Below, piece after piece: positions 1-52,208 of a DNA stretch of 52,208 nt. Below the pieces are notes generated by a model. It worked only from the letters and a program-made list of their open reading frames with translations, did not search any database and had not been told where the DNA came from. Within the stretch, counting starts at the first letter, position 1; each line of letters begins with the position of its first letter. Source of the DNA: Candidatus Aminicenantota bacterium (lineage in GTDB: Bacteria > Acidobacteriota > Aminicenantia > Aminicenantales > UBA4085); assembly GCA_017883285.1 (NCBI GenBank), contig JADGNV010000080.1:1-52208 (forward strand), read 5' to 3'. The translations under genes and the position numbers were made by a program.

Positions 1-2085
1 GGACGGTGGGTCGATGGCGGCCAAGGCTATGTGGCCATGGAGCGGTCTCCGGACGGCGGGAGCGAGATCGTCCGCTACGAAACGGCGACCGGCAAACGCA
101 CCGTTCTGATGACGGCCGCCCAGCTGACGCCGCCCCAGATCGGCAAACCGCTTTCCTTCGGCGAGCCGGCTTCGACCGCCGACGGAAAGGTCATGCTCTT
201 TTCGACGAACCCGCGGCCGACCATGATCCGCAAGACCATGAACGACTATTGGGTCCTCGACAAGTCCGACAATTCCTGGCGTAAGCTCGGCGGGAATGCG
301 GGCGCCGGCCTCCTCTACGCCAAGCTCTCGCCCGACGGCACCCGCGCAGCCTACGTCCGGGAGAACAATATCTACCTCGAGGACGTCCGGAGCGGCGCGG
401 TTACGGCGCTCACGTCGGACGGCTCGGCCATGATCATCAACGGGACGTCCGACTGGGTGTATGAGGAGGAATTCGGTCTGCGCGACGGCTTCCAGTGGAG
501 CCCGGACGGCCGATCGATCGCCTACTTCCAGTTCGACCAGAGCGGCGTCCCCGAATTCGCCCTCATCAATTACACGGACACCCTTTATCCGGTCATCACG
601 AAGTACCCTTATCCGAAGGCGGGCCAGACGAATGCCGCGGTCCGGGTCGGCGTCGTCGCCGCGGGGGGCGGCCCGACCGTCTGGATCAAAGCGCCGGGGG
701 AGCCGCGCAACATCTACATTCCCCGCATGGATTGGGCGGCGAATTCGAAGGAGGTCGTGTTCCAGCACCTGAACCGGCTTCAGAACACCAACACCGTGTT
801 CCTAGCGAACGTCGAGACTGGCGAGGCGCGGGCGATGTTCCGTGACGAGGACAAGGCCTGGGTCGACTACAACAACGCCTTTGTCTGGCTGGAGAAGGGG
901 GGACGCCTCCTTTTCACGAGCGAACGCGACGGCTGGCGCCATGCCTACGCGGTCTCCCGTGAGGGCGACGCGCGCCTGATCACGACCGGGGCATTCGACC
1001 TCGTCTCGATTTCGGCCGTGGACGAAGCGGGCGGCTGGTTGTATTACATCGCTTCTCCCGAGAGCGCCGTCCAGCGGTATCTCTATCGCTCCCGCCTCGA
1101 CGGCAAGGGCAAGCCCGAGCGCCTCACGCCGGCCGACGCCTCCGGCACCCACACCTACAACATATCCCCTGACGGCCGGTGGGCCTTCCACAATTATTCG
1201 AAGTTCGATTCGCCGGGGCAGTCGGATCTTATCCGCCTCCCGGAGCACAAGGTCGCGCGCGTCTTCCAGGATAACGCGGCCCTGAAGGCCAAGGTGGTAC
1301 GGATCCTGGCCGGCCGGACCGAGCTCTTCCAAGTCGACCTCGGCGACGGGGTGAAGATCGACGGCTGGCTCATCCGGCCGGCGAAGTTCGATCCGGCGCA
1401 GAAGTACCCGGTCATCGTCAACGTCTACGGCGAGCCGGCCTCGACCACGGTCAACGACAGTTGGGGCGGGACCGGGCGGATGCTGATGACAGCCCTAGCC
1501 GATGACGGATATCTCCTCGCGAGCTTCGACAACCGCGGGACGCCTGCCCCGAAGGGGCGCGACTGGCGCAAGGTGATCTACGGCTCGGTCGGCGTCCTGG
1601 CCTCGAAAGAGCAGGCCGCGGCGCTTAGGGCGCTGGCGGCCTCGCATCCGTACGTCGACCTGACGCGCGTCGGTGTCTACGGCTGGAGCGGCGGCGGCTC
1701 GATGACCCTCAACCTGATGTTCCGTTCGCCCGAGCTCTACAAAGTGGGGGTCGCGGGCGCGCCGGTTCCCGATCAGACGCTCTACGACTCGATTTATCAG
1801 GAACGATACATGGGCCTGCCGCAGGACAATCCCGAGGGCTACAAGGCGGGTTCGCCCATTACATACGCCGCGGGGCTCGAGGGGAAGCTGCTGATCATCC
1901 ATGGCACGGGCGACGACAACGTCCATTTTCAGGGGACACAGCGCCTCCTCAACAAGCTCATCGACCTCAACAAGCAGTTCAGCTTCATGGAGTATCCGAA
2001 CCGGCGGCACGGGATCAGCGGCATCCACCTCGACACACTGCGCTACGGATTCCTGGAGCAGTGGCTGCCGGCGGGCGGACGATAG
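1..2085 (+). CDS. S9 family (DPP4-like) prolyl peptidase, 5' end missing
   Basis: The reading frame is open from base 1, so the N-terminus lies outside the window. The first two thirds have the repetitive beta-propeller character of DPP4 N-terminal domains (SPDG and WSPDG repeats). The C-terminal third is an alpha/beta hydrolase. The catalytic triad is visible: Ser in GWSGGGS (codon 1687-1689), Asp in GTGDDNVHFQ (codon 1912-1914) and His in RRHGISG (codon 2008-2010). The family cleaves dipeptides after Pro or Ala from peptide N-termini, usually in the periplasm or outside the cell. Gly follows the nucleophile motif where Tyr is common (GWSYGG); the residues around it are otherwise typical of the family. 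No terminator is evident before the next locus. The family call is firm; the substrate is unknown. Confidence 0.93.
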   Translation, partial: GRWVDGGQGYVAMERSPDGGSEIVRYETATGKRTVLMTAAQLTPPQIGKPLSFGEPASTADGKVMLFSTNPRPTMIRKTMNDYWVLDKSDNSWRKLGGNAGAGLLYAKLSPDGTRAAYVRENNIYLEDVRSGAVTALTSDGSAMIINGTSDWVYEEEFGLRDGFQWSPDGRSIAYFQFDQSGVPEFALINYTDTLYPVITKYPYPKAGQTNAAVRVGVVAAGGGPTVWIKAPGEPRNIYIPRMDWAANSKEVVFQHLNRLQNTNTVFLANVETGEARAMFRDEDKAWVDYNNAFVWLEKGGRLLFTSERDGWRHAYAVSREGDARLITTGAFDLVSISAVDEAGGWLYYIASPESAVQRYLYRSRLDGKGKPERLTPADASGTHTYNISPDGRWAFHNYSKFDSPGQSDLIRLPEHKVARVFQDNAALKAKVVRILAGRTELFQVDLGDGVKIDGWLIRPAKFDPAQKYPVIVNVYGEPASTTVNDSWGGTGRMLMTALADDGYLLASFDNRGTPAPKGRDWRKVIYGSVGVLASKEQAAALRALAASHPYVDLTRVGVYGWSGGGSMTLNLMFRSPELYKVGVAGAPVPDQTLYDSIYQERYMGLPQDNPEGYKAGSPITYAAGLEGKLLIIHGTGDDNVHFQGTQRLLNKLIDLNKQFSFMEYPNRRHGISGIHLDTLRYGFLEQWLPAGGR

Positions 2086-2140
2086 GGACGGCTGCGGCGA
2101 TGATACGGCCGGAGGGCCTCCTTCGGGCCTCTTCGTGTTG

Positions 2141-2207
2141 TTGACTTCGATCCGCAGCTGGGAATATTCTCTTTACGCGATGGAGGGAGATTGAATCCGA
2201 TTCCGAG
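2141..2207 (+). promoter_or_regulatory. Promoter-leader module, copy A
   Basis: TTGACT at 2141-2146 is followed after 18 bp by TATTCT (2165-2170). The block from 2141 to about 2183 is 37/43 identical to 11549-11591 upstream of the M14 carboxypeptidase gene. Conservation continues past the -10 element (CTTTACGCGATGG) and resumes at ATTCCGAG. It lies 62 bp before the restriction-modification gene and may drive it, or it may be left over from a gene that the island replaced. Confidence 0.6.
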
Positions 2208-2268
2208 CCATCGCAATAGGCCAGCAAAAGTGACGCATAATAGTGTTCGCAGAGAGAGAACGTAAGCC

Positions 2269-5268
2269 ATGCGATCTAAAATGGAACGACATGCCGGGGC
2301 ATCGCCGGAAAGCTTCCTGTCGGAACTTAACCGTCTGGTCGGGCAATTCAGTCGCAACCTTAGTCAATACAAGAGTGGCGTCTACGACGAAGCCAGTCTT
2401 CGCCAGGAATTCCTAGATCCTCTCTTCCGGGCCTTGGGTTGGGATGTTGAGAATAAGGCCGGCCTCATTCCACAACACCGCGAAGTCGAGATCGAAAGCC
2501 GGACGGAGATAGCCGGACGAAAGAAGCGCGCTGATTATCTTTTCCGCACCGACAGACAGGATCGTTTCATTTGCGAAGCCAAGAAGCCGATCGAGAATCT
2601 TGATTCGCGTTATGCCTTTCAGGCTAAGCGTTACGCCTGGAACAAAGGGCTCGTACTGGCCGTCCTCACGGACTTCGAGGAAATGCGGATTTATGTGGTC
2701 GGAAGCAAGCCGCATCCGGAAGAAGAGCAAATTGGCTTGTGGAGGAAATGGCAATTCCAAGAATTCCCGCTGGTCGCTCAGGAAATCTGGGACCTTCTCG
2801 CCCGCTCCTCAGTCGCTGAGGGGAGCATTGAAAAGCTGGTCGAGAAGCTCCCTCGCAAACCTGTGGCCAAGGGAAGAGCGCGCCAACAGTGGCTCTTCAA
2901 GCCTGATCGGACGCGGACCATAGATGCGGATTTCCTGAACTTCCTCGATGAAGCCCGCCGCGAATTGGCTTCCGACCTCATTCGCCAAAACAACCGCGCC
3001 GATCTTCTCGAAGGCACTCGACTTAATGAAGCCGTCCAACGCATCCTTGACCGCCTGCTCTTCCTACGCATTTGCGAAGATCGGGACATAGACACCGGCC
3101 GCCCATTGGCCTCGATTTTAAAATTTTGGCGAGCCAACGCGGAGGATGCCGTTCCTCGCCGTGTTCGTCCCTCCAAATTTTTGGTCCGTGAGGACGATGG
3201 GGCCGATAATACTCAGCCTAAAAGCGCGCCGCGCGTCTCTCTTTGGCGCGAGGTTGTCGCCCATTTCCGCGCCCTGGACCATCGCCCCGCATCCCAAATC
3301 CCGTTCTTCAACGGCAACCTTTTCAAACCTCATTTCAGTGAGGACCTCGTTGTCGGAGAGGAGTGGTTGGCGCATTTTCTCGACGAAATCGGCGACGAGG
3401 AATCTGCCTATCTTTTCAACTACATCCCGGTCGAAATTCTCGGCATCATTTACGAACGCTTCCTCGGCAAGATCGTACGCCCGCTTGGGCGCGGCGTGAC
3501 CATCGAGGAAAAGCCCGAGGTCCGCAAAGCCGGGGGCGTCTATTACACGCCGCGCTATATCGTTGAATATATCGTGGCTCATACTGTCGGCAAGCTGCTC
3601 GCCGGCCGGACGCTGGAGGAGGCGCTCCAACTTCGAATCCTTGATCCCGCCTGTGGATCGGGCAGCTTCCTCATCCACGCTTTTGAGGTCGTCAGTGAGC
3701 ATTGTCAGCAATGGCTGACCGACCATCGGGACAAAAAGAAGAAGGATTGGTATTGGGTGGAGGAAAACGCCGTTCACCTCACCGTCAAGGCCAAGCGCCA
3801 CATATTGTGCGAAACCATCCACGGCGTAGACATCGATCCACAGGCCGTGGAAGTCACACAGCTTTCCCTCTACCTCAAGATGCTTGAAGGCGAAGACCGG
3901 GCTACGCTGGCCCGGGAGAGGGAGCTCTTCGGCAGCGATGAAGCTCTTTTGCCGCCGCTCGAAGACAACATCAAATGCGGCAACTCGCTCATCGCTTCGG
4001 ACTTTTCGATCGTCCCCGACGATCTCGTGCGCGTTCACGCTTTCGACTGGCCCGTGCAATTCCTGGCCATCATGAAGGCGGGCGGATTCGATGCGGTTAT
4101 CGGAAATCCGCCCTATGGCCGACTCCTTGATGCGGCAAGCGAACGATACGCTCAGAATTCGTTTCGAGTATTCAAAGGAGTCCGTGACGTTTATGTGGCA
4201 TTTATCGAGAAGGGCATCCAATTACTGCGCAATGAGGGAAGGCTTTCATTTATAGTACCGGCTGCTTGGCTTGGCGGCCCAGCTTACCGAGACCTAAGAG
4301 AGTATTTGCTCGATTGGCGACTCGAGGAGATCATCTCGTTGCCATTCGATGTGTTTGCAGATGCATATATTGACACGGCAACTTTCGTAGTCTGTAAAGC
4401 CGTTGCCGAAGGTAACCAAGCCGTTCGTTGCTTTTCTTATGGCAAGAAGGAGAAGCTGGAGAGAATTACGGTGGCGGCCGGCCACTATCAAGCTGTTCCT
4501 TTATCGGTTTGGAAACAGTCTCCCGACCTAAAGTTTGTCTTGTCTGCTGGACTAGCAAGCCTTGTCCAATCGCTCCTTAGCAAAACGACAACTAAGCTCA
4601 GCGACTTTGTTGAAATGAAGCGTGGTGTCCTTTTTGACACGACACTTCTGCGGAATGCCAAAGCCGGGAAGAATTACCATCGGTATTTTGAGGGCGATGT
4701 TTACCGCTACGAGCTGAATCTCGTAGCTGACAGATGGGTAGAATATGGCCCGAAAATGCGCGAGTGGCCGAAAGAGTTCAGGTGGTTCGAAGGCACGCGA
4801 ATCCTCATGAGACGGCTTGTAAACCGGCAGCAGAGGTTAATGGCGACCTATGCCGAGGAAACATTCATTACGAATAAAAATTTATATTCCCTTTTGGTGA
4901 AACCGTTCGGCCAAGAGAAGGCGCAGCTTTTATTTGCCATGCTGGCAATCCTGAATAGCCGGCTCCTCTCTCGTTTATATTTGAGCCAGGTTGCCCAAGC
5001 AACGAAAGATGATTTTCCCCAAGTTACCATCGCAGATGTTATGGCTTTACCAGTCCCTTCCCCTGCAAAAGAGCAGATGGCAATGCTGGCGCAATTTGCC
5101 AAGAAGCTCATTGCCCTAAATCCGAAGCTGCGAGCAGCCAAGTCGGATGCGGAGCGGAAGACCCTGCAGAACGCCGTCACCGCAACAGATCAGCAGATCG
5201 ACGAGCTCGTCTATGAGCTTTACGGCCTGACACAAGACGAAATCAAACTGGTCGAGGGCACGCCATGA
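2269..5268 (+). CDS. Single-polypeptide restriction-modification enzyme (type IIG-like, N6-adenine methylase)
   Basis: This 999-residue protein combines cleavage, methylation and target recognition. Near the N-terminus there is a PD-(D/E)xK nuclease signature of the type I HsdR N-terminal kind (D89, then E103-A-K105). The methylase has SAM-binding motif I, DPACGSGSF, at residues 459-467, and catalytic motif IV, NPPY, at 613-616, as in Eco57I-like adenine methylases. The last ~350 residues resemble a TaqI-type target recognition and helical region. No separate restriction or specificity subunit is adjacent. The second half of the gene is visibly richer in A+T than its neighbours, which suggests horizontal transfer. 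A second ATG lies four codons downstream (2281). It converges on the ATPase gene with a 14-bp gap. A PglX-like phage-defence methylase is an alternative, but no other BREX gene is present. Confidence 0.88.
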   Translation: MRSKMERHAGASPESFLSELNRLVGQFSRNLSQYKSGVYDEASLRQEFLDPLFRALGWDVENKAGLIPQHREVEIESRTEIAGRKKRADYLFRTDRQDRFICEAKKPIENLDSRYAFQAKRYAWNKGLVLAVLTDFEEMRIYVVGSKPHPEEEQIGLWRKWQFQEFPLVAQEIWDLLARSSVAEGSIEKLVEKLPRKPVAKGRARQQWLFKPDRTRTIDADFLNFLDEARRELASDLIRQNNRADLLEGTRLNEAVQRILDRLLFLRICEDRDIDTGRPLASILKFWRANAEDAVPRRVRPSKFLVREDDGADNTQPKSAPRVSLWREVVAHFRALDHRPASQIPFFNGNLFKPHFSEDLVVGEEWLAHFLDEIGDEESAYLFNYIPVEILGIIYERFLGKIVRPLGRGVTIEEKPEVRKAGGVYYTPRYIVEYIVAHTVGKLLAGRTLEEALQLRILDPACGSGSFLIHAFEVVSEHCQQWLTDHRDKKKKDWYWVEENAVHLTVKAKRHILCETIHGVDIDPQAVEVTQLSLYLKMLEGEDRATLARERELFGSDEALLPPLEDNIKCGNSLIASDFSIVPDDLVRVHAFDWPVQFLAIMKAGGFDAVIGNPPYGRLLDAASERYAQNSFRVFKGVRDVYVAFIEKGIQLLRNEGRLSFIVPAAWLGGPAYRDLREYLLDWRLEEIISLPFDVFADAYIDTATFVVCKAVAEGNQAVRCFSYGKKEKLERITVAAGHYQAVPLSVWKQSPDLKFVLSAGLASLVQSLLSKTTTKLSDFVEMKRGVLFDTTLLRNAKAGKNYHRYFEGDVYRYELNLVADRWVEYGPKMREWPKEFRWFEGTRILMRRLVNRQQRLMATYAEETFITNKNLYSLLVKPFGQEKAQLLFAMLAILNSRLLSRLYLSQVAQATKDDFPQVTIADVMALPVPSPAKEQMAMLAQFAKKLIALNPKLRAAKSDAERKTLQNAVTATDQQIDELVYELYGLTQDEIKLVEGTP

Positions 5269-5282
5269 AAACGCTAAAAATG

Positions 5283-6668
5283 TTAGGTTTCGACCAACTG
5301 ATCTCGTTGGAATAATATGACCCGCTCCTTGCGGGCGAACTCGAGCATGTCTTTTGTGAAGCCGCTCCGGGAGAAAAGGCAGAATCGCTCCGTCCTTTCG
5401 CCGTTGTGCCAATCGACAAGGGGCGCTTTCCGCTTTAGGTCCCTATAAACGTCAATTCCGACGGGACGAGCGCTCCACTTGGCCTCACCGAAAAGGATTT
5501 CCCGGCGTTCCTCGTTGATCGCTACCAAGTCGATCTCCTCGTCTCTATTCCACCATCGGCCGGCTTCCATCGGAAAGAAGAGGTCTTCGTGCGATTGGAC
5601 AATGTCGAGGGAGAGTTTCTCGTAGTTTTCTGCCACGAGCGCGGGAAAATCGGCTTCGAGCCTCGGGAGAAGCCGCTCGAACCGGCCTTCTTCGATCACC
5701 GTCCGATTCGGGAGGATATGGCGGAACCAGAACTTGATGAATTGATCCTGGATGCGGTAGAGGCCCTTGCGGGATTTGAGAGGCAGGCGCTCGGTAACCG
5801 GGACTTCTTTATGGATCACCTGCAAGTCGTCGAGCGTGAATAGATACCGATGCAAAATCCCTTTGTCGAGGCCGGTGTCGTTGACGATTTCGCCGATCTT
5901 GCTCTTGCCGAAAGAGATCGCTTTCAGGATGGCGAAGTAATTCCGCGGTTCCCGCAACTCTTCCCTAAGCAGGAACTCGACTTCGCGGGCGAGGAAAGCT
6001 TCGGGCGGGAGAATTTGGGAGATGATGTTATCGATAGCGGAACAAGCCGGATCCATCCTCTTCAAATAGCTGGGATTGCCGCCGGCCAAGGCATAAAGCT
6101 CGAGGCACCTGTCGAAGGAGGCCCGGGGATAGAATTTTCGGGCCTCGGCGAAGCGGAACGGCTTGAGCTGGATCTGTCCCGTCCTCCTGCCGAAAAGCGG
6201 CGACTTTTCGGCCAGGACTTCGCTCTCCATCATGGCGATGCTCGATCCGCAAAGGATCAGGAAAACGGGCGTTTTCCGGAGATATTCGTCCCATCCGGTC
6301 TGGAAGATCGATGGCAGTCCCTTCTCGGCTTCAGTCAGGTAGGGGAATTCGTCGATGGCCAGGACGGTTCTCGTTTTGATCCGATCCCGGCCGTATTGGA
6401 AGAAAGCGCGCCAGTCTGGGAATCCCGCCGTCTTCAAGAAATCATCTTTGAAGTGATCGGCCGCCAGATCGGCCAGCCAGCGGCGGTTGTCGATACCGTT
6501 GACCCGCTGGCCGAGGAAGTAGACATGGGGCTTATCCTTCATGAAATGTTTGATGAGCTCCGTTTTTCCGACCCGCCGCTTACCGTAGATAACCAGGAGT
6601 TGAGCTTCCTTCCCCCGCCAAGCCTTCTCCAGAGCCGCCAGTTCCTTTTCCCGATCGATGAATTCCAT
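5283..6668 (-). CDS. AAA ATPase of the archaeal/DUF234 type with PD-(D/E)xK-like tail
   Basis: This 461-residue protein has a P-loop near its N-terminus (GKRRVGKT, residues 29-36) and a Walker B strand, LAIDEF, around 103-108. The middle contains a winged-helix-like segment, and the C-terminal DUF234 region has D380 followed by E395-A-K397, a PD-(D/E)xK nuclease-type arrangement. Members of this family are common in archaea and bacteria, often as mobile or defence-linked genes. Their exact reaction is poorly known, and DNA binding or cleavage is an inference. The start is supported by a GAGAGGGG ribosome binding site four bases before ATG. The upstream region holds overlapping palindromes that cover the likely -10 element, so autoregulation is likely. 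It converges on the restriction-modification gene and probably belongs to the same acquired island. Confidence 0.85.
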   Translation of the reverse strand: MEFIDREKELAALEKAWRGKEAQLLVIYGKRRVGKTELIKHFMKDKPHVYFLGQRVNGIDNRRWLADLAADHFKDDFLKTAGFPDWRAFFQYGRDRIKTRTVLAIDEFPYLTEAEKGLPSIFQTGWDEYLRKTPVFLILCGSSIAMMESEVLAEKSPLFGRRTGQIQLKPFRFAEARKFYPRASFDRCLELYALAGGNPSYLKRMDPACSAIDNIISQILPPEAFLAREVEFLLREELREPRNYFAILKAISFGKSKIGEIVNDTGLDKGILHRYLFTLDDLQVIHKEVPVTERLPLKSRKGLYRIQDQFIKFWFRHILPNRTVIEEGRFERLLPRLEADFPALVAENYEKLSLDIVQSHEDLFFPMEAGRWWNRDEEIDLVAINEERREILFGEAKWSARPVGIDVYRDLKRKAPLVDWHNGERTERFCLFSRSGFTKDMLEFARKERVILFQRDQLVET

Positions 6669-6686
6669 TAGCCCCTCTCAACTTAC

Positions 6687-6724
6687 AGTCTACTCACGAG
6701 TAGTCTACTATAAAGTAGACTATA
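6687..6724 (-). promoter_or_regulatory. Palindromic operator-like region of the ATPase gene
   Basis: AGTCTACT occurs at 6687-6694 and 6702-6709, and inverted as AGTAGACT at 6714-6721. The block 6701-6722 is a perfect 9-bp inverted repeat (TAGTCTACT/AGTAGACTA) around ATAA. A second hairpin, CTACTC-AC-GAGTAG, lies at 6690-6703. Two TATAGT hexamers on the minus strand (6707-6712 and 6719-6724) could be -10 elements, but neither has a good -35. This suggests a repressor or activator site at the ATPase promoter. Confidence 0.6.
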
Positions 6725-6822
6725 AATCAAAATATCTTTGACGATGGCCCTCTCGTCGACATCGTAGACAACGGCGACCTATACGCCGGGCAGGCCGGCG
6801 AAGCACTCGGCGAGCGCTGATG

Positions 6823-6831
6823 TGCTAGAAT
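6823..6831 (+). promoter_or_regulatory. Extended -10 promoter of the DUF1003 gene
   Basis: TGCTAGAAT matches an extended -10 (TGnTAnAAT). No convincing -35 hexamer is present. Only 6 bases separate the hexamer from the ATG at 6838, so transcription should start on or next to the start codon, and no Shine-Dalgarno sequence exists. Confidence 0.5.
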
Positions 6832-6837
6832 AATCCA

Positions 6838-7293
6838 ATGAACGGCCAACACAATCCTCTCAGCCTGGACGCCATCAGGAAATTGCGCAAACCCTTGCGC
6901 AACGTCAACGAAGCGCATTCGGAGAAGCTGACCCGGCTGGAACGCTTCGCCGCCTGGATCACGAAGCATATCGGCAGCATGGGATTCTTCCTGATCATCC
7001 TGTCCTGGACGATCCTGTGGCTCACCTGGAACACTCTCGGCCCGCGGCACCTGCGTTTCGATCCCTACCCGGCCTTCGTCTTCTGGCTCTTCATCTCCAA
7101 CATGATCCAGATCTTCCTCATGCCCTTGATCATGATCGGGCAGAACCTGCAAGGCCGGCACACCGAGATGCGGGCCGAGGCCGACTATGAAGTCAATACC
7201 CGGGCGGAACGGGAGATCGAGACCATCCTTCAGCACCTGGAGAACCAGAACGAGTTGATTCTCAAGATCCTCCACCGGCTCGAAGAAAAATAG
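6838..7293 (+). CDS. DUF1003 family membrane protein
   Basis: This 151-residue protein has two transmembrane segments (about residues 46-64 and 80-101) joined by a short loop carrying the DPYPF-like motif of DUF1003 (RFDPYPAFVFW). The C-terminal tail is polar and probably helical or coiled (RAEREIETILQHLENQNELI). The family's biochemical role is not known. There is no ribosome binding site before the ATG. An extended -10 element ends 7 bases upstream of it, so the message is probably leaderless. The gene converges on the lipid-transport lipoprotein gene with a 56-bp gap. The family call is confident, with no functional claim. Confidence 0.88.
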   Translation: MNGQHNPLSLDAIRKLRKPLRNVNEAHSEKLTRLERFAAWITKHIGSMGFFLIILSWTILWLTWNTLGPRHLRFDPYPAFVFWLFISNMIQIFLMPLIMIGQNLQGRHTEMRAEADYEVNTRAEREIETILQHLENQNELILKILHRLEEK

Positions 7294-7349
7294 CCAGGGA
7301 CCGGCCCCTTGTGATTTCCCGGTGCAATACTTGTTTTGGGGAGGCCTCG

Positions 7350-7931
7350 CTACTTTCCCTTGAGTTCGGCGAATAGCGCGGCCAATTCCTCGGCCAGGAT
7401 GCGGGACAGCACCACGGGCATCTCGGCCACATTTTTCTTCGTCAGCGGTTCCTGGCGATCGAAATGCCGAGCAGCCAGGACGGCCCCGGTCTTGACCTCG
7501 GCGATCTCGATGTCCATGGCCAGACGGGCGGCCCAGGCCGCTTCGGCGTCGATTTCCTCGATCCGGTGAAGCGTGCACCGCAGAACCCAGTCGGCCTCGG
7601 CCCCGACCGGATTCAAGGTGACTTTACGGAAGATATTCCGGGCGGCGAAATAATGGTCCAGAGAGTCGTGGATCATCTTGGACGGTTTCTCCGCCCAGAA
7701 ACTGAGGGTATAGTAATTGATTTCGTAGGGCGAAAGCCGGTACAGAATCCGAAAATCGTCGTACAGGTCGTCGACGATGATACGGTCGATGAGAAGGGAT
7801 TTCTCGAACCGGGCGGCCGGCGCCGTCCCCTCCTCCAGGTGGATCTGGAGATAGGTCTTGCCCGGCGAGGACGAAAAACAACCCCAGCAGACAACGGTGA
7901 CGGCGGCGAGAACGGCGATTTTTTTCATCAT
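7350..7931 (-). CDS. ABC-type transport auxiliary lipoprotein (PqiC/DUF330-like)
   Basis: This 193-residue protein begins with a short hydrophobic signal ending in a lipobox-like CWGC (probable lipidated Cys18). The body (LLIDRIIVDDLYDDFRILYR, then YYTLSFWAEKP) fits the ABC_trans_aux lipoproteins that accompany MCE/Mla and Pqi transporters. Such proteins sit in the outer membrane or periplasm and link the MCE pore to it. The ATG overlaps the end of the mlaD-like gene by 4 bases, so it is the last gene of the operon. No MlaC-like soluble carrier is seen, so this protein may provide the outer-membrane side of the system; that is an inference. Confidence 0.82.
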   Translation of the reverse strand: MMKKIAVLAAVTVVCWGCFSSSPGKTYLQIHLEEGTAPAARFEKSLLIDRIIVDDLYDDFRILYRLSPYEINYYTLSFWAEKPSKMIHDSLDHYFAARNIFRKVTLNPVGAEADWVLRCTLHRIEEIDAEAAWAARLAMDIEIAEVKTGAVLAARHFDRQEPLTKKNVAEMPVVLSRILAEELAALFAELKGK

Positions 7932-8872
7932 TTCTTTACCTTCCGGCTCCGGAGAAACAGGGTCGGATCCTCCATGAGATTCCTCGAAAATTTGGACAGG
8001 TTGTCGATGGCCTCACCCAGGCTGTCCACGGTCGTCCGCAGGCCGGTCTGCTGGACGAGGAGGACGTCCTCGATCTTTTGCAGGCTGGAAGAAGCGGTCT
8101 CGATGAACGCCTCGAGGTTGCGCAGGACCTTACCCATTTCGGCGTCCGAGAAACGCTTATTGAGGTTGTCCAACGCTTCCCCTGCGTTGGCGTCGAGCTT
8201 GGACGTCAATCCGCCCAAGTCGCCCGAAATGCGGCGCAGGTTTTCCGTGACGGCCCCGAAATCCAGGGCCGCTTTCTCGATGTTGGTGATGGCGTTGCCC
8301 AGGTTTTCCTTCTTGGCCTGCAGGACGCCGGAGACGATGGCTGCGCTCTGTTCGGTGTTCTCCAGGAACGCGGAAATGCGTTTCTGGTTCTCCGGCCCCA
8401 GCACGTCGTTGATGTTGCGCACGGCGCGGTCGATATTGGCCAGGATGTCTTCGGCCTTTTCGCCCAGCCCGCGGGCCATCGGGATTTCGCTGCCCGGGGC
8501 CAGGCCCTTTGCTTCATTCGTCCCCCCGGCCAGCTCGATGAACTTGGAGCCCGTGATGCCGGCGAACGTCATGGTGGCCGACATGTCCGTCTTGACCGGA
8601 AAATACTTGCTGATATCGAGTTTGACCCGGATCGAAGCCAGATCGTCGGGATGGACTGCGATCTGCTTCACCGAACCCACCTCAACCCCCTGATATTTAA
8701 CGGGAGCGCCTACGAGAAGGCCGTTGACCGAAGTGCCTTTGAAATTGAGCAAATAAGGATTCCCCCGGGATTTGAGCTTGGGTACGATGAGGAGGGCCAG
8801 AAAAAGCAGAAACATGGCCAGGGAAGCCGTCGTGAAGATGGACAGCCGGATTTTTTGTTCTTTGGTGATCAT
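7928..8872 (-). CDS. mlaD: MCE/MlaD-family lipid transport substrate-binding protein
   Basis: This 314-residue protein has one N-terminal membrane anchor (about residues 12-33, FTTASLAMFLLFLALLIVPKL). An MCE domain follows, with the characteristic GLLVGAPVKYQGVEVGSV segment. A long helical C-terminal part is rich in Leu, Asn and Glu. MlaD-type proteins form hexameric rings on the periplasmic side of the inner-membrane permease and pass phospholipids through a central hydrophobic channel. At 314 residues it is longer than E. coli MlaD and closer to the helical-tailed MCE proteins. It overlaps the ATPase gene upstream and the lipoprotein gene downstream by 4 bases each, showing translational coupling. 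Confidence 0.9.
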   Translation of the reverse strand: MITKEQKIRLSIFTTASLAMFLLFLALLIVPKLKSRGNPYLLNFKGTSVNGLLVGAPVKYQGVEVGSVKQIAVHPDDLASIRVKLDISKYFPVKTDMSATMTFAGITGSKFIELAGGTNEAKGLAPGSEIPMARGLGEKAEDILANIDRAVRNINDVLGPENQKRISAFLENTEQSAAIVSGVLQAKKENLGNAITNIEKAALDFGAVTENLRRISGDLGGLTSKLDANAGEALDNLNKRFSDAEMGKVLRNLEAFIETASSSLQKIEDVLLVQQTGLRTTVDSLGEAIDNLSKFSRNLMEDPTLFLRSRKVKK

Positions 8873-9609
8873 GGCTCCGCCTTTCTCAGGAAAAAGGCCT
8901 GAATATAGGGATCGGGACAGGCCGGGATGTCCGCGTACTCCCCGGCGAAAAGGATCGCTTCGTCGCGGATGACCAGGATCTGGTCGGCGATCCGGGCGAT
9001 CGAACGCAACTCATGGGTGACGACGACGAAGGTGACGCCATGGGCCGTCCGAAGTTCGTTCAGGAGCTCGTCCAGCCCTGACGAAGTGATGGGATCGAGG
9101 CCGGACGACGGCTCGTCGCAAAAAATGAGGTCGGGGTCGAGGACCATGGCTCGGGCCAGGGCGGCACGCTTGCGCATGCCGCCGGAAAGCTCGAAGGGAT
9201 ACTTGTCGTCGTGTTCGTGGAGGCCGACGCGCTCAAGCATGTCCCGGACTCGGCCCGCCGTTTTTTCGCGCGGCCAGTCCCGATGATGCATGCGGATGGG
9301 CAGGGCGATGTTTTCGAACAATGTCAGGGAGTTGAGCAGGGCGCCGGTCTGGTAGAGGACGCCGATCCTCCGGTAAAGCTTGTGCAGGTCGCGCTCGGAA
9401 CTGAAGTCGATCCGCTCTCCGGCCAGGCTGACTTCGCCCCGCAGGGGCGGAAGGAGGCCGATCATGGTTTTCATCAGACTCGATTTCCCGGACCCGCTTT
9501 CGCCGACGATGACAGTGATCCGGCCTTTGAGAACATCGAAGTCCAATCCGCGAAGGATGACGGTGGTTCCATACCCGACATCGAGGCCGCGGACGCGAAT
9601 GATCTCCAT
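8869..9609 (-). CDS. mlaF: MlaF-like ABC transporter ATPase
   Basis: This 246-residue ABC ATPase has Walker A GESGSGKS (residues 36-43), the signature LSGGMRKRAALARAM, and Walker B DLIFCDEPSSGLDP. The SGGM(R/Q)KR form and the following DPITS are typical of MlaF, the ATPase that powers phospholipid transport with MlaE and MlaD. The gene lies between the permease (7-bp gap) and the MCE gene (4-bp overlap). No MlaB-like STAS gene is in the cluster. Confidence 0.93.
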   Translation of the reverse strand: MEIIRVRGLDVGYGTTVILRGLDFDVLKGRITVIVGESGSGKSSLMKTMIGLLPPLRGEVSLAGERIDFSSERDLHKLYRRIGVLYQTGALLNSLTLFENIALPIRMHHRDWPREKTAGRVRDMLERVGLHEHDDKYPFELSGGMRKRAALARAMVLDPDLIFCDEPSSGLDPITSSGLDELLNELRTAHGVTFVVVTHELRSIARIADQILVIRDEAILFAGEYADIPACPDPYIQAFFLRKAEP

Positions 9610-9616
9610 GCGTTCC

Positions 9617-10366
9617 TCAATACAGGACGAGGGCGAAGACGCAGTCCAGCCCGATGATCAGGGAGATGGACAGGACGACGGCTTCGGTCGTCGCTTTTCC
9701 GACGCTTTCGGCGCCGGCTTCGATGGTGAAGGCCTTGAATCCGGCGGCAATGACCACGGCCCAGCCGAAAACGAGGGTTTTCCAAAGCCCGGTCAGGAAA
9801 TCGTTGAGGGTGACGACGGACATAACCTCGCGGAGGAAGATCGGAGCCGGCGTTCCCAGGGCGATTTTGGCCACCAGCACTCCGCCGGCGATGCCGACGA
9901 AATCGGCCAGCGCAACGAGCAGGGGCACGGCCAGTGTGATGGCGATCAGCCGGGGCGTCATCAGGAATTTGACCGGAACGATCCCCATGGTCGTCAGGGC
10001 GTCGAGTTCGTCCATGACCTTCATTGTACCGATCTCGGCTGTGATCGAGGCGCCGATCTTGCCCGCCAGCATGATCCCGACCATGAGCGGGACAAGCTCC
10101 TTGATCATGGCCAGGCCGATGAGGTCGGCCAGGTAGATATCGGCGCCGAATTGCCGCAATTGGGCGGCCGAGGTCAGCGAGATGGTGATGCCGATCAGGA
10201 ACGTGATCAGGCACACGAGGGGGGCCGAACGGTAGCCCATGGCGAAAAGCTGATGGAAAATCTCTCCGGGCAGGACCCCGCGCCGGTGCCGCAGGTATTG
10301 AAAAGTATGATAGATTTCGTCGGCCAGGAGCAGACAGAACGTCTTGATTTGCGCGACAGGATGCAC
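9617..10366 (-). CDS. mlaE: MlaE-like ABC transporter permease
   Basis: This integral membrane permease (249 residues from the chosen start) matches the MlaE family in its length, the GYRSAPLVCLITFLIGI segment and the conserved ELVPLMVGIMLAGKIGASI region. An in-frame ATG at 10420 is rejected because it lies upstream of the promoter's transcription start. The GTG at 10366 is preceded by GGAAGG with an 8-base gap. It is the first gene of a four-gene operon (mlaE, mlaF, mlaD, lipoprotein) for phospholipid trafficking between membranes, probably retrograde by analogy with Mla; the direction is an inference. Confidence 0.9.
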   Translation of the reverse strand: MHPVAQIKTFCLLLADEIYHTFQYLRHRRGVLPGEIFHQLFAMGYRSAPLVCLITFLIGITISLTSAAQLRQFGADIYLADLIGLAMIKELVPLMVGIMLAGKIGASITAEIGTMKVMDELDALTTMGIVPVKFLMTPRLIAITLAVPLLVALADFVGIAGGVLVAKIALGTPAPIFLREVMSVVTLNDFLTGLWKTLVFGWAVVIAAGFKAFTIEAGAESVGKATTEAVVLSISLIIGLDCVFALVLY

Positions 10367-10390
10367 GCTAATGACCTTCCTTTCACTCTT

Positions 10391-10419
10391 ATTATAGCGC
10401 AACGGACCGATGTTGCCCA
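10391..10419 (-). promoter_or_regulatory. Promoter of the mla-like operon
   Basis: On the minus strand TGGGCA (10414-10419) and a perfect TATAAT (10391-10396) are spaced by 17 bp. Transcription should start near 10384, followed by the GGAAGG ribosome binding site and the GTG at 10366. Confidence 0.7.
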
Positions 10420-10465
10420 CCTTGGAGATTATCGAATCCCCTTCGGCCCGCCTAGGCTGACGTGA

Positions 10466-11488
10466 TTACCTGCGGCCGGGGAGAACGCCCTCGCGGATCA
10501 GGTCTTCGAGAGACGCGGGCCCGGGCAGGGCTTTATCCTTCCAGCTGGGGGAGAGGCGGTCGAGCAGGCGCGCCTGGGCCATCCCGCTGAGATAGAACCG
10601 CAGATCGCCGCTCTGGGCCCCCAGCCCGTTTCCCAAACGTATGTAATCGGACTGGATGAACAGCATGGGAACCGCGTATCGATAGGCGGCCGGGCCGGGA
10701 GGGAGGGTCGCCGCGATTTCATAGAATCCGATCTCGGCGTATTTAGCCAGCCCCTCCAGCCATTCTAGCTCGCGTTCGAAGCCCAAGAGGTCAGGAGCCA
10801 GGGCGGCCCTGGCCCGCCGTTCGTCCCGGATCTTTAAAAACTCGCGCGCCGCGGTTGCGGCGGCAACGTCGTCCGCCGCCTGTATTCCCCTGGCGAGCGC
10901 GGCGCCTTCTGAGGTCCATGCGGCCGCGAACTCCTGGTTTTTGAACGGATAGCGGTCCTCGGCCGCATAGACCTTCAACGTCCGGGCGAAGCGCTCGGGC
11001 GCTTGCGTTGCCTGAAAAGCATGGAACATCTCGTGGAGGGCCAGGACGACGTGAAAATCCGGGGGGAGCTTGAACGGGGCCTTGGCGTTCATCCGCCCGA
11101 GCGTGCTGAAACTCCCGGCCCATGTCCCCCCGACTTTGATGGCGAAGGCCTGGGCCTGGCTGCGGGGCCGCCGGTGATACGGCGCGCCTGCGAAATCTCC
11201 GTCCGGGAACTTCATCCAGGGAGAAGGCGGGTCATCGGATCCGACCAGGAATTCGAAGTCGTCGTTATAAAGGACGATGGGGATCCCGCACTTGGCGAAT
11301 CCCGGCCAGACGCGGTTTCCGACCTCCGCTTTGAGCCGGAAGATCTCCGCCAGCTCCGTTTGATCCGCCGGGGTCAGGACTCCGGCCGGACCCGTCGATT
11401 CGCGAATTTGAGCAGGGCTCGGCGGAACGATCAACGATACGGCCGCAAGACAAACGATCCCCGCGGCCCGGCGAAGTCCCCTCATCAT
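10466..11488 (-). CDS. Secreted putative HExxH metallopeptidase, unrecognised family
   Basis: This 340-residue protein has a signal peptide (MMRGLRRAAGIVCLAAVSL, likely cleaved near PSPAQ-I). HEMFH at residues 152-156 is a zincin HExxH motif in a helix-like context (VVLALHEMFHAFQ). A possible third zinc ligand is E194 in WTSEGAALAR, 38 residues on, which fits a gluzincin-like layout. I do not recognise the overall family. A minus-strand TAAAAT lies at 11513-11518, and no ribosome binding site is clear. Two adjacent ATGs (11488 and 11485) are possible starts. The gene is divergent from the M14 carboxypeptidase. The peptidase role is inferred from the motif alone. Confidence 0.75.
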   Translation of the reverse strand: MMRGLRRAAGIVCLAAVSLIVPPSPAQIRESTGPAGVLTPADQTELAEIFRLKAEVGNRVWPGFAKCGIPIVLYNDDFEFLVGSDDPPSPWMKFPDGDFAGAPYHRRPRSQAQAFAIKVGGTWAGSFSTLGRMNAKAPFKLPPDFHVVLALHEMFHAFQATQAPERFARTLKVYAAEDRYPFKNQEFAAAWTSEGAALARGIQAADDVAAATAAREFLKIRDERRARAALAPDLLGFERELEWLEGLAKYAEIGFYEIAATLPPGPAAYRYAVPMLFIQSDYIRLGNGLGAQSGDLRFYLSGMAQARLLDRLSPSWKDKALPGPASLEDLIREGVLPGRR

Positions 11489-11548
11489 TTCTAATCTATT
11501 TTGTCAGCACCTATTTTAATAAGCAAGTCCATTCTTGATCACCTCTTC

Positions 11549-11608
11549 TTGACTTCGATCCGCGGCCGGGATTATCTTCTTTACACGATGGGAGGCATTG
11601 ATTCCGAG
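11549..11608 (+). promoter_or_regulatory. Promoter-leader module, copy B (M14 gene)
   Basis: TTGACT (11549-11554) is followed after 18 bp by TATCTT (11573-11578). The block repeats 2141-2207 with 37/43 identity over its first 43 bases, including the segment after the -10 (CTTTACACGATGG). Transcription should start near 11585, giving a leader of about 66 bases before the M14 start. Confidence 0.65.
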
Positions 11609-11650
11609 CTTTTTAGGAAGGAATGTCGTGCGCCCAAGGAGGAAATCCCC

Positions 11651-13354
11651 ATGATCCGTCGAACATTCATCGCCGCCGTGCTTGGCGTCCTGTCCGTCCT
11701 GGCCATCGGCCTGCCCGCCGCGGCCCAGGCCCTGCCCACGCCGGCCGAAGAGAAGGGCTATCTGCGCTACAGCCAGAATGAGGACGTCGCCCGTTTCCTG
11801 AGCGAGCTGGATGCCCGCTGCCGCGAGGTTAATGTCCGCATCGTCGGGCGGACGAAGGATATGCCCGGATTCCCGGCCAAGGACATCTTCCTGGCCGTGG
11901 TCAGCGAGAACGGGGCCCTCCGCGCCCGTGACCTCGACCGGGCCAAGCCGACCATCCTGCTGACCGCGGCCCAGCACGGCAACGAGCAATCGGCCAAGGA
12001 AGCCGCCCTACGGCTCCTCCGTGACTTCGCCGCGGGCGAATTGAAGCCGCTCCTCAAGAGGCTGAACGTCCTGGTCATGCCCCAGACCAATCCTTATGGC
12101 AACCAGTTCGACGTCCGGGTGAACGAGATCGACCTGGACATGAACCGCGACCACGTCAAGGTCGAGGCCGAAGGGGTGGCCACCATCCACCGGGTGTTCC
12201 GCGAGTTCATGCCCGAGGTCACGATCGACGTCCATGAAAAGGGGGACGACTACTACCGCGTTAACATCGGCTGCGTCTCCAACGCCGACATCCATCCCTC
12301 GCTGCAGGATTTCTCCCGCCGCATCCTCCTCGGCGAGGTCGAGGCCGCGTTGAATAAGAGGAAGATCCCCTTCCACGAATACTTGGTGAGCGAGGAGATG
12401 GGCATAAATACCTCGGCCGGCGCGGCCCTCCGGCCCGAGGACCTGGCCGGCCGAGAACAAATGAAGCGCTACAGCACCACGGATCTGAACGACGGTCGCA
12501 ACAGCCTGGGCATCTTCGAGACGCTCAGCTTTATCCAGGAGGGAGCTTCGCGCCACGACTTCCCGACTCTCCGGGAGCGGACCGATTATCAGTATTGGGG
12601 CCTTCGCGCGCTCTGCGAGGCGGCGGCCGGACACGCCGCCGAAGTCCTGGCCATGGTCAAGGGTCTGCGCCAGGACCTGATGACTAAGGCCGGGGTGTAC
12701 GCGGAGTCGAATGTCGTCCATCTGCGCATGGCCTACGCTCGCGACCCGAAAAATCCCACCCTCACCATCAAGCAGTTCGAGGCGGAGGCGCAGCCGCGGA
12801 CGCTGGGCACGCTGAAGGCGGACAAGAAGGCGGGCGACGCGGTCCGGTCCGCCGATCTGATCGCTCCGCCCCCCGCCAAGTCCCCGAAGATCGCCACGAT
12901 CGAGGTCAAAAACTGGTTCCCCAACGTCGAGCCCCGACTGTCCGTGGCCCGTCCCCTCGGCTACGTCATCCCGGCCCGTCACGCGGATGTTGTCGAGAAC
13001 CTGCTTCGCCTGGGGGTCACCGTGATGATGTTCACGCGAGACCGGGTCTTGGAAGTCGAGGCCTATACGGTGGGAGAGATCGTCCCGGCCCGCTACGATT
13101 ATCTGGCCCCCGAGCGGATCGAGGTAGCCAAGGCGGCGCTCCGGCTTCCCGCCCGGCGCGGCGATTACTACGTTTCCTGCGCCCAGCCGGCGGCGAACCT
13201 CATCCCCTGCCTGCTCGAGCCGCAATCCGAATTCGGGCTGATCCGCTATGGAACCTACAAACTCGTCCCGGCGGCCGGAGACGTTTGGGCGTTTTATCGG
13301 CTGACGAAGGTCCAGGACCTACCGGTCATGCCCTACAAGGATTGGCGGGAGTAG
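11651..13354 (+). CDS. M14 family zinc carboxypeptidase, secreted
   Basis: This 567-residue protein starts with a signal peptide ending near AAAQ-A (residue 26). The M14 zinc site is visible as HGNE (H109, E112) with a later His in TIDVHEKGDD (H195). E290 in GIFETLSF is a candidate catalytic Glu. M14 enzymes remove C-terminal residues from peptides or trim cell-wall peptides. About 250 residues follow the catalytic region and probably form an accessory domain. An in-frame ATG at 11501 lies upstream of the promoter module, so the start at 11651 is chosen; it has AAGGAGG with an 8-base spacing. With the S9 and HExxH proteins nearby, it suggests peptide scavenging. Confidence 0.88.
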   Translation: MIRRTFIAAVLGVLSVLAIGLPAAAQALPTPAEEKGYLRYSQNEDVARFLSELDARCREVNVRIVGRTKDMPGFPAKDIFLAVVSENGALRARDLDRAKPTILLTAAQHGNEQSAKEAALRLLRDFAAGELKPLLKRLNVLVMPQTNPYGNQFDVRVNEIDLDMNRDHVKVEAEGVATIHRVFREFMPEVTIDVHEKGDDYYRVNIGCVSNADIHPSLQDFSRRILLGEVEAALNKRKIPFHEYLVSEEMGINTSAGAALRPEDLAGREQMKRYSTTDLNDGRNSLGIFETLSFIQEGASRHDFPTLRERTDYQYWGLRALCEAAAGHAAEVLAMVKGLRQDLMTKAGVYAESNVVHLRMAYARDPKNPTLTIKQFEAEAQPRTLGTLKADKKAGDAVRSADLIAPPPAKSPKIATIEVKNWFPNVEPRLSVARPLGYVIPARHADVVENLLRLGVTVMMFTRDRVLEVEAYTVGEIVPARYDYLAPERIEVAKAALRLPARRGDYYVSCAQPAANLIPCLLEPQSEFGLIRYGTYKLVPAAGDVWAFYRLTKVQDLPVMPYKDWRE

Positions 13355-13481
13355 GCGCGGCCACTAGTATCTCTTTTCCGCGATAGGGGCGGCCTCCTTC
13401 TTGCTCCGCCGGATGCCGATCGAGGGATGGAACCATGCGTCGAGCCCGAGGGCGGCCGTACGGGGCGGGGGAAAATGGCGG

Positions 13482-13510
13482 TTCAATTCGCCGGGCGGAT
13501 CATGTAAGAT
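13482..13510 (+). promoter_or_regulatory. Promoter of the site-2 protease gene
   Basis: TTCAAT (13482-13487) and TAAGAT (13505-13510) are spaced by 17 bp. The predicted start near 13517 gives an 11-base leader that still contains GGAG six bases before the ATG. The 173 bases between the M14 gene and this gene hold nothing else that I recognise. Confidence 0.55.
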
Positions 13511-13527
13511 GAGAAGCGGAGATATTC

Positions 13528-14145
13528 ATGGGACTTTTGAAGCTGCTGACCCAGGACCCGCTGGCTTTCGTCCTCCTCGTCATCCCACTGCTCTTTTCCG
13601 TCATCATCCACGAGGTCGCCCACGGTTGGGTGGCCTACCGGATGGGCGACCCGACGGCTAAGCTCATGGGCCGGCTGACGCTGAATCCGCTCAAGCACCT
13701 GGACCCCCTCGGGACTCTCTTGCTCTTCGTCGTGGGATTCGGCTGGGCCAAGCCGGTGCCGGTCAACTTTTATAATCTGCGCGACCGGCGGAAAGGGCTG
13801 ATCTTCGTTTCAGCGGCGGGGATCGCGGCCAATATCATTCTCGCCTTCCTCTTTCAGCTCCTGTTCAAGCTGCTGCCCGAATCCTACTCGGGCGTCTTCC
13901 TCGTCCTGATCTATTTCATGGTCCAGATCAACATCACCCTGGCGGCCCTGAACCTGATTCCCATCCCGCCCCTCGACGGGTCGAAAATATTGATGGGCTT
14001 GGCGCCGGCGCAAAGCGAGTTTCTCTACTCCCGCATCGGGCCATACGGGCTCATCATCATCATGGGGCTGCTCTACATGGGCGTGTTGACTCCGGTGATC
14101 ACGTTCATCCGGCGGGGGATCGGCCTGCTGATCGGCTTGGGCTGA
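13528..14145 (+). CDS. Site-2 protease family (M50) membrane metalloprotease
   Basis: This 205-residue integral membrane protein has the zinc motif HEVAH (residues 28-32) in the first helix and the second conserved motif NLIPIPPLDGSKIL, with D150 as third ligand. It belongs to the short M50 group (YwhC/Rv-like) that consists of the membrane core without PDZ domains. Members cut transmembrane helices of other proteins; the substrate here is unknown. The gene has its own promoter and converges on the DUF1846 gene with an 18-bp gap. Confidence 0.92.
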   Translation: MGLLKLLTQDPLAFVLLVIPLLFSVIIHEVAHGWVAYRMGDPTAKLMGRLTLNPLKHLDPLGTLLLFVVGFGWAKPVPVNFYNLRDRRKGLIFVSAAGIAANIILAFLFQLLFKLLPESYSGVFLVLIYFMVQINITLAALNLIPIPPLDGSKILMGLAPAQSEFLYSRIGPYGLIIIMGLLYMGVLTPVITFIRRGIGLLIGLG

Positions 14146-14163
14146 AGATCCCGGAGCCCGGCC

Positions 14164-15690
14164 TCAGGCCGTGAACAGGTTCTTGCCTGAGAAGTTCGGG
14201 TCGCTCGTCAGGTTGATCCCCAATCGGCGTAATCCCGAGTCGTCGCCCGGCGTCGGAATATGGGTCATGTGGACCTCGGCGCCGCGCAGGTCCTTGAGCT
14301 TCTCCAAGGCCAGCTGGGCGGTCGGGTTCGTCGCGGCGGTGACGCTCAAACCGATGAGCACTTCCTCGACGTCGAGGTTCGCGCTCTTTGCCCCGAGGAT
14401 GTTCTCCTTGAGCCGGACCACGGCGTCGAGGACCGTGCCGGACAGCAGAGGCAGCGAATCCGGCACGCCGGCCAGCCGCTTGATGGCGTTCAGGACCAGG
14501 CTCGATCCCGCGTGCATGAGCGGCGAGTTCTTGCCGGTCACGATCGTTCCGTCGGGGAGCTCGAGCGCCGCTCCGACGAAGACCCCCTTGTGGCCCTTGC
14601 CGGCCGTGCGCGCGTCCTGGGCTTCCTGGGCCGCCCGCCGGGCCGGTTCGACGACCCTGCGGTCTTCGGGCTTGGTCTTCATCTCCCGCATGATCAGCTC
14701 GGCCCGCTCGACCGTTTCTTTGTCGGACAGGCCCATGGCGTATTCGCACTGATAGCGGAAAAACCGCCGGATGAGCTCCTGCAGGGCGGCCTCGCGCACC
14801 GCTCCGTCGTCGACGATGCCGAACCCGGCCCGGTTGACGCCCATGTCCGTGGGCGACTTGTACATCGCCTCGCCGCCGGTGATCTTTTCCAGGATCCGGC
14901 GCAGGACGGGGAAGATTTCCACGTCGCGGTTGTAGTTGATCGCCACCTGGCCGTGGGCTTCGAGGTGGAACGGGTCGACCAGGTTGAAATCGCGAAGGTC
15001 CGCGGTAGCGGCCTCGTAGGCGACGTTGACCGGGTGCTTGATCGGCAGGTTCCAGATGGGGAAGGTCTCGAACTTGGCGTAGCCGGATTTCGTCCCGCGC
15101 CGCCAGTCGTGGTAGAGCTGGGAGAGGCACGTGGCCAGCTTGCCGGAGCCGGGACCGGGGCCGGTGACGACGACGAGCGGCTTCTGCGTTTCGATGGGCT
15201 CGTTGGCCCCGTAGCCCGCGTCGCTGACGATCGTGTCCACGTCGGTCGGGTACCCCTTGGTGAAGCCGTGGGTATAGACCCGAAGGCCGCGCCGTTCGAG
15301 CTTGTTTTTGAAGATGCGGGCGGACGGCTGGTTCTCGAACCGGGTGATGACGACCCCACGGACGTCCAGGCCCCACTCGCCCAGGTCGTCGATGAGCTTG
15401 AGCGCGTCGGCGTCGTAGGTGATGCCGAAGTCGGCCCGCATCTTCTTCCGCTCGATGTCCCCGGCGTAGATGCAGAGGAGGATGTCGGCCTGGTCCTTGA
15501 GCTGCTGAAGCAGGCGCATCTTGACGTTGGGGTCGAACCCGGGCAGCACCCGCGCGGCGTGCATGTCGTAGATGATCTTGCCTCCGAACTCGAGATACAG
15601 CTTGTCCTGGAACTGGCCGACGCGGTCCCGGATGGCCGCCGTCTGTTCGCGGAGATACTTGTCGTTGTCGAATCCGATTCGTGCCGTCAC
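14164..15690 (-). CDS. DUF1846 domain-containing protein
   Basis: This 508-residue cytosolic protein matches DUF1846 across its length (for example RIGFDNDKYLREQ at the start, the GPGPGSGKLATCLSQLYHD P-loop-like stretch and a Pro/Gly-rich C-terminal half). The family's reaction is not established; the fold of solved members contains a P-loop-like nucleotide region. The GTG start at 15690 follows AGGAGG by 4 bases and gives the usual family length. An in-frame ATG at 15786 is upstream of the promoter's start point and is rejected. Confidence 0.88.
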   Translation of the reverse strand: MTARIGFDNDKYLREQTAAIRDRVGQFQDKLYLEFGGKIIYDMHAARVLPGFDPNVKMRLLQQLKDQADILLCIYAGDIERKKMRADFGITYDADALKLIDDLGEWGLDVRGVVITRFENQPSARIFKNKLERRGLRVYTHGFTKGYPTDVDTIVSDAGYGANEPIETQKPLVVVTGPGPGSGKLATCLSQLYHDWRRGTKSGYAKFETFPIWNLPIKHPVNVAYEAATADLRDFNLVDPFHLEAHGQVAINYNRDVEIFPVLRRILEKITGGEAMYKSPTDMGVNRAGFGIVDDGAVREAALQELIRRFFRYQCEYAMGLSDKETVERAELIMREMKTKPEDRRVVEPARRAAQEAQDARTAGKGHKGVFVGAALELPDGTIVTGKNSPLMHAGSSLVLNAIKRLAGVPDSLPLLSGTVLDAVVRLKENILGAKSANLDVEEVLIGLSVTAATNPTAQLALEKLKDLRGAEVHMTHIPTPGDDSGLRRLGINLTSDPNFSGKNLFTA

Positions 15691-15776
15691 AGGGCCTCCT
15701 TGCCCGGCCGGTCGGCGCCGGCGAGCGCGCCTTGTTCGATGAGGTTTTCGTCCGCCATCGCAAAAATCCGAGGGGA

Positions 15777-15805
15777 TATATATCAATTCGCTCCGACATC
15801 GTCAA
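15777..15805 (-). promoter_or_regulatory. Promoter of the DUF1846 gene
   Basis: On the minus strand TTGACG (15800-15805) and TATATA (15777-15782) are spaced by 17 bp. Transcription should start near 15770, leaving an ~80-base leader before the GTG at 15690. Confidence 0.7.
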
Positions 15806-15986
15806 CTCGGAGGGAAAGACCCCAGTGCCGGGCGGCCGCGCCGATGGCCCCTTCCCGATTGTATGACCGTTCCGAATCAAGTAAATTGAAGGAAGCCGGA
15901 ATAGGCGAACATGAAGAGCCGAAGAAGCGTAACGCTCACTCTGCTCGTGGTCCTCGGCCTGACGGCCCCCGGCGGTCCCCGCCGTC

Positions 15987-16015
15987 TTGATAAACTTCCC
16001 CAAATGGGGGATATT
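15987..16015 (+). promoter_or_regulatory. Promoter of rmuC
   Basis: TTGATA (15987-15992) and GATATT (16010-16015) are spaced by 17 bp. The start point near 16022 precedes the ribosome binding site GGAGG at 16060-16064. Confidence 0.55.
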
Positions 16016-16072
16016 AGGGACGCCGGCCGCCGGGGCGTCCGAATTCGCGCCGGGACCGCGGAGGTCGAACCC

Positions 16073-17449
16073 ATGAATCGCGCCGAAATCCTGATCCTGT
16101 TCACCCTCGGATGGACGGCCGTGGCCGTCGTCCTGCTGGCTCTGCTCCTCAAGCGCCGGTCGGGCGGCGATGTCGGGGCCCTCCAGTCGCGTCTGGAGGC
16201 CATCGAGCGCGGTCAGGAACGCGCCGAACGGGGATTCCGGGACGAGTTCGTCCGCGGCCGGGAAGCGGACCACTCCCAGGCGAGCGACCTGCGCAAGGAG
16301 ATCGGCGCGACGCTCCGGGGCGTGAACGACTCCGTCCTGAAACAGATCGCCGACCTCGTCGCCCTCGATCAAAAACAGATGGAGGCGTTCGCCGGCCAGC
16401 TCGCCCGGCTCACGGAATCGAACGAGAATAAGCTCGAAGGCCTCCGGACCGCCGTCGAATCGAAGCTCGGCCAGATCCAGGCGGACAACTCCGCCAAGCT
16501 CGAGGACATGCGCAAGACCGTGGAGGAGAAGCTAGAGGGGACGCTCGAGCGCCGTCTCGGCGAGTCCTTTAAGCTCGTCAGCGACCGGCTCGAACAGGTC
16601 CACAAGGGATTGGGCGAGATGCAGTCGCTGGCCAACGGCGTGGGCGACCTCAAAAAGGTGCTGTCGAACGTCAGGGTCCGCGGCACGTGGGGCGAAATGC
16701 AGCTCGGCAATCTCCTGGAGCAGATCCTCGCCCCGAGCCAGTATGACAAGAACGTTGCGACGAAGGCGGACTCCGCCGACCGGGTGGAGTTCGCGGTGAA
16801 GCTCCCGGGCCGGGACGACGCGGACGGCCAGGTCGTCTGGCTGCCCATCGACGCCAAGTTCCCCAAGGAGGACTACGAGCGGCTGGTCGAGGCCTCCGAG
16901 CGGGCCGACGCGGCGGCCGTCGAGGCGGCCTCGGGCCAGCTCGAAGTCCGGATCCGGGCCGAGGCGAAAGCCATCCGCGACAAATACCTGGACCCGCCCC
17001 GCACGACGGATTTCGGGATCCTTTACCTGGCCACGGAGGGACTCTACGCGGAGGCCCTCCGCCGGCCGGGCCTCTTCGAAAGCCTCCAGCGCGACTACCG
17101 GGTGAACATCGCCGGGCCGACGACGCTGGCCGCCCTGCTCAACAGCCTCCAGATGGGGTTCCGGACCCTGGCCATTCAGAAGCGGTCCGGCGAAGTCTGG
17201 ACGCTGCTCGGGGCGGTGAAGAATGAGTTCCGGAAATTCGGCGACGTCATCGAGAAGGTCCAGAAAAAGATCCAGGAGGCCGGCAACGCGATCGAGAGCG
17301 CGCAGGTCCGCTCGCGGGCGATCGAGCGCAAGCTCAAGAAGGTCGAGGAGCTGCCCGCGGGGGAATCCGCGGTGCGGCTGGCCGGCGGCGAACCCGAGGC
17401 CGACGAGGACGCGGCCGAGCCGGACGGCGAGGCCGGCCCACCCGCATGA
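16073..17449 (+). CDS. rmuC: RmuC family DNA recombination protein
   Basis: This 458-residue protein has one N-terminal membrane helix (ILILFTLGWTAVAVVLLALLL). A long coiled-coil follows (about residues 30-190, Glu/Lys/Leu-rich heptads). The conserved RmuC nuclease-like core comes next, with VRVRGTWGEMQLGNLLEQIL, PIDAKFPKEDYERL and YLATEGLYAEA. RmuC limits inversions at short inverted repeats in E. coli and is predicted to be a nuclease of the PD-(D/E)xK superfamily. The start at 16073 has GGAGG with an 8-base spacing and matches the usual beginning just before the membrane helix. The C-terminus is acidic and low-complexity. Confidence 0.92.
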   Translation: MNRAEILILFTLGWTAVAVVLLALLLKRRSGGDVGALQSRLEAIERGQERAERGFRDEFVRGREADHSQASDLRKEIGATLRGVNDSVLKQIADLVALDQKQMEAFAGQLARLTESNENKLEGLRTAVESKLGQIQADNSAKLEDMRKTVEEKLEGTLERRLGESFKLVSDRLEQVHKGLGEMQSLANGVGDLKKVLSNVRVRGTWGEMQLGNLLEQILAPSQYDKNVATKADSADRVEFAVKLPGRDDADGQVVWLPIDAKFPKEDYERLVEASERADAAAVEAASGQLEVRIRAEAKAIRDKYLDPPRTTDFGILYLATEGLYAEALRRPGLFESLQRDYRVNIAGPTTLAALLNSLQMGFRTLAIQKRSGEVWTLLGAVKNEFRKFGDVIEKVQKKIQEAGNAIESAQVRSRAIERKLKKVEELPAGESAVRLAGGEPEADEDAAEPDGEAGPPA

Positions 17450-17602
17450 CGGCGGCCGGACCGGACCTCCGGGCCGCGGTCGGGGGCGAGGGGGGCGTTT
17501 CTTTTCATCCCTGGGAACCTCATCTTAGTGAAATCGCCCGTCAAACTCAAGGGTTCGTCCCGCGGCCGGCCGGCGGCGGACGGGGGGATTTCCCCGACGC
17601 GG

Positions 17603-17631
17603 TTGAATTTTACCGCGGAATCTGGTATAGT
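17603..17631 (+). promoter_or_regulatory. Promoter of rpoZ
   Basis: TTGAAT (17603-17608) and TATAGT (17626-17631) are spaced by 17 bp. The start near 17638 lies after an in-frame ATG at 17634, which rules that ATG out. Confidence 0.75.
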
Positions 17632-17675
17632 CCTTGCCTCTGCCTTTCCATACCGACTACGAGGAGTATCGTCCT

Positions 17676-18050
17676 TTGCAGACTTACGGCAAAATCGACA
17701 GTAAATTCCGTTTCGTGATCCTGGCCTCGAAGCGGGCCAAACAGCTCCTAAGGGGCGCCAAGGTCAAGGTGAAAACGAAATCGAAGAACCCCATCCGAAT
17801 CGCCCAGATCGAAGTCAAGTCCGGCGTCGTGGATTACGAGATCATCCAGTCCCTGCGCGGCGACGCCCCCGAGATCGAAGAGCAGGTGCTCGGCGTCGTG
17901 GACGCCGGGGGCGAAGTCGAGGACTGCGGCGGAGAGCCGGCGGGGGACAATGAGCCCGATGGGAACGACGACCCCGAAGAAGCCGTCGACGCCGATTACA
18001 ATGAGGAGCTTCCCGACGGGGTCGTCGGCCAAGAGAAAGACGACGAATAG
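17676..18050 (+). CDS. rpoZ: DNA-directed RNA polymerase omega subunit
   Basis: This 124-residue protein has an omega-like N-terminal half (DSKFRFVILASKRAKQLLRG, then KSGVVDYEII). A long acidic tail of about 60 residues follows (EEQVLGVVDAGGEVEDCGGE and onward). Omega helps assemble the RNA polymerase core by clamping the beta-prime C-terminus. The start is a TTG at 17676, nine bases after GAGGAG, because the only in-frame ATG (17634) precedes the predicted transcription start. The acidic tail is unusual beside short omegas of model bacteria. Its last 55 bases overlap the convergent CYTH gene. Confidence 0.85.
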   Translation: MQTYGKIDSKFRFVILASKRAKQLLRGAKVKVKTKSKNPIRIAQIEVKSGVVDYEIIQSLRGDAPEIEEQVLGVVDAGGEVEDCGGEPAGDNEPDGNDDPEEAVDADYNEELPDGVVGQEKDDE

Positions 18051-18571
18051 GGGAGCCCCCCTCCCTTTCCTGCCCGGATCAGCAGGGCGATGTAGTCCAA
18101 CTTGATCCAGTCCTTCTTCGGGATCCCGAGTTGCTTCGAGACCCGGGCGATCTTCTCCCGCTTGCCTTCGAATTCGAGGAACGTGCCGGCCGCCGTCTCG
18201 TCCAGGCAGATTTTCAGGGTCTTGATCCGGAACACCGCCCGGTGCTTTTCGTAGCGGAACATGGGGACATAGCCCAGCCCGACCAGGATCTTGTGGAACT
18301 GGCGGACGTTTTTCACCTCGGATTCATACTCCTCCCGGATCTTGTATTTCCGGGATTTTTGCGGGGCGCCCTTGTAGGTCACGAAGGATTTCCGACCCGC
18401 GGTCCGCACGCGCAGCGCCCGCTTGCCGGAGAACAATTCCCGGTCTTTGCGGTCGTAGAGGGTGTTCACCTCGTGATGACGTTCCCGGACGAGGACCGCG
18501 CCCAGGGCGGACAGCCGCTCGCGGACGTCCTTCAGATCGGGGACGGGGACCTTGACTTCGATCTCGAGCAC
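17996..18571 (-). CDS. CYTH domain protein (class IV adenylate cyclase / thiamine triphosphatase-like)
   Basis: This 191-residue protein starts with the ExExK signature of the CYTH superfamily (LEIEVKV, E3/E5/K7). Alternating basic and acidic strands follow (KRALRVRT, VTYKGAP, REEYES, FRYEKHR, CLDETAAGTFLEFEG), which form the phosphate-binding tunnel. CYTH proteins hydrolyse or cyclise triphosphates; class IV adenylate cyclase and archaeal-type triphosphatases share this pattern, so the substrate is open. The GTG start at 18571 is one base after the polyprenyl synthase stop (TGA-C-GTG), showing coupling. The final ~17 residues lie antisense to the end of rpoZ and look non-conserved. Confidence 0.85.
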   Translation of the reverse strand: MLEIEVKVPVPDLKDVRERLSALGAVLVRERHHEVNTLYDRKDRELFSGKRALRVRTAGRKSFVTYKGAPQKSRKYKIREEYESEVKNVRQFHKILVGLGYVPMFRYEKHRAVFRIKTLKICLDETAAGTFLEFEGKREKIARVSKQLGIPKKDWIKLDYIALLIRAGKGGGLPYSSSFSWPTTPSGSSSL

Positions 18572-18572
18572 G

Positions 18573-19568
18573 TCAGGCGTTTCTCTGGAGGACCAGGTCC
18601 GCGATCCGTTCGAGCGACTGGCGATGCTCGGTCGCCGGGAACTCCGCCAGGCTCTCTTTCGCTTTCCGGACGTAATCGGCGGCTCGCTCGTAGGCGGAAT
18701 CGAGACCGCCCGCAGCCAAGACGATGTCCCGGACCTGTCGGGGCGCATCGGACCGGGTCTTCCGGTTCTCGATGAGCTCGACGAGGCGCGCGCGGTCACG
18801 CCCCTGGGCCGCGCTGACGGCATGGATGAGGGGGAGGGTGATGCGGCCTTCGCGGAAGTCCGACAGGACGGGTTTCCCCATCGACTTCTCCTCGCCCTTG
18901 AAGTCCAGAAGGTCGTCCACGATCTGGAACGCCAGCCCCAGGGACGTGCCGAATTCGTGCAGTTTCTCCTGCTGGCCGGGCGAAATTCCGGCCAGAAGGC
19001 CGCCGATCCGGCAGGCGCAGGAAAAGAGCGCGGCGGTCTTCTTGTCCAGGATCTCGAGATAGACTTCCTCGGACAGGTCGGCCCGGCCGCTCATCGAGAA
19101 TTCGATGAGCTCGCCTTCGACCATCGCGACCGTCACGTCGGCCAGGAGGTCGATGAGGGGGTAGATCTTGGTCTTCAGGGCCAGAGCGATGGACTGGATA
19201 TACAGGAAATCGCCCAGCAGGACCGAAATGTTCGCGCCCCACTTGGCGTGGACCGTGTCCTGGCCCCGCCGGAGCGTGGAATTGTCGACGATGTCGTCGT
19301 GGATCAAGCTGGCGGTGTGGATGATCTCGACCAGGGCCGACCAGAAGACATGGTCGGCGCCCTTGTAGCCGCACATCTTGGCCGAGAGGATGAGGAGGGC
19401 CGGCCGGATTCGCTTGCCCCCCTTTTGGAAGAGGTAGCGGTTGACCTCGGCGATCAGGGGATTCGAGGAGGCGCTGATCTCCCGGAGGCGGCTTTCGACG
19501 TCGTTGAGATCGGACTGGATGCCCCGGTAGAGGTCGTCGAGCGGAAGGGATTTATGTCCGGCGGCCAT
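18573..19568 (-). CDS. Long-chain polyprenyl diphosphate synthase
   Basis: This 331-residue protein has the all-trans prenyltransferase motifs GGKRIRP (50-56), first Asp-rich motif DDIVD (91-95) and second DDLLD (218-222). Small residues (A86, S87) sit four and five positions before the first motif (HTASLIHDD). Bulky residues there would stop the chain, so a long product such as a C35-C50 quinone side chain is likely. The ATG is 9 bases after the -10 hexamer, so the message has nearly no leader. It is coupled to the CYTH gene downstream. Confidence 0.92.
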   Translation of the reverse strand: MAAGHKSLPLDDLYRGIQSDLNDVESRLREISASSNPLIAEVNRYLFQKGGKRIRPALLILSAKMCGYKGADHVFWSALVEIIHTASLIHDDIVDNSTLRRGQDTVHAKWGANISVLLGDFLYIQSIALALKTKIYPLIDLLADVTVAMVEGELIEFSMSGRADLSEEVYLEILDKKTAALFSCACRIGGLLAGISPGQQEKLHEFGTSLGLAFQIVDDLLDFKGEEKSMGKPVLSDFREGRITLPLIHAVSAAQGRDRARLVELIENRKTRSDAPRQVRDIVLAAGGLDSAYERAADYVRKAKESLAEFPATEHRQSLERIADLVLQRNA

Positions 19569-19577
19569 GGCGAACGT

Positions 19578-19606
19578 ATATTAACATTGAAAAGCCGTTT
19601 ATTCAA
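19578..19606 (-). promoter_or_regulatory. Promoter of the polyprenyl synthase operon
   Basis: On the minus strand TTGAAT (19601-19606) and TAATAT (19578-19583) are spaced by 17 bp. The start point near 19571 leaves only about 3 bases before the ATG at 19568. Confidence 0.65.
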
Positions 19607-19638
19607 AGAGGATTTTGGGCGATGAGCCTTGATCGCGA

Positions 19639-20433
19639 TCAGGTGTTGGGAGAGGCCGGGAATGCCGCCCGGTAGTTCCGGGCGACCGTCTCGGCCAGCG
19701 CCGCCAGGCCGACGCCCCGGACTTCGGCCACCCGCTCCGCGGTGGCGACGACGAAGGCGGGCTCGTTGCGCCGGCCGCGATGGGGGACGGGCGCGAGGTA
19801 AGGCGCGTCGGTCTCGAGGAGCAGGCGGTCGGCCGGCACCTTCGCCGCGATTTCGCGCAGGCCCCCTGCGTTCGGGAAAGTGACGATCCCGGAGAACGAG
19901 ATGTAAAACCCCGTGTCGAGCATGATCCGGGCGAATTCCCAGTCCTCGGTGAAGCAATGGAGGACGCCTCCCCGGGAGAATCCCTCTTCGCGGACGGCGG
20001 CCGCAATGTCGCCCCCGGCGTTGCGGCTGTGGATGATCACCGGGAGCCCGACGTCGGCGGCCAGAGCCAACTGACGGCGGAACGCGTCCCGCTGCTCCCG
20101 CGGGGAGGAGAAATCGTAGTGGTAGTCGAGGCCGATCTCGCCGACGGCGACGATGCGGCCTTCTAAAGCCAGCCGACGGACAGCGTCGAGCAATGCGGGA
20201 GAGTCGAGACGGGCCTGATGGGGATGGAGCCCGGCCGCGGCCCGGATCCGGCGGTCCTCGGCGGTAAGACGAAGGACGGTCACCGCGCTCTTCTCGTTCG
20301 TGATGTCGATCGGGCAGAGGATTTCGTCGACCCCGGCCGCCCGGGCCCGTTCCAGGACGGCCGCGCGGTCCGCGTCGAATTCGTCCATGTCGAGATGGGC
20401 GTGGGAGTCGGGCAGGGAGAATGGGATTTCCAT
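19639..20433 (-). CDS. tatD: TatD family metal-dependent hydrolase (DNase)
   Basis: This 264-residue TIM-barrel hydrolase has HAH (H11, H13) at the first strand, VGEIGLDYHYD with the metal-bridging Glu, PVIIHSR and HCF His motifs, and the final Asp in LLETDAPYLAP. TatD enzymes are two-metal nucleases linked to DNA repair and RNA or DNA turnover. A perfect TATAAT (20443-20448, minus strand) ends 10 bases before the ATG. The AGGAACG between them looks like a ribosome binding site but would lie mostly outside the transcript. The gene sits 23 bp from a large palindromic element. Confidence 0.92.
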   Translation of the reverse strand: MEIPFSLPDSHAHLDMDEFDADRAAVLERARAAGVDEILCPIDITNEKSAVTVLRLTAEDRRIRAAAGLHPHQARLDSPALLDAVRRLALEGRIVAVGEIGLDYHYDFSSPREQRDAFRRQLALAADVGLPVIIHSRNAGGDIAAAVREEGFSRGGVLHCFTEDWEFARIMLDTGFYISFSGIVTFPNAGGLREIAAKVPADRLLLETDAPYLAPVPHRGRRNEPAFVVATAERVAEVRGVGLAALAETVARNYRAAFPASPNT

Positions 20434-20442
20434 GGCGTTCCT

Positions 20443-20448
20443 ATTATA
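20443..20448 (-). promoter_or_regulatory. -10 element of tatD
   Basis: A perfect TATAAT on the minus strand lies 9 bases before the ATG at 20433. The -35 position falls inside the right-hand neighbour palindrome (20457-20527), so the element may supply or affect the promoter. Confidence 0.55.
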
Positions 20449-20456
20449 TGCGAAAC

Positions 20457-20527
20457 AAAAAGGGGACGGTTCTATTTATTATGGATTTCCGGATAAAACG
20501 CCCCATAAATAGAACCGTCCCCTTTTT
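20457..20527. repeat. Palindromic element with perfect 23-bp arms (REP/MITE-like)
   Basis: The left arm (20457-20479, beginning AAAAAGGGGACGGTTC) is perfectly complementary to the right arm (20505-20527, ending CCGTCCCCTTTTT). A 25-base spacer separates them. The AAAAGGGGACGGTTCTATTT core resembles repeats that accompany REP-associated Y1 transposases in other genomes, as far as I recall. No transposase is in this window. It lies between the tatD promoter and the DUF885 terminator. Confidence 0.8.
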
Positions 20528-20531
20528 GGGC

Positions 20532-20583
20532 AAAAAAAATCCCCGCACCGTTCAATCCCCGAAGGGATTGGACGGCACGGGGC
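20532..20583 (-). terminator. Rho-independent terminator of the DUF885 gene
   Basis: Reading the minus strand, a 19-position stem (CCCCGTGCCGTCCAATCCC and its partner, 16 Watson-Crick pairs, 2 wobbles and 1 mismatch) closes a short TTC-type loop. It is followed by ATTTTTTTT. It starts 19 bases after the stop codon at 20602. Confidence 0.85.
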
Positions 20584-20601
20584 GCGGATCTTCCCGGCGC
20601 G

Positions 20602-22374
20602 TTACTGGATGAGCCGGGTCTTGATCGTGCGGAGGGGCAGCGGACCGCCGGCGAGGAGCTTCTGGAGGAACTCCTTCTGATTGTAGGTGGCGCCCTTCGC
20701 CTGCTTGTAATCCTTTTCCATGTCCAGGATTTCCTGGTAGCCGACGTACGGATAGGCCGCCGCGACCGGGTTCAGGACGATCATGTTCCATCGCCGTTCG
20801 GCTTCGGGCTGGGACATGAAGCCGGTGATGGTCCAGACGCGCATGGCCTGTTCCTTGGTCAGGCCGCCCTGGTGGATGCCGAGGTCGAGCTGATAATCGA
20901 GGACCGCCCGCAGCTTCAGTTTGAGCTGGTTCAGCCGCTGGCGGAGGTCGTAGCTGTTCAGTCCGGCGCTGATGTACATCTCATCGGTGTAGAGGGGCCA
21001 TCCTCTGAGGAGCGGCTGGCTCGGGTACATCTTCCGGATAAGAGTCGCGCCCTTACGGGAGAACGCCGCCGGGAAGAACGACCCGGGGTAGATCTTCTCG
21101 ATGGTCCACATCGGGATCATGAAGTTGTTGTATTCGTCGAAGAAGCCTTTGATCTGCTCGGGCGTCCATTCCTCGGGGACGGGGCGGATCAGGGCGGTGT
21201 AGGACCCAGCCGGATCGTAGGGGCCTGGCGCCAGGAGCTTGCTCAGCATCGAGCCCTGGTTGAGGGCGGTCATGGCTTCGATCTGGAGAGGCTCTTCCGG
21301 CATATCGAGGAGCTTGGTCTTGGCGAGGAAGGCCTTGATGTCGTCGGCGGACGCCTTGACCTTGGAAATCCACTCGTCCTTCGTCGGCTGGTCCCCTTGG
21401 ATATGGGCTAGGACGTTGCTGATGACCGCGTTCGTTATCCGGTCCCCGGACATGTTCTGGGGCGGGTTGTCGATGTCGAACTTCGGGTCCATGATCTTGT
21501 AGTAGGGGATGCAGACGAGAAACATCTCCCGCCGGATGTTATTGGAGTCGGCCTTGGCCCGGGCGTTGAATTCGTCGAACATGGCTGTGGTCTGGCAGGT
21601 CAGCCGGAGGATCTTAGCGTGGGCTTCGGGGCCCAGCCGGAAATTGCCGGTGGATTTGGCCAGCAGGTCGGTCTGAAGGAATTTCTGGTAGTCCGTGAGG
21701 GCCGCGATCACCTTGGCGTGTTCGGCCATGAACGGGGTTTTCACCGCGGGCGATGCGGATTCGGCGAGCTTGGGGACTTCGGTGATGTAGAAATCGAGGA
21801 TGGCCGGCATCTGTTTGATGGCCGCCTCGGTGTATTCCTTGGCCGGCGTCTTGAGGTTCGCCTTGGCTTGCTTGACGAGCTCGGGGATCTTCTTGGCCCG
21901 CTCCGTGGCGCTCTTCAGCCGGGTGTCGAGCGGGGCGAAGTCCTTGGCCAGGAGGCTTCGGATGGAGTTGAGCAGGATGTCGTTGTAGTGGAGCGGGTTG
22001 TACTCCTGGGGGACGAGCCGCTCGAGACGGAAGAGATCATATTCGATGGCATCGAGCAGAATCTCGCGATCGATCTTGACCTCGGGACTGAGCTTGTCGA
22101 CGCTGATCTTGGTCATGAGTTCTTTGTTGATGGCCTCGATCTCGTTGCCCCGCTTGTCGATGACGGATTCGCTGAAGTCCTCGAGCAATCCGTTGAACTT
22201 GTTGAATCCGGCCATCGTCCCGGCGGTGGGGTAGAATTTCCAGTAGGATTCGAGATACGTATCCACCAGCTTGCTGAACTTGGGGTCGTCCGGGCTCTGC
22301 TGGGACTGCAGGGCTCCGAAGCCCGCCATCAGCAGGATTCCGCACACGACGGGGATGATCGCGATTTTCCTCAT
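20602..22374 (-). CDS. DUF885 family secreted protein, metal site degenerate
   Basis: This 590-residue protein has a signal peptide (MRKIAIIPVVCGILLMAGFG, cleavage near the LQSQQ segment). The rest is the mostly helical DUF885 fold, with motifs such as LRRWPLY-like RGWPLYTDEMY and EQAMRVWTITGFMSQP. Typical DUF885 proteins carry HExxPGH and EGWALYxE, which suggest metallopeptidase activity. Here the first motif reads EKIYPGSFF and the second RGWPLYTDE, so both His ligands are missing. It could be a non-catalytic binding protein. It has its own promoter and a strong terminator. Confidence 0.8.
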   Translation of the reverse strand: MRKIAIIPVVCGILLMAGFGALQSQQSPDDPKFSKLVDTYLESYWKFYPTAGTMAGFNKFNGLLEDFSESVIDKRGNEIEAINKELMTKISVDKLSPEVKIDREILLDAIEYDLFRLERLVPQEYNPLHYNDILLNSIRSLLAKDFAPLDTRLKSATERAKKIPELVKQAKANLKTPAKEYTEAAIKQMPAILDFYITEVPKLAESASPAVKTPFMAEHAKVIAALTDYQKFLQTDLLAKSTGNFRLGPEAHAKILRLTCQTTAMFDEFNARAKADSNNIRREMFLVCIPYYKIMDPKFDIDNPPQNMSGDRITNAVISNVLAHIQGDQPTKDEWISKVKASADDIKAFLAKTKLLDMPEEPLQIEAMTALNQGSMLSKLLAPGPYDPAGSYTALIRPVPEEWTPEQIKGFFDEYNNFMIPMWTIEKIYPGSFFPAAFSRKGATLIRKMYPSQPLLRGWPLYTDEMYISAGLNSYDLRQRLNQLKLKLRAVLDYQLDLGIHQGGLTKEQAMRVWTITGFMSQPEAERRWNMIVLNPVAAAYPYVGYQEILDMEKDYKQAKGATYNQKEFLQKLLAGGPLPLRTIKTRLIQ

Positions 22375-22435
22375 GGCTTCCTCCTCTTCCTCATGTAAAG
22401 CTATTTAAAGAAATAGCGGGTCGATTGGATTCCGA

Positions 22436-22465
22436 ATCCTAGCACAATATTCCCGCTGAATGCAA
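22436..22465 (-). promoter_or_regulatory. Promoter of the DUF885 gene
   Basis: On the minus strand TTGCAT (22460-22465) and TAGGAT (22436-22441) are spaced by 18 bp, with an extended-type TG before the -10 (TGCTAGGAT). A 7-bp hairpin, GCTATTT-AAAG-AAATAGC (22400-22417), sits in the leader. The rest of 22375-22601 holds only a small GC hairpin (22471-22487). Confidence 0.55.
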
Positions 22466-22601
22466 TTCCTAAGGGGAAAATCCCCTTGGGCCGGCGGCCC
22501 GATGTTCCGTTCCCGGTATTCGATCATCTTTCCCGCAGTAAAGAGAGCAACTTCCGTGCCAAGATGCGCGGAAAGGACGGCCCGGTCGCTGCGGGGAGCC
22601 C

Positions 22602-23603
22602 TCACCAGCGGATCGCGGCCGACGCCCAGGTGAAGCCCGAACCGAAGGATGTCAGGACCAGGCAGTCGCCCCGCTTGAGGCGGCCTTCCCGGACGGCCTC
22701 GTCGAGGAGGATGGGGATCGAAGCAGCGGTCGTATTCCCGTAGCGGTCGATGTTCCGGCCGACCTTCTCGATCGGGATCTGGAGCTTCTTCGCCACCATC
22801 TGCGAGATGCGGTCGTTGGCCTGGTGGGGGATGAGGAGGTTCACGTCGGCGACGGTCAGCCCGTTCCGGGCCAGGGCCGTCTGGACGGCCTCGGGCATGC
22901 GCTCGCAGGCGTTCTTGAACACGTTCTTGCCGTCCATGCGGGGGAAGAACCGGCGCTCCTCGAACACCTCCCTGTCGAACGTCGGCTTGCGGGCGGAGCT
23001 CGGCTGTTCCATCCACAGGTCGCGCATGAAGCGGCCGTCGGCGTAGAGGTGGGTCGACAGGATCCCCCGGCCGTCGTCGGCGGGATTCGGTTCGAGGATG
23101 ACCGCGGCGCCGCCGTCCCCGAACAGGACGGCCATGTCGCGGCCTTCGTCGGAGTAGTCGAGGTTGTGCGACTGGACCTCCGCGGCGCAGAGCAGGATCT
23201 TCTTGTACGTCCCCGTCCGGATGTATTGGTCGGCCACGGACAGGGCGTAAATAAAGCCGCTGCACTGGTTGCGGATGTCCAGGGCGCCGATCGGGGCCAG
23301 GCCGAGCTTCGCCTGGATCATGACCCCGATGCCGGGGAAGTAGTGGTCCGGGGCGATCGTGGCCGCGATGATGAAATCGATCTCGGACTTGTCGATTCCC
23401 GCGCTTTCGATGGCCTTCCTCGCGGCTTCGACCGCCAGGTCCGAACTCCCGACGCCGCCTTCGGCGTAATGGCGCTCCTTGATCCCCGACCTCTGCTGGA
23501 TCCAGTCGTCCGTCGTGTTCATGATCTTCTCGAGATCGAAATTGGTCACGACCTGGGGAGGGAGGTATCGGCCCGTCCCGGTGATGATGGCTCGTTTGTT
23601 CAT
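22602..23603 (-). CDS. fabH: 3-oxoacyl-ACP synthase III family protein
   Basis: This 333-residue thiolase-fold enzyme has the KAS III Cys-His-Asn triad: C114 in RNQCSGFIYAL, H260 in IPHQAND and N290 in RYGNTTAAS. It starts with MNKRAIITGTGRYLPP, typical of FabH. KAS III condenses acetyl-CoA or branched acyl-CoA with malonyl-ACP to begin fatty acid synthesis. No acpP, fabD or plsX gene is adjacent, so a role in a different acyl condensation is possible. The ATG at 23603 follows AAGGCGG; a longer in-frame upstream reading to 24215 is antisense to other genes and is rejected. Confidence 0.9.
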   Translation of the reverse strand: MNKRAIITGTGRYLPPQVVTNFDLEKIMNTTDDWIQQRSGIKERHYAEGGVGSSDLAVEAARKAIESAGIDKSEIDFIIAATIAPDHYFPGIGVMIQAKLGLAPIGALDIRNQCSGFIYALSVADQYIRTGTYKKILLCAAEVQSHNLDYSDEGRDMAVLFGDGGAAVILEPNPADDGRGILSTHLYADGRFMRDLWMEQPSSARKPTFDREVFEERRFFPRMDGKNVFKNACERMPEAVQTALARNGLTVADVNLLIPHQANDRISQMVAKKLQIPIEKVGRNIDRYGNTTAASIPILLDEAVREGRLKRGDCLVLTSFGSGFTWASAAIRW

Positions 23604-23627
23604 GGGCACCGCCTTTTCCGTGGCGCC

Positions 23628-23657
23628 ATTATAATAAAGGGGTTCGAAAAAAGTAAA
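23628..23657 (-). promoter_or_regulatory. Promoter of fabH
   Basis: On the minus strand TTTACT (23652-23657) and a perfect TATAAT (23628-23633) are spaced by 18 bp. The leader is about 18 bases. Confidence 0.65.
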
Positions 23658-23677
23658 GCGTTTCCGGCTTCCGCTGC

Positions 23678-23707
23678 TTGACTTCGGGCGGGTCCCGCGC
23701 CTAAACT
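23678..23707 (+). promoter_or_regulatory. Promoter of the DsbD-N-like gene
   Basis: TTGACT (23678-23683) and TAAACT (23702-23707) are spaced by 18 bp. It is back to back with the fabH promoter, the two -35 hexamers being 20 bp apart. Confidence 0.6.
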
Positions 23708-23720
23708 CGGGAGGCGCACC

Positions 23721-24227
23721 ATGAATTCCCAACGCCGCTCGATTATCGTCGCCCTGGCGGCAGCGGTCTTGGCCCTCGCTCCGGCCGGAACGGGCGCGCG
23801 GCCCGCGCCGCGCGAGGACCCGGTCAAGGTCGAGTGCCGGATCAATCCCCTCCGCCTGTCGCGGGGGGAAGAGGGCCGGGTCGTGCTGTCGATCTCCGTC
23901 CTGGAGGGGGTCGTGATCAACGCCCAGCCTCCCTTCGTCGTCGAGTTCAGCCCCTGCGAGGAGCTCGTGTTCCCCAAGAATTTCTACACCGCCTCGGACT
24001 TGGGCGTCGAGGTCGTGGAGGAGAACGGCCGGGAGCGGCTCAGCCTGAAAAAGCCGGTCGAGATCCCCTTTACCGTCGACCTCAAAGCGAAGCGCAACGT
24101 CCACGTGCTCGAGGGGCGGCTGCGGTATTTCGTCACGTCCGTGAAGGACGGATGGTGCCTCAAGACTTCGACGAAGTTCTCGGCGACGTTCTCGACCCGC
24201 TTGACCGTGATCCAAAAGGGCGGCTGA
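23721..24227 (+). CDS. Small secreted protein, possibly DsbD N-terminal-like
   Basis: This 168-residue protein has a signal peptide (MNSQRRSIIVALAAAVLALA, cleavage near the GARPAP segment) and a beta-rich body. Stretches such as VLEGVVINAQPPFVVEFSP, VFPKNFYTASD and LEGRLRYFVTSVKDGWCLK recall the immunoglobulin-like N-terminal domain of DsbD/thiol-disulfide interchange proteins. Those bind partner thioredoxins through a Cys pair. Cys are present at the EFSPC and DGWC positions, but I cannot show that they are equivalent. The predicted start point gives a very short leader containing GGGAGG. The last 68 bases overlap the convergent epimerase gene. Confidence 0.65.
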   Translation: MNSQRRSIIVALAAAVLALAPAGTGARPAPREDPVKVECRINPLRLSRGEEGRVVLSISVLEGVVINAQPPFVVEFSPCEELVFPKNFYTASDLGVEVVEENGRERLSLKKPVEIPFTVDLKAKRNVHVLEGRLRYFVTSVKDGWCLKTSTKFSATFSTRLTVIQKGG

Positions 24228-25191
24228 GCCAGCCGTTCTCGATGTACCAGGCGGCGGTCTCCCGCATGCCCGCCTCGAGCGAAGTCTCGGATTCGAACCC
24301 GAGCCGCGCGCGCGCCTTCGCGACGTCGGCCACCCAGCCCGGCTGGCGGTAATCCCGGTATTTGTCCCTGTTGATCGGAGTGGGCTTCCGGAATATGGTG
24401 CTCAGGAGCTCGGAGGCGAGGACCCCGGCGAATGCCAGGCCGAACGGGATCACGATCTTCTTCGCGGCCACTCCCAAGGCCGCCGCCGCCGCCCGCCCCA
24501 TTTGGTCCAGGGTGTAGGGTTCCGGATCGGAGATGTTCAGGATTTCCCCGCTCGGGAGGGGAGTATTCGCGGCAAGGCGAAGGGCCCGGACCATGTCCTT
24601 GACGTAGCACAGGCTGAATGGCCTGCGTTTGAATCCCACGGTCGGCATAATGCCGCGTTGGATGTATCGGAAAAGGTTGAGAAAATCGGTGTCGCGGGGG
24701 CCGTAGACCGCGGCCGCCCGGAGGATCACGATCGGGAAACGGTCCTTCCGGGCCAGCGCCTCCTCTTCGCCGCCGCGCTTGCTCTCGCCGTACGGCGTCA
24801 CCGTCCGGGGAGGGTCGTCCTCGGTCCGGCGGCTGCCCTTTTCCGAGGGCCCGCCGGCGGCCACGCTGGAGAGGACCACGACTTTCGGCCGGAGGCCCTG
24901 CCGCTCCAGGGCATCGAGCAAGCTTGCCGTCCCTTTTCGGTTTACGGTATAATAGTCTTTCTTTTTCAGCGCTTTGGTCAGGCCCGCGAGATGATAGACG
25001 ACGTCCAGGCCCGCGGGCAGATCCGGGATGCTGAAGAGGTCGCCCGTCAATGGCCGGATCGGCCGCCCGGGGGGGGCCGCCAGGCGTCCGGGGTCGCGGA
25101 CCAGGGCATAGATCTCGTCGTCCGCTGCGGAGAGCGCCTCGACGAGATGGCTGCCGATGAAGCCCGTGGCTCCGGTGATCAGAATTTTCAT
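24160..25191 (-). CDS. NAD-dependent epimerase/dehydratase (extended SDR)
   Basis: This 343-residue protein has the Rossmann glycine motif GATGFIGSH (residues 7-15), the Ser of VVVLSSVAAGG and the catalytic YGESK (Tyr and Lys spaced by three). Extended SDRs of this type act on nucleotide sugars, or reduce or isomerise 3-beta-hydroxysteroid-like substrates; the substrate cannot be read here. A TTGACC/TAAAAT promoter leaves a leader of about 9 bases with no ribosome binding site. The last ~22 residues (Ser/Arg-rich, after YIENGW) are encoded antisense to the neighbouring gene and look non-conserved. Confidence 0.88.
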   Translation of the reverse strand: MKILITGATGFIGSHLVEALSAADDEIYALVRDPGRLAAPPGRPIRPLTGDLFSIPDLPAGLDVVYHLAGLTKALKKKDYYTVNRKGTASLLDALERQGLRPKVVVLSSVAAGGPSEKGSRRTEDDPPRTVTPYGESKRGGEEEALARKDRFPIVILRAAAVYGPRDTDFLNLFRYIQRGIMPTVGFKRRPFSLCYVKDMVRALRLAANTPLPSGEILNISDPEPYTLDQMGRAAAAALGVAAKKIVIPFGLAFAGVLASELLSTIFRKPTPINRDKYRDYRQPGWVADVAKARARLGFESETSLEAGMRETAAWYIENGWLSRPFGSRSSGSRTSPRTSSKS

Positions 25192-25206
25192 GAAACGAGG
25201 ACTTTC

Positions 25207-25235
25207 ATTTTAAGACATTATCGCCGGAGGGTCAA
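25207..25235 (-). promoter_or_regulatory. Promoter of the epimerase gene
   Basis: On the minus strand TTGACC (25230-25235) and TAAAAT (25207-25212) are spaced by 17 bp. Transcription should begin near 25200, about 9 bases before the ATG. Confidence 0.65.
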
Positions 25236-25271
25236 ACGTGGCTCCCGGTCCCCGATACGAAAGGAAGCACC

Positions 25272-27125
25272 GTGGCGCAACACTTTGAGTCGGCCCCGAG
25301 TTTAAGAGGCGTGCCCCGAATCCGGCCCGTCCTCGCCGCCCTCCTCGCCGTTCTCCTCGGCGCGGCGTCCGTCCTCGCCCAATCTCCGATCATGCCCCTG
25401 GACCAGGTCAGGGCCGGGCAGAAGGGGAAGGGCCGCACGGTCTTCGAGGAAAATAAGATCGAGGAGTTCGACGCGGACATCCTGGGCGTTCTGGCGAACA
25501 CCACTCCCAAGCGGAGCGTCATCATCGCCCGCCTCCGGGGCAAGCCCCTGGAGACGACGGGCGTCATCGCCGGCATGAGCGGCAGTCCGGTCTATATCGA
25601 CGGCAAGATCATCGGCGCCGTGGCCTTCAGCTTTCCTTACGCAAAGGAGGCCATCGCCGGCATCACGCCCATCGGCGAGATGCTCGCCATCCCCGCCGAG
25701 ACGAAGCCCGCCGCCGGTCCCGGCTCCGAGGTCCCCATTACGTTCACCGCTTCGCTTTCGCTCGAGCGGCTCCTCGAGATCCGGAAAAACGCGTTTCCCG
25801 CCCGCGAGGGATTCGTTGCCCAGGGACAGGCATTCGCTCCCCTGCGCGTCCCCCTGGTCTTCAGTGGGTTCTCGTCCCGGGCGATCGAAGCTTCTTCGCC
25901 GTTCTTCGCCCGGCTGGGCTTCACCCCGATGAAGGGGGGCGCGGGGGGCGGCCAGGCCGCCGAGAAAACGCTCGCCCCGGACCTCACCCTCCGTGAAGGC
26001 GATCCGGTCGCGGTCCAATTGGTCGCCGGCGACCTCGACCTCTCGGCCGTCGGGACCGTGACCTACGTCGACGGGAACAAGGTCCTGGCCTTCGGCCACC
26101 CGCTCTACAACATCGGTCCCGTCGACTACGGCATGGCCAAGGCGAAGATCATCACCGTCGTCCCGACCCTCGACAACTCGTTCAAGCTCGCGGCCACCGG
26201 CGCGCCGGTCGGCGCGTTCACCCAGGACCGCGCCGCGGGGGCGCGGGGCGAGCTCGGGCGTCTTCCGAAGCTCATCCCGTTCAACGTCCGGATGCTCGGC
26301 GCGGGCGGCGAGGCCCGGGAATTCAAGCTCAAGGTCGTCAACGACAAGATCCTGACGCCGGTCCTGGTCAATATGTCGCTCCTGACGCTGCTCGGCGCCG
26401 AGGCGCGGTCCGTCGGCGACCTGACCCTCGAGATGCAGGCCGACCTCTACCTCGACAGCGGCCAGAGCATCCGCCTGGAGAACATGTTCTCCGGCGATTT
26501 CGACGCCGCCGTCCAGGACGTGGCCGGCCTGATGACGGCCGCCGTGTTCTTCCTCACGAGCAACGAATTCAAGAATGTGGGGCTCTACCGGATCGACCTC
26601 GCCCTCCGGACCGCCGAGCAGCCCCGGTTCGGCGCGCTTGACCGTGTCTGGCTGGACAAGTACGAGGCCGCCCCCGGCGAGACGATCACGGTCAAGGTCT
26701 ACTTCCGGACGTTTCGGGGCGAAATCCTGAGCGAGGAAGTCCCGCTGCCGGCGCCCCATCTGCCCTCTGGGACGGAGTTTCAGCTGATCGTGGGCGATTC
26801 CGCGGCGATGCAGGCGGTCGAGACGGCCCAATACCGGGCGACCGGCGTCATCCCCCGGAATATCGACCAGGTCGTCCGTCTGCTCAACAACCTTCGCAAG
26901 AACAATCGCATCTATTTCAAGGTCATCGCCCCCAAGCCGGGGCTGTTCCTCCGGGGCGAGGAGATGCCCAACCTGCCGCCTGCTATGAAGTCGCTCTTCG
27001 CCTCTCCGCGGGCCGCATCGTCCTCGCCGACCGAGATCACGATGTCCACGCTGGGCGAATTCCAGATCCCCGTTCCGTTCGTTTTCAAGGGGTCCGCCTC
27101 GATCCCGATCCGGATCCGGAAGTAG
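25272..27125 (+). CDS. SpoIVB peptidase S55 domain protein, secreted
   Basis: This 617-residue protein has an N-terminal hydrophobic export signal (VLAALLAVLLGAASVLAQ). The S55 domain follows, with the catalytic-type GMSGSPVYIDGKIIGAV (Ser in GMSGSP) and a His-bearing AFGHPLYNIGPVDYG segment. SpoIVB cuts SpoIVFA during Bacillus sporulation. In non-sporulating bacteria the domain occurs in envelope proteins of unknown target, as must be the case here. The C-terminal ~250 residues are probably beta-rich accessory domains. The start is a GTG 4 bases after AAGGAAG. The next gene begins 43 bp downstream, so they likely form an operon. Confidence 0.87.
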   Translation: MAQHFESAPSLRGVPRIRPVLAALLAVLLGAASVLAQSPIMPLDQVRAGQKGKGRTVFEENKIEEFDADILGVLANTTPKRSVIIARLRGKPLETTGVIAGMSGSPVYIDGKIIGAVAFSFPYAKEAIAGITPIGEMLAIPAETKPAAGPGSEVPITFTASLSLERLLEIRKNAFPAREGFVAQGQAFAPLRVPLVFSGFSSRAIEASSPFFARLGFTPMKGGAGGGQAAEKTLAPDLTLREGDPVAVQLVAGDLDLSAVGTVTYVDGNKVLAFGHPLYNIGPVDYGMAKAKIITVVPTLDNSFKLAATGAPVGAFTQDRAAGARGELGRLPKLIPFNVRMLGAGGEAREFKLKVVNDKILTPVLVNMSLLTLLGAEARSVGDLTLEMQADLYLDSGQSIRLENMFSGDFDAAVQDVAGLMTAAVFFLTSNEFKNVGLYRIDLALRTAEQPRFGALDRVWLDKYEAAPGETITVKVYFRTFRGEILSEEVPLPAPHLPSGTEFQLIVGDSAAMQAVETAQYRATGVIPRNIDQVVRLLNNLRKNNRIYFKVIAPKPGLFLRGEEMPNLPPAMKSLFASPRAASSSPTEITMSTLGEFQIPVPFVFKGSASIPIRIRK

Positions 27126-27168
27126 CCGGGCCCCGGAGATCCCGCATGGAGCTTGATGGAGATCCGAG

Positions 27169-29382
27169 ATGAAAAAGACAATCCTCGCCATTCTGACGGG
27201 TTCGGTCCTTCTGGCCGCGGCCGGCCTGGCCGTTGCGCCGCAGCGCTGGGCCTTCCGGAGCGCCGACGATTTCCTGCGCGGCAGGTTCGAGGGCGTGTCG
27301 GTGAGCTCGGACGGGGTCCTGACCCTCGCCCTCCGCGAAGACCGGATCGAAGGCCCGACCGAGGATTTCTTCCTTTCGTTTCTCATGGCGTCCGACGGCG
27401 TCGCCTACCTCGGCACCGGCCATAGCGGCCGGATCTACAAGATCACCAAGGAGGGCAAGGCGGAGCTCGCCGTCCAGCTGCCGGAAATGGACGTGACCTG
27501 CCTGGCCGTCGACGGAAAGGGCGTCCTCTATGCCGGGACCTCGCCCAATGGGAAAATCTACAAGATCACGGCCCCAGGCAAGGCCGCGGAATTCTTCGAT
27601 CCGAGCGAACGCTACATCTGGAGCCTTGCCTTCGCCGACAACGGCAGTCTGCTCGCGGCCGTCGGCGAGAGCGGCGGGATCTACGAGATCATGCCGGAAG
27701 GCCAGGGCCGGATGATCTTCAAGGCGCCCGAGAACCACATCCTCTGCCTGAAGCTCGACCGGACCAAGGACATCATCGCCGGCTCCGGGGGCGGTGGCCT
27801 GGTCTACCGCGTTTCCCGGACCGGGAAGGCGGCCGTAATTTTCGAATCGCCGTTCGAGGAAGTCCGGAGCCTGGCCCTCGACCTCGACGGCAACATCTAC
27901 GCAGCCGCCGGCGGAACGTTGTCCCGGCCCCGGCGGGACGACCTCCCGCCGGGGCAGGCCGGATCCGGCCGGGACGCGGACGTGGCGGTCTCCGTTTCGG
28001 CCGTCGCCGCGGCCCCTGCGCCCGCAGCCTCGCCGGCGGCCCCGCCGGCCGCCAAGCCGTCTATCCTGGGGTCCCCGGTGTCGGGCCGCGAGCAGCCCGG
28101 CGCGCTGTTCCGCATCGCGCCGGACGGCGTGGCGAAGCGGATCTGGGCGTCGAACGAAGACATGATCTACAGTCTGTACTGGAACGAAACGGAGAAGAAG
28201 GTCTATTTCGGCACGGGTCCGAAAGGCCGCCTCTTCTCCCTGGACAAAGACGAGAAGGCGACGCTTGTCCTCCAAAAGAATTCCGAGCAGATCTACGCCC
28301 TCGAGCCCGTCGGGGTACGGACCTACATCCTGGCCGACAACCCCTCCCAGCTCAGCGTGCTCTATCCCGACCGCCGCCTGAGCGGGGAATACCAGAGCCC
28401 CGTCCTGGACGCCAAAATCGTTTCCTCCTGGGGGCGGCTGTCCTGGTCGGCCGACCTCCCGCAAGGGGGGACGCTCCAGTTCCAGACGCGGAGCGGCAAC
28501 GCCTACGAGCCCGGTCCCAGCTGGAGCGACTGGTCGCCTCCGTATCAGAAAACAGACGGAGAGCAGGTCCTCAGCCCCAAGGGCCGCTATCTGCAGGTCC
28601 GGGCCCTGTTCAAGGCCCTCACCGGGCCGGCGAGCCCGGTCCTCTCCCGGATGGCGGTCTTCTATCTGCAGACGAACGTCGCCCCCGCGGTTTCGCGCCT
28701 CGAAGCCCTGGCCCCGAACGAGGTCTATCTCAAGCTCCCGCTCGACCAGGACGAAGTCATCCTCGCCCTCGAACGGCGGAACCCGGAGCCGGCCGCGAAA
28801 AAGGACGATCCCCTGCGCCTCGTCCTCTCCAAAAGGGTCGAGCGGAAAGGCTATCAGACGATCTCCTGGGACGCCGACGACGAGAACGGCGATACCCTGC
28901 AATATGCGATTTCGATCCGTCCGGACGGAGAAAAGGCCTGGCGGGTGCTCGAGGACCGGTGGTCCGAATCGCTTTACGCCTTCAACACGCTGAATTTCCC
29001 CGACGGCGTCTATGTCCTCAAGGTGACCGCCTCCGACCTTCCCTCCAACCCTCCCGACCTCGAGAAGAAGGGAGAGCGGGTGACGCCGCCGTTGACCATC
29101 GACAATACGCCGCCCGCCCTCCGGAACGTTCAGATCGTGCGCAAAGGCACGGAGCTCGAGGTGAGCTTTCTGGCCGAGGACGCGTTGTCCGCGATCAAGG
29201 ACGTGAAATACCTCGTTCGACCCGACGAGTGGCGGATGGTGTTTCCGGAGGACGGGATCTGCGACGCGAAGCAGGAGAGCTTCAAGTTCAAGGCGGCCCT
29301 CCCGCCCGGGGCCGACGGACTGATCACCATCGTCGTCAAGGACGCGAGCGGAAACATCCTGACGTTTAAGCAGGCGTTTTGA
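27169..29382 (+). CDS. Secreted beta-propeller-like protein with C-terminal Ig-like region
   Basis: This 737-residue protein has a signal peptide (MKKTILAILTGSVLLAAAGL). Repeats of about 45 residues follow with a G-x-IYKIT-x-x-GKA pattern (GRIYKITKEGKA, GKIYKITAPGKA, GGIYEIMPEGQG, GLVYRVSRTGKA), which looks like a beta-propeller. A Pro/Ala-rich low-complexity insert (about residues 250-305) interrupts it between blades. The last ~330 residues contain Trp-rich and Ig/FnIII-like strands (WDADDENGDTLQYAISIRP, ending in a bacterial Ig-type TVVKDASGN-like motif). No catalytic residues are evident. It probably works with the S55 peptidase encoded just upstream; that is an inference from context. 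Confidence 0.8.
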   Translation: MKKTILAILTGSVLLAAAGLAVAPQRWAFRSADDFLRGRFEGVSVSSDGVLTLALREDRIEGPTEDFFLSFLMASDGVAYLGTGHSGRIYKITKEGKAELAVQLPEMDVTCLAVDGKGVLYAGTSPNGKIYKITAPGKAAEFFDPSERYIWSLAFADNGSLLAAVGESGGIYEIMPEGQGRMIFKAPENHILCLKLDRTKDIIAGSGGGGLVYRVSRTGKAAVIFESPFEEVRSLALDLDGNIYAAAGGTLSRPRRDDLPPGQAGSGRDADVAVSVSAVAAAPAPAASPAAPPAAKPSILGSPVSGREQPGALFRIAPDGVAKRIWASNEDMIYSLYWNETEKKVYFGTGPKGRLFSLDKDEKATLVLQKNSEQIYALEPVGVRTYILADNPSQLSVLYPDRRLSGEYQSPVLDAKIVSSWGRLSWSADLPQGGTLQFQTRSGNAYEPGPSWSDWSPPYQKTDGEQVLSPKGRYLQVRALFKALTGPASPVLSRMAVFYLQTNVAPAVSRLEALAPNEVYLKLPLDQDEVILALERRNPEPAAKKDDPLRLVLSKRVERKGYQTISWDADDENGDTLQYAISIRPDGEKAWRVLEDRWSESLYAFNTLNFPDGVYVLKVTASDLPSNPPDLEKKGERVTPPLTIDNTPPALRNVQIVRKGTELEVSFLAEDALSAIKDVKYLVRPDEWRMVFPEDGICDAKQESFKFKAALPPGADGLITIVVKDASGNILTFKQAF

Positions 29383-29395
29383 GGAAGAAATTCCG

Positions 29396-29956
29396 TCAGG
29401 CGCGCTCGAGGTACTTGTCGTCCCGGGTGTCGATCTTCACCACGTCCCCGGGTTTGATGAACGGCGGGACGTTGACAACCATCCCGTTCTCGAGGGTGGC
29501 CGGCTTGTAGGACGCCGAGGCCGTGGCGCCCTTGATGTTGGGCTCGGTATCGACCACTTTGAGCTCGAGGGTGATCGGCGGGACGACGTTCACTGGCTTG
29601 CCTCCGTACGATTCGATGGTGTAGATGATGTTCGGCATCAGGTATTTGGTCCCCTCGCCGATGACGTCCCCATTGAGGGTGATCTGGTCGAACGTCTCGT
29701 GGTTCATGAAAAAGTAGTCGTCGCCGCTGTGGTATAGGAACTCCACCTGGATCTCGTCGAAGAACGCCTGCTCGACGCGCTCCTCCGAGCGGAAGCGGTA
29801 GTCGGTGACGGTGTTGTCCTTGAGTTTGCGCAGCTTCGTTTGGACCATGGCCTTCCACCGGCCGGGCGTGACGAGCTGCATTTCGACGACGCGCCAGAGC
29901 TCGCCGTCCTCCCGTTTTATGATCATCCCCTTGCGGAGCCGCGTGGCGTCAAGCAT
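29396..29956 (-). CDS. efp: Elongation factor P
   Basis: This 186-residue protein has the three-domain EF-P layout: KOW-like N-terminal domain (MLDATRLRKGMIIKREDGEL), central OB fold, and C-terminal OB fold ending VPPFIKPGDVVKIDTRDDKYLERA. EF-P enters the ribosome between the P and E sites and relieves stalling at consecutive prolines. The tip of the modified loop reads TPGRWKA, so the residue equivalent to E. coli Lys34 is Arg33. Arg at this place is the target of rhamnosylation by EarP in some bacteria, but no earP is in the window. It converges on the beta-propeller gene with a 13-bp gap and precedes nothing co-directional closely except the GHMP kinase upstream (15-bp gap), which suggests one operon. 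Confidence 0.95.
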   Translation of the reverse strand: MLDATRLRKGMIIKREDGELWRVVEMQLVTPGRWKAMVQTKLRKLKDNTVTDYRFRSEERVEQAFFDEIQVEFLYHSGDDYFFMNHETFDQITLNGDVIGEGTKYLMPNIIYTIESYGGKPVNVVPPITLELKVVDTEPNIKGATASASYKPATLENGMVVNVPPFIKPGDVVKIDTRDDKYLERA

Positions 29957-29971
29957 AGAACATTCCTCCCG

Positions 29972-31048
29972 TCAAATCTCGCGTTGGGCACCCTCGTCGA
30001 CGTGGACGATGAAGGGCTGGCCGCCGGCTTTGGCGACGGCCGCGGCGACCTTTTCGGGATCGCGGGGGGCGTAGGCGAACATGCAGCCGCCCCCTCCCGA
30101 GCCGTTTATTTTAGCACCAAACGCGCCGGCGTCAAGGGCCGCGGCGATCATCCCCTCGATTTTTTCGGTGGAGATCTGGAGAAGGTCGCGCAGCACGGCA
30201 TGCTGGGCGGTGAGCATCCGGCCGAATTTTTCGTGGTCGAAGGGCTTCGTCCGGAACAGGACCGCGCCGTCCGCGGTCAGGTCCCGGGTCATCAGGGTCC
30301 CCTTGAGCAGGCGCCGGTTGTCGGGCGGGAGTTTGTCGATCTCGGCCAGGACGGCGGGCGTCAGCGGGCTCTTCAAGGTGAAGGTGGGGACTGCTTTGGC
30401 GGTCATCGCCGCCCCGTCGAAGACGCGGCTCTTGATGAAGCCCAGCGTACCGGTCGTGTCCTTCTTCTGGTGCGAGTCGGCCAGGACGAACGTTCCGAGC
30501 TGGTTATCCAGGCGGTCGAGCTTCATCGGCTCGTCGAACCGGATCCAGACCACCCCGCCCAGGGCCGAGGCGTAGTGGTCCATCCGGCCGCCCGGCTCCT
30601 TGAACTCCGCGACTTCGGTTTCGAAGCCGAGCTCGGCCAGGGCATAGGGGTCCTTCGCCCGCGGGTCGCCCGCCGCTTCGAGGAGGAACTTGTTCCAGGC
30701 CACGACCATGGCCGAGGAGCTCGACGTCCCGGCGTTGATCGGGATCGTGCCCCGGACCTCGACGTCCCAGCCGGTCATGGGCAGGCCGGCCCGGCGGTGG
30801 ATGTTCACCGCGCTCTTTAAATAGTCGCGCTTTTGGACGTACGGAATTTCGGAAGCGAAGGAGAACTCCTCCTTCTCGCCCATATCGGGCAGGTCGATGA
30901 CGAACGTGCGGTCGGTCCGCCGCGAGCCGCTGAAGGCGATCCGGAGGTTGACGGCGGCGGCGATGATCGCCAACCCGAAATAATCCTGGTGCTCGCCGAA
31001 CAGGCACATGCGTCCCGGCGACGAAACGCGGAGTTCGACGGTCTTCAT
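29972..31048 (-). CDS. GHMP family sugar kinase, galactokinase-like
   Basis: This 358-residue protein has GHMP motif 1 in the galactokinase form (GRMCLFGEHQDYFG), motif 2 (PINAGTSSSSAMVVAW), the P-loop-like phosphate binder, and motif 3 (GAKINGSGGGGCMFA). These enzymes phosphorylate a sugar at C1, or mevalonate-type alcohols, with ATP. The GEHxDY signature points to a sugar, such as galactose, glucuronate or arabinose. The ATG at 31048 begins 8 bases after the -10 hexamer, so the message should be leaderless; longer in-frame starts are upstream of transcription. EF-P follows 15 bp downstream. Confidence 0.87.
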   Translation of the reverse strand: MKTVELRVSSPGRMCLFGEHQDYFGLAIIAAAVNLRIAFSGSRRTDRTFVIDLPDMGEKEEFSFASEIPYVQKRDYLKSAVNIHRRAGLPMTGWDVEVRGTIPINAGTSSSSAMVVAWNKFLLEAAGDPRAKDPYALAELGFETEVAEFKEPGGRMDHYASALGGVVWIRFDEPMKLDRLDNQLGTFVLADSHQKKDTTGTLGFIKSRVFDGAAMTAKAVPTFTLKSPLTPAVLAEIDKLPPDNRRLLKGTLMTRDLTADGAVLFRTKPFDHEKFGRMLTAQHAVLRDLLQISTEKIEGMIAAALDAGAFGAKINGSGGGGCMFAYAPRDPEKVAAAVAKAGGQPFIVHVDEGAQREI

Positions 31049-31055
31049 AACCGTT

Positions 31056-31084
31056 GTTGTAACCGAAGCGGGGGGAACTGTCAA
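31056..31084 (-). promoter_or_regulatory. Promoter of the GHMP kinase gene
   Basis: On the minus strand a perfect TTGACA (31079-31084) and TACAAC (31056-31061) are spaced by 17 bp. The start point falls at about 31049, next to the ATG at 31048. Confidence 0.65.
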
Positions 31085-31104
31085 CGGGATTCGCGCCGCG
31101 AGGA

Positions 31105-31133
31105 TTGAACGTTCCGCGCGATCTCGATAAGAT
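31105..31133 (+). promoter_or_regulatory. Promoter of the amidohydrolase gene
   Basis: TTGAAC (31105-31110) and TAAGAT (31128-31133) are spaced by 17 bp. The start near 31140 gives a 76-base leader before the amidohydrolase ATG. The site is back to back with the GHMP kinase promoter, 20 bp between the -35 hexamers. Confidence 0.7.
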
Positions 31134-31215
31134 AGCCCCATGATCGATCGGACCGGTCCTGACGGAAGAGGCTTCGGACGGACGTCCGGGCCGGCAGACC
31201 GAGGAGGAGGAGGAC

Positions 31216-32892
31216 ATGACCAAACGCACGGCGGGATTTTGCATTCTGGCGGCGCTATGCGCTGTCCTCGGGGCCTGCGGAGGAGCGAAACCCATGGCCG
31301 ATAAGATCCTGGTCAACGGCCGGATCTGGACGGCGGATCCGGCCCGGCCCTGGGCGGAAGCGGCCGCCCTCCGGGACGGCCGGATCCTCGCCGTCGGTTC
31401 GGCGGCCGACATCCGGAAGACGGCCGGGCCGGCAACTGAGGTTCTCGACGCCGGCGGCGGCCTCGTCCTGCCCGGGTTCATCGACAGCCACGTCCATTTC
31501 GTGAACGGCGGCTTCTCGGCGACGAACGTCCAGCTCCGCGACGCCGGGTCCAAGGCCGAATTCGTCCGGCGCATCGCCGAGAAGGCGAAGGGCCTCCCGA
31601 AGGGCGAGTGGATCCTGAACGGCGAATGGGACCATCAGCGCTTCACCCCGGTCGAGCTGCCCCGCCGCGAATGGATCGATGCCGCGACCCCCGACCACCC
31701 CGTCTGCGTCAACCGGCTCGACGGCCACATGGTCCTGGCCAACAGCCTCGCCCTGAAGCTGGGCGGCGTGACGAAGGCCACGGCCGCCCCCGCGGGCGGC
31801 GAGATCGTCCGCGATCCCGCGACCGGCGAGCCGACCGGCATCCTCAAGGACGCGGCCATGGACCTGGTCATGGCCAAGATCCCCGACCCCTCGCCCGCCC
31901 AGGTCCGGCGGGCGGTGGAAGCGGCCATGGCCGCCGCGGCCGAAAAGGGCGTCACGTCGGTCCACGACGTTTCCGGCGAGGCCGGGTTCGGCGTCTACCA
32001 GGACCTCCTCCGGGAAGGGCGGCTGAAGACGCGGATCGCGTTCTACGTGCCCATCGCCTCGATCGAAACGGTTCTCCGCCTGCAGCTCAAGCCGGGCTTC
32101 GGAAACGACCGCCTCCGCTTCCTCGGCCTGAAGGGGTTCGCCGACGGCTCGCTCGGCTCGTCGACCGCCTATTTCTTCGAGCCGTATGCGGACGATCCGC
32201 GGACGAGCGGACTCCTCCACGGCCAGATGTTCCCGGAGGGCGTCATGGAGAAGCGGATCCTGGCTGCGGAGAGGGCCGGCCTCCAGGTCGCGATCCACGC
32301 CATCGGCGACCGGGCGAACGCGATCATCCTGGACATCTTCGAGAAGGCTGCGGTCGAGGGCGGTGCCCGCGACCGCCGATTCCGGATCGAACACGCCCAG
32401 CACCTGCGGCCGGCCGACATCGCCCGGTTCGGCCGGCTCGGGGTCGTCGCCTCCGTCCAGCCCTACCAGGTCATCGACGACGGCCGCTGGGCCGAGTCGA
32501 AGATCGGCCCCGGGCGGGCGAAGACGACCTACGCCTTCCGTTCGCTCCTCGAGGCCGGCGCGCGGCTGGCCTTCGGATCGGACTGGCCGGTCGCGCCCAT
32601 GGACCCGGTCCTGGGGATCTACGCGGCGGTGACCCGCCGGACGCTCGACGAAAAGAATCCGGACGGCTGGGTGCCCGACCAGAAGATCCCGCTCGAGGAG
32701 GCGCTCCGGGGATTCACGATCAACGCGGCCTACGCGGAGTTTGCCGAAGCGGACAAGGGCTCGATCGCGCCTGGAAAACTGGCCGACTTCGTGGTCCTCG
32801 ACCGGGACCTCTTCCGGATCAAGGCCGAGGAGATCCGGGACGCCCGGGTGATCCGGACGATCGTCGGGGGCGAGGTCGTCTTCAAGCGCTGA
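31216..32892 (+). CDS. Amidohydrolase family lipoprotein (YtcJ-like)
   Basis: This 558-residue protein has a lipoprotein signal (LAALCAVLGACGG, lipidated Cys21), so it is anchored in the envelope. It is a metal-dependent amidohydrolase_3: HxH of GFIDSHVHF, FADGSLGSSTAYF, IHAIGD, EHAQHL and the final Asp in FGSDWPVAP. This subfamily hydrolyses N-acyl or N-formyl bonds and related amides; substrates of YtcJ-like members are mostly unknown. The start is firmly set by the GAGGAGGAGGAC ribosome binding site. Conserved spacing suggests an intact, active enzyme. Confidence 0.9.
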   Translation: MTKRTAGFCILAALCAVLGACGGAKPMADKILVNGRIWTADPARPWAEAAALRDGRILAVGSAADIRKTAGPATEVLDAGGGLVLPGFIDSHVHFVNGGFSATNVQLRDAGSKAEFVRRIAEKAKGLPKGEWILNGEWDHQRFTPVELPRREWIDAATPDHPVCVNRLDGHMVLANSLALKLGGVTKATAAPAGGEIVRDPATGEPTGILKDAAMDLVMAKIPDPSPAQVRRAVEAAMAAAAEKGVTSVHDVSGEAGFGVYQDLLREGRLKTRIAFYVPIASIETVLRLQLKPGFGNDRLRFLGLKGFADGSLGSSTAYFFEPYADDPRTSGLLHGQMFPEGVMEKRILAAERAGLQVAIHAIGDRANAIILDIFEKAAVEGGARDRRFRIEHAQHLRPADIARFGRLGVVASVQPYQVIDDGRWAESKIGPGRAKTTYAFRSLLEAGARLAFGSDWPVAPMDPVLGIYAAVTRRTLDEKNPDGWVPDQKIPLEEALRGFTINAAYAEFAEADKGSIAPGKLADFVVLDRDLFRIKAEEIRDARVIRTIVGGEVVFKR

Positions 32893-32920
32893 GGTCGCGG
32901 GCCCCGCTCCTCGGCGGCCA

Positions 32921-32949
32921 TTGTTTGAAGGAGGCCTTTTTGTTATCAT
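32921..32949 (+). promoter_or_regulatory. Promoter of the redox operon
   Basis: TTGTTT (32921-32926) and TATCAT (32944-32949) are spaced by 17 bp. The start near 32956 lies 14 bases before the first ATG of the NuoE-like gene. All genes to 42980 follow on the same strand with gaps of 31 bp or less. Confidence 0.65.
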
Positions 32950-32969
32950 GGCCGTCCCTTGACGGGAGA

Positions 32970-33485
32970 ATGACGACGTCTCCGAAATCCAAGGATCGCG
33001 AGGAGAAAGAGGCCGCGGCCGGCATGGACATCCACGACATACTCAAAGAAGCGGGAAATCGCCAGCGCGACCTCCTGGCCATCCTGCATAGGATCCAGAC
33101 CGCCTGCGGCCGCATTCCGGCCGAGGCCGTCCCGGCCGTCGCCCGGCACCTCCACCTCTCGCCGAGCGAGGTCTTCGGCGTTCTGACGTTCTACAAGTCC
33201 TTCTCCCTCGAATCCAAGGGCGAATTCACGATCACGGTCTGCCTCGGCACGGCCTGCCATGTCCGGGGCGGGGCCGAGATCGCCGAGGCCTTCGAGCGCA
33301 AACTCGGCATCAAGGCCGGCCAGACGACGCCGGACAAGCGGTTTTCGCTCGAAACGGTGAACTGCCTCGGATGCTGCGCGATCGGCCCGTTCGTGGTCGT
33401 CAATGGAACGTACTATCCCCATGCCACGGCGAAGACCGTCAAGGCCATCCTCGACGCCTGTCGCGGCGCAGAGGGCCCCGCATGA
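32970..33485 (+). CDS. NuoE/HydC-like [2Fe-2S] thioredoxin-fold subunit
   Basis: This 171-residue protein has the helical NuoE start (LLAILHRIQTACGRIP) and the thioredoxin-like [2Fe-2S] domain with C91-x4-C96 and C132-x3-C136 (CLGTAC, CLGCC). In complex I and in bifurcating hydrogenases this subunit partners NuoF and takes electrons near its FMN. The first ATG (32970) is chosen because it is just downstream of the promoter; an internal ATG at 33024 would give a more canonical N-terminus and cannot be excluded. The stop codon overlaps the NuoF-like start (ATGA). It is the first subunit gene of a predicted five-subunit flavoprotein complex. Confidence 0.9.
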   Translation: MTTSPKSKDREEKEAAAGMDIHDILKEAGNRQRDLLAILHRIQTACGRIPAEAVPAVARHLHLSPSEVFGVLTFYKSFSLESKGEFTITVCLGTACHVRGGAEIAEAFERKLGIKAGQTTPDKRFSLETVNCLGCCAIGPFVVVNGTYYPHATAKTVKAILDACRGAEGPA

Positions 33486-35197
33486 GGAAGCTCTCCCATC
33501 CCGACCACCTGGCCGAATGGAAGGCGCTCATCCTGGAGGAGCGCCCCGTCCACGCCAAGACGATCGCCCTGACGGCGGGCACGTGCGGCCGGTCGGCCGG
33601 CGCCCTGCCCGTCATCGAGGCCCTCAGGACCGAGATCGTGAAGCAGGGCCTCGAGAAGACGGTCGGCCTCGTCGTGACCGGGTGCCACGGCTACTGCGAG
33701 ATGGAGCCGAGCCTCATCATCTATCCCGAAGAGATCTTCTACAAGCGGCTCGAGGCCGCCGACGTCCCGGCGATCATCGGGGAGACCGTCCTCAAGGATA
33801 AGATCGTCTCCCGCCTGGTCTGCGAGGACCCGGCCACGGGCCGCCCGGCCGTCCGTCCAAAGGACATCCCGTTCTACCGGAAGCAGATGCGGCTTCTGAC
33901 CGAGGCCAATTTCCACATCGATCCCCTCCGCATCGAGGACTACATCCTCCTCGACGGCTACCAGGCGCTCTCCCGGGCCCTGTTCGACATGACCTCCGAG
34001 AGCGTCATCGCCGAAGTGAAGGCCTCGGGGCTTCGGGGGCGGGGAGGGGCGGGATTTCCGACCGGCCTGAAATGGGAGTTCTGCCGCGAAGCGCACGGGC
34101 ATCCGAAATACGTCATTTGCAACGCCGACGAGGGCGACCCCGGAGCCTATATGGACCGGAGCCTCCTCGAGGGAAATCCCCACAGCGTGATCGAGGGAAT
34201 GCTCATCGGGGCCTACGGCATCGGCGCGTCGGAAGGCTACATCTACGTCCGCGGCGACAACCCCCTGGCCGTGAACCACATCGGCCACGCCATCGAGCGG
34301 GCCCGGATGTGCGGGCTGCTCGGGGAAAACATCCTCGGCTCGGAATTCCACTTCGACATCCACCTGGTCACGGGGGCGGGCGTTTATGTCTGCGGGGAGG
34401 AGACGTCCCTCATGGCTTCGATCGAGGGGCGGAAGCCGTATCCCCGCCAGCGGCCGCCGTTCCCCGCCCAGGAAGGGCTGTGGGGCCGGCCGACCAACAT
34501 CAACAACGTCGAGACTTGGGTCAACGTGCCCCTCATCCTCCGTCAGGGGAGCGCGGCCTACGCCGCGATCGGCACGGAGCGGAGCAAGGGGACCAAGATC
34601 TTCTCCCTCATCGGCCGGATCCAAAACACGGGCCTGGTCGAAGTGCCCATGGGCATTTCGCTCCGGGAGATCATCTGTGACATCGGCGGGGGCGTCAAGG
34701 ACGGCAAGGCCCTCAAAGCGGTCCAGACCGGCGGCCCCGCGGGCGGCTGCGTCCCGGCGTCCCTGATCGATCTGCCTATCGATTACGACTCCCTCGTCCA
34801 GGCCGGCTCGATGATGGGCTCGGGCGGCATGGTCGTCATGGACGAGACCACGTGCATGGTCGACGTGGCCCGGTATTTCCTCGATTTCCTCCAGGACGAA
34901 TCGTGCGGGAAATGCGCGCCCTGCCGCGTCGGGACGCGGCAGATGCTCGAAATCCTGACCCGCATCACCCGGGGCCTGGGCGAGCCGGGGGACATCCTCC
35001 GGATGGAAGAGCTGGCGGCCACCATGAAGGCGGCCTCGCTCTGCGGCCTGGGCCAGAGCGCGGCCAATCCCGTCCTCTCGACCTTGCGGTATTTTCGCGA
35101 TGAATACGAGGCCCACATCCTTCGGAAAACCTGCCCGGCGCGGGTCTGCAAGGAAATCGTCTCCGCGGTCCCCGCATCCGAGGAGCCCCGGCGATGA
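33482..35197 (+). CDS. NuoF/HydB-like NADH-binding flavoprotein subunit
   Basis: This 571-residue protein begins with a second thioredoxin-like [2Fe-2S] domain (C35, C68, C72), as in HydB of bifurcating hydrogenases. The NuoF core follows with the FMN/NADH glycine motif GLRGRGGAGFPTGLKW (183-198), NADEGDPGAY, and C-terminal [4Fe-4S] ligands in ESCGKCAPCRVGTRQ and SLCGLGQ. Unlike HydB of Thermotoga-type enzymes it stops at CPARVCKEI, without the C-terminal ferredoxin-like domain. It should oxidise or reduce NAD(H) for the complex. It overlaps the NuoE-like gene by 4 bases and the NuoG-like gene by 4 bases. Confidence 0.93.
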   Translation: MRKLSHPDHLAEWKALILEERPVHAKTIALTAGTCGRSAGALPVIEALRTEIVKQGLEKTVGLVVTGCHGYCEMEPSLIIYPEEIFYKRLEAADVPAIIGETVLKDKIVSRLVCEDPATGRPAVRPKDIPFYRKQMRLLTEANFHIDPLRIEDYILLDGYQALSRALFDMTSESVIAEVKASGLRGRGGAGFPTGLKWEFCREAHGHPKYVICNADEGDPGAYMDRSLLEGNPHSVIEGMLIGAYGIGASEGYIYVRGDNPLAVNHIGHAIERARMCGLLGENILGSEFHFDIHLVTGAGVYVCGEETSLMASIEGRKPYPRQRPPFPAQEGLWGRPTNINNVETWVNVPLILRQGSAAYAAIGTERSKGTKIFSLIGRIQNTGLVEVPMGISLREIICDIGGGVKDGKALKAVQTGGPAGGCVPASLIDLPIDYDSLVQAGSMMGSGGMVVMDETTCMVDVARYFLDFLQDESCGKCAPCRVGTRQMLEILTRITRGLGEPGDILRMEELAATMKAASLCGLGQSAANPVLSTLRYFRDEYEAHILRKTCPARVCKEIVSAVPASEEPRR

Positions 35198-37470
35198 AGA
35201 TCCTCCTCGACGGGGCCGCGGTCGAAGTCGACGGGAAGGCGACCATCCTCGAAGTCGCCCGCCGCCAGGGCGTCTACGTCCCCACGCTCTGCGACCACAG
35301 CCGCCTCGCGCCCCATACCGCCTGCCGCCTGTGCATCGTCGCGATCAAAGGGCGCCGGGGCGTGGCGCCGGCCTGCGGAACCTGGGTCGAGGACGGGATG
35401 GAGATCACGACCCGCACGCCCGAAATCGACCGGATGCGGCGCCAGATCCTCGAGCTCCTCCTCTCCGAGCATCCCAGCGCCTGTCTCGTCTGCTCCGAAA
35501 AGTCCACGTGCGGGGATTACAAATCCACCATCCGCAAGGTGGGCGAGGTCACGGGCTGCGTTCTGTGCCCGAACAACGGACGCTGCGAGCTTCAGACCGT
35601 CGTCGAGCGGCTCCGGATCGATAAGGTGAATTTCCCGGCCATCTACCGGGACCATCCGATCCACCGGGAGGACCCGTTCTTCGAGCGGAACATGAACCTC
35701 TGCATCCTCTGCGGCCGCTGCGTCCGTATCTGCCACGAGGTGCGCGGGGCCTCGACGCTCGCCTTCCTTAGCCGAGGCTCCCGGACGGTCGTCGGGACGG
35801 CGCTTGATAAGCCGCTCCTCGAATCCGGCTGCCAGTTCTGCGGGGCCTGCGTCGACGCCTGCCCGACCGGCGCCCTGTTCGAGAAGGGCGTGAAATACGA
35901 GCCGCTGCCCGATGCCGAAAAGCCCGTGATCTGCGGCTTCTGCAGCCAGGGCTGCGCTCTCGTCCTCGAGCTCCGCGACGGCCGCATCCTGGCCTCGCCC
36001 CCCGCCGAGGACGGCCCGGTCAACCGGGGCCAGGCCTGCGTCCGGGGCCGGTTTCTCGTCCGGGAGGCCGTCCACCATCCGAAGCGCGTTCTCCGGCCGC
36101 TCGTCCGGAAAAACGGGGTTCTCGCCGAGTCCCGCTGGGACGAAGCCCTGGGGCTCGCGGCCGAACGATTCGCCGGGGCGAAGCCCGGCGAAATCGCGGC
36201 GCTCGGCTCGGCCCAGGACGCCTGCGAGGACATCTACGCGTTCCGCAAGTTCGTCCGCGACGGGCTGAAGACGAGGCGCGTCGCCGGCCCCGAAGCCCTT
36301 TCGCCGCAGGCCCGGCTCCTCGCCCTGGGCGCGGGCCAGGGCTTCGTCCCGGCCTTAAACTACAAGATCTCGGACATCGGGAAGGCGAAGGCGATCCTCG
36401 CCTTCGGCCCCGTCCTGCCGATGGTCGGGCTCGAAATCCACGAGGCGGTGCGCCGCGGGGCGAAGCTCGTGGTCGTCGGTGGGTCGGAATCGCCTCTCCT
36501 CCGTTGCGCCCGGGCCTGGGTCAAGACTCCCGCGGGGAGCGAGGGCCTTCTGCTGGCCGCCCTTTCGCGGATCCTGGGCGAGAGCGGGGCCTTCGCCGAC
36601 GGACAGGGGATCCCGGGCGCGGCCGAGTTCAAGAAGCTCCTCCACGAGGTCCGTCCGGCCGATGCGGCGCAGGCCGCCGGCCTGTCCGCGGAAAAGCTCC
36701 AGGCGCTGGCCCAGCTCCTGGAAAAGCGGAAGCCCGCGGCCTTCGTCTTCGGTCCGGAGTTCGGCGAGGGACCGGGCGGCCCGGCGAACCTCGCGGCCCT
36801 CTGGAACCTCGCCCAGCAGACCCGCGGCCTTCTCGCGCCACTCGGCTATGAGAGCAACTTTCGCGGCGCGCTGGCGATCGCAAACGCCGTCCGATGGACG
36901 TCCGTCGGCGAGGCGGAAGCGCTCTACCGGTCGGTCGCGGACGGCGGTTGCCGCGTCCTCTATCTCGCCGGTCCGGCGCCGAAATTCGCCGCGCGCCCGG
37001 CGGACTTCGTGGTGGTCCAGGACAGCTACCGGAGCGAGAACGCCGAATTCGCCGACGTCGTCCTGCCCGCGGCCGCATTCCCCGAATCCGGAGGGACGTT
37101 CGTGAACGTCGAAGGCCGGCTCCAGGCGCTGGGGCCGGCGATCGAACCGCGCGGGGAATCCCGGCCCGGCTGGCGGATCGTCTGCGACCTCGCCCGGACG
37201 ATGGGTCTCGAGGGCTTCGATTTTCCGGGGCCGGCCGAAATCCTCGCCGAGCTGGCCGGTGTCGCGCCTGCGTTCCGGGGCGACGACTGCCTTCCGCTCG
37301 CCGCGGGCGCGTTCCTGCACGAACCGGACAAGACGTCCCCGGTGTTCGCCGTCCGACTCGCTCCGGCCGGCGGGCCCGCGCCCCGGTTCGAACACAATCC
37401 CGATCGTTATCAGGGTCTGGCCATGGACCGCGAGATCCGGGGCCTGGCTTTCATCCGGGGGAAGAAATAA
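35194..37470 (+). CDS. NuoG-like iron-sulfur subunit with degenerate molybdopterin-type domain
   Basis: This 758-residue protein has, in order, a [2Fe-2S] ferredoxin (C33, C44, C47, C61), the His-Cys cluster motif H93-x3-C97-x2-C100-x5-C106, a second copy of that spacing with Glu in place of His (E118-x3-C122-x2-C125-x5-C131), two [4Fe-4S] ferredoxin motifs (C170-C180 and C213-C223), and the C247/C250/C254/C282 cluster of molybdopterin oxidoreductases. The last ~450 residues resemble the molybdopterin domain, but the Sec/Cys site of formate dehydrogenases is absent (RRVAGPEALSP in that region). It is probably an electron conduit rather than a formate dehydrogenase. It overlaps both neighbouring genes. 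Confidence 0.87.
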   Translation: MKILLDGAAVEVDGKATILEVARRQGVYVPTLCDHSRLAPHTACRLCIVAIKGRRGVAPACGTWVEDGMEITTRTPEIDRMRRQILELLLSEHPSACLVCSEKSTCGDYKSTIRKVGEVTGCVLCPNNGRCELQTVVERLRIDKVNFPAIYRDHPIHREDPFFERNMNLCILCGRCVRICHEVRGASTLAFLSRGSRTVVGTALDKPLLESGCQFCGACVDACPTGALFEKGVKYEPLPDAEKPVICGFCSQGCALVLELRDGRILASPPAEDGPVNRGQACVRGRFLVREAVHHPKRVLRPLVRKNGVLAESRWDEALGLAAERFAGAKPGEIAALGSAQDACEDIYAFRKFVRDGLKTRRVAGPEALSPQARLLALGAGQGFVPALNYKISDIGKAKAILAFGPVLPMVGLEIHEAVRRGAKLVVVGGSESPLLRCARAWVKTPAGSEGLLLAALSRILGESGAFADGQGIPGAAEFKKLLHEVRPADAAQAAGLSAEKLQALAQLLEKRKPAAFVFGPEFGEGPGGPANLAALWNLAQQTRGLLAPLGYESNFRGALAIANAVRWTSVGEAEALYRSVADGGCRVLYLAGPAPKFAARPADFVVVQDSYRSENAEFADVVLPAAAFPESGGTFVNVEGRLQALGPAIEPRGESRPGWRIVCDLARTMGLEGFDFPGPAEILAELAGVAPAFRGDDCLPLAAGAFLHEPDKTSPVFAVRLAPAGGPAPRFEHNPDRYQGLAMDREIRGLAFIRGKK

Positions 37471-38303
37471 TGGCCCGAATCCTGGACCGGCGGCGGCTCG
37501 TGCCCAACCTGCACCTGATCGAGGTCCATGCGCCCGAGGTCGCCCGCAAATGCCGGCCGGGCCAGTTCGTCATCTTGATGGCGGACGAACGCGGCGAGCG
37601 CATCCCCCTCTCGATCGCCGACTGGGACGCGAAGCGCGGCTCGGTCACGTCGGTCTTCCTCGCCGTGGGCACCACGACCCACAAGCTGGCTCAGCTCCAG
37701 GCCGGCGACGAGATCCCGGTCTACGTCGGGCCGCTCGGCCGGCCGTCCGAAATCGAGAATTTCGGCACGGTGCTCCTGGCCGGAGGTTGTTTCGGGATCG
37801 GGGCCATCTACCCGCTCGCCCGCGCGCTCAAGAAGGCCGGGAATCGCGTCCTGACCGTGATCGACGTCAAGGCGAACTACCTCCTGTACTGGGAGGAGAA
37901 GCTCCGGGCGGTGAGCGACCGGGTGTTCGTCGCGGCGCGCGACTTCGCCCTGAACTCGGAGCAATACGTCCCGGCCAAGATCACGGAGATCCTGGCCGCC
38001 GAGCCGAAGGTCGACCGGGCGATCGCCATCGGCTGCACGTACCTCATGTACACCTGCGCCATGGCCACCAAGCCGCGCGGGATCAAGACGATCGTCAGCC
38101 TGAACCCGATCATGGTCGACGGCACGGGCATGTGCGGAGCCTGCCGCTGCACGGCCGCCGGCCGGACCCGGTTCGCCTGCGTGGACGGGCCGGATTTCGA
38201 CGGCCACGAGCTCGACTGGGACGAGCTGTTCAAGCGCCGTAAATCCTATTTCGAGGACGAGATCCGGTCGCTCTGCCAGTGGGAGAGGACCATCTTCCCG
38301 TGA
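37470..38303 (+). CDS. NfnA/SudB-like FAD and NAD(P)-binding subunit
   Basis: This 277-residue protein belongs to the ferredoxin-NADP reductase-like sulfide/dihydroorotate dehydrogenase group. The N-terminal flavin barrel carries RIPLSIADWD, the nucleotide domain carries VLLAGGCFGIGAIYPLARAL, and the C-terminal [2Fe-2S] motif is DGTGMCGACRC with a later C237 (D217, C222, C225, C237). NfnA of Pyrococcus has one Asp and three Cys ligands, matching this pattern. In Nfn this small subunit binds NAD(H) and the second FAD. Its ATG overlaps the NuoG-like stop (TAATG), and the NfnB-like gene starts 21 bp after it. Confidence 0.9.
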   Translation: MARILDRRRLVPNLHLIEVHAPEVARKCRPGQFVILMADERGERIPLSIADWDAKRGSVTSVFLAVGTTTHKLAQLQAGDEIPVYVGPLGRPSEIENFGTVLLAGGCFGIGAIYPLARALKKAGNRVLTVIDVKANYLLYWEEKLRAVSDRVFVAARDFALNSEQYVPAKITEILAAEPKVDRAIAIGCTYLMYTCAMATKPRGIKTIVSLNPIMVDGTGMCGACRCTAAGRTRFACVDGPDFDGHELDWDELFKRRKSYFEDEIRSLCQWERTIFP

Positions 38304-38324
38304 CCGGGAACGCCGGATAGCCCC

Positions 38325-39833
38325 ATGACCGAAGACAAAAAAGAGATGCCGCCCGAGACGAAGTCCCGGCTCAAAGCCGAGCACGAACGGGAGTGGCGCC
38401 AGGAGCTCCGCAAGGCGAGCCCGGTCAAGGAACGGATGAAGGCCGCCCGCCAGAAGATGCCCGAGCGCCCGCCCGACGAGCGGAACCGCGACTTCCGGGA
38501 AGTGAACATCGGGCTCGACGCCGCCTCCGCCCAGGCCGAGGCGCGGCGCTGCTGGGACTGCGCCAACCCCCGGTGCGTGGCCGGATGCCCGGTCGGGATC
38601 GACATCCCGAGCTTCGTCAAACTCATCGAGCAGGGCAAGTTCCTCGAGGCGGCCTGGAAGCTCAAGGAAACGAATTCCCTCCCGGCGATCTGCGGCCGGG
38701 TCTGCCCCCAGGAGACGCAGTGCGAGGACGTCTGCAGCGCCAAGAAGGCGACCGGCGTCCCGGTGGCCATCGGCAACCTGGAGCGCTTCGCCGCCGATTT
38801 CGAGCGGACAGGCGGATCGATCGTCATTCCGCCGCTTCCGCCCCCGACCGGACATCGGGTGGCCGTCGTCGGGGCCGGCCCGGCCGGCCTGACCGTGGCC
38901 GGTGACCTGGCCAAGCTGGGCCACCGGGTCACGATCTTCGAGGCCCTCCACATCTCGGGCGGCGTCCTCATCTACGGCATTCCCGAGTTCCGGCTGCCCA
39001 AGGCGATCCTCAAGGCCGAGGTCGATTACCTGACGAAGCTCGGCGTCGAGATCCGGACGAGCTTTGTCGTGGGCAAGACCGCCACCCTCGACGACCTGCG
39101 GGCCGAGGGCTACGAGGCCTTTTTCATCGCCTCCGGGGCGGGCCTCCCGAACTTCATGAAGATCCCGGGCGAGAACCTCGTCGGCGTCTATTCGGCCAAC
39201 GAGTACCTGACCCGGGTCAACCTGATGAAGGCCTACGACTTCCCGAACTACGACACTCCCGTCTTCCCGGCCCGGCGCGCGGCGGTCATCGGCGGCGGGA
39301 ACGTGGCCATGGACTCTGTCCGGACGGCCAAGCGCCTCGGCGCGGAGCGGGCGATCATCATCTACCGCCGCTCGCTCCAGGAGATGCCCGCCCGGATCGA
39401 GGAGGTCCACCACGCCGAGGAGGAGGGGATCGAATTCCAGTTCCTGACGACGCCGATCCGGTACATCGGGGACGACAAGGGCCGGATCAGGGCCATGGAA
39501 TGCCTCCGGATGGGCCTCGGCGAGCCCGACGCCTCGGGCCGCCGCAAGCCCGTGCCCCTCGAGGGCTCGGAGTTCATCATCGAGGTGGACATGGTCGTGG
39601 TGGCCATCGGGCAGAGCCCGAACCCGCTCATTCCCCAGACGACTCCCGGCCTGAAAATGGGCAAATGGGGCAACATCGACGTCGATTGGAAGACCTTGGC
39701 CACCAGCCTCGAAGGCGTCTATGCCGGAGGGGACATCATCCGGGGCGGGGCCACGGTCATCCTGGCCATGGGGGACGGCCGCGTGGCGGCGGCCGAGATC
39801 GACGCCTATCTCAAATCCAGGCCGTGCCCTTGA
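38325..39833 (+). CDS. NfnB/GltA-like NADPH-binding bifurcating flavoprotein subunit
   Basis: This 502-residue protein resembles NADPH-dependent glutamate synthase small subunit and NfnB. Two [4Fe-4S] clusters are predicted from C76/C79/C84/C88 (CWDCANPRCVAGC) and C123/C127/C133/C137. The dinucleotide folds follow: FAD binding VAVVGAGPAGL and NADPH binding AAVIGGGNVAMD. In Nfn this large subunit holds the bifurcating FAD and takes electron pairs from NADPH. The basic N-terminal extension of ~60 residues is longer than the family needs. With the NfnA-like gene it gives a complete Nfn pair, here fused into one operon with NuoEFG-like genes. A glutamate synthase role is unlikely, as no large GltS subunit is near. 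Confidence 0.92.
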   Translation: MTEDKKEMPPETKSRLKAEHEREWRQELRKASPVKERMKAARQKMPERPPDERNRDFREVNIGLDAASAQAEARRCWDCANPRCVAGCPVGIDIPSFVKLIEQGKFLEAAWKLKETNSLPAICGRVCPQETQCEDVCSAKKATGVPVAIGNLERFAADFERTGGSIVIPPLPPPTGHRVAVVGAGPAGLTVAGDLAKLGHRVTIFEALHISGGVLIYGIPEFRLPKAILKAEVDYLTKLGVEIRTSFVVGKTATLDDLRAEGYEAFFIASGAGLPNFMKIPGENLVGVYSANEYLTRVNLMKAYDFPNYDTPVFPARRAAVIGGGNVAMDSVRTAKRLGAERAIIIYRRSLQEMPARIEEVHHAEEEGIEFQFLTTPIRYIGDDKGRIRAMECLRMGLGEPDASGRRKPVPLEGSEFIIEVDMVVVAIGQSPNPLIPQTTPGLKMGKWGNIDVDWKTLATSLEGVYAGGDIIRGGATVILAMGDGRVAAAEIDAYLKSRPCP

Positions 39834-39864
39834 AGCGGCGGAGAACCGTTCGCCGCGAGTTCGC

Positions 39865-40527
39865 ATGACGCAATCCGAGCTGTTCACGGCCCCCGCGGGG
39901 CGCATCGGCACGGACGAGTCCGGAAAGGGCGATTACTTCGGTCCGCTCGTCATCGCCGGCTTCTATCTCGAAGACGCCCAGGAGCCCGTCCTCCGCGAGC
40001 TCGGGGTGAGGGACAGCAAGACCCTCTCCGACAAGCGCTGCCGGAACATCGCCGAGACTCTCCGGGCCGGGTACTCGCACTCCGTCGTGGCCGTCGGTCC
40101 GGAAAAATACAACGAGCTTTACGCCAAGATGCGGAACCTCAACAAGCTCCTGGCCTGGGGCCACGCCCGGGTCATCGAGAACCTCCTCGAGCAGGTGCCC
40201 GCCGTCCGGGCGGTGACCGACCAGTTCGGCGACGCGAAGTTCGTCCTCAACGCTCTGCTCAAGAAAGGGCGGACGATCGAGCTCGTCCAGCGGCCCAGGG
40301 CCGAGGAGGACGCGGCCGTGGCCGCGGCCTCGATCCTGGCCCGGGCCGAATTTCTGAAGCGGCTCGAGCTCCTGGGCCGGGACTGGGGCCTGGACCTGCC
40401 AAAGGGCGCGGGGCCGCCGGTCGACCAGGCCGCCGCGGCCTTCGTCAAGCGGCACGGGGCCGAAGCCCTGGCCAAAGTCGCCAAGACCCATTTCAAGACG
40501 ACGGAGCGGGCGCTCCGGGCGGTTTGA
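39865..40527 (+). CDS. rnhC: Ribonuclease HIII-like enzyme, short form
   Basis: This 220-residue protein has the RNase HIII signature GTDESGKGDYFGPLV (D17, E18), a later catalytic Asp in VTDQFGD (D119) and the RAEEDAAVAAASILAR helix. The enzyme cuts RNA in RNA-DNA hybrids. Canonical RNase HIII is about 300 residues with an N-terminal substrate-binding (TBP-like) domain, which is absent here. The chosen ATG is 31 bp after the NfnB-like stop; an in-frame reading from 39721 only overlaps that gene. It belongs to the same transcript by spacing, with no metabolic link evident. Confidence 0.85.
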   Translation: MTQSELFTAPAGRIGTDESGKGDYFGPLVIAGFYLEDAQEPVLRELGVRDSKTLSDKRCRNIAETLRAGYSHSVVAVGPEKYNELYAKMRNLNKLLAWGHARVIENLLEQVPAVRAVTDQFGDAKFVLNALLKKGRTIELVQRPRAEEDAAVAAASILARAEFLKRLELLGRDWGLDLPKGAGPPVDQAAAAFVKRHGAEALAKVAKTHFKTTERALRAV

Positions 40528-40534
40528 AGCGGCC

Positions 40535-41752
40535 ATGATCGTCATCCTCAAGATCGCGGCCGTCATCCTGGCGCTCCTCTTCCTCATCCGGAAGAAATGG
40601 GACCTGGGGCTCGTCCTCTTCCTGGATTCCGTCCTCATCGCCCTCCTCTTCGGTCTCGACGCCCGGACGTTCGCGGTGAGCGCGGGCGAGGCCCTTGTGA
40701 GCAAGGAGACGCTCGGTCTGATCGGGGTTGTCGTCCTCGTCCTCTACCTCGGCAACTTCCTCCAGGCCGGCGGGAATTTCAAGCGGATGGTCGACGCCCT
40801 CAAGAACCTCGTCCGCGACCCGCGCTGGATCCTGGCCATCCCCTCGGCCTTCATCGGCCTGCTTCCCATGACGGCCGGGGCGATGATGGGCGCGCCGATC
40901 GTCGACGAAGCGGCCCGCCGCTGGAAGCTCACTCCAGCCTGGAAGACGTTCTTCAACTACTGGTTCCGGCACGTCTGGGAGTACAGCTGGCCGCTCTACG
41001 TCAACCTGATCCTGACGGCCGCGATCTTCCGGGTCCCGATGCTGAGGGTCTGCCTGGCCCAGTTCCCATTCACCCTTTTGGCCATCGGGATCGGGCTGTT
41101 CATTCTCTTCCGCTACGTCCCGCGCGTTCCGTCCGAGGCGGGGACGGGCCGGAGCCTCAAGGACATCGTCCGCGTCTTCGGCAGCATCTGGCCGATCTTC
41201 CTCACGATCCTCCTGATCTTCGTCTTCAGGCTCGACATGCTCCTCGCCCTCGCCGCGGCGGCCGTCCTGACCCAGGTCTTCGCCCGGATGGATCTGGCCG
41301 CGCGCTGGGCCGTCGTCCGCCAGAGCCTCGCCCCGAAGATCATCGTCCTGACGGCGATGGTCATGATCTTCAAGCGGATCCTGGAGGCGAGCGGGGCGCT
41401 CGAGGCCGTGGTCCGCGTCTTCCCGCCCCAGGGGGTGGGAGCCTTCGTCCTGCTCTTCGCCGCGCCGTTCCTGATCGGGCTCCTGACCGGCGTCAACCAA
41501 GCCTTCCCGGCCATTGCCTTTCCGCTCCTCCTGCCGATCGTCGGGCAGGGGAAGCCGGACATGGTCCTGGTTCTGTTCGCCTATGTCAGCGGGTTCTGCG
41601 GGATCCTTCTTTCGCCCGCCCACCTCTGCCTGGTGCTGACGGCGGACTACTTCAAGGCGGAGCTCCGGGCCGTCTATCGCATCCTGCTCGTGCCCGTGGC
41701 CGTCATCTTCGGCGCCGCGCTCCTCACCCTTCTCGTCTTCAAAGTTCTTTAA
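40535..41752 (+). CDS. DUF401 family integral membrane protein
   Basis: This 405-residue protein has about ten transmembrane helices. The DUF401 pattern is recognisable in GLLPMTAGAMMGAPIVDEAAR, NYWFRHVWEYSWPLYVNLIL and LTGVNQAFPAIAFPLLLP. The family resembles ion-transporter or permease-like proteins of the GntP/DUF401 type, but its substrate is not known to me. It starts 7 bp after rnhC and ends 10 bp before the AlaX-type gene, so it is co-transcribed. A role in ion or substrate export is only a guess. Confidence 0.82.
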   Translation: MIVILKIAAVILALLFLIRKKWDLGLVLFLDSVLIALLFGLDARTFAVSAGEALVSKETLGLIGVVVLVLYLGNFLQAGGNFKRMVDALKNLVRDPRWILAIPSAFIGLLPMTAGAMMGAPIVDEAARRWKLTPAWKTFFNYWFRHVWEYSWPLYVNLILTAAIFRVPMLRVCLAQFPFTLLAIGIGLFILFRYVPRVPSEAGTGRSLKDIVRVFGSIWPIFLTILLIFVFRLDMLLALAAAAVLTQVFARMDLAARWAVVRQSLAPKIIVLTAMVMIFKRILEASGALEAVVRVFPPQGVGAFVLLFAAPFLIGLLTGVNQAFPAIAFPLLLPIVGQGKPDMVLVLFAYVSGFCGILLSPAHLCLVLTADYFKAELRAVYRILLVPVAVIFGAALLTLLVFKVL

Positions 41753-41762
41753 GGATATTCCC

Positions 41763-42980
41763 ATGGACCATGCTTCAGGACCCATCGAAACCCGGCGCCT
41801 CTTCTTCGAGGACGCCACCCGGCTCGAATTCGAGGCGGCCGTCGTCGAGCGCCCCGTCGTCGACGGCCGGCCCGCGCTCGTCCTCGACCAGACCTGCTTC
41901 TATCCCGAATCGGGCGGTCAGCCCTGGGACAAGGGGACGATCGAGGGCGTGGACGTCCTCCAGGTCGTCGAGGACGGGGAGAAGATCGTGCACGTCCTCG
42001 CCGCCGAGGTCGCGGGAGACCGGGTCCGCGGCCGGGTCGACGGGGCCGTCCGGTTCGACCACATGCAGCAGCACTCGGGCCAGCACATCCTGTCCCAGGC
42101 CTTTTATGAACTTCTCCGGGGGGAGACGAAGTCCTTCCATCTCGGGCCTGAGACTTCGACGCTCGAGATCGGGATCGCTAAGGCCGAGGACGCGGACTTG
42201 GAGCGCGTCGATCGCCGGGCGAACGCGATCGTCTTCGAAGATCGGGAGATCAAGACGTATTTCGTCCCCCAGGCGAGGATCGGCGAAGTCCCCCTCCGGC
42301 GGCCGCCCAAGGTGAGCGGCCTGATCCGGGTCGTCGAGGCCGACGCCTACGACTATTCGGCCTGCGGCGGGACGCACTGCCGGCGGACGGGCGAGATCGG
42401 CTTGATCAAGATCATCAAGGCCGAGCGCATCCGGGGCAACCTGCGCTTCGAGTTCGTCTGCGGCGGCCGGGCCCTCCGCGATTATGATCTCAAGAACCGC
42501 GTCGTCCGGCGGCTGGTCGGCCAGTTCAACGTTGGGGAGGCTGATGTCGCCGCCGCGGTCGAGAGGCTGGCCGAGGACCTGAAAGCCCTCAAGAAGCAGG
42601 CCCGGCGGACGGAAGACGCCCTCGGCGCGTTCGAAGTCCGGGAGCTTCGGACGAAGACCGAGGGCCGGATCCTGCGCGCGGCGTTCGCCGACAAGACGCC
42701 GGAAGGGGTCCGGACGCTCGCCCTGAGCGCCATCCGCCAGGGCGACTGCGCGGCCCTGTTCGGAACGAAGACGGCGGCCCGGAGCCATGTGGTCCTTGCC
42801 ACTTCGGACGGCTTGAAGCTCGACTTGCGGCCGCTCGTCCCCGAGCTTGCGGCCCTCATGAACGGCCGGGGCGGCGGGGGGCCGACCCTCGTCGAGATCG
42901 CGGGTAGCGCCGACGCCGACCTGGAGGCTGTCCTGCGGGCGGCCGAAGAGCGAGTCCGCCGGCTGCTGGCGGCCGGGTAA
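41763..42980 (+). CDS. AlaX-type alanyl-tRNA editing protein with DHHA1 domain
   Basis: This 405-residue protein has the AlaRS editing-domain zinc motif: HSGQH (H104, H108) and CGGTH (C201, H205). It ends with a DHHA1 domain carrying GRGGGGPTL, as in the C-terminal part of alanyl-tRNA synthetase. Such AlaX-L proteins deacylate Ser- or Gly-tRNA(Ala) in trans. No aminoacylation domain is present, so it is not a complete AlaRS. The length and both motifs are intact. It is the last gene of the rightward run and converges on the permease genes with a 63-bp gap. Confidence 0.92.
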   Translation: MDHASGPIETRRLFFEDATRLEFEAAVVERPVVDGRPALVLDQTCFYPESGGQPWDKGTIEGVDVLQVVEDGEKIVHVLAAEVAGDRVRGRVDGAVRFDHMQQHSGQHILSQAFYELLRGETKSFHLGPETSTLEIGIAKAEDADLERVDRRANAIVFEDREIKTYFVPQARIGEVPLRRPPKVSGLIRVVEADAYDYSACGGTHCRRTGEIGLIKIIKAERIRGNLRFEFVCGGRALRDYDLKNRVVRRLVGQFNVGEADVAAAVERLAEDLKALKKQARRTEDALGAFEVRELRTKTEGRILRAAFADKTPEGVRTLALSAIRQGDCAALFGTKTAARSHVVLATSDGLKLDLRPLVPELAALMNGRGGGGPTLVEIAGSADADLEAVLRAAEERVRRLLAAG

Positions 42981-43043
42981 TCGAACGGATCCTCGCTTTC
43001 GCGGCGCGAGGAAGAGGGGGACGGCGGACCGGAAAGGAACCGG

Positions 43044-44294
43044 CTATTCGTAGCGGAGGGAGACGATCGGGTCGACCCGGGCCGCCTTGCGCGCGGGGAA
43101 GATGCCGAAGAACAAGCCGACCGAGATCGAGACGAACAGTCCCATGAACACCGACCAGGGCGTGACGGTGGCCGGGAGCGGCGTCACGGCCCGGACGAGG
43201 AAGGCTACTCCGAAGCCGATTATCGTCCCCAGGACCCCGCCCGTCCCCGTGAGGACCATGGCCTCGATCAGGAACTGCTTCAGGATGTCCTTCGAGTAGG
43301 CCCCGAGCGCCTTGCGGATGCCGATCTCCCGGGTCCGCTCCTTGGCCGAGACGAGCATGATGTTCATGACCCCGATGCCGCCGACGAGCAGGCCGATCGA
43401 GGAGATGATGATCATCACGAGATAAGCCGCTCCGGTGATTTGGTTGTAGAGGTCGAGCATCGAGTCCTGGGTGAAGACGGCGAAATCGTTGGGCTTGCCG
43501 AAGGGGACCTTGCGCCGCCGGCGGAGGATGTTGGAGATTTCCTCGATCGTCTCCTGGATCGTGCCCGGTGTGCGCGGGACGGCGCCGATCTGGAAATGGG
43601 ACTTGTCGTAGGTGAACATCTTCATGAAGGTCGTGATCGGGATCCCGACGAGATTATCGCGGCTCTGGCCGAACATCTCCCCCCGCTTGTTCATGACGCC
43701 TATGACCGTGAACTTTTCGGGGCCGACCCGGATCTCCTTGCCGATCGCGCTCGTATGAGGGAACAGGGTCTCCGCGGTCTCGAAGCCGAGGAGCGCGGTC
43801 CGGCTGGAATGGATGATCTCCGACTCCGTCAGAAACCGCCCTTCCTTGGGCATGTAGATGTTGTAGACGGCCGGGAACTTGTCCGTCATGCCGATGATGA
43901 TCGTGTTGTCGCTTTTGACGTTCTGGTACTTGACCGGGATCTCTTCGAAGACGTTGGAGTTCAGGAGGGTCGTAACGGCCCGGACGAGCTTCGCCTCGCG
44001 CTCGATGGCCTTGGCGTCTTCGTAGGTCAGGTCCTTCCGCGTCCGCTGCTCTTCGGACATCCGGCCCATCATGACGGCGTCGTTCTTCTGGATCATGATC
44101 AGGTCCGAGCCGGCCGACTCGAGCTCCCGGACGAACGAGGCGTTGAGTCCGGAGATGATCGAAACCATGCCGATGACGGTCATGACCCCGATCATGATCC
44201 CGAGGAGCGTGAGGAAGGAGCGCAGCTTGTGGGCCCGGATCGAGTCGAAGGACATGGTCAGGATCTCGCGGAAGATGCCGGAGCGGAGCTTCAT
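43044..44294 (-). CDS. FtsX/MacB-type ABC permease
   Basis: This 416-residue protein follows the MacB permease plan: a transmembrane helix near the N-terminus (FLTLLGIMIGVMTVIGMVSII), a periplasmic domain of about 220 residues, and three C-terminal helices of the FtsX core (LVMIIISSIGLLVGGIGVMNIMLV, then ERTREIGIRKALGA). Members export peptides, antibiotics or lipoproteins, or transmit signals. The end of the upstream permease gene overlaps its start by 4 bases. No ATP-binding subunit lies next to the pair. Confidence 0.92.
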   Translation of the reverse strand: MKLRSGIFREILTMSFDSIRAHKLRSFLTLLGIMIGVMTVIGMVSIISGLNASFVRELESAGSDLIMIQKNDAVMMGRMSEEQRTRKDLTYEDAKAIEREAKLVRAVTTLLNSNVFEEIPVKYQNVKSDNTIIIGMTDKFPAVYNIYMPKEGRFLTESEIIHSSRTALLGFETAETLFPHTSAIGKEIRVGPEKFTVIGVMNKRGEMFGQSRDNLVGIPITTFMKMFTYDKSHFQIGAVPRTPGTIQETIEEISNILRRRRKVPFGKPNDFAVFTQDSMLDLYNQITGAAYLVMIIISSIGLLVGGIGVMNIMLVSAKERTREIGIRKALGAYSKDILKQFLIEAMVLTGTGGVLGTIIGFGVAFLVRAVTPLPATVTPWSVFMGLFVSISVGLFFGIFPARKAARVDPIVSLRYE

Positions 44295-45526
44295 TGTTCG
44301 GACCTCAGGGCCTCGATCGGATCGAGCTTGGCCGCCTTGTTGGCCGGGTAGATTCCGAAGAACAGGCCGATGGACGTGGACATGACGAGGGCCATCAGGA
44401 CGGAGACCGGCTCGACGCTCGAGGGGAAGCCGGTCGCGGCCGAGACGCCCTTGGCCAGGAGGACGCCAAGGATGATCCCGATCAGGCCGCCGAGAGCGCT
44501 GATCGTCGAGGACTCGATCAGAAACTGGAAGAGGATGTTGTTCCGGCGGGCGCCGATCGCCATCCGGATGCCGATCTCCTTGGTCCGCTCGGTCACCGAG
44601 ACGAGCATGATGTTCATGACCACGATCCCGCCCACGAGGAGGGCGATCGAGGCGATGCCGATCATGGCGAAGTAGATGCCCGTGGTCGCCGTCTTGTAGA
44701 ACTGGATGAACGTTTCGGACGTCCGGAAGGAGAAGTCGTCGGGCCTGGCGAAGGTGAGCTTCCGGGCGGAGCGGAGGATCGTCCGGACTTCCTCCTGGGC
44801 CGCGGCCATCTCTTCCAGGGAGACCGTGTGGATGTTGATGTCGATCGACCGCCGCGAGCCGTAGATCTTGGTGAAGGTCGTGATCGGGATCCGCAGGTAA
44901 TTATCCTGGCTGAAGCCCAGGATCTTGCCCTTCTCCTTGCCGACCCCGACCACCAGGAAGCCGTCGGTGCCGGCTCGGACCCACTTGCCCAGGGGGTCGA
45001 TGCCGGCGAAGAGGTTCTTGGCGATTTCGGCCCCGATGACGCACACGTTGCGGGAGTGGTCCTCGTCCTCCCTCTGGATGTGGCGGCCGGCGTCCAGCTC
45101 GACCACCGAGCCGATCATGTGGTCGAGATAGGTGACCCCCCGGACCTCGGCGTCCTTGACCTGCCGGTTGCCGTATTTCACGTTCCGGGTCGTGCCCGTG
45201 CTCGCCCCGATGAGATCGGCGTGGGTGGACTTGGCCCGGAGAAGCTCCATCTCCTCGAGGGTGATATCCTTTCGTTTCATCTGCTCCTTGAAATCCTTGA
45301 GAGACATCCCGATCGAGCCGAATTTGGACACCGCAAAGTCGTTGGCCCCGTAGAAGGACATTTTGGAGTAGACGTAGTTGTTCAGCCCTTGGATGACCGA
45401 TACTACGGCGATGATGGTCAGGACGCCGATGATGATGCCCAGGAGGGTCAGGAACGTCCGGAGCTTGTTCGACCAGAGCGATCCCATCGCCATTCCGAAT
45501 GATTCGCCGATGTTGAGCTTTGCCAT
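44291..45526 (-). CDS. FtsX/MacB-type ABC permease
   Basis: This 411-residue paralogue of the next gene has the same architecture: first helix FLTLLGIIIGVLTIIAVVSVI, a periplasmic domain, and a C-terminal FtsX core with GIASIALLVGGIVVMNIMLV and ERTKEIGIRMAIGARR. The start at 45526 is preferred to the ATG at 45571, which lies upstream of the predicted transcription start. The -10 TAAAAT leaves a leader of about 10 bases without a ribosome binding site. The two permeases probably form a heterodimer. The cognate ATPase must be encoded elsewhere. Confidence 0.92.
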   Translation of the reverse strand: MAKLNIGESFGMAMGSLWSNKLRTFLTLLGIIIGVLTIIAVVSVIQGLNNYVYSKMSFYGANDFAVSKFGSIGMSLKDFKEQMKRKDITLEEMELLRAKSTHADLIGASTGTTRNVKYGNRQVKDAEVRGVTYLDHMIGSVVELDAGRHIQREDEDHSRNVCVIGAEIAKNLFAGIDPLGKWVRAGTDGFLVVGVGKEKGKILGFSQDNYLRIPITTFTKIYGSRRSIDINIHTVSLEEMAAAQEEVRTILRSARKLTFARPDDFSFRTSETFIQFYKTATTGIYFAMIGIASIALLVGGIVVMNIMLVSVTERTKEIGIRMAIGARRNNILFQFLIESSTISALGGLIGIILGVLLAKGVSAATGFPSSVEPVSVLMALVMSTSIGLFFGIYPANKAAKLDPIEALRSEQ

Positions 45527-45542
45527 GGACTTTGAATTCGAT

Positions 45543-45548
45543 ATTTTA
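45543..45548 (-). promoter_or_regulatory. -10 element of the permease pair
   Basis: Minus-strand TAAAAT, preceded by TG (TGTAAAAT). No strong -35 is seen. The start point near 45536 leaves only a 10-base leader before the ATG at 45526. Confidence 0.45.
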
Positions 45549-45610
45549 CATGAAATGATACGGATTTGCATGGGAAAGGTTTTCGGGGGGGCCCGTTCTT
45601 TTCAATCCGG

Positions 45611-45719
45611 CGCTGGGGTCGGCCCCGCCCCTCCGGGGGAACCAGTCCCGTCGGTTCCCCCCCATCGAAAACCGATGGGGCCCCCCCTCCGCTATGAGGG
45701 CCTTGGGCCGACCCCAGCG
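45611..45719. repeat. Structured intergenic element with 15-bp terminal inverted repeats
   Basis: Perfect 15-bp arms (CGCTGGGGTCGGCCC at 45611-45625 and its complement at 45705-45719) enclose two smaller perfect hairpins: GGGGGAACC/GGTTCCCCC (45635-45643/45653-45661) and CCCCATCG/CGATGGGG (45660-45667/45673-45680). It lies between divergent promoters and outside both predicted transcripts. A palindromic mobile repeat or a structured RNA from an unseen promoter are both possible. The rest of 45527-45822 holds only the two promoters. Confidence 0.75.
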
Positions 45720-45755
45720 TCGGTGGCGCCCGCGGGAGGGGACTTCCCCGCCGTG

Positions 45756-45784
45756 TTGACATTGCCGGACGTTCCACCGACAAT
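45756..45784 (+). promoter_or_regulatory. Promoter of the outer-membrane protein operon
   Basis: A perfect TTGACA (45756-45761) and GACAAT (45779-45784) are spaced by 17 bp. The start near 45791 is followed by AAGGAG, 6 bases before the ATG at 45823. Confidence 0.7.
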
Positions 45785-45822
45785 GGGGGCGAGCGAAGGG
45801 CGGCCCTTCGAAGGAGTCAACC

Positions 45823-46383
45823 ATGAAACGCATTATCGGTTTTGGGCTCGCCGCAGCCCTTCTGCTGACCGCGGTCCCCGCCTTTTCCCAGGTCGGGATC
45901 TACGTCGGCGGCTACGCCGGCCTCTCCCAGCAGAAGCCGAGCTTCGACTCTGCCCAGTTCAACACGGACACGACCTTCGTCTACGGTCTCCGGGGCGGCG
46001 TCCGGATCCTGATGCTCGCCCTGGAGCTGAGCTATTTCCGGGCCGGGCACAACATCTCCATGGGGGACTTCGTCACGTTCCAATGGGACGGGCTGGAGAA
46101 CGACTTCAGCTACATCGGGGCGAGCCTCCGCTGGATCTTCTCCCTCGCGATCCTGCATCCCTACCTGACGGCCGGATACGGCTATTACACGGCCGACATC
46201 GGGACCATCGACAAGGGCCACGACGGCGGCTACAACTTCGGGGCGGGCCTCGAAGTCGCGTTCGGCAGCAAGATTTCGCTTGTCGTGGAAGGCAAATACC
46301 ACCACGTGAGCGTGGACATCTCCAATATCCGTCTCGGCCTGGGCAATTTCATCATGACCGCCGGGTTGAGCCTCAACTTCTGA
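45823..46383 (+). CDS. Small outer-membrane beta-barrel protein
   Basis: This 186-residue protein has a signal peptide (MKRIIGFGLAAALLLTAVPAFSQ). Alternating hydrophobic/polar strands rich in Gly and aromatic residues follow (IYVGGYAGLSQ, YGLRGGVRILMLALELSYF, SYIGASLRWIF, LEVAFGSKISLVVEGKYHH). It ends in ITAGLSLNF, so the last residue is Phe, the usual signal for outer-membrane barrel insertion. It resembles OmpW/OmpA-barrel (outer membrane beta-barrel) families of eight strands. The stop overlaps the start of the pseudouridine synthase gene (TGATG). Confidence 0.85.
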   Translation: MKRIIGFGLAAALLLTAVPAFSQVGIYVGGYAGLSQQKPSFDSAQFNTDTTFVYGLRGGVRILMLALELSYFRAGHNISMGDFVTFQWDGLENDFSYIGASLRWIFSLAILHPYLTAGYGYYTADIGTIDKGHDGGYNFGAGLEVAFGSKISLVVEGKYHHVSVDISNIRLGLGNFIMTAGLSLNF

Positions 46384-47120
46384 TGGAAATCCGCCTGAAC
46401 AAGCTCCTGGCCCAGCGGGGCGTCGCCTCGCGCCGGGAGGCCGACCGCCTCATCCAGGACGGCTGCGTCGAGGTGAACGGCCTGCTCGTCCAGGAGCTCG
46501 GGACCAAGGTCGACGACGTCCGGGACCGGGTCACGGTCAAAGGTCACAAGGTCAAGCCCGGGCGCGAGCTCGTCTACATGGCCCTCCACAAGCCTCCCGG
46601 CTACCTCGTGACGCTCCGCGACCCGCTCGGGCGGCCGACGGTCAAGACCCTGATCCCCACCCTTCCGGAAGGCGTCTGCCCGGTGGGGCGGCTCGACTGC
46701 GACAGCGAAGGGCTCCTGCTCCTGACGAACGACGGCGAGCTGGCCTTCCGCCTGACCCACCCCCGGTACGAAGTCGGCAAGGTCTATCTCGTCCGGGCGG
46801 AGGGGACCGTGACGGCCGACGAGGCGGCCCGGCTCGCGGCCGGGGTCGTCGTCGAAGGCAAAAAAACCGCCCCGGCCAAGGTCAAGATCCTGGAATCGCG
46901 GGAAGCGTTCACCGTCCTCCAGGTCGAAATCCACGAGGGCCGGAAGCGCGAGATCCGGCTGATGTTCGGGACGATCGGGCACGAGGTCCGCCGGCTGGAG
47001 CGGGCGAGCTTCGGCGGGATCCGCCTCGAGCGGCTCGAGCCCGGTCGGTGGCGCTTCCTGAAAGCGGCAGAGGTCCGGCGGCTCAAGCGGCTCGTCGGCT
47101 TGGAGACCGGGCCGGACTGA
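46383..47120 (+). CDS. RsuA/RluB-family pseudouridine synthase
   Basis: This 245-residue protein has an N-terminal S4 RNA-binding domain (MEIRLNKLLAQRGVASRREA, VEVNG) and the catalytic GRLDCDSEGLLLLTNDG with Asp105. The later GRKREIRLMF motif is also typical. The RsuA/RluB/RluE/RluF group modifies one uridine in 16S or 23S rRNA; RluB (23S helix 89 region) is the best guess from the length and motif form. It is translationally coupled to the outer-membrane protein gene, and the next gene begins one base after its stop. Confidence 0.93.
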   Translation: MEIRLNKLLAQRGVASRREADRLIQDGCVEVNGLLVQELGTKVDDVRDRVTVKGHKVKPGRELVYMALHKPPGYLVTLRDPLGRPTVKTLIPTLPEGVCPVGRLDCDSEGLLLLTNDGELAFRLTHPRYEVGKVYLVRAEGTVTADEAARLAAGVVVEGKKTAPAKVKILESREAFTVLQVEIHEGRKREIRLMFGTIGHEVRRLERASFGGIRLERLEPGRWRFLKAAEVRRLKRLVGLETGPD

Positions 47121-47121
47121 G

Positions 47122-49518
47122 ATGGAGGCGCCGCGCGTCCCGCGCCGGCCGGACTTCGCGGCCGTCCTCGGATTCGCCGCTCTGGCCCTCGTCCTGACCT
47201 TTCCCCTCGTCCTCCACCTAACGGACCACGTCGCGTCCGACGTCCGGGACCCCATGTACTGCCTGTGGCTCCTCTCCTGGGACGTCGATACGGCGGTCGG
47301 AAACCCCGCCGGCATCGCCGACGCGAACATCTTCTATCCCCACCGGGGGGCGCTTTTCTATGGCGACGCGCTCCCGGCGCTGGCCCTGATGGCCGCCCCC
47401 GTCATCCTCCTGACCCGGAACCCAGTGCTGGCCTACAACTTCCTGTTCCTCGTTTCGTTTTTCATCGCCGGCCACGGCATGTTTCTCCTTGTCCGGCGCC
47501 TGACCTCGTCCCGGAGCGCGGCCTTCGTCGCCGGCCTGATCTTCGCCTATTTCCCCTACAACTTCGCCCATCTCAGCCACCTCGAGCTCCTGTTTTACGG
47601 CTGGATCGCGTATTGCTTCCTGTTCATCCATCGCTATTTCGACGCGCCGTCGTTCAAGAACATGGCCGGGATCGCGGTCTTCTACGTCCTGCAGGTGCTG
47701 AGCTGCGCCTATTACGGCCAGTACATGACCTTTTTCATAGGGCTCACGGCGCTGTATTACGCCGCCCGGACCCGCGCCTTCCGCCGTCCCCGGTTCTGGC
47801 GGGACGCCGGGATCGCGGCCCTTATGGCCGCGGCCGTCATCGGCCCCTATTTCCAGGCCATGCTCCAGGTCCACCGGCGGATGCTCTTCGTCCGGGCGAT
47901 GTGGGAGGTCAAACTTTACAGCGCCGAGCTGCAGCATTTCCTGGCCGTGCCGTCCCTGAACCATGCCTGGGGCTGGCTCACCGGGGGGCTCGGCGGGCAG
48001 GAATGGCAGCTCTTCCCCGGCTTGGTCCCCATCGCGCTCAGCCTGGTGTGGCTGTCGGCCAGAAAAAGCGGGCCGGGGAAGACCGCAGCGGCTCCGGCTG
48101 TCGAGGAAAAATCTCCGAGGATGTTCCGCGTCTGGGACGCGATCAACGTCCTGCTCGTCCTCTTCGTCGTCTATCTGGGGATCTGGGGAGGCCGGGGCGT
48201 GACCGTCGCGGGCATCTGGATCTCGACGCGCACACTCCAGGATCCGACGGCGATCCTCTTGCTCTCCCTGATGTCGCGGGCGCTCCTCGACGGCCGGGTC
48301 CGACGGCGTTGGGCCGCGCGCTGGAGGGCGCTCTCGGCGGCCGAGAAGACTTATTCCAGCCTGACCGCGGCCGCCTGGCTCCTGTCGTTCGGCCCCGTGA
48401 TCCGGATTTTCGGGCGGGAGATTATCGCCGGCCCTTACGCGCTCTTCTTCGAGGGGGTGCCGGGCTTCAAGAACGTCCGCGTCCCGGCCCGGTTCGCGGT
48501 GATGATGATGCTCGGGCTGTCCGTCCTGAGCGGGTGGGGCCTGCTGCGGATCATGGGCCGCCGGACGTCGGCGAAGGCGGGGACGCTCGCCGCGGGGATC
48601 GTCGCCGGCCTCGTGATCGTCGAATCCCTATCCATTCCGATCCCCCTTTCGCCCGTCCCCGTCGGGAACAAGATTCCGGAGATCTACGCCGAGGTCGCGA
48701 AGCTCCCGGCGGCCGCCGTTCTCATCGAGCTTCCGATGCCCCTGCGGGACAGCGACGAGTCCGACGAAGCCGCGGCCGTTTATTATTCGAGCTTCCACCG
48801 CCGGCGCATCGTCAACGGCTATTCCGGCAACGCGCCGGCCGGGTACCGCGTCGTCCGCGAAGCCATGGCCGGTTTCCCGAGCAAGGAGACGCTCGGCCTT
48901 CTCCGCGATCTGGCCGTGGACCACGTTCTCGTCCATACTCGGGGCGCCCACGCGGAGAGGGGGGCCGAGATCCTCCTCCGCCTCCGGGCTTTCGAGCCCT
49001 ACACCGAGCTCGCCGCGGAGAGGCAGGGCGACTATCTCGTCCGGCTCAAGCTCCCGGCCCGAGACGCGCCACGTCCCGAAAACTTTCGCGAAACCGGCGA
49101 CCGCCGGAAATGGCGCGCCGCCGCCGGCCTGAATCCGAAGGACGCCACCCTCGCTTTCGACGGCGACCCGCGGACCGGCTGGTCCACGGGTTACCCCCAA
49201 CGGGCGGGGGACACGTTCGAGCTCGACCTCGGCGAGACCCTCGGCCTCCGCCGCATCGAGCTTCGCCTGGGCAACAATCCGCTCGACTTTCCGCGCGATT
49301 TCACGGTCGAAGGGTCGGTGGATGGGACATCCTGGATGCGGCTTTCCGAGCGAAAAGGGTTTTTCCCCGCCTTGACCCGGGGGAACATCGAAGACGTCTT
49401 GAACTATGTCGTCCCGATCCCGGTCGGGCCGGTCGCGGTGCGGTTTCTCCGGTTCGCGCTGACCCGGCCGCACGAAGAGCGCCACTGGTCGATCAACGAG
49501 ATCGTGGTGTTGAATTGA
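47122..49518 (+). CDS. Polytopic GT-C-like membrane protein with C-terminal discoidin domain
   Basis: This 798-residue protein has about twelve transmembrane helices in its first ~520 residues, with an early DPMYCLWLLSWDV loop that places acidic residues after the first helix, as in GT-C-type glycosyltransferases. A soluble domain follows (about 525-660). The C-terminus from about residue 665 is an F5/8 type C (discoidin) domain, FDGDPRTGWSTG and ELDLGETLGLRRIEL. GT-C enzymes move sugars from polyprenyl phosphate onto acceptors. The discoidin domain may bind glycan on the outer face of the membrane. No donor synthase is adjacent; the catalytic role is an inference. Confidence 0.8.
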   Translation: MEAPRVPRRPDFAAVLGFAALALVLTFPLVLHLTDHVASDVRDPMYCLWLLSWDVDTAVGNPAGIADANIFYPHRGALFYGDALPALALMAAPVILLTRNPVLAYNFLFLVSFFIAGHGMFLLVRRLTSSRSAAFVAGLIFAYFPYNFAHLSHLELLFYGWIAYCFLFIHRYFDAPSFKNMAGIAVFYVLQVLSCAYYGQYMTFFIGLTALYYAARTRAFRRPRFWRDAGIAALMAAAVIGPYFQAMLQVHRRMLFVRAMWEVKLYSAELQHFLAVPSLNHAWGWLTGGLGGQEWQLFPGLVPIALSLVWLSARKSGPGKTAAAPAVEEKSPRMFRVWDAINVLLVLFVVYLGIWGGRGVTVAGIWISTRTLQDPTAILLLSLMSRALLDGRVRRRWAARWRALSAAEKTYSSLTAAAWLLSFGPVIRIFGREIIAGPYALFFEGVPGFKNVRVPARFAVMMMLGLSVLSGWGLLRIMGRRTSAKAGTLAAGIVAGLVIVESLSIPIPLSPVPVGNKIPEIYAEVAKLPAAAVLIELPMPLRDSDESDEAAAVYYSSFHRRRIVNGYSGNAPAGYRVVREAMAGFPSKETLGLLRDLAVDHVLVHTRGAHAERGAEILLRLRAFEPYTELAAERQGDYLVRLKLPARDAPRPENFRETGDRRKWRAAAGLNPKDATLAFDGDPRTGWSTGYPQRAGDTFELDLGETLGLRRIELRLGNNPLDFPRDFTVEGSVDGTSWMRLSERKGFFPALTRGNIEDVLNYVVPIPVGPVAVRFLRFALTRPHEERHWSINEIVVLN

Positions 49519-49649
49519 TTTCCGGAAGGGGTTCGCCTGAAGCCATAGCGCCGGACGATTCTCCTGGCCGTGTGCGCGGCCAGGATCTCCACTTCGATTT
49601 CACTCTGCCCCTGACCCCGTTCAAGACGATCGATACCAACTTCAGGAGC
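49519..49649. other. Intergenic region with possible repeat remnant
   Basis: The 131 bases between two convergent genes contain TTTCACTCTGCCCCTGACC, which looks like the GGGGTCAG(x)nAGAGTGAAA repeats often left by Y1-transposase elements. No complete element is present. Confidence 0.25.
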
Positions 49650-50747
49650 TTAGGATCGGGATTGATTTTGAGCGCGGCGTTCGAGGGATAAAGCCACCAG
49701 GCTGAAGACGGCCAAGCCAATCAGGCCTCCAAAAAGGATATACATCGCTTTTCCCGGGCCTACCGGGCGGGCTGAGACCGATGGGTCTTTGATGATTTCC
49801 GCGTATCTGATGCGAGTTTTTCGCTCCTGGATGAGTTTGATCGCGTTGCTGGTGTTATCGATCTGGTTCTTCAATATGCCGATACGAGCATCGTTTTCCT
49901 TGCTGTCTTCGGTTTTTGATTTGATGTTTAGGCGCGAATTTTCCTGAAGAACCTTTTCCGCGTTCAATTTTTCATCCAGCAAATTGTAATATTGGACATT
50001 GTTCTGGACTTGGCTGGAATAGAGAAGGAGCCCGAGGGAGATCGCGTCGTTGCCCTTCTGTTGGGCCTCGACAGCTTTTTTCAGTTGCTCTTCCAGGGCA
50101 TCCGTCCTCGTCTTAGCCGACGCCATTTCCATGGAGATGCTTCGGCGGCGTTCTTCGGAAATCTCGATTTTGGCTTCTTCCGACGTGATTTGCGCGAGCG
50201 ATTTTGTCTTTTGGATTTCTAAAAGCACGATTTCTGCATGCCTGCTTTTGATCGTGTTTTCTTGTTCGAAGATCAGAGCTTCGAGCCTTTTCACTTCCAT
50301 GTCTAGAGTTTGGTTGAATTCGGCTTTCAGATGTTGGAGAAGAGAGAGCAGGATCTTTGTACCCCGATCGATATCCGTCACTTGCAGCCAAATCCGTATG
50401 AACCATGTATTATTGAGAATTTCAGCGAAGAGGACGGGAAATCCTCGTCTGTCCAGATTTAATTCCGAGGCTATGCTTGCATTGAAGGATTGCAGACCGA
50501 TCCGGCGGGCCATTCGGAGCGTTTCCGTGGCGGGGGTTTCTTTATTTTGGCCGTTGCTATCCTGAACTAAAAAAATGCCCGGTTCGATGATGGCGTCGAT
50601 TGCCCATACGGGGGTTTTTAGAAAACCAAAGATGCCGGCTGCGGCGGCCAGCACGAGGGCCGGGATGAGGATGAACCATTTTCTTTTCCACAGGATGTTC
50701 AGATAATCGAAGATGTGGATCTCCTCGTCTTGTTCCGCGTTGTTCAT
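49650..50747 (-). CDS. Wzz-like chain length determinant protein
   Basis: This 365-residue protein has two membrane helices, about 24-43 (WFILIPALVLAAAAGIFGFL) and 334-355 (YILFGGLIGLAVFSLVALSL). A long coiled-coil periplasmic region lies between them (LEALIFEQENTIKSRHAEIV onward). A Pro-Gly segment (PVGPGK) precedes the second helix, as in Wzz/polysaccharide co-polymerase proteins, which set the length of O-antigen or exopolysaccharide chains. It is more AT-rich than the genes upstream. It is probably the end of a polysaccharide cluster that continues beyond the window; this fits the nucleotidyltransferase on the other side of the divergent region. Confidence 0.82.
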   Translation of the reverse strand: MNNAEQDEEIHIFDYLNILWKRKWFILIPALVLAAAAGIFGFLKTPVWAIDAIIEPGIFLVQDSNGQNKETPATETLRMARRIGLQSFNASIASELNLDRRGFPVLFAEILNNTWFIRIWLQVTDIDRGTKILLSLLQHLKAEFNQTLDMEVKRLEALIFEQENTIKSRHAEIVLLEIQKTKSLAQITSEEAKIEISEERRRSISMEMASAKTRTDALEEQLKKAVEAQQKGNDAISLGLLLYSSQVQNNVQYYNLLDEKLNAEKVLQENSRLNIKSKTEDSKENDARIGILKNQIDNTSNAIKLIQERKTRIRYAEIIKDPSVSARPVGPGKAMYILFGGLIGLAVFSLVALSLERRAQNQSRS

Positions 50748-50852
50748 GTGTGCCTCTATTTAAATTTCAAGGATAAATCATAGCAGAAACGAAGCGCGAG
50801 CGAAAGGCTGGCTGTCCCCCAACGTGAAACGCATTCTGATTCAGCGGCTTCT

Positions 50853-50882
50853 TTGCGTTTCGTCCCGCCGTGTGTATATGAT
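50853..50882 (+). promoter_or_regulatory. Promoter of the nucleotidyltransferase gene
   Basis: TTGCGT (50853-50858) and TATGAT (50877-50882) are spaced by 18 bp. The predicted start point coincides with the ATG at 50889. The 50748-50888 region contains no other feature that I can support. Confidence 0.5.
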
Positions 50883-50888
50883 AGGCCC

Positions 50889-52082
50889 ATGCAAAAGCAG
50901 AAGGGGTCAAACAACACTGGTCGGACACGGCCCGCTGGGAGTGATTTCCGGGGGGCCGTCGCATTGCTGCACGCCCTGGCGCAGCCCGGCGCGGATGCGC
51001 TGGCCGACTGGCTGGCGCACAACGACCTGGACAACGCGGCCGTCGAATGGTTGAGCGTCCGTGGGCTGGCCCCCTATGCTTTTCACCGGTTGTCTAAGAT
51101 GCACCTGATCGGCCGGGTGGCTGCAGAACAGCGGGCCACCCTCCGCCTGGCCTACTACTTCGAGGTGGGCCAAATGCTGGCGCGGGAACAAGAACTGCGG
51201 CGCGTCTTGGTCGCATTGGCCGCCGCGGAGATCACGCCGATCTTGTTCAAGGGTGCGGCGCTGGCCTATACCGTCTTCCCCGCGCCAGCCTGCCGCCCGA
51301 TGGGCGATCTGGATCTTTGGCTGACGGCGGAAGAGATGCCGCGCGGCCAGGCTGCGCTGGAGGCCTTGGGCTACCGGCAGCACATCAAGGAGAAGCGGCC
51401 ACCAGCCTTTCAAGAGCGCCATCTCGGCGAAATTCAGATGATCGGTGCGCACCCCAACATCCTGGTGGAGTTGCACTGGAGCGTGTTTGCCGGCGTCTGG
51501 TCGGATCGGGTAGCCGCGGTGGATCACGCCGCGATGCGCGCGCGCGCCGTGCCAGTAACGGTCGCCGGCCAACCCGCCCTGGCGCTGGCTTCAGAAGATG
51601 CCATCATCCAACTGGCCGTACACCTGGCGGTCAACCACCAGATGGCAGCGCCCGGGGTACGCGGCTTGCTGGACATGGCGCTGCTGGCGCGGACCCACCC
51701 CGTGGACTGGGCGGTCGTGGCCGATCGGGCGCGGACCTGGCGCGTGGGCACGGCCGTCTGGCTGGTGTTACAGTTGACGGCGGAACTGTTCGGGTTGACC
51801 GAGGCTGCTCCGGCCGTTGCGCGGCTGGCGCCTGCTCCTATGCGCCGCCATTTGCTGGGGCGCCTGGTCAATGTCGGCTCCATGCTAGCGATGCGCAACA
51901 TCTCCCGCGGCCCGTTGCGGTTTGAGCTGCTCCTGCTCCTGGTGGATCGCTATCGAGATGTCGCGGCCATTGTCGCACGGGCGGTGTGGCCGGAGCGCGA
52001 CTGGCTGGTCGCACGCTATGGTCGGGCCGGGCTCGGGGTGCGGCTTCGCCACCTGCCCGGCGCGGTCCGGGGGCAGTTTTGA
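50889..52082 (+). CDS. NTP_transf_5-type nucleotidyltransferase family protein
   Basis: This 397-residue protein belongs to the nucleotidyltransferase family (PF14907-like). The motif ILFKGAALAYTVFP is followed by RPMGDLDLWLTAEE, whose DxD (DLD) would bind the metal and nucleotide. The C-terminal ~150 residues are helical. The family often accompanies polysaccharide and lasso-peptide-type clusters, but its acceptor is not known to me. Codon use (many CTGGCG, GCGCTGG runs) differs from the rest of the window, and a 9-bp palindrome sits on the stop, so it looks transferred, perhaps from a Chloroflexota-like source. The message is probably leaderless, as the -10 ends 7 bases before the ATG. Confidence 0.75.
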   Translation: MQKQKGSNNTGRTRPAGSDFRGAVALLHALAQPGADALADWLAHNDLDNAAVEWLSVRGLAPYAFHRLSKMHLIGRVAAEQRATLRLAYYFEVGQMLAREQELRRVLVALAAAEITPILFKGAALAYTVFPAPACRPMGDLDLWLTAEEMPRGQAALEALGYRQHIKEKRPPAFQERHLGEIQMIGAHPNILVELHWSVFAGVWSDRVAAVDHAAMRARAVPVTVAGQPALALASEDAIIQLAVHLAVNHQMAAPGVRGLLDMALLARTHPVDWAVVADRARTWRVGTAVWLVLQLTAELFGLTEAAPAVARLAPAPMRRHLLGRLVNVGSMLAMRNISRGPLRFELLLLLVDRYRDVAAIVARAVWPERDWLVARYGRAGLGVRLRHLPGAVRGQF

Positions 52083-52101
52083 CGAGTTTGCAAAACTCGT
52101 C
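52081..52101. repeat. Short perfect palindrome at the stop codon
   Basis: GACGAGTTT-GCA-AAACTCGTC overlaps the nucleotidyltransferase stop codon (TGA at 52080-52082). It has no T-run, so it is not a typical terminator. The sequence 52102-52208 shows no gene. Confidence 0.65.
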
Positions 52102-52208
52102 CCGCGGCGTGACTGGCTTCTGGTATTTTTCTACCTGAAAGAAAATCACATAAAAGTCTGCCCGCTTCTCTTTGTTTCATGATAAGTCCTCCAGTTCTTG
52201 GGGCTAAC

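Follow-up and report, generated by a model that had tools for sequence, protein, structure and literature searches.

A probably mobile family of intergenic repeats, with a nearly invariant core inside a stem of free sequence, in Aminicenantes and distant bacteria

Small mobile repeats are normally recognised through their terminal sequence or through a short tagged hairpin, and structured RNAs also belong to mobile elements, as in HEARO and the guide RNAs of IscB and TnpB. REP and REPIN repeats, moved by RAYT (Y1 HUH), are interspersed, intergenic, palindromic and patchily distributed across species, and the element described here is like them in all four respects. Its unpaired [AG]TAG, lying beside a hairpin, also resembles the GTAG tag of REP elements as presented in PMC3733652, and with the MITEs described there (RUP, ERIC and NEMIS) it has in common a length within 70-300 nt, the lack of an ORF, terminal arms and intergenic placement. 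The element lies in the window, by which we mean the whole stretch of 52,208 nt that was analysed. A first-pass annotation, made from the letters alone, had offered three readings for it: a repeated mobile element, a cruciform regulator or an unseen small RNA.

The element and its surroundings in the window

The element is 117 nt long, intergenic, and occupies positions 45607-45723. It had been described as a pair of perfect 15-bp arms closing around two perfect hairpins of 9 and 8 bp, and this is exact in the sequence: 45611-45625 and 45705-45719 are perfect reverse complements, and the hairpins pair 45635-45643 with 45653-45661 and 45660-45667 with 45673-45680. The two hairpins overlap by two C residues, so that both cannot be fully paired at once. 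The arms can be extended to 45607-45625 and 45705-45723 (19 nt, 95% complementary). RNA folding gives -83.3 kcal/mol for the plus strand (z = -6.1) and -83.8 kcal/mol for the minus strand (z = -4.3), with none of 200 shuffles as good in either case. A chance origin of the fold is excluded because copies and covariation were found, as detailed below.

We take the minus strand to be the folded one, from the balance of G.T and A.C mismatches, and we set the limits of the element by stem pairing and by its match to a covariance model, R1 (45600-45730, minus strand, 118.7 bits, rank 11 among 38 copies in the genome). Read along this strand, the parts follow in the order P1, an AA bulge, P1b (GGCCCNC), the unpaired ATAGCGGA with a G-run, P3, P2 (with the core GGAACC-GACGGGACT-GGTTCC) and finally the strands that complete P1b and P1. 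The outer stem P1 is formed by the two 19-nt arms (5' arm at 45705-45723, 3' arm at 45607-45625), whose sequence varies in other copies while their pairing is kept. It is separated by the two-base bulge (45703-45704, AA being the commonest form in the copy alignment) from the inner stem P1b, with the 5' arm GGCCCTC at 45696-45702, which takes part in a covarying pair, and the 3' arm at 45627-45633, which has one mismatch in the window copy, at 45628. The conserved unpaired strand, ATAGCGGA plus the G-run, spans 45681-45695 and reads GTAGCGGA in many relatives. Then come the P3 hairpin (CCCCATCG / CGATGGGG, 45660-45680), variable in length and sequence among copies, and the P2 hairpin (GGGGGAACC-GACGGGACT-GGTTCCCCC, 45635-45661), the most conserved part of all.

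According to our own gene caller, the flanking genes are a MacB/FtsX-type ABC permease on the minus strand (44291-45526; Pfam MacB_PCD 115 bits, FtsX 77 bits) and an outer-membrane beta-barrel protein on the plus strand (45823-46383; Pfam OMP_b-brl 60 bits). The element had been placed between divergent promoters, and a consensus scan bears out one half of this: a sigma-70-like promoter, TTGACA-17-GACAAT, lies on the plus strand at 45756-45784 and is directed away from the element, and the same scan found no minus-strand promoter beside the element towards the permease gene. Over the family as a whole (119 of 125 elements, 150-nt flanks), outward promoter-like sites are present in 39 flanks of 119 on the 5' side and 43 on the 3' side, where shuffling the bases gives about 17 and 14; inward sites, by a sigma-70-type consensus, stay at the shuffle level (13 and 13 of 119, versus 11 and 13). 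On average, the family flanks have no T-rich stretch after either end of the element. The earlier statement that the element is neither a leader nor a terminator agrees with these family statistics, that is, with the outward promoter-like sites and the lack of a T-run past either end.

Copies, covariation and the folded strand

The host is an uncultured bacterium, Aminicenantes-type judging by its relatives, a group within the phylum Acidobacteriota. A BLAST-type search of its genome (G000; 3.09 Mb in 227 contigs) returned 43 matches, several of which were fragments or overlaps of one another. Alignments took 38 of the 40 distinct places, leaving out L043 and L044 as fragments, and R1 is likewise based on 38 of these places. 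Run on the same genome, R1 found 38 copies, 37 of them across the entire model (its 42 rows include four others, namely three opposite-strand matches to counted copies and one marginal match). Searching the genome for copies, which had been proposed as a check, thus reveals an interspersed family with 38 members in 3.09 Mb. Family members are about 103-166 nt long (median 135). Two copies, L034 (~2978-3105) and L038 (~2978-3104), have flanks that are also alike, as if they lay inside a longer duplicated segment. In a Saccharicenans genome, one locus (L178, G039:C16:60764-61235) holds three head-to-tail copies with a 173-bp period, the last with near-perfect arms and the first two with degenerate 3' arms.

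Copies differ almost freely in the sequence of their outer stem, and the inner core is nearly invariant. Within the host genome, ATAGCGGA is invariant across the 38 copies and P2 is nearly so in 35 of them, in a set that was found without demanding P2. Three copies (L037, L041 and L045) have the GGTTCC side of P2 replaced by a CCGGCG...CGCCGG hairpin, with GAACCGA kept; since this segment is retained although its pairing partner is replaced, it may have a role beyond pairing. Relatives carry [AG]TAG[CT]GGA at the unpaired segment, part of their selection having used a loose form of this motif.

Covariation among the 38 host copies is extensive. Changes on both sides are seen for 23 of 40 pairs, and such changes amount to 136 cells, compared with 41 +/- 6 in 500 shuffles, none of which was as high (the shuffles ignore the relatedness of copies). 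The compensatory changes that the first-pass annotation had named as a check were therefore found, far above the shuffled level, and the annotated structure scores above its slid versions in the same copies. One pair of P1b, for example, is UA in 19 copies, GC in 13, CG in four and AU in one, and is unpaired in one.

For stem statistics, we assembled 125 elements (35 of the 38 host copies, 77 from the loci of a scan of species genomes and 13 from relatives), selected by core pattern and by a pairing threshold, with duplicates removed. The threshold favours well-paired stems, so that absolute pairing and own-arm scores are inflated, and it leaves the contrast between G.T and A.C unaffected. Arms paired with their own partner had a median score of 44.75 in the host genome and 43.5 elsewhere; paired with the arm of another copy, medians dropped to 23.5 and 17.5, with the highest single swaps at 51.5 and 67. 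Own-arm scores exceeded the 95th percentile of swapped scores for 82% of elements in the host genome and 88% elsewhere. The 5' arms of different copies share a median of 30% identity, ungapped (1500 random pairs, 126 elements).

The mismatches that remain in the stems are not symmetric between strands. On the strand taken as folded, there are 195 G.T versus 92 A.C mismatches (p ~1e-9 under independence, an assumption that related copies violate), and counted per element, 73 lean towards G.T and 16 in the opposite direction. The host genome on its own shows 53 versus 27, a separate count on its 38 copies gives 38 versus 19 in the same direction, and a stem count retaining about two thirds of the copies leans the same way (32 A.C versus 13 G.T in the orientation of the window). 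The bias resides in the inner stem (pairs 6-25; 132 G.T versus 37 A.C) and is not seen in the outer stem (pairs 26-45; 58 versus 53); P3 has 16 versus 5. An excess of G.T over A.C on one strand argues that this particular strand folds, which for the window would be the minus strand, judging from sequence counts. Strand-specific folding fits RNA and single-stranded DNA equally.

Distribution, placement and signs of movement

We searched 30 genomes including the host with R1. Matches were found in 16 of the 29 relatives, with 1-36 in each, and there was none in a genome of the same genus (G001). With stricter filters, two of 99 genomes sampled from the host phylum were positive, namely the host and G016, which belongs to its order, and outside the host order no match was found among 96 genomes of the phylum. 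Under the same stricter filters, a sample of the Elusimicrobia phylum had four positives among 79 genomes, counting the one it started from, and a sample centred on a genome of Yanofskybacteria had two among 116, both of them Yanofskybacteria and one being the starting point. The element is multi-copy in these far relatives, with R1 matching 73 times in one Elusimicrobia genome and 23 times in the 0.7-Mb genome of a Yanofskybacteria.

When the P2 core was used to scan a collection of 84,980 species genomes, a design in which conservation of P2 is by construction, it gave at least 96 stretches with at least 103 exact core matches. Among the stretches listed, 68 have titles naming Aminicenantes, Saccharicenans or Acidobacteria, nine 'Clostridiales', eight Yanofskybacteria and seven Elusimicrobia, with one each for Woykebacteria, Taylorbacteria, Actinobacteria and Bacteroides. 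Those copies from these loci that were folded take up the common fold with AT-rich or unrelated stems, apart from a few degenerate copies and the Actinobacteria match. We set aside three of the titles as weak. The 'Actinobacteria' locus (L108, UBA3120) agrees with the pattern at its 20 fixed bases, and its genome (G045) gives no match to the fold. All nine 'Clostridiales' loci among the 96 come from A05DMB-I-28 (G037, JARYMI), whose match coordinates equal those of G019 from the host order, so the title seems wrong and we do not count it as a further phylum. The single match in 'Bacteroides' SM23_62 may be contamination. No match was found in viral contigs with the exact core, nor in plasmids and phages with the window copy (blastn).

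Placement was assessed with our own hexamer gene caller. All 38 host copies lie between genes, L026 overlapping one gene end by 22 nt; 14 are between divergent genes, 19 between tandem and four between convergent ones, and one has a single called neighbour. They occur in both orientations relative to neighbouring genes. Element-free gaps of at least 100 bp in the same loci are distributed in a similar manner (20 divergent, 25 tandem, 5 convergent), which suggests that placement follows the available space. A wider set for gene distances comprised 113 of the 125 elements, leaving out loci with titles naming other phyla (L150, L157, L158 and L161 were kept although they are from Elusimicrobia or Yanofskybacteria). 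Here 112 of 113 copies are intergenic, the midpoint of the other falling well within a called gene, and 27 of the 97 copies with two called neighbours sit between divergent genes. Stop codons that face the folded strand's 3' side lie at a median distance of 23.5 nt (n = 50), much closer than those that face its 5' side, at 96 nt (n = 42), with p = 1e-4 for the contrast; for start codons the two values are alike (110 versus 105). Some of the 5'-side stop-codon cases in the host genome have, by eye, a terminator-like hairpin between the stop codon and the element.

We compared about 1.6 Mb (42%) of the same-genus genome G001, which has no R1 copy anywhere, and located both flanks of 13 of 35 host sites in the compared part. 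In the alignments of seven of these sites, four (L016, L030, L039 and L040) have a gap roughly as long as a site lacking the element should have. A fifth falls short of this, and the last two carry other DNA, 75-120 bases of it; at the site of the window copy there are 40 bases more than expected. Exact insertion ends cannot be read at the empty sites, as the intergenic DNA is too diverged. At the site corresponding to L039, G001 keeps a piece that resembles the 3' arm and that may be a remnant of the element, another origin being possible as well. Flanks share 8-mers in five of 123 pairs, compared with a permuted mean of 1.3 and maximum of 4, a weak and non-significant hint of target-site duplication, and the 4- to 6-mer flank matches above permutation fall inside the arms. 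Element orientation shows no bias with respect to GC skew, in what is a weak test of lagging-strand insertion.

Some positions are old. Five loci from Saccharicenans-like or Acidobacteria genomes (L082, L089, L120, L124 and L135) have the same L-fucose-isomerase-like gene at a distance of 47-53 nt from the element, which counts against steady turnover. We also considered that the arms might be made anew at each site by inverted duplication of the target. Several Yanofskybacteria copies share stem lineages, so that arms are at least partly inherited, and we rejected this idea.

No recurring mobile gene was found beside the element in 141 loci. The largest groups of neighbours, excluding reading frames over the element, were TolB-like propellers (six, two of them on one contig), L-fucose isomerases, ABC ATPases and response regulators (five each). 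Domain searches for a partner enzyme are to be read with the caveat that incomplete bins make each absence soft. The Y1 transposase (PF01797) is present in 26 of 38 genome entries (two genomes being entered twice) and does not track the element: there was no match in the element-bearing G012, G017, G022, G023, G024, G030, G031 and G033 (bins 70-96% complete where stated), and nine other genomes carry Y1 but lack the element. The host's only Y1-transposase-like gene (L046, G000:C145:10655-13993) has copies of another inverted repeat, GGGGTCAGG...CCTGACCCC, on its flanks, and that repeat is probably its own mobile partner. Reverse transcriptase (PF00078) was found in 10 of 30 genomes but neither in the host nor in most of the element-rich relatives, the element-bearing genomes that lack it being G000, G003, G004, G007, G016, G018, G019 and G022; six of the seven Elusimicrobia and CPR genomes have it, so that a role there is possible. 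The TnpB-type domain PF07282 was found in none of the 30 genomes, and in six of 14 control genomes.

Candidate explanations and comparison with known systems

Our preferred explanation, which we hold to be probable, is that the element is a copy of a non-autonomous mobile DNA repeat family (REP/MITE-like), recognised by structure in a single-strand fold and spread by an enzyme acting in trans. Among the three options of the first-pass annotation, it is thus the repeated mobile element that is favoured, by the interspersed copies, the patchy distribution and the element-free sites in the same-genus relative. In the mechanism that we propose, the minus strand would fold so that the long outer stem closes a junction composed of the unpaired A/GTAGCGGA and G-run, the variable P3 and the near-invariant P2. 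A trans-acting enzyme would bind the invariant core of this single-stranded form and need the stem merely as a helix, and the element would then be copied as single-stranded DNA into intergenic DNA, where copies could persist because they avoid coding DNA and, for the most part, transcribed DNA as well. The proximity of stop codons on the 3' side is not among the predictions of this mobile-repeat explanation. Whether the family is moreover a new mobile class is a more tentative proposal, possible but doubtful at present: such a class would combine a single-strand fold, an invariant internal core and a closing stem of free sequence with an enzyme that is neither Y1 transposase, TnpB nor reverse transcriptase, and would occur in Aminicenantes, Elusimicrobia and CPR bacteria, probably through horizontal transfer.

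The copies could instead encode a structured non-coding RNA that is read from the folded strand and acts in trans, its core binding protein or RNA, with copies multiplying as dosage or diversification is useful. Pairing of the G.U type specific to one strand, compensatory stem changes, and loop and junction bases that are near-invariant in host copies found without demanding them are all expected of such an RNA; yet inward promoter-like sites by the sigma-70 consensus are at the shuffle level on both sides, no T-rich tail follows the 3' end, the orientation to neighbouring genes is not fixed, the same-genus genome lacks it, and the window has no Rfam match. We prefer the DNA reading because of the absent inward promoters and the orientation pattern, and consider an RNA unlikely. 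A structure useful to the host, in DNA or in a 3' UTR, might insulate transcription units by forming a barrier past a stop codon and upstream of the next promoter. This would account for the location of the element between units with outward promoters, for the stop codon that often lies within ~25 nt on one side only, and for sites common to several species. It fits poorly with the 27 of 97 two-neighbour copies whose neighbours are divergent, a setting that offers no transcript to terminate, and with the lack of an intrinsic-terminator tail, the resemblance of host placement to that of element-free gaps of at least 100 bp and match counts ranging from 0 to 36 among relatives, so that we regard insulation as quite improbable.

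The conventional alternative, a TIR-type MITE of an ordinary insertion sequence in which the arms would serve as the terminal inverted repeats, matches the size, the terminal arms and the intergenic placement. We judge it very improbable, given that arm sequence is not conserved between copies, that the invariant part is internal, that no transposase gene recurs beside copies and that there is no clear target duplication. Under the mobile-repeat explanation that we favour, what selection or the copying process keeps of a ~25-bp stem, in distant bacteria, would be its pairing alone, on one strand and around an invariant core. The family would make it tractable to look for the agent that spreads a shape-recognised repeat, the more so as a 0.7-Mb CPR genome with 23 matches offers a very small list of suspects for the spreading enzyme, and it would be a new entry for libraries of repeats and RNA families.

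Searches of Rfam 15 gave no match at the gathering score in the window, and with E up to 5, six loci of the host genome gave only a chance-like overlap with BjrC80 (21.2 bits versus a cut-off of 80). In the literature searched, we found no description of the element family and no occurrence of three core sequence strings. HEARO and the guide RNAs of IscB and TnpB are similar to the element in their covarying multi-stem fold, intergenic location and ORF-less copies, but PF07282 is absent from the 30 genomes, the window has no Rfam match, and no nuclease gene recurs as a neighbour. The terminal inverted repeats of MITEs differ from the arms of the element, which are not conserved in sequence; in our family the conserved part is internal, and no known insertion sequence is tied to it. 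Whereas REP and REPIN repeats are simple palindromes of 20-40 bp with the tag at one end of the stem, the element is 103-166 nt long (median 135), forms a junction of three helices, and has its conserved unpaired [AG]TAG internally, at the junction within a long stem. Unlike in REP/RAYT systems, this stem changes sequence freely, some element-bearing genomes have no Y1 match, and the sole Y1 gene of the host is flanked by another repeat. The family is apparently undescribed, and departs from REP elements and from MITEs in a defining feature of each.
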